From Salvelinus alpinus (Eukaryota > Chordata > Actinopteri > Salmoniformes > Salmonidae), in NCBI RefSeq assembly GCF_045679555.1, contig NC_092122.1, forward strand, positions 13,624,506 to 13,688,505: a DNA stretch of 64,000 bases, written 5' to 3'. The notes beneath the pieces are model-generated. The model worked only from the letters and a program-made list of their open reading frames with translations. It made no database searches and was not told where the DNA came from. This document shows, one piece after another, positions 1 through 64,000 of the stretch. The position numbers were made by a program, and so were the translations under genes. Position 1 is the first letter of the stretch. Each line of letters opens with the position of its first letter.

Positions 1-758
1 CCATGACAATTACGATTATTTGTTCGGATGACATGTTTAGTGGTTGGGTTAGCTTGATAATGTTGTCAAGTGATCTGTTTTGTTGACTGTCCTCTTCCGG
101 CCTCGATCTGTTAATGACTGCCTGTCAGTTTACATTTCTCAGGCGCAGGGGTGGTCTGCAACTCTATTCGCACCGCAGTCACCAGGCCTATATATGGTCA
201 TGTTCAGCCCATACGTCTGGATGATGCCTGGATCATTTCAACTCAGTTATGAGTGTGCTAGCTAGCTAGCAAGAGGCTAAGAGTGACTTGGAAATCTAGC
301 TAGCCTCTTTATCTTTCAAAAACAGCGGGTATTATCTCGACGTACATCCAAAGAAGATGTTTTGCTGGACCATGTGGTAATTTTTAAGATTTATATACTG
401 GATAACACACTTTCTTTGCATTGTCGAGATAATCTGCAGAAAGCTGCAGTTGGTTTTTGAGGAGAAATTGGCCAGCATATTTCCTGTTTTGATCCTGTGG
501 GTTGCGTCACTTGCTTGCTCAACCGGAAACCACTGCTTTCTTCTTCGTGTAAAGACAATGCCATGCAGATGGTACAAGATGTGTTGCTGCCACCAGCTGG
601 CTTGGGGTATACTCTACCTGCACTCGACAGGTGCAAGCCTCCCGTAGTGTATGTTCCAATATTTTGCTTCACCAACTTTTCAGGGAACCAGGTACATTAA
701 AACCAACAGTTTCCAACTATCAACAACATAAACTTGCAATGAAGTAAGACAGTGTATA
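1..758. other. Gene-free upstream stretch
   Basis: No exon with plausible splice sites or recognisable protein similarity is seen on either strand. Short reading frames here overlap each other in several frames and match nothing I recognise. A run of CTAG/AGCT-rich sequence near 255-305 forms a small imperfect palindrome. Confidence 0.5.
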
Positions 759-957
759 GGGCGGCAGGTAGCTAGTGGTTAGAGCGTTGGACTAGTAACC
801 GGAAGGTTGCAAGATCGAATCCCCGAGCTGACAAGTACAAAATCTGTTGTTCTGCCCCTAAACAAGGCAGTTAACCCACTGTTCCTAAGCCGTCATTGTA
901 AATTCGAATTTGTTCTTAACTGACTTGCCTAGTTAAATAAAGATTAAATAAATAAAA
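759..957 (+). repeat. HpaI-type tRNA-derived SINE
   Basis: The element starts GGGCGGCAGGTAGC, has an A-box-like TAGCTAGTGG and a B-box-like region GATCGAATCC, and ends with a tail of the form CTTGCCTAGTTAAATAAA followed by an AT-rich run. This is the layout of the salmonid HpaI SINE family. Its 3' tail resembles that of the LINE copies at 3711-4592 and 47505-48820, as expected for SINEs that borrow LINE machinery. A reverse-strand relative lies at 13991-14190. Confidence 0.85.
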
Positions 958-2678
<1,721 letters not shown>

Positions 2679-3272
2679 CAATTAGACCGAGGGAAAGTTG
2701 GTTTTATATTCACATATTCAGACTTTCATCAGACATTCAACAGATAATCAACAGACAATCAACAGACATTAGTCAAAATCCATTTAAAATTGTAAAAATC
2801 AATAACTAATTCATTGATTGTCACAGAAACATAAAAATATATATGGTTTATTCTATAAATGCCTAGCATACTTTTACAATATTTGTTTTGAATAAAAATT
2901 CCAGTTTTGATTTGATGGAAATAGATAAAATCTTTCAAATGCAATTTAATGCGGTATAAATCAATAACTAATTCACCGTTTGTCACAGACACATCAAACT
3001 TGATATGATTAATTCTATAAATGTCTAGCATACTTTTACAACCTTTGTTTTGAGTAAAAATTCCAGTTTTGACTTGTTGGAAATACATAAAATCTATCAA
3101 ATGCCATTTAAAACTGTATTAATCAATAACTAATTCACTGTTTGTCACAGAAACATCAAACTAGATATGATTTATTCTATAAATATCTAGCATACTTTTA
3201 CAACTTTTGTTTTGAGTAAAAATTCCAGTTTTGATTTTATAGAGGGCATGTAGCCTGTCTAGAGGGCGTGTG

Positions 3273-3639
3273 TGTCACGCCCTGACCATAGAGAGCCATT
3301 GATTCTCTATGGTGAAGTGGGTCAGGGCGTGACTGGGGGTGATCTAGTTTATTTATTTCTATGTGGTGTTCTAGTTTATTTTCTATGTTGGTGATTTGTA
3401 TGATTCCCAATTAGAGGCGGCTGGTAATCGTTGTCTCTAATTGGGGATCATATTTAAGTAGCTGTTTTTCCCACCTGTGTTTGTGGGATATTATTTTGTG
3501 TTTTGTGTTGGTGCTTGTGCACCACTTAGTCACGTTTTGTTGTTTCTTTATTTGTTTTGTTCTAAGTTTTCACTTTAATAAATAATGTGGAACTCAACAT
3601 CCGCTGAGCCTTGGTCCATTGCTATACACGACTGTGACA
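3273..3639 (+). mobile_element. Solo LTR nested in the foldback element
   Basis: The 367-bp unit begins TGTCACGCCC, ends ACTGTGACA, contains AATAAA near its 3' end, and is flanked on both sides by the 5-bp direct repeat GTGTG (3268-3272 and 3640-3644). These are the marks of a long terminal repeat left by LTR-LTR recombination. No internal retroelement genes are present. The family is not assigned; a 5-bp duplication suits many LTR families. The orientation is inferred from the poly(A) signal. Confidence 0.85.
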
Positions 3640-3710
3640 GTGTGGTAAAAGTTCTAACGAGTCTGTTATACCCTATTAGAAGGTGCCTGGCATAAAATTC
3701 TGCATCTTCA

Positions 3711-4592
3711 GTCATATTAAATTAGCATCCTTCACTCATGCTGCCAAACATACCCTCGTAAAACTGATTATCCTACCGATCCTTGACTTTGGGAATGTCA
3801 TTTACAAAATAGCCTCCAACACTCTACTCAACAAATTGGATGCAGTGCCATCCGTTTTGTCACCAAAGCCCCATATACTACCCACCACTGGTTGGCTGGC
3901 CCTCGCTTCATATTCGTCTCCAAACCCACTGGCTCCAGGTCATCTATAAGTCTTTGCTAGGTAAAGCCCCGCCTTATCTCAGCTCACTGGTCACCATAGC
4001 AACACCCACCCATAGCATGCGCTCCAGCAAGTATATTTCACTGGTCACCCCCAAAGCCAATTCCTCTTTTGGCCGCCTTTCCTTCCAGTTCTCTGCTGCC
4101 AATGACTGGAACAAATTGCAAAAATCACTGAAGCTGGAGACTCATATCTCCCTCACTAACTTTAAGCACCAGCTGTCAGAGCAGCTCACAGATCACTGCA
4201 CCTGTACATAGTCCATCTGTAAATAGCTAATCCAACTACCTCTTTCCCAAACTGTCTTATTTTTTTTTGCTCCTTTGCACCCCAGTATCTCTACTTGCAC
4301 ATTCATCTTCTGCACATCTATCACTCCAGTCTCTATCACTCCAGTGTTTAATTGCTAAATTGTAATTATTTTGCCACTATGACCTATTTATTGCCTTACC
4401 TCCTTTATCTTACCTAATTTGCACACACTGTATATAGACTTTTTTCTATTGTGTTATTGACTGTTTGTTTTGTTTATTCCTTGTGTAACTCTGTGTTGTT
4501 GTTTGTGTCACACTGCTTTGCTTTATCTTGGCCAGGTCGCAGAACTTGTTCTCAACTAGCCTACCTTGTTAAATAAAGGTGAAATATATTAT
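3711..4592 (+). mobile_element. 5'-truncated L2/RSg-1-type LINE fragment
   Basis: Translation in shifting frames gives the C-terminal end of a non-LTR reverse transcriptase (landmarks HTLVKL, ILPILDFG, PPYLSSLVTIA, SFQFSAANDWN, KHQLSEQL). It is followed by a 3' region ending GCCTACCTTGTTAAATAAAGGTG-like. It closely parallels the better copy at 47505-48820. Frameshifts and the missing N-terminus make it a dead copy. Confidence 0.85.
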
Positions 4593-5940
4593 TTTTTTTT
4601 TAAACAAAGGTTGTAAAAGTATGCTAGACATATATAGAATAAATCATACCGAGTTAGATTTTTCTGTCATAATCAGTGAAAACGTTATTGATATATATTG
4701 GTTTAAATGGCATTTTATAGATGTTATATATTTCTATCAAATCAGAACTGGAATGTTTACTCAAAATTAAAGGTTGTAAAAGTATGCTAGACATTTATAG
4801 AATAAATCATACCTAGCTTGATGTCTCTGTGACAAACGTGATTTAGTTAATGATTTATACCGCATTCAATTACATTTTATAGATGTTATGTATCTATCAA
4901 ATCAGAACTGGAAATGTTTACTCAAAATAAAAGGTTGTAAAAGTATGCTAGACATTTATAGAATAAATCATACCTAGCTTGATGATTCTGTGACAAACGG
5001 AGAACTAGTTATTGATTTATACCACTTTAAATAGCATTTTATAGATTTGATGTATGTCTATGAAATTAAAATCGGAATTTGTATTCAAAACAAAGGTTGT
5101 AAAAGTATGCTAGACATTTATAGAATAAATCATACCCAGGTTGAGGTTTCTGTGACAAACGTGAATTAGTTATTGATTTATACCACTTTAAATTGCATTT
5201 TATAGATTAGATTTTTTTTCTATCAAATCAAAACTGTAATTCTTCCTAAAAAAAAGATTGGAAAAGTATACTAGACATTTATAGAATAAATCATACCTAG
5301 TTCGATTTTTCTGTCATAAATCAGTGAAAACGTTATTGATTTGTACCGCTTTAAAAGGCATTTTATAGATGTTATGTATTTCTATCAAATCAGAACTGGA
5401 ATGTTTACTCAAAGCAAAGGTTGTAAAAGTATACTAGACATTTATAGAATAAATCATACCTAGTCTGAAGATTCTGTCATAATCAGTGAAAACGTTATGG
5501 ATTTATATATTGGTTTAAAAGGCATTTTATAGATGTTATGTATCTATCAAATCAGAACTGGAATGTTTACTCAAAGCAAAGGTTGTAAAATTATACTAGA
5601 CATTTATAGAATAAATCATACCTAGTTTGATGATTTTGTGGCAAACGGTGAATTAGTTATTGATTTATACCGCTTTAAATTGCATGTTGTAGATTTGATG
5701 TATTTCTATAAAATCAAAACTGAAATATGTATTCAAAACAAAGGTTGTAAAAGCATGCTGGACATTTATAGAATAAATCACATCTAGTTGGATGATTATT
5801 TGACAAACGGTTAATTAGTTATTGATTTTTAAATTTGTAAATGGATTTTGGTGAATGTCTGTTGATTGTCTGATGAATGGCTGTTGAATGTCCGAATGTG
5901 TGAATATAAAACCAACTTCACCTCGGTATCAATTAGCTGT

Positions 5941-6152
5941 CTTTTAAGATAACGCAAAGCCCGTGCTTTAGCAGAGTGACGTCGGCCGCGTGCCTCTGAC
6001 AGGATGGATCTTGAGCGCAGCGTAGCGGAGTGGGTGGAGAGAACCGCGCGCATGCATAACGACGGGGCACCATAACCAAAATCACGCACTGTCATTCATG
6101 CGTTTGGTCTTCAACCGAAGCCTTTGACGGACTGTCTTAAAACAAAACGAGG
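5941..6152 (+). promoter_or_regulatory. elapor2: Putative elapor2 promoter / 5' UTR
   Basis: This is a locally CpG-rich interval just before the elapor2 start codon, unlike the AT-rich transposon before it. It contains TGACGTCG at 5977-5984, seven of eight bases of a cAMP-response element. The transcription start is not determinable from sequence. The promoter role is inferred from position and composition. Confidence 0.4.
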
Positions 6153-19361
<13,209 letters not shown>

Positions 19362-22300
19362 CGATGAGCAAGAAAGAAGGAAGAGAGGAAAGAAGAGAGA
19401 AAGGAAGGAAGAAGAGAGGAAGGAAAAAGGGAGCGAGAGAAAGGGAAAGAGAAAGAAGGAAGAAAGAAGAGAGGAAGGAAGAAAGAAGAGAGGAAGGGAG
19501 AAAGGGAGAGAGAAAGAAGAGAGAATTGGTAGGGTTGGCACTGTGTTCCACTCCTCTTCATGTCTCCTGGGCTCTGCTTATTCCTGAGGACTCCATCGTG
19601 GCTCCAGTCACTCCAGTTTTCTCTGCAAAGGTACTTACATTTACATTTAAGTCATTTAGCAGACGCTCTTATCCAGAGCGACTTACAAATTGGTGCATTC
19701 ACCTTATGATATCCAGTGGAACAACCACTTTACAATAGTGCATCTAACTCTTTTAAGGGGGGGGTGGGGGGGGGGGGGGTTAGAAGGATTACTTTCTCCT
19801 ATCCTAGGTATTCCTTAAAGAGGTGGGGTTTCAGGTGTCTCCGGAAGGTGGTGATTGACTCCGCTGACCTGGCGTCGTGAGGGAGTTTGTTCCACCATTG
19901 GGGTGCCAGAGCAGCGAACAGTTTTGACTGGGCTGAGCGGGAACTGTACTTCCTCAGAGGTAGGGAGGCGAGCAGGCCAGAGGTGGATGAACGCAGTGCC
20001 CTTGTTTGGGTGTAGGGCCTGATCAGAGCCTGAAGGTACGGAGGTGCATACTTGTTCCCATGATTCTGACTGAAACTGGAAAGTGGTTTGGCTCCCCACC
20101 CTAGACCCCACCACACAGGGAAACACAACCCTGCTTATTGCTATGGATATTATAGGGCTGCAAATGAAAGGAACTGTCACTGTTTTTGTATTTTTTGTAT
20201 TGTCATTTGGAGTTTATCTGTACAGTCATGTCTAAAGTATTTATAATTATTAATGTTGGTATGATTCATCTTTATTAAATGCTCACTTGGCTTTGGGCCC
20301 GTGTTTGTATTTGTGTGCAGTTCTGTTAGGCTACACATTATTATTAGTTTATGTACCATGAAAGAAAAATGCCAACACACAGTCACACACACAAATAAAT
20401 CCATTATCTCCCAGGACGTCCCATTCTCTCGTTGCAGTTTCATTCGGTAACATAATTCCTCCCCACCACAGTCACGCCTCCAGACCAGTTTCCGCCCTTC
20501 TGAGAGAAAATACTCCGCCTGCGATTCATCGACGACAGCAGGAAAGTTTAAATATAGCCTACAAAAATAATACAAAAGGATTTGTTAACTTCTGCATTAT
20601 CGCGGATTCTACGCTGGAAACCCGGACAGAGTCAGTAGTCAGGAGATGGCTGAAATGAGGATGAGCTGAACTCGAGCTGGTACATTTACGGTACGGAATC
20701 ATCGCTTTGGTCTGGATACTTCGGCCATGCTGTTTAGGACAAGTCTAAAATCATCCCAGCAGTCTGGGTATCAATCCAGTCTGTGTAATGTTCTAAAAAC
20801 TTTGATGAGAATATATGCTTGTAAATTGTTAGATTTACGCACGACCAAAGTTATATGTTTACAACGTTAACGAATTAAATCAGACGTGTGGCCAAAACCA
20901 TTGGACCTGGCTGCTAAACAATGTTGACATTTTCTTTTAACAGAAGTTACATAACACTATCAGATTCAAACACTAACATAACACATTCTAGAGCGAGCAA
21001 CAATGCTTCTTTCTCGATCCTCACCAAATGTCACTTCCTGTGGTGGCGATGTAGAAAAAAGATGAAAGGGGAGTGCAATCTGTGATGTATTATTCTGTAT
21101 TTGGACTAAAAGTGATGGTAGATTTCTGTGTGTGTGTGTGTGTGTGTCAGAGCCCACTACACTGCTATTGGCTCGGTAAATCATTTCCAGAAGAACATAA
21201 CTAAGTTACTACTACATAGAACAACAGTAGGCCTACATGAAATAGTTGTGTGTGCTTTGTTTTACAGGTCCCTCCGCTGAAGGCTCGACGGCATCATCTA
21301 ATTCCTTATCTAAGTGGTAAAAGTATTACGAGAACAGTTTACATGTTCAAATAGTATCAATTGTCATGACTCAACACAACCCCAAGAGGGCAGCCTTTCC
21401 CATGAAATAAGTGACCAAATCAAAACATTGTTCGGTATGTTCTTTAGTTTTTCAAATGCATTTTCTGTTATTTCTGCGGGGCTATCTGGAGGTTTTGGAA
21501 TTGTGCTCGTATACACGACATTCCCAAATACTTCTATATCAGGAGTGAACTGGATAGCCTACATAATTATGAAAACGTTGCTTTAGTCCATAGGACTCCA
21601 GTCACGGTCATTCTTGAGCAAACTGCCTGCCCTCGTGTGGTTCCGTTGAGGAATATTTTCACAGGTACATGTCAAACAGGTGGATAGGAGCTAATCATCT
21701 TTGTGTCAAATGTATACTCACCTGGGAAAATGTAGGCCTTAGTCTGTTGTAATCCCACAAGAGATCAACTATTTAAAAAAAATTACAGGGACGAGAGAAA
21801 AAAAACTTATTTTAAATAGATGGGTTAGCTGGAAATGTCACGAGAACAATGTGCATGCTTCTATGGGGGCAGAAGTCAGCGTGTTGTGATTCTGGATGAC
21901 CAGATTGCTAGCAAGAATGAGAAGCGTAATGTGGGGAATCGTAAGTGGCTCGTTTTCTTGATACCATGTCTTGTTTTGACAGATTTCATGTCAATGCTAT
22001 GGCCCAAATTCGCAAGCTAACCAACAACTTTAACGATGTATTTGAGAGACAAGTACACATTTATTTCTGTTTTTAATAAACATCGAATTCGAAATACAGT
22101 TGACATGTCAGCAATTTAAAGCCAACCCCGTGTGTTTTGCCCTATAGTTGTGCAAGCGTTGATTTTGTTGCTGAACAACCAACCCTTCTATACCAGCGAG
22201 TTTTCATTAGTTTACTTTGCTAACGCTGCACTGGTGGTTTCTTGAGGAATTACAACAGTTTCGCAAGTGAGGTGAGTGCAGTATTACTATTTACTAGTGC

Positions 22301-22491
22301 CTATGGAAATACACTCCGTTGTGACGACTAAAAGGAAACAAGTTCGAGCAGTGTTTGAGGTAATCGAGATATTCAATCACATTTGAATTGTAGTCGATTG
22401 CTGATCATTTGCAAGGGAGAAACGTACAAATTCTTCACAAAAGTTTTACATAAACACTGCCGTTTTATTTGCAGATCGTCACAGCTTCACC
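19362..22491. other. elapor2 3' side and tetraspanin 5' side
   Basis: Just after the elapor2 stop comes a purine-rich GAAGGAA tract (about 19370-19525), then a reverse-strand LINE tail (19634-20130), an ATTAAA at 20274-20279 that could serve as poly(A) signal, and a CpG-containing stretch near 20560-20700. That stretch is a plausible non-coding first exon or promoter of the tetraspanin, but no junction can be proved. The short open frames at 21314-22020 match nothing I recognise. Confidence 0.4.
19634..20130 (-). mobile_element. LINE 3' fragment, reverse orientation
   Basis: The minus strand encodes the extreme C-terminus of a LINE reverse transcriptase (SSTSGLLASLPLRKYSSRSA, FAALAPQWWNKLP, FRRHLKPHLFKEYL). 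It is followed by a tail with GTCGCTCTGGATAAGAGCGT and CTGCTAAATG. The same tail ends the SINE at 30906-31340. A G-run at 19757-19779 interrupts it. Confidence 0.8.
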
Positions 22492-23913
22492 ATGGCTCGC
22501 GGCTGCCTCTGCTGTGTCAAATACATGCTGTTCCTCTTCAACCTGCTCTTTTGGGTGGGTGAACAAACTCACTATACACATCATGATTTTCAAACTAATT
22601 GATATTCTGATTCTGCATAATATTTTATTATTAAATCATAGTATACTAAAGGTATAATAATGATTAGAGTAATGACAATAATCATGTATTTATATTTTAT
22701 TCTGTCTCTTTCAGTTGGGGGGCTGTGGTTTGTTGGGTGTGGGGGTGTGGTTGTCTGTGTCTCAGGGCAGTTTTGCCACCCTATCACCATCCTTTCCCTC
22801 CATCTCTGCTGCCAACCTCATCATCACCCTGGGTGCTGTCATCATGGTTACAGGCTTCCTGGGTTGCCTGGGTGCCATCAAGGAGAACAAGTGTCTGCTG
22901 CTGAGTGTGAGTGAACTACACGACCACGATGCACCACACTACATTGCTTGGCACATTGGCAACCTCACCTGCCTCTCTCTCTTCTCTCACTTGTTCCCTG
23001 TAGTTTTTCATCACGTTGTTGGTTATTCTGTTGGCGGAGCTGATCCTTCTCATCCTGTTCTTCGTATACACAGACAATGTAAGACTCCCATAGAAGCGTC
23101 CTGTCAATTCAACCCCAGGTTATCCTTCCTCCTATGGTTCCTGTACCCATAGTGCCTCTGCCTACATTTCTCATGATCCACTGTGTGTGCAGGTGAGTGA
23201 GAACGCCAGACAGGACCTGAAAGAGGGACTTGCTCTGTACAGCACCAACAACAACGCTGGCCTCCGCAACGCCTGGAACACCATACAGACAGAGGTACGG
23301 TACCTAACTACTAATGATCTACCATACAACGCCACACTAATAGCATAGCATTCCACAAGGGAGAGGTGCAATATATAACCCTGTCTCCTCTGTCTCCCTG
23401 TCAGTGGCATTGTTGTGGGGTGAATGGGTACACAGACTGGCACACTGCCCTGCAGGAGAAGGTGGTTCCTGACCACTGCTGCCAGGATATCTACCAGGAC
23501 TGTGGGCGCAATGCCACCAACCAGTTCTGGACACGGGTCAGTTTGTGTTTATTTAAAAATGTCTGATCTTCTCCCTACCATCAAGGAGTGTGTGTGTGTA
23601 TTCATGTGTATCTGCATGTGTAGGAGTGTCTTTTTTCACTTCTCAAGATTGTATGTTTCTCTTGTCAGGGTTGCTATGAGAAGGTGGAGGAGTGGCTGGA
23701 TGACAATAAACACCTGCTGGGAACCATCGCCATGTGTGTTCTGGTCATACAGGTAAGGTGTGTGTGTGTGTGTGTGTGTACATACAGATGTACATGTAAT
23801 GATGTTGTTGCAGTGTGATTGATGTGACTTTCTGTCTGCAGCTCCTGGGTATGGCCTTCTCCATGACTTTGTACCAGCAGATCCACCGATCCGGGAAGAA
23901 GTACGAAGCTTAG
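22492..23913 (+). CDS. tspan9: Tetraspanin, TSPAN9-like, complete, 7 coding exons
   Basis: Coding exons: 22492-22554, 22715-22906, 23004-23078, 23193-23294, 23405-23536, 23669-23752, 23842-23913; every junction is phase 0. The 239-residue product equals the TSPAN9 length. It has four membrane spans (about 12-34, 55-77, 86-106, 205-229) and the conserved GFLGCLGAIKENKCLLLS segment. The large extracellular loop carries the CCG motif (C147, C148), CC at 169-170, C177 and C190, plus an N-glycosylation sequon at N180. The tail ends HRSGKKYEA. Tetraspanins organise membrane microdomains with integrins and other partners. TSPAN4 is the nearest alternative, but NENA-like SENARQDLKEGL, ATNQFWTRGCYEKV and the C-terminus read closer to TSPAN9. 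The start is supported by the family-typical MARGCLCC. The 5' UTR splices in upstream (acceptor ending at 22474). Confidence 0.92.
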
Positions 23914-25045
23914 AACACACACAGAGTTTGAGACCCATTACTTTTATACAAAATTATACTCTAAAAAGACACAAACCTGCGCACACACACATGCCACAAA
24001 ACGACTTTTAATGTAGTGTTTATATTTACACACCCTTGTATCATTTTCTGCACAAAGGCAATTTTAATGTTTTTTGAGGATCATCTTAATGTTCTTGGCC
24101 GGGATTCAATCCGACTGCGGGTTGTCAACAATTAATGTGATCTCATGCATGGTAAATGGGTCATTCCACAAATAAAGTGCCAAAAATCAGCATTTTGACA
24201 TTGTCCCGCGTTATGTTTTTCCAACTTCAGCCCAAAATTCCTCCATGTTTTAACCATCATTGAAGTTATACTCTTAAAAAGTTGAACTAGTTATGTTGTT
24301 GCTTTGACAGTAATTTCTGAAGATGTATTTATTTCATGCGATTAATTTATGTCTGTCCCTCATTTTAAGGCCAACCCTGTTACGTGAACATAACTTTTTT
24401 TAAATATATATATATGGTGAATCTATTCCTTTTTAAGAAGTTTTTTCTAACAAACAGTCAACTCAGTGTAAAGGAGGTGAACTGGTTCTACTCTTTTTGG
24501 CAATTTTCTGGTGCTTTGTGCTTAAACTGAGCGTGTCAATTATAACGTCATCCCTTTTACCCATAGATTGGAATTGTTAAAACATTTCTAGCCAATAGTT
24601 TTGTGAAGCTTGCATTCAAGTGTCCATTCTCCCTGTCACAAGGGGATTTTTATTTAACCGCTTAATGTGACACCGCTTATGTTAAATTAATAGTTTGTTT
24701 TGACCAATTTACACTGCCCATAATGTTAGCATTTTGTGGAAGGACCCAAATGCTGCATATAGCTCAATCGGAAATTCCCTTTAAGCTGAATTGTCGACAA
24801 CCCCGGCCCTAGTTCAGTTATGGTGGGACTAAGTGTGGGTGAGGAAGGGGGGTTGGATTGTGTGGGTGTAGGGACACCCCTCAGTCATCCAGAATAGAAT
24901 GAATGGCTTGAACACAAAAAGAGTAGAGGGAAAGAGGTTTGGTTTCATGCCTTAGAAATCCTTAAACTGATTAGTTATATTGTACGGATGCATTATTGTA
25001 AAACCAGTTACTGGGATGTGTTCAATAAAAGTTACGCTTATTCTG
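23914..25045 (+). other. tspan9: Probable tspan9 3' UTR
   Basis: The region from the stop to just past the AATAAA at 25024-25029 (in TTCAATAAAAGTTACG) is a plausible 1.1 kb 3' UTR. It seems to contain an old element: GCGGGTTGTCAACAATT near 24117 is the approximate reverse complement of sequence near 24790, suggesting a degenerate inverted-repeat transposon at roughly 24105-24815. Confidence 0.5.
25024..25029 (+). terminator. tspan9: Poly(A) signal, tspan9
   Basis: Canonical AATAAA about 1.1 kb after the tetraspanin stop, followed by a T/G-rich stretch. Assignment is inferred from position. Confidence 0.6.
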
Positions 25046-25102
25046 TCAAAGTGCTGGCCATCTTTCCTTCAGTTCAAATTGCAATTCTGTTTACTAAAGC
25101 AT

Positions 25103-25800
25103 CATCTAGTACTGTTACAGGAGTGAACTATCATCTAGTACTGTTACAGGAGTGAACTATCATCTAGTACTGTTACAGGAGTGAACTATCATCTAGTACT
25201 GTTACAGGAGTGAACTATCATCTAGTACTGTTACAGGAGTGAACTATCATCATCTAGTACTGTTACAGGAGTGAACTATCATCTAGTACTGTTACAGGAG
25301 TGAACTATCATCTAGTACTGTTACAGGAGTGAACCATCATCATCTAGTACTGTTACAGGAGTGAACCATCATCATCTAGTACTGTTACAGGAGTGAACTA
25401 TCATCATCTAGAAACTGTTACAAGAGTGAACTATCATCACCTAGAAACTGTTACAGGAGTGAACTATCAGCATCTAGAAACTGTTACAGGAGTGAACTAT
25501 CATCATCATCTAGTACTGTTACAGGAGTGAACTATCATCATCTAGAAACTGTTACAGGAGTGAACTATCATCATCATCTAGAAACTGTTACAGGAGTGAA
25601 CTATCATCATCATCTAGAAACTGTTACAAGAGTGAACTATCATCATCGAGTACTGTTACAGGAGTGAACTATCATCATCATCTAGTACTGTTACAGGAGT
25701 GAACTATCATCATCTAGTACTGTTACAGGAGTGAACTATCATCATCATCTAGAAACTGTTACAGGAGTGAACTATCATCATCTAGTACTGTTACAGGAGT
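25103..25800. repeat. 29/32/35-bp minisatellite
   Basis: About 22 copies of a unit with CTAGTACTGTTACAGGAGTG and AACTAT, separated by one to three CAT triplets, giving lengths of 29, 32 or 35 bp. A second variant has CTAGAAACTGTTACA. It starts about 75 bp after the tspan9 poly(A) signal. Confidence 0.95.
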
Positions 25801-25801
25801 G

Positions 25802-27837
25802 CCCCAGGAGAAACAATGCCACCTCATTCTGCAGAATATTATAGAAGTCTGCCTCATGATTCTGAGGTTGTATGTTCAAGAGAGAACGTGCAAGAATTTG
25901 TGGCTCAATGGTTAGAACCCCTGTCTCATAACCTTGAGTTTGTGGGTTTAAACCTCAACTTTTACACTTGTGTAGATTTCTGCAACTATTAATGTCAAAC
26001 ATACGAAGAGGAGCAAGAAAAGTGTGAAGGAGTCTGCCCTTGCACCACTGTGGTTAAGTTCAAACCTTAACTCTTACACTTCAAGTTTAACAACTCAATA
26101 TCAAAGACTTATACCATGACATTGTTGAATACTTGTTTCTGATTGGCTTGAAGGGCATTCTAGATTGTCATTATTTCCCTAAGGCACGGTAGAGCTCAAT
26201 GGCTATAGTTCATTACATGTTTGAGCTGCAAAAATAAATAAAAATGAATTGAAACCACTGCCATTTTTTTATTAAAATTCATAACAGCAAGCTAGAACGG
26301 ATGGTTTGGTTAGCTAAACTAGCAAGTCTGCTTCTTTGGTTACCAAGGCAACTACTGTCACTATCTAGTAAACTTGTAAGCTACTTCAGTGGATGTTGTA
26401 GCAGCAAATGTGTTAAATTATAGCCCTGGTTCAATAAAAGGGATAATCAACTCGTGGCTCTATGCGTTATCTGGAAAATAATGCAAATCTGTGGAAGGTC
26501 AGTTCCACTCCGCGAGCATGTCCTACCTAGAGGTTATGGGTCCAAACCTCATCTCTTGTGCTTTTATGTACGTTTCAACAATTCTCCATGTCAAACACAC
26601 AGAGGGGAGGGTGAAGGCGTCGGTGGCTCTGGTGTAAGGATCTTGTCCCATAAGCACAGGTTTGTAGGTTCAAACCCTGTTGCTGGCTCATGGTTGCCCA
26701 TTGGGACTGAGTCAAGGGGAGTGGCTGCCACACAAAGATGGTTGGAGCAATAAGAGGAGGTGGTTAACTCCTGCGGGGTCCCTGTGAATTCAAAGCAGTG
26801 GTTATGGAGAACATCTCCTGAAAAAAGTGGGCACTTAGTATTTAACTATAGACAACTCTCCATTTAAATACCAAGTGCCCACTTTTTTCAGGAGATTTTT
26901 TTCTTCCCATAACCATCTTTGAGTGGCAGCACCTCTCTATCATTCACGCAACCATGCTGCAGTGCCACACACTGGAGCATGGTCCTATGGGTGGAGGGTG
27001 AGATCCTTACCACTAAGCCACCAGTTCCTTCACATCTCTTCATATATTTGACATAAATATGTCTGTAAACAAAACATTTACAAGAGTTTAGCTCAACGTT
27101 TAATTTGGCGAACTCCCTTGTCTACCAAGGGAGTCCAATGGTTAAACTATGATGATTCCCATCCAGCTCCCAGTCCTCAAAAACTACAAAGGTTACAAAA
27201 GCAGTCTCTCTGCTTTCTCTGACCCTCAGACACACTACTGGATCATACTGAGCACAGTCCCCTTGCAACACTACTGGTATGCGTGATCAGGTGAGCTGGC
27301 AGATAGTACCATGTTCTACAGGCTGAGCTTCCTCCCTAATGATGCACTAACCTCGCCTGTGTTAGCTTTACTAACTCTCCTACAACCTCAGCAATGAGAC
27401 AGGAAGGGGAGGGGTGTAGAGCTGAAGGGCGAAAGATTAACAGAGCAAGAATGAGAGGAACCAAGGGTCAGAAGGTCTCCAACCTAAAACAGGGCAAAAA
27501 AATGACAGCGCAAGAATGGAGACTTTTGTTTATAGTAAGAAAAACATTTAATCATGTTCTTTATAACAAACACTTACTGGATATGAACCCTACCCAACTC
27601 TACAGTCATTTGGAGATTGTTTCGCCAATGGTTCAAAGCCCATACTCAAATGTTACCACATAACCCACTGACCAAGACATAGAATATCTGGTTGATATTA
27701 ACTGTCTATTTACAAATCCTTGTCTGAGAGCTGTGTCAATTTATAAAGCCACAGAGCCCTGTCCACAAGGCACGGAGCTAAGGGCCGTTTGAGACTATGT
27801 CTGAGGGAAGAACAATTATCCAAAACCAATTTTGGAG
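25802..27837. other. Gene-free repeat-rich stretch with an inverted-repeat element
   Basis: Several degenerate copies of a tRNA-like unit (GTGGCTCAATGGTTAGAAC, GGTTTAAACCTC) occur at about 25895-26110 and 26490-26700. A partner lies in the opposite orientation near 26960-27060 (CCTTACCACTAAGCCACC). The copies centre on a strong hairpin at about 26800-26925. This looks like a decayed foldback element built from SINE-like sequence. No gene is supported. Confidence 0.45.
26800..26925. repeat. Long hairpin (inverted repeat)
   Basis: ATCTCCTGAAAAAAGTGGGC at about 26812 is matched by its near-perfect reverse complement around 26875-26897, and the outer GGTTATGG pairs with CCATAACC. Confidence 0.85.
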
Positions 27838-28820
27838 TTAGAAGTCCATGGTTTTGTCGTTGTTGTAGACGACATTGCCCCTGATGACAACGTAGCGGAT
27901 CAGTTCCTGGTGTCCTCCTAACTGGTAGATGAGATGCTCCCAACCGCTGGACAACACCATCAACACAACACTGTCAGTCTACACTAAAGTGTCAGCCACA
28001 CACAGACAATCAACACAACTTTAGGTAGTCTCACTCACACAAACCAATCGGTTCCATTCACACAGCTACTGCATTTTAGACAACGCCATACACAGTCCTC
28101 ACCACAATTACAAGATAACCTTTCAGCAGCTACTGGAACATACACTGTGGTGTCTGACCATTAAATGAAGCCAGCTCTTACAATATAGTAGCATTTATTG
28201 ACAGCAACTTTACCGTGGTGCGTTGACGACCAGCAGGTCGCCGTGTTTGTTGACCTCCAGGGAGCCGTGCGTGTGAGAGCGGCCCAGGGCGTAGGCTGCG
28301 TTGATGGTGGGGGTGGCCAGAGCCTCGGGCATGGACATCCTCATGTTGACATGCCAGGTGCATCACCACCGGCTGGGATAGACAGAGAGGGATAAAGAGA
28401 TGATGACAGAGGGATCGCTATATAGAGGAATAGGCTTTATACCTTCTTCTCCTACTAACTCATTGAACTTACCCCCACAGCCCCCTCCATCTTTCCCCCC
28501 TAACTTTCCTCCTCCACCCCCCGTCCTCTGGTACCCACCAGAGCAACAATAGGCATTAGGGTTGAAGTCACTGCCCAGGGCAACAATGGCCCCAGCCTCC
28601 AGCATGTCTCAGGCCCGCGGCTATAGTAACCGCAGGATGTAAGTGGTGGCTGGGAGCAGGATGGTGGCGGTCTTAGCTGTCGCCATGGCAGCAATGCCAT
28701 CATCTGTCACATCCCCCAGGTGACTGATAGCCAAGGCACCGAGCTCTGCCCCCAGCTAGCACCACCAGAGAAAAAAAACACACACACACACAATACAGGA
28801 ATGGTTAAGTGAGATGGACA

Positions 28821-29489
28821 TGTTGGATTCCGAGAATATGAAGGAAAAAGGAAACCGCACACTGCTCTTGATAGTATCACCGATATTTAATAAGCTTACG
28901 TATCGGCCACACGGCCTTCGTCAGATCAAGTGGAGTGTGTGGTTTCCTTTTTCCTTCATCTTGTTCAACTGTTACCATGCACCTGCAAATAAGATTGCTC
29001 AGATGTGTGAGTGCCTTTTGAATTGGGTTCCGAGAATATGAAATATACTTATTCATGTCACTGATGGGAGTGCTGAGGTTTAGAGGGTCTATACCAGAAG
29101 TTAAGGGTTATAGGAGGAAGGTATATAGTGTGTGCAACTAAGCTTGGAATGTGTTGAGTGCAGGGAAGTGATTACATGTGGCAGGCATTGATAAGGGGAG
29201 AGAGCCATGGATTAGTGGTGGAGGGGGGTTGAGGTCAGGTCAGGTCACCTTAAGGGAGAAATAAAAGTTTATGGCCCATATCACTAGTGTCCTGCCTAGC
29301 AGTAAAGAACGATGTTTGTACAGATAGGTAGGAGGAGACTCAGCCTATGAGGAACGGTTAAATATCAGTGCTTGTGTGATTTTTGTTGTTGTCTGAATGC
29401 CGCTGTATTGATCCTCTGGGTGGAATAAACTTGGTTAAGCTTTCATAAATGTCGGTTGTGTTTTTTACTCTGAGAATTAGAACTTAACA
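28821..29489. mobile_element. Solo LTR with a 200-bp internal insertion, in amdhd1 intron 5
   Basis: The element begins TGTTGGATTCCG and ends GAACTTAACA, contains AATAAA near 29425, and is bracketed by a 4-bp direct repeat GACA (28817-28820 and 29490-29493). The inner segment 28841-29040 is flanked by an 18-bp direct repeat with one mismatch (TTGGATTCCGAGAATATG / TTGGGTTCCGAGAATATG). It is therefore a later insertion, and contains 24-bp inverted arms at 28840-28863 and 28934-28957. The LTR family is not assigned. Confidence 0.65.
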
Positions 29490-29965
29490 GACAGTACCAT
29501 AGACACTTAAATAATGCGTACAGGTACTAAACCAGTTGTTGTTACCACAGTGACAGTAGAGAGGCGCAGGTTGATGATGCGTACCTGTGCAGAGTTCATG
29601 GGGTGCAGCTCGTCTCCGTGGAAGTTGATGCTGAGGCCCATGTCCAGGCCGGCCTGCAGGATGGAGCGCGTGGAGGACATGTCAAACACACCCTGCTCAC
29701 AGGACACATCTATGTTGTCCACCCTCAGGGCCCCCGCTGACATACGCGGCAACTGGACCTGAAGGATGTCTGCTGTCGCCTCGGCAACAGTCTTACCCCT
29801 GGGAAAGAATCAGAAGGGGTGGGTATTTAATAACACCTAGTGAGGATGAAAGTCAGTAGGGTTAGCTGTATGGGTGTGGGTGAATGTAATATATAACCTC
29901 AACAGGTTATGACGGGGTGGAATTGAGGTGTCTGTTCAGGATGGAGTGTTCAACATCGTGTAGTG

Positions 29966-30135
29966 CAGTGGTTCCCAACCTTTTTCTGTTACTATACCAT
30001 CAACTGAATTTTGCTCTGCCCAGAGTACCTCTGAAGTACCCCCTCATGTGCATTTTACCAGCAAGTCTAGGGTGTCATGAGTCTTCTCAAGTACCCCCTG
30101 TGGATAAGCCAAGTACCCCTGGTTGGGAACCACTG
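29966..30135. mobile_element. hAT-type MITE in amdhd1 intron 4
   Basis: Terminal inverted repeats CAGTGGTTCCCAACC and GGTTGGGAACCACTG are perfect over 15 bp. The flanking 8-bp duplication (GTGTAGTG / GTGTAGAG) matches at seven of eight positions. It has no coding capacity. Confidence 0.88.
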
Positions 30136-30905
30136 GTGTAGAGAGTGTGTGTTCAGTACTTAGGGACGGCGTGTGCTCCACAGTAGGTAGACGATATATT
30201 GATTGGCAGGGTACGTCTGGCCGTCTCGATGACCTCCAGCATCTTCAGCTCTGTCTGCAGCTCCAGGCCGTAGCCACTCTTACACTCCACCAGGGTAGTG
30301 CCTGCCCGCTGCATCCGACCCAGCCTGCCTGTCAGAGGCCAGCAGGGTGGAGGGAAGAGCAGCCCGGGTGTGCTCCACTGTGAAGTGGATCCCTCCTCCG
30401 GCACGGTGCACATCCATGTAAGTGGCACCAGCCAACTGTCGGCACTCACAGCATTACCTAGGCGGCGTTTTGACAGGCAGCCAATTCTGATCTTTTTTCA
30501 CTAATTGGTCTTTAAAAAAAATCTGATCACCTCTGAAACAGATCTCGTGTGAAATGATCTGATGCAAAAATTTGTGGAAAAAATATAAATTGGGCTGCTT
30601 GTGTAAATGCCATATAAACCTTTACTTTTACTCTATAAGGTGAGTCATATTACAAGCTGTTGAGGCAGAGGGGACAGGACCCATGGAAGTCATATTTACC
30701 TTCATGGCAAATTCATGAACCCTGTCTCCAGCCCATACCGTGCCGGGTGTGTGCATCAACCAATCCTGAAACGTAATAATACAATGAGCACGGCTGCATT
30801 TCTATAAAACCTAATTCTCTACATGATAGAACACTAAACCAACGATTCAAATATTTGTATCAATAGAACAGGGGAGCATTCGGCAGGACCAAACGTTTTG
30901 GAACA

Positions 30906-31340
30906 GGACCTCCCGGGTGGCGCAGTGGTCTAGGGCACTGGATCGCAGTGCTAGCTGCGCCACCAGAGTCTCTGGGTTCGCGCCCAGGCTGGGCTAGGTT
31001 CGCGCCCAGGCTCTGTTGCAGCCGGCCGCAACCGGGAGATCCGTGGGGCGACGCACAATTGGCATAGCGTCGTCCGGGTTAGGGAGGGTTTGGCCGGTAG
31101 GGAGGGTTTGGCCGGTAGGGAGGGTTTGGCCGGTAGGGATATCCTTGTCTCAGTATGTAAAAATGTAATAAAAATGTATGCACTCTACTGTAAGTCGCTC
31201 TGGATAAGAGCGTCTGCTCTTGGCCGGTAGGGATATCCTTGTCTCAGTATGTAAAAAATGTAATAAAATGTATGCACTCTACTGTAAGTCGCTCTGGATA
31301 AGAGCGTCTGCTAAATGTCTAAAATGTAAATGTAAAAATG
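30906..31340 (+). repeat. tRNA-derived SINE with internal duplications
   Basis: The head CCCGGGTGGCGCAGTGGTCT and box-B-like GGGTTCGCGCCCAGGC show tRNA ancestry. The middle has three copies of an 18-bp AGGGAGGGTTTGGCCGGT unit. The tail, with GTCGCTCTGGATAAGAGCGT and CTGCT, is present twice because of an internal tandem duplication of about 100 bp. The same tail occurs on the LINE fragment at 19634-20130. Confidence 0.85.
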
Positions 31341-31382
31341 TAACATTAAAATATGCCAGGTAGGCCAAACACGGCTCTGACA

Positions 31383-31505
31383 CACAGGAGGCTGCGGAGG
31401 GGAGAACAGCTCATAACCATGTGTTTGATACCATTCCACTGATTCCCGCACCAGCCATTACCACGAGCCCGTCCTCACCAATTAATGTGCCACCCACCTC
31501 CTGTG
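31383..31505. mobile_element. Short hAT-type MITE with perfect target duplication
   Basis: The 123-bp element runs from CACAGGAGGC to CACCTCCTGTG and sits between two identical CTCTGACA octamers (31375-31382 and 31506-31513), the 8-bp duplication expected of hAT insertion. It lies in amdhd1 intron 2. Confidence 0.87.
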
Positions 31506-32552
31506 CTCTGACATGTAGAATAAGGAATAACGTCAGCCCTATTCATGGCATTTCTATCTGCACCGTTTGACAAATAAACATGCCCATGGTTGCATGTTTA
31601 CATGGCCCTTGCTATCCGGGGTCCTTGGGATGTCCCCACACCATTGAAATTAACATTTAAAATGGTACGGGTTAAGTTTAGCTATTAGTTATGGTTAAGT
31701 ATCCCAGATAGCACAAACCATGTTTACACCTTCGTGCACGCCTAGATCTACCGCCCCTATTGTCCAGAGTGGTGTATTGCACTGATACTTGTCTGGAATG
31801 ACACACATGCCAGTTGCATCGATTACTTTATCAAACGAGCACCCTGCATATTGGATATCAATGGTGCTCAATAGTCCAATATCTTTTATCAGACCGTCGC
31901 TGCACGAACAAAACAAAGCTCTTTTAATCAATAGTTTGCGGTGGGATAACATTTGGTTTAGCCTAAATTTAGTTTTGCTTTCACAGCACGTTAGGGCAAT
32001 CCGTAGTCAACTCGTTCTAACCAAATTGCAACAAACATTAACTAGTAGCCAAACCACTGAACATTAAACAATGTTACAAACTGCAGACCTATATCGGACA
32101 TTAATGATACAATGTTTCGACATACCTCCCGATAACCAAACTACTGTTCTCAATCACACACAGCTTTTGCATCCCTTCCTTCGTCAGGAACTTCTCACCG
32201 TTGTTGAAAATTAAAACCACCTGTTGTTTCGCGTTCTTTACCAAAAGTTTGTTAGACATTTTGAAATAGTCGAAATTAAGCTTAAAAATGTGAATTACTT
32301 TTGTAAAGTCACCTCTATGTCACTTTCTAGTGGTTTGGGGAAAAGTTAATGTGGACAACAGGTGTTCAAAGTGCAAGTCTGGGAGGGGTTTTGGAAATTA
32401 GGAATACTGTACATTGATTGACAAGTTCTGTTCAATGTGTAGTGTTTGTTAATAAGGTTGAGACACCACATCAATCACCTCCCTCACAAACCTGTAATAA
32501 TACCACCAGACAGCAGGTTTAGGAATGGGTACAATAACCATCATTTTTTAAA

Positions 32553-32558
32553 TTTATT
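32553..32558 (-). terminator. snrpf: Poly(A) signal, snrpf
   Basis: AATAAA on the minus strand about 175 bases after the snrpf stop codon. Inferred from position. Confidence 0.55.
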
Positions 32559-32730
32559 CTACAGAGATAATACATATTGGATCATATACAGTAAAAAAAA
32601 ATATCTTGAAAGTTTTACACATATAAAGCTAACTTTCTTACCAAGAGTCCATTTTCCACATAGTGAAAATGAAAAAAACAAAGATTCAAACATTCATCCA
32701 GATCTTCAGTTGCAAGTCTCATCCTCGCCA

Positions 32731-34173
<1,443 letters not shown>

Positions 34174-35185
34174 TGCTGTGCGAAAGGTGGTGCTTTTATA
34201 TCTTAGTACTTTACTATCTTTTCGACACAAAAACGTCTAGACTTGTACGCATTGCCGCCGAAACCAGGAAGCTGGAGCCTTTCAACTTTGACCCAAAACA
34301 AAGGTTAATCGATTGAGAAAAAGAGCTTGAATTATTTATGTCCGCCACCTAGTGTACCGAGGGGCAAAAATTAAGAGACATGATTTAAATGTTCATGTTC
34401 ATTGCTCATTGCGGCAGATATTTTAAACGAAAATGTTATAGATAAATAAAGGACAGTAAACTGTTATATTTATCCATGTCCATCTTCAAATGGTTGCATT
34501 TTATTCAAAAGACTGCCCATGTGTAGTTAACTGAACAGCTATGGGGCAATGGCGCTCTCTGGCGGTTATAGTGGTTATCGTGTTGAGTATTGCACCACGG
34601 TCCACTCCCCCAAAATCTTTGGGCCATGATGTGACTTATTTGCTATCAATGGATGTAATCTACCTAGATAAAGCTTTACTAATTTCTATGTAACGCAGCA
34701 AATAAACAAATTGATGTTTTCAAGCCAAAACCCAGTCTTCGGCCATGCCCCAGGAGGAGTGACCATCAATGGAAACCACTGGTGTCCAAGGTCATTGTGA
34801 TTGAATTAAAACATTTGACACCAGATTTTAAATCTGTATTTCATTTCAAATAAAATGTTTCTTTATTTTCAATAAATGAATACATTTTGTCTGGAATTGC
34901 ATGAAGAATTTATGGTATAGAGGTAAACTGTCATATCTGGGTCTATCTGGCAGCTCTCTATATGCACTGCCGGTCTGGAGAATGCTCTCATTCATTTTTC
35001 TGTCTTGAAGCGTTCGACTGTTACTAAACCATTTGGCAAGTTTGAACTTGAGATCATGAATAATACTTCCAACAGCAAGGGATGGTTTCAGTGGAAATTC
35101 CTCTGAAATTACACTAAACCCTCTTTGTTGCTGAAATGCTGATGCCCTTACATCAATGTTAATATGTTTGTGTGAGCATGTTCAG

Positions 35186-35189
<4 letters not shown>

Positions 35190-35257
<68 letters not shown>
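35190..35257. repeat. (GT)n microsatellite
   Basis: About 34 GT units. Confidence 0.95.
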
Positions 35258-35258
<1 letters not shown>

Positions 35259-35951
35259 TGGTTGTATGGACAAACATACACCTAGGTATGTACCATGTGA
35301 AAACTCTTATACTGTTAAAGGATAGTTCAACTATCACTAATCATGAGCTGCTGCATGACCTAGGATAACACTGACATGTCCCATTGTCTATTGTGTAATA
35401 GATATGCAGGGAGGAAGACTCATGGGGAAGCTCTCAGCAAAACAGAGAATGAGAGATATTAGACAGTATGCAGGTCTGCTCTGGTGTGCTCCATGGAGAG
35501 TAGCCATGCTGGGCTCATTGAGGTGAAGCGGGAAGCAGCAGAGAAGAGACGGGTTGAGGGCCTATCAAAGAATTCGAGCAGGAGATCACTGAGCTAAAGG
35601 AGGAAAGGGAGGGGGTATTGAGGGTCAGAGCCCCACATCATTCCTGAATACCACTGCAGCTCCATGACTTTACTGTACTACTGTATAGTGCTCATCACCA
35701 GCACTGACCACACGAGGGCAGCATGTACACAGAAACTGTTTGTTATTGATTTAGTTCAAATTTCACAATATTTGGAAGCGTGTAGCCTACTGCAGAGGGA
35801 GAATATGCTACAATCAAACCCCATATCCTCAGCAGTGCTGTCACCAACTACACTTTCATATAGGCCTAACGACAAGATGAGAAGTTATATTATTATTGAG
35901 ATTGGGCCTATAATATTAGGCCTACATAAGATTTATTGCTGTCATTATTAA

Positions 35952-36282
35952 AGGTATATTTTGGCAATGCCCTTTATCGACTTCCCCTGAGTCAGATGAA
36001 CTCGTGGATACCATTTCTATGTATCTGCGTGCAGTTTGAAGGAAGTTGATAACTAGCGCTAGCGGAGCTTGCTAACTAGCATTAGCGCAATGACTGGAAG
36101 TCTATGGGTATCTGCATGCTAGCAGATACCTATAGACTTCCAGTCATTGCGCTAACGCAAGTTAGCAATGGCTCGCGAAACTACCTCTTACGTTCTTCAT
36201 AATGGACACAGAGACCTAAAAATGGTATCCACGAGTTCGTCTGACTCTGGGGAACTATTTGCCAAAATTCCAAAGTATCCCT
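35952..36282. mobile_element. Palindromic MITE flanked by TTAA, piggyBac-like
   Basis: The 331-bp sequence folds on itself almost end to end: AGATGAACTCGTGGATACCA on the left pairs with its reverse complement on the right, and the centre around 36105-36130 is a tight hairpin. TTAA occurs at both edges (35948-35951, 36283-36286), the target duplication of piggyBac-type elements. The outermost repeats are imperfect, so the family is inferred. Confidence 0.7.
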
Positions 36283-36562
36283 TTAAGAGTCCTCTGGAAA
36301 CGGAAGCAGGACTTTGGTAGGCTATTAAAAATGTATCTAGGAATTTAAAGGCCAACCCCTGGTATAATCTTCTCTGCATAGGGCAGGGTAGTTCATTAAT
36401 ATATTGGTACTGCGTAATACGGATCAGTTAATAAATCTCAATTGGCTTGCATTCCACTCCAATTAGCTGGGATTTTGTCGGGATCGGCCATCAGTAGCCT
36501 ATTGTCAACATAGCCCATGCAGAAGTGTATTTAGCCAAGTGACCAAACTCTTTTGTTGTTGA

Positions 36563-36993
36563 ATTTTACCCCCTTTTCTCCCCAATTTCAATCTTGTCTC
36601 ATCGCTGCAACTCCCCAACAGGCTTGGGAGGCAAAGGTCCAGTCATGCGTCCTCCGAAACATGACCCGCCAAACCTCGCTTCTTAACACACACCCGCTTA
36701 ACCAGGAAGCGTCGCACCAATGTGTCGGAGGAAACACAGTTCAACTGATGACCAAAGTCAGCCTGCAGGCCCCCAGCCCGCCACAAGGAGTTGCTAGAGC
36801 ACGATGAGCCAAGTAAAGCCAGCCCGGCCAAACCCTCCTCTAACCCGGACGACGCTGGGCCAATTGTGCGCCGCCCTATGGGACTCCCGATCACGACCGG
36901 TTGTGATACAGCCTGGGATCGAACCCAGATCTGTAGTGACGCCTCTAGCACTGCGATGCAGTGCCTTAGACCATTGTGTCACTCAGGAGGCCC
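36563..36993 (-). repeat. tRNA-derived SINE, reverse orientation
   Basis: The reverse complement begins GGCCTCCTGAGTGACACAAT, has a box-B-like GGGTTCGATCCCAGGC and GCGCACAATTGGCCCAGCGT, and ends in an A-rich tail near 36560. This head is shared with the SINE at 30906-31340, though the 3' part differs. Confidence 0.85.
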
Positions 36994-37009
36994 TCAAACT
37001 CCACAATTT

Positions 37010-37456
37010 TAAAGTAAGTGCCCAGTAAGAAAATCTCAATTTTAAAAGTTCATATTAATCGCTTTGACTCGTCCTACACTCGTATTTGTGGCCAAAGCAT
37101 AAATTGGAGAAAAAAACACTTCAAAACCCCAACCTCAAATTTGTATTTTAAACAGATGTTTCAAAAATGCTTGCTATTTCCTCATATAACATGATGTCAT
37201 CTCCCTGAGGAGGATGAGCTGGCCAATCCTCGTTCTTGAGGAGGATGAGTTGGCCAATCAATGGTCTACTTGCGTGAATATTTATAATGCCCACACCATT
37301 CTGTTTTTTCGGTATGCCCACACCATTCCAACACAGAAACGCTGCTTTTTAGCATAATGAATAAAACATCTTGGAAGGAAAACTATTTCACTCATATTGT
37401 AAGTTATTATAGGTCATATTTCATTGAAATCTGGAAACACTGGGCAGTTACTTTAG
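37010..37456. mobile_element. Inverted-repeat element (family unknown)
   Basis: TTAAAGTAAGTGCCCAGT at the left end is matched in reverse complement by ACTGGGCAGTTACTTTAG at the right end. An internal 22-bp GAGGATGAGCTGGCCAATC-type unit is duplicated near 37207-37260. No coding capacity. Confidence 0.55.
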
Positions 37457-37473
37457 TTTAAAGTGAGTCACTA

Positions 37474-38224
37474 GCTAGGTTTCCACCCAATTGGTAACAT
37501 ATTTTCTTGTGAATATTCAAAAATATGCATAAATAAAATATGCGCATTTGATGTGTTTTCATCAAATTGACTTGTGCTGATGACATAGTGCACATACAAA
37601 TAACTGTTGCGTTTAAATTCACGTGTACAGATTAACATTTTTAAAGTTAAATGGGTTTCCATTGTATTTTCAATTCAACTGATGTCACAAAACGTGTTAT
37701 ATAGCGAATGTGCCCACTCTGGTATTGGCACGTGCGCTCTAGCCATCAGCTCGCAGATACAGTTGTGGGTACAGTCTATGATGAGATTATTATGGACAAA
37801 AGAGGGGGATTATTTTAATTTGTAAAACGGCAGCCAAGCATGGATTCATCAAATCACCAGAATAAGATCCTCGATATTTATTGGAAAGTAGCATCAAGCT
37901 CACCACCTTGCACTTTCACCACCCTGTGAAGTTCATCGTCACTTATTTCATCTGTAGTTTAATAAACTGTATGTTTTCCCGAGTCGTAGTAGGATGACCA
38001 CATAAACATGTCATCCCGTGACTCCAAGTTTACTTCGATATGATGGTTATATCAATATTTGGGCAAAAACGCGTTTCCACCTTTATTTCTTGACCTACAC
38101 AAAAATATCCAACCTTATATTTACCGACAAAATTAGCTGTTTCCATCAGGTCTGTTGTCATTTTTTTATCGGGCATATAGGCCTACTTTATTCGCATAAA
38201 AAGGTTGGTTGGAAACGTGGTTAG
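37474..38224. mobile_element. Inverted-repeat DNA element (family unknown)
   Basis: The left edge reads CTAGGTTTCCACCCAATTGG and the right edge GGTTGGTTGGAAACGTGGTT, an approximate inverted pair. Inside are two motifs in opposite orientation (TATGCGCATTTGATG; ATTCGCATAAAAAGG). No transposase is seen. Confidence 0.45.
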
Positions 38225-38934
38225 AGTCTCCTTTCTAAAAGGGGGCAATTATTACCCCCAATTTGAATCCTGTTCAGCTCACTAGCCTCAATAATTCTGG
38301 ACCCTGGGCTTTGTTATTCTGTGTTCCTTTGTTTTGTTTAAACGAAGTGTCAATAAACTTTACCGCATTTATTTTTTTATCCGGATGAGTGTCTGTGGAT
38401 TGGAGAGGTTTGGATGACCACGGCGTGCCAGCTCTGACCTGACACTAACTGGCTCCTGACTACCAGGAATGTTCCTTTAAAGAGAAAAATGCAAAGAGAC
38501 GGGGCGGAGCCGCAAGCCCGCTGTCACTCTCTCAGTATTCCATAGTAGATTCACAGTATATCTTCAGGCTATTAGCAAGCAAATTAACTGTAAGGTAGAA
38601 GGTCCCGAAGAATACGAGAGAACGCAAATCAGTCCTCGGCTTTTGCAGAAGTAAATGCGGAATAATGGAATACTTTTCCCTGGGTGTCTGAACCGGCTGT
38701 GTTGTCAAACTGGGGTCTTTGTTCTTCTTTGATCATATATGATTGTTATTGAAAGGGAAAGTAAAGCCTACACTGGCTTTGAACCTTGGCTTTACATTCG
38801 GAGGATGAAATCTTGCATCTATTTGCCACTTGAATAACACCAACGAGGTGTCGCGTTGCCTATTCACAAGGCTGCTCTCGAGTTCTCTCATAGGCTAACC
38901 TCTTCTTGGGAACACTTACTCTTGGGTCGGAACT

Positions 38935-62717
<23,783 letters not shown>

Positions 62718-62731
62718 GTGAGTCATATATA

Positions 62732-64000
62732 CAGTTGAAGTCAGAAGTTTACATACACATTAGACAAATATATTTAAACAATTCCTGACATTTAATCCTA
62801 GTAAAGATTCCCTGTCTAAGGTCAGTTAGGATCACCACCTTATTTTAAGAATGTGAAATGTCAGAATAATAGTAGAGAGAATGATTTATTTCAGCTTTTA
62901 TTTCTTTCATCACATTCCCAGTTGGTCAGAAGTTTACATACACTCAGTTAGTATTAGTTAGCATTGCCTTTAAATTGTTTAACTAGGGTAAAACGTTTCG
63001 GGTAGCCTTCCACAAGCTTCCCACAATAAGTTGGGTGAATTTTGGCCCATTCCTCCTGACAGAGCTGGTGTAACTGAGTCAGGTTTGTGTGCCTCCTTGC
63101 TCGCACACGCGTTTTCAGTTCTGCCCACACATTTTCGATGCGATTGAGGTCAGGGCTTTGTGATGGCCACTCCAATACCTTGACTCTGTTGTCCTTAAGC
63201 CATTTTCTTACAACTTTGGAAGTATGCTTGGGGTCATTGTCCATTTGGAAGACCCATTTGCAACCAAGCTTTACTTCCTGACTGATGTCTTGAGATGTTG
63301 CTTCAATATATACACATGATGTCCCTTCCTCATGATGCCGTCTATTTTGTGAAGTGCACCAGTCCCTCCTGCAGCAAAGCATCCCCACAACATGATGCTG
63401 ACACCACTGTGCTTCATGGCTGGGATGGTGTTCTTCGGCTTGCAAGCATCCCTATTTTTCCTCCAAACATAACGATGGTCATTATGGCCAAACAGTTCTA
63501 TTTTTGTTTCATCAGACCAGAGGACATTTCTACAAAAAGTACAATCTTTGTCCCCATGTGCAGTTGCAAACCGTAGTCTGGCTTTTTTATGGCAGTTTTG
63601 GAGCAGTGGCTTCTTCCTTGCTGAGCGGCCTTTCAGGTTATGTCGATATAGGACTTTTTTTTACTGTGGATATAGATAATTTCGTACCTGTTTCCTCCAG
63701 CATCTTCACAAGTTCCTTTGCTGTTGTTCTGGGATTGATTTGCACTTTTCGCACCAAAGTATGTTCATCTCTAGGAGACAGAACGCGTCTCCTTCCTGAG
63801 TGGTATGACAGCTGCATGGTCCCATGGTGTTTATACATGCGTACTATTGTTTGTACAGATGAACGTGGTACCTTTGGGCGTTTGGAAAATGCTCCCAAGG
63901 ATGAACCAGACTTGTGGAGGTCTACAATTTTTTTTCTGAGGGCTTGGCTGATTTCTTTTGATTTTCCCATGATGTCAAGCAAAGAGGCACTGAGTTTGAA
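62732..64000 (-). mobile_element. Third Tc1-like transposon, runs off the window
   Basis: The terminus CAGTTGAAGTCAGAAGTTTA follows TA at 62730-62731, only 14 bp after the ntn4 exon 6 donor junction. The transposase reads on the minus strand: N-terminal helix-turn-helix region at 63982-63638 (MGKSKEISQALRKKIVDLHK), then [15 protein letters not shown], and a C-terminal part ending about 62954 with catalytic FQMDNDPKHT and SPDLNRIENVW. Frame changes near 63650 and 63430 show decay. It belongs to the same family as 9071-10892 but keeps the middle segment that copy lost. Confidence 0.93.

Follow-up and report, generated by a model that had tools for sequence, protein, structure and literature searches.

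amdhd1 locus and neighbouring genes

The window, i.e. the whole stretch of 64,000 nucleotides analysed here (C37:13624506-13688505), carries on its minus strand eight exons of an imidazolonepropionase gene (amdhd1; AMDHD1/HutI, EC 3.5.2.7), running from a start codon at 32259 to a stop codon ending at 27838 and together representing the whole length of the protein. With X placed at the lesions, the joined exons scored 400 bits against the NCBIfam model TIGR01224 (hutI; cut-off 298) and had six PDB matches at E <=0.001, with imidazolonepropionases in the top four places (best E, 6.6e-68); by these sequence comparisons, the identity of amdhd1 is beyond chance. Pfam searches, covering positions 13001-31999 and 34001-63999 of the plus strand and 25001-34999 of the minus strand, revealed ELAPOR-type, tetraspanin, LSM, and Laminin_N plus laminin-EGF domains flanking amdhd1, in keeping with the neighbours named in the first-pass annotation, elapor2, tspan9, snrpf and ntn4, names that beyond the domain level we presume to be exact. 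The C-terminal netrin domain of ntn4 was not found on the plus strand up to the end of the window, suggesting that this gene probably runs past it. The features referred to below are as follows.

32126..32259, minus strand: amdhd1 pseudogene exon 1; start codon kept, differing from the C11 copy by 3 bases in frame
31793..31899, minus strand: amdhd1 pseudogene exon 2; following donor (31792-31791) lost, the C11 copy having a GC-type donor at the same place
30700..30765, minus strand: amdhd1 pseudogene exon 3; +1 frameshift near 30744, inside the His-Thr-His metal motif; first stop at about 30715 with original splicing
30160..30435, minus strand: amdhd1 pseudogene exon 4; 2-base frameshift near 30337
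29585..29798, minus strand: amdhd1 pseudogene exon 5; frame open, 12 bases lost in frame near 29747
28539..28755, minus strand: amdhd1 pseudogene exon 6; in-frame TAG (28623-28621) and TGA (28611-28609), 2-base frameshift near 28540
28214..28372, minus strand: amdhd1 pseudogene exon 7; 2-base frameshift near 28352
27838..27943, minus strand: amdhd1 pseudogene exon 8; original stop codon present, acceptor (27945-27944) lost, a further AG a few bases upstream
30906..31324, plus strand: SINE-like insertion in intron 2 (start placed by eye), with a UnaL2-type tail at 31271-31324; absent from the C11 copy
28816..29506, no strand assigned: stretch of about 690 bases in intron 5; absent from the C11 copy
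32734..33876, minus strand: snrpf exons 2-4, open and intact, a comparison gene on the same strand as amdhd1; LSM match in exon 2, other exons recognised by sequence
22490..23910, plus strand: seven recognised tspan9 coding exons, open; used as a comparison gene

The lesions were located first by aligning the locus, with frameshifts allowed, to a human AMDHD1 protein and two bacterial HutI fragments, and were then called again, with exon boundaries set anew, by alignment to the second amdhd1 copy on contig C11 (described below). Extra frameshifts seen at some exon joins in the bacterial and human alignments were boundary artefacts, being absent when the C11 copy was used. In the search for closer references among genome contigs, one scan gave no relative and the other gave one, in Kitasatospora (38% identity). 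Eight disabling lesions were counted, namely four frame-breaking gaps (exons 3, 4, 6 and 7), two stops (exon 6), and the loss of one donor and one acceptor, where the first-pass annotation had noted at least six independent ones. The exon boundaries match those of the C11 copy at all eight exons, indicating that the parental introns are retained, and the earlier description of amdhd1 as an intron-containing pseudogene is thus borne out by eight exons with introns and disabling lesions.

With original splicing, translation of the window copy is predicted to stop after 97 residues, in exon 3; retention of intron 2 would move the stop to after 112 residues and skipping of exon 2 would bring it forward to after 47. 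The 97-residue product would end ahead of most of the catalytic site, and, as five exon junctions lie downstream of this early stop, nonsense-mediated decay would be a candidate fate for any transcript from the window copy. Compared with AMDHD1/HutI proteins (TIGR01224), the window copy is alike over the full protein length but has no continuous reading frame, and its His-Thr-His motif (H80 and H82 of B. subtilis) is interrupted by a frameshift; an HxH metal motif in open frame is present in the C11 copy and absent from the window copy. Counterparts of B. subtilis H185, H249, E252, H272 and D324, to which catalytic roles in HutI are ascribed, are still present in the readable pieces. From its bases, as read in one assembly, the window copy is predicted to be without function.

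Second amdhd1 copy in a duplicated block

A protein search of the window's own assembly (2,367,770,401 bases in 928 contigs), in which 18 candidates were scored, gave 16 exon matches in the assembled sequence, all on C37 or C11, and these define two amdhd1 loci, the one in the window and C11:31975521-31980010. The first-pass annotation had proposed looking for a second amdhd1 in the same genome, and the C11 locus, intact at the level of sequence, supplies it: its eight exons encode 430 residues in 1293 nt without an internal stop, its donors are all GT except for one GC after exon 2, and its product scores 437 bits against TIGR01224 (cut-off 298). The exons of the two copies are about 96% identical, with differences at 48 of 1275 sites. 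The C11 copy would thus be expected to provide a working enzyme.

A single chain of 38 alignments shows the C11 region to be collinear with the window, in the opposite orientation; the chain contains 2,503 substitutions in 44,236 aligned columns and gives 45,304 of the 64,000 window bases (~71%) a mapped C11 column. Segments from all four neighbour genes can be aligned between the blocks. This collinearity identifies the two blocks, which lie on different chromosomes, on present alignments as partners from a large duplication, although it was compared over one 100-kb block and such a chain alone would also be compatible with a large segmental duplication. In addition, hal-type exons are present on both contigs, separated from amdhd1 by about 1.7 Mb on C37 and by 1.1 Mb on C11; their occurrence more than 1 Mb away on both would fit a duplication at the scale of chromosomes. 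The earlier suggestion to search for the second amdhd1 next to hal therefore fits loosely, for the pair of contigs but not for adjacency.

The genome size, the similarity of the blocks and the repeat types make a salmonid host probable, and from these we infer that the duplication was the salmonid Ss4R event; an Atlantic-salmon microsatellite primer (1 mismatch allowed) and a degenerate COI pattern, used as checks on a salmonid origin, gave 0 matches. The pattern is the same as that of Ss4R ohnolog pseudogenes, one collinear copy having decayed and the partner frame being intact, with no structural difference. In PMC8042706, Ss4R is dated to 80-100 million years, and one duplicate is described as drifting to low expression, with possible pseudogenization; in PMC10119027, singletons make up 26-40% of genes in Oncorhynchus (Pacific salmon) species.

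Loss of constraint and its timing

Comparison of the two amdhd1 copies, in which 13 codons touching gaps were skipped, revealed 18 synonymous and 28 nonsynonymous changes, the latter including two stops (dS 0.062, dN 0.030). At the 26 changed codons, a number that includes the stops, the human protein, which left 10 codons unpolarised, agreed with the C11 copy at 16 and with the window copy at 0 (neither, 10), and the B. subtilis fragment agreed with the C11 copy at 6 and with the window copy at 0 (neither, 20). Polarised in this way, every assignable protein change falls on the window branch.

The neighbouring genes served for comparison in two sets. Specifically, 25 coding segments from the four genes (3,247 bp) had 11 nonsynonymous and 56 synonymous changes (dN/dS 0.06), with no gap and no stop, but this set was picked by eye, largely from a coding-likelihood scan (18 of its 35 segments as they were, 2 with shortened starts and 5 segments from elsewhere) that scores frame-breaking gaps down and third-position changes up, and is therefore partly favourable by construction. 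The other set, of 14 homology-defined segments (the best Pfam stretches and the snrpf exons), showed, when left untrimmed (2,145 bp), 16 nonsynonymous and 33 synonymous changes (dN/dS 0.14), one stop, and three gaps, which measured 6, 2 and 1 bases. The 1-base and 2-base gaps lie in intron sequence beyond the exon boundaries, and the stop, at 16386, is in an intron by the boundaries of the coding-likelihood scan; once cut back to exon sequence (2,021 bp), the set had 12.5 nonsynonymous and 30.5 synonymous changes (dN/dS 0.12), one in-frame 6-base gap and no stop. No frame-breaking gap was found inside exons among the 25 and 14 segments checked. Against the 28:18 of amdhd1, the neighbours differed with Fisher p values of 2e-6 (25 segments), 0.0076 (14 untrimmed) and 0.003 (14 trimmed).

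Noncoding divergence between the two blocks was 0.063 (39,714 aligned bases), and that of the amdhd1 introns 0.072 (1,929 bases), giving a neutral divergence per lineage of 0.031-0.036, to which the window-branch dN of 0.030 is nearly equal; PMC5470254 supplied no divergence figure usable here. The exons contain 6 gaps against about 37 window-branch changes, a sum that splits the synonymous changes equally between the branches and counts every gap as a window event, and this ratio is close to the noncoding rate of 0.17-0.18 per substitution. The share of the divergence time during which the window copy was unconstrained, estimated with three yardsticks, falls as the dN/dS taken for the working gene rises: 0.90, 0.76 and 0.91 at 0.06; 0.82, 0.68 and 0.84 at 0.12; 0.79, 0.64 and 0.81 at 0.14; and 0.70, 0.54 and 0.72 at 0.20, with wide 95% intervals that span 0.15 to 1.92 across all settings. 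With point estimates of 0.54-0.91, the unconstrained phase of the window copy likely makes up more than half of the divergence time, and a release of constraint at once upon divergence is possible.

Origin of the pseudogene and histidine breakdown

The data are best explained by duplication followed by decay of one copy. In this model, the amdhd1 locus would have been doubled along with its neighbours, the C11 copy would have retained an intact reading frame, and the C37 copy would have been released from selective constraint, probably over more than half of the period since divergence of the loci began, and would have gathered stops, frameshifts and splice-site losses. The lesions, the intact second copy, the collinearity and the excess of protein-changing divergence are all observed, and we consider it nearly certain that the window amdhd1 is an unprocessed pseudogene from a whole-genome duplication, of which one copy decayed while the C11 frame stayed intact; the earlier explanation, that one copy was lost after genome doubling, thus finds its collinear intact partner on C11.

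Errors of sequencing or assembly in a working gene could produce some of the gaps, which are two-base changes within short repeats, but both stops and both splice-site losses arose by substitution, the polarisable missense changes lie on the same copy as the lesions, and the checked neighbour exons of the same assembly are free of frame-breaking gaps, so that this explanation is very improbable. A loss that is only recent, or a null allele still segregating, would agree with the ~96% identity of the exons to C11 and with lower timing limits that reach 0.15-0.53; eight disabling lesions and the point estimates for the unconstrained share argue against it, and we regard it as quite unlikely. The start region and most splice sites survive, which would be compatible with a role of the decayed copy as a noncoding transcript, e.g. 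in competing with the C11 transcript; its exons, however, look close to neutral in gap rate and in protein-changing divergence alike, and such a role is scarcely probable.

Since the window copy is dead, imidazolonepropionase, and hence histidine breakdown, might have been lost in the fish, a possibility raised in the first-pass annotation for the case that no second copy existed. With an intact frame on C11 that case does not apply: the imidazolone step would not be missing for want of a gene, and histidine breakdown at this step is not predicted to be lost. In addition, an Atlantic-salmon microarray study (PMC3424111) includes 'Amidohydrolase domain containing 1', with a value of -3.01, in its list of regulated transcripts of the intestine; if the window is from a salmonid, such a transcript fits a working copy and speaks further against loss of the pathway, which we consider extremely improbable. 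Among the matches listed for literature on amdhd1/imidazolonepropionase in fish and on formiminoglutamate in trout, there was no study of the locus; background on histidine is available in PMC7284872.

A genome search for other steps of the pathway, counting domain matches as opposed to annotated genes, placed hal-type domains above noise on C37, C11 and C9, with one weak match on C15 (17 matches), urocanase at one place on C12 (3 matches), and FTCD_N on C38, C10 and C14 (5 matches). When part of the hal region of C37 was aligned with that of C11, it gave nine candidate segments without frame-breaking gaps, a result due partly to construction, and the upstream C37 hal exons failed to align with C11. 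It is conceivable, if rather unlikely, that the second amdhd1 copy was released from constraint almost upon the end of exchange between the two duplicated chromosomes and that urocanase went back to one detectable locus, with hal and FTCD keeping more loci; if true, this would suggest that dosage drove an early trimming of histidine breakdown at its middle steps, as opposed to slow random decay.

The duplicated and decayed amdhd1 of the window is an ordinary case that causes little surprise, as such losses are to be expected once a genome has doubled. It answers the apparent loss of a metabolic step, since the same genome has an intact-frame amdhd1 elsewhere, and it carries a warning for annotation, as the window locus could be misreported as gene loss. 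The C37/C11 pair represents a clean case in which a single gene was lost while the rest of the genes in the duplicated block are apparently intact, and is useful for estimating the timing of constraint loss in duplicates.

Repeats and mobile-element remnants

Features located in the window (window positions)
about 9789-10546, Tc1-like transposase fragment (recognised by eye)
19646-19699, UnaL2 LINE 3' element (Rfam RF00436 match)
31271-31324, UnaL2 LINE 3' element (Rfam RF00436 match)
41041-44906, minisatellite, 46-base unit, 84 near-identical copies (98% matches)
near 51.5-52.3 kb, reverse-transcriptase domain (Pfam)
about 53447-53602, Tc1-like transposase fragment (Pfam)
about 62957-64000, Tc1-like transposase fragment (recognised by eye)

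We found that the UnaL2 element at 31271-31324 terminates a SINE-like insertion within intron 2 of the amdhd1 pseudogene, and that this insertion is absent from the intact C11 copy. The minisatellite is flanked on both sides by laminin-type exons of ntn4, and the same 46-base array is present in the C11 block, the duplication partner of the window, with 31 copies compared with 84. A short-unit repeat was also observed at 25100-25801; its C11 counterpart (about 31981878-31984128) appears to be much longer, as suggested by numerous overlapping alignments.

Intact amdhd1 copy and domain matches for other histidine-breakdown enzymes

In the intact amdhd1, exon 2 is followed by a GC-type donor (C11:31976008-31976009), a known but uncommon splice form. 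In this duplicated genome, urocanase domain matches were confined to one locus (C12:28846171-28852613), whereas hal-type and FTCD_N matches were each distributed over at least three contigs.
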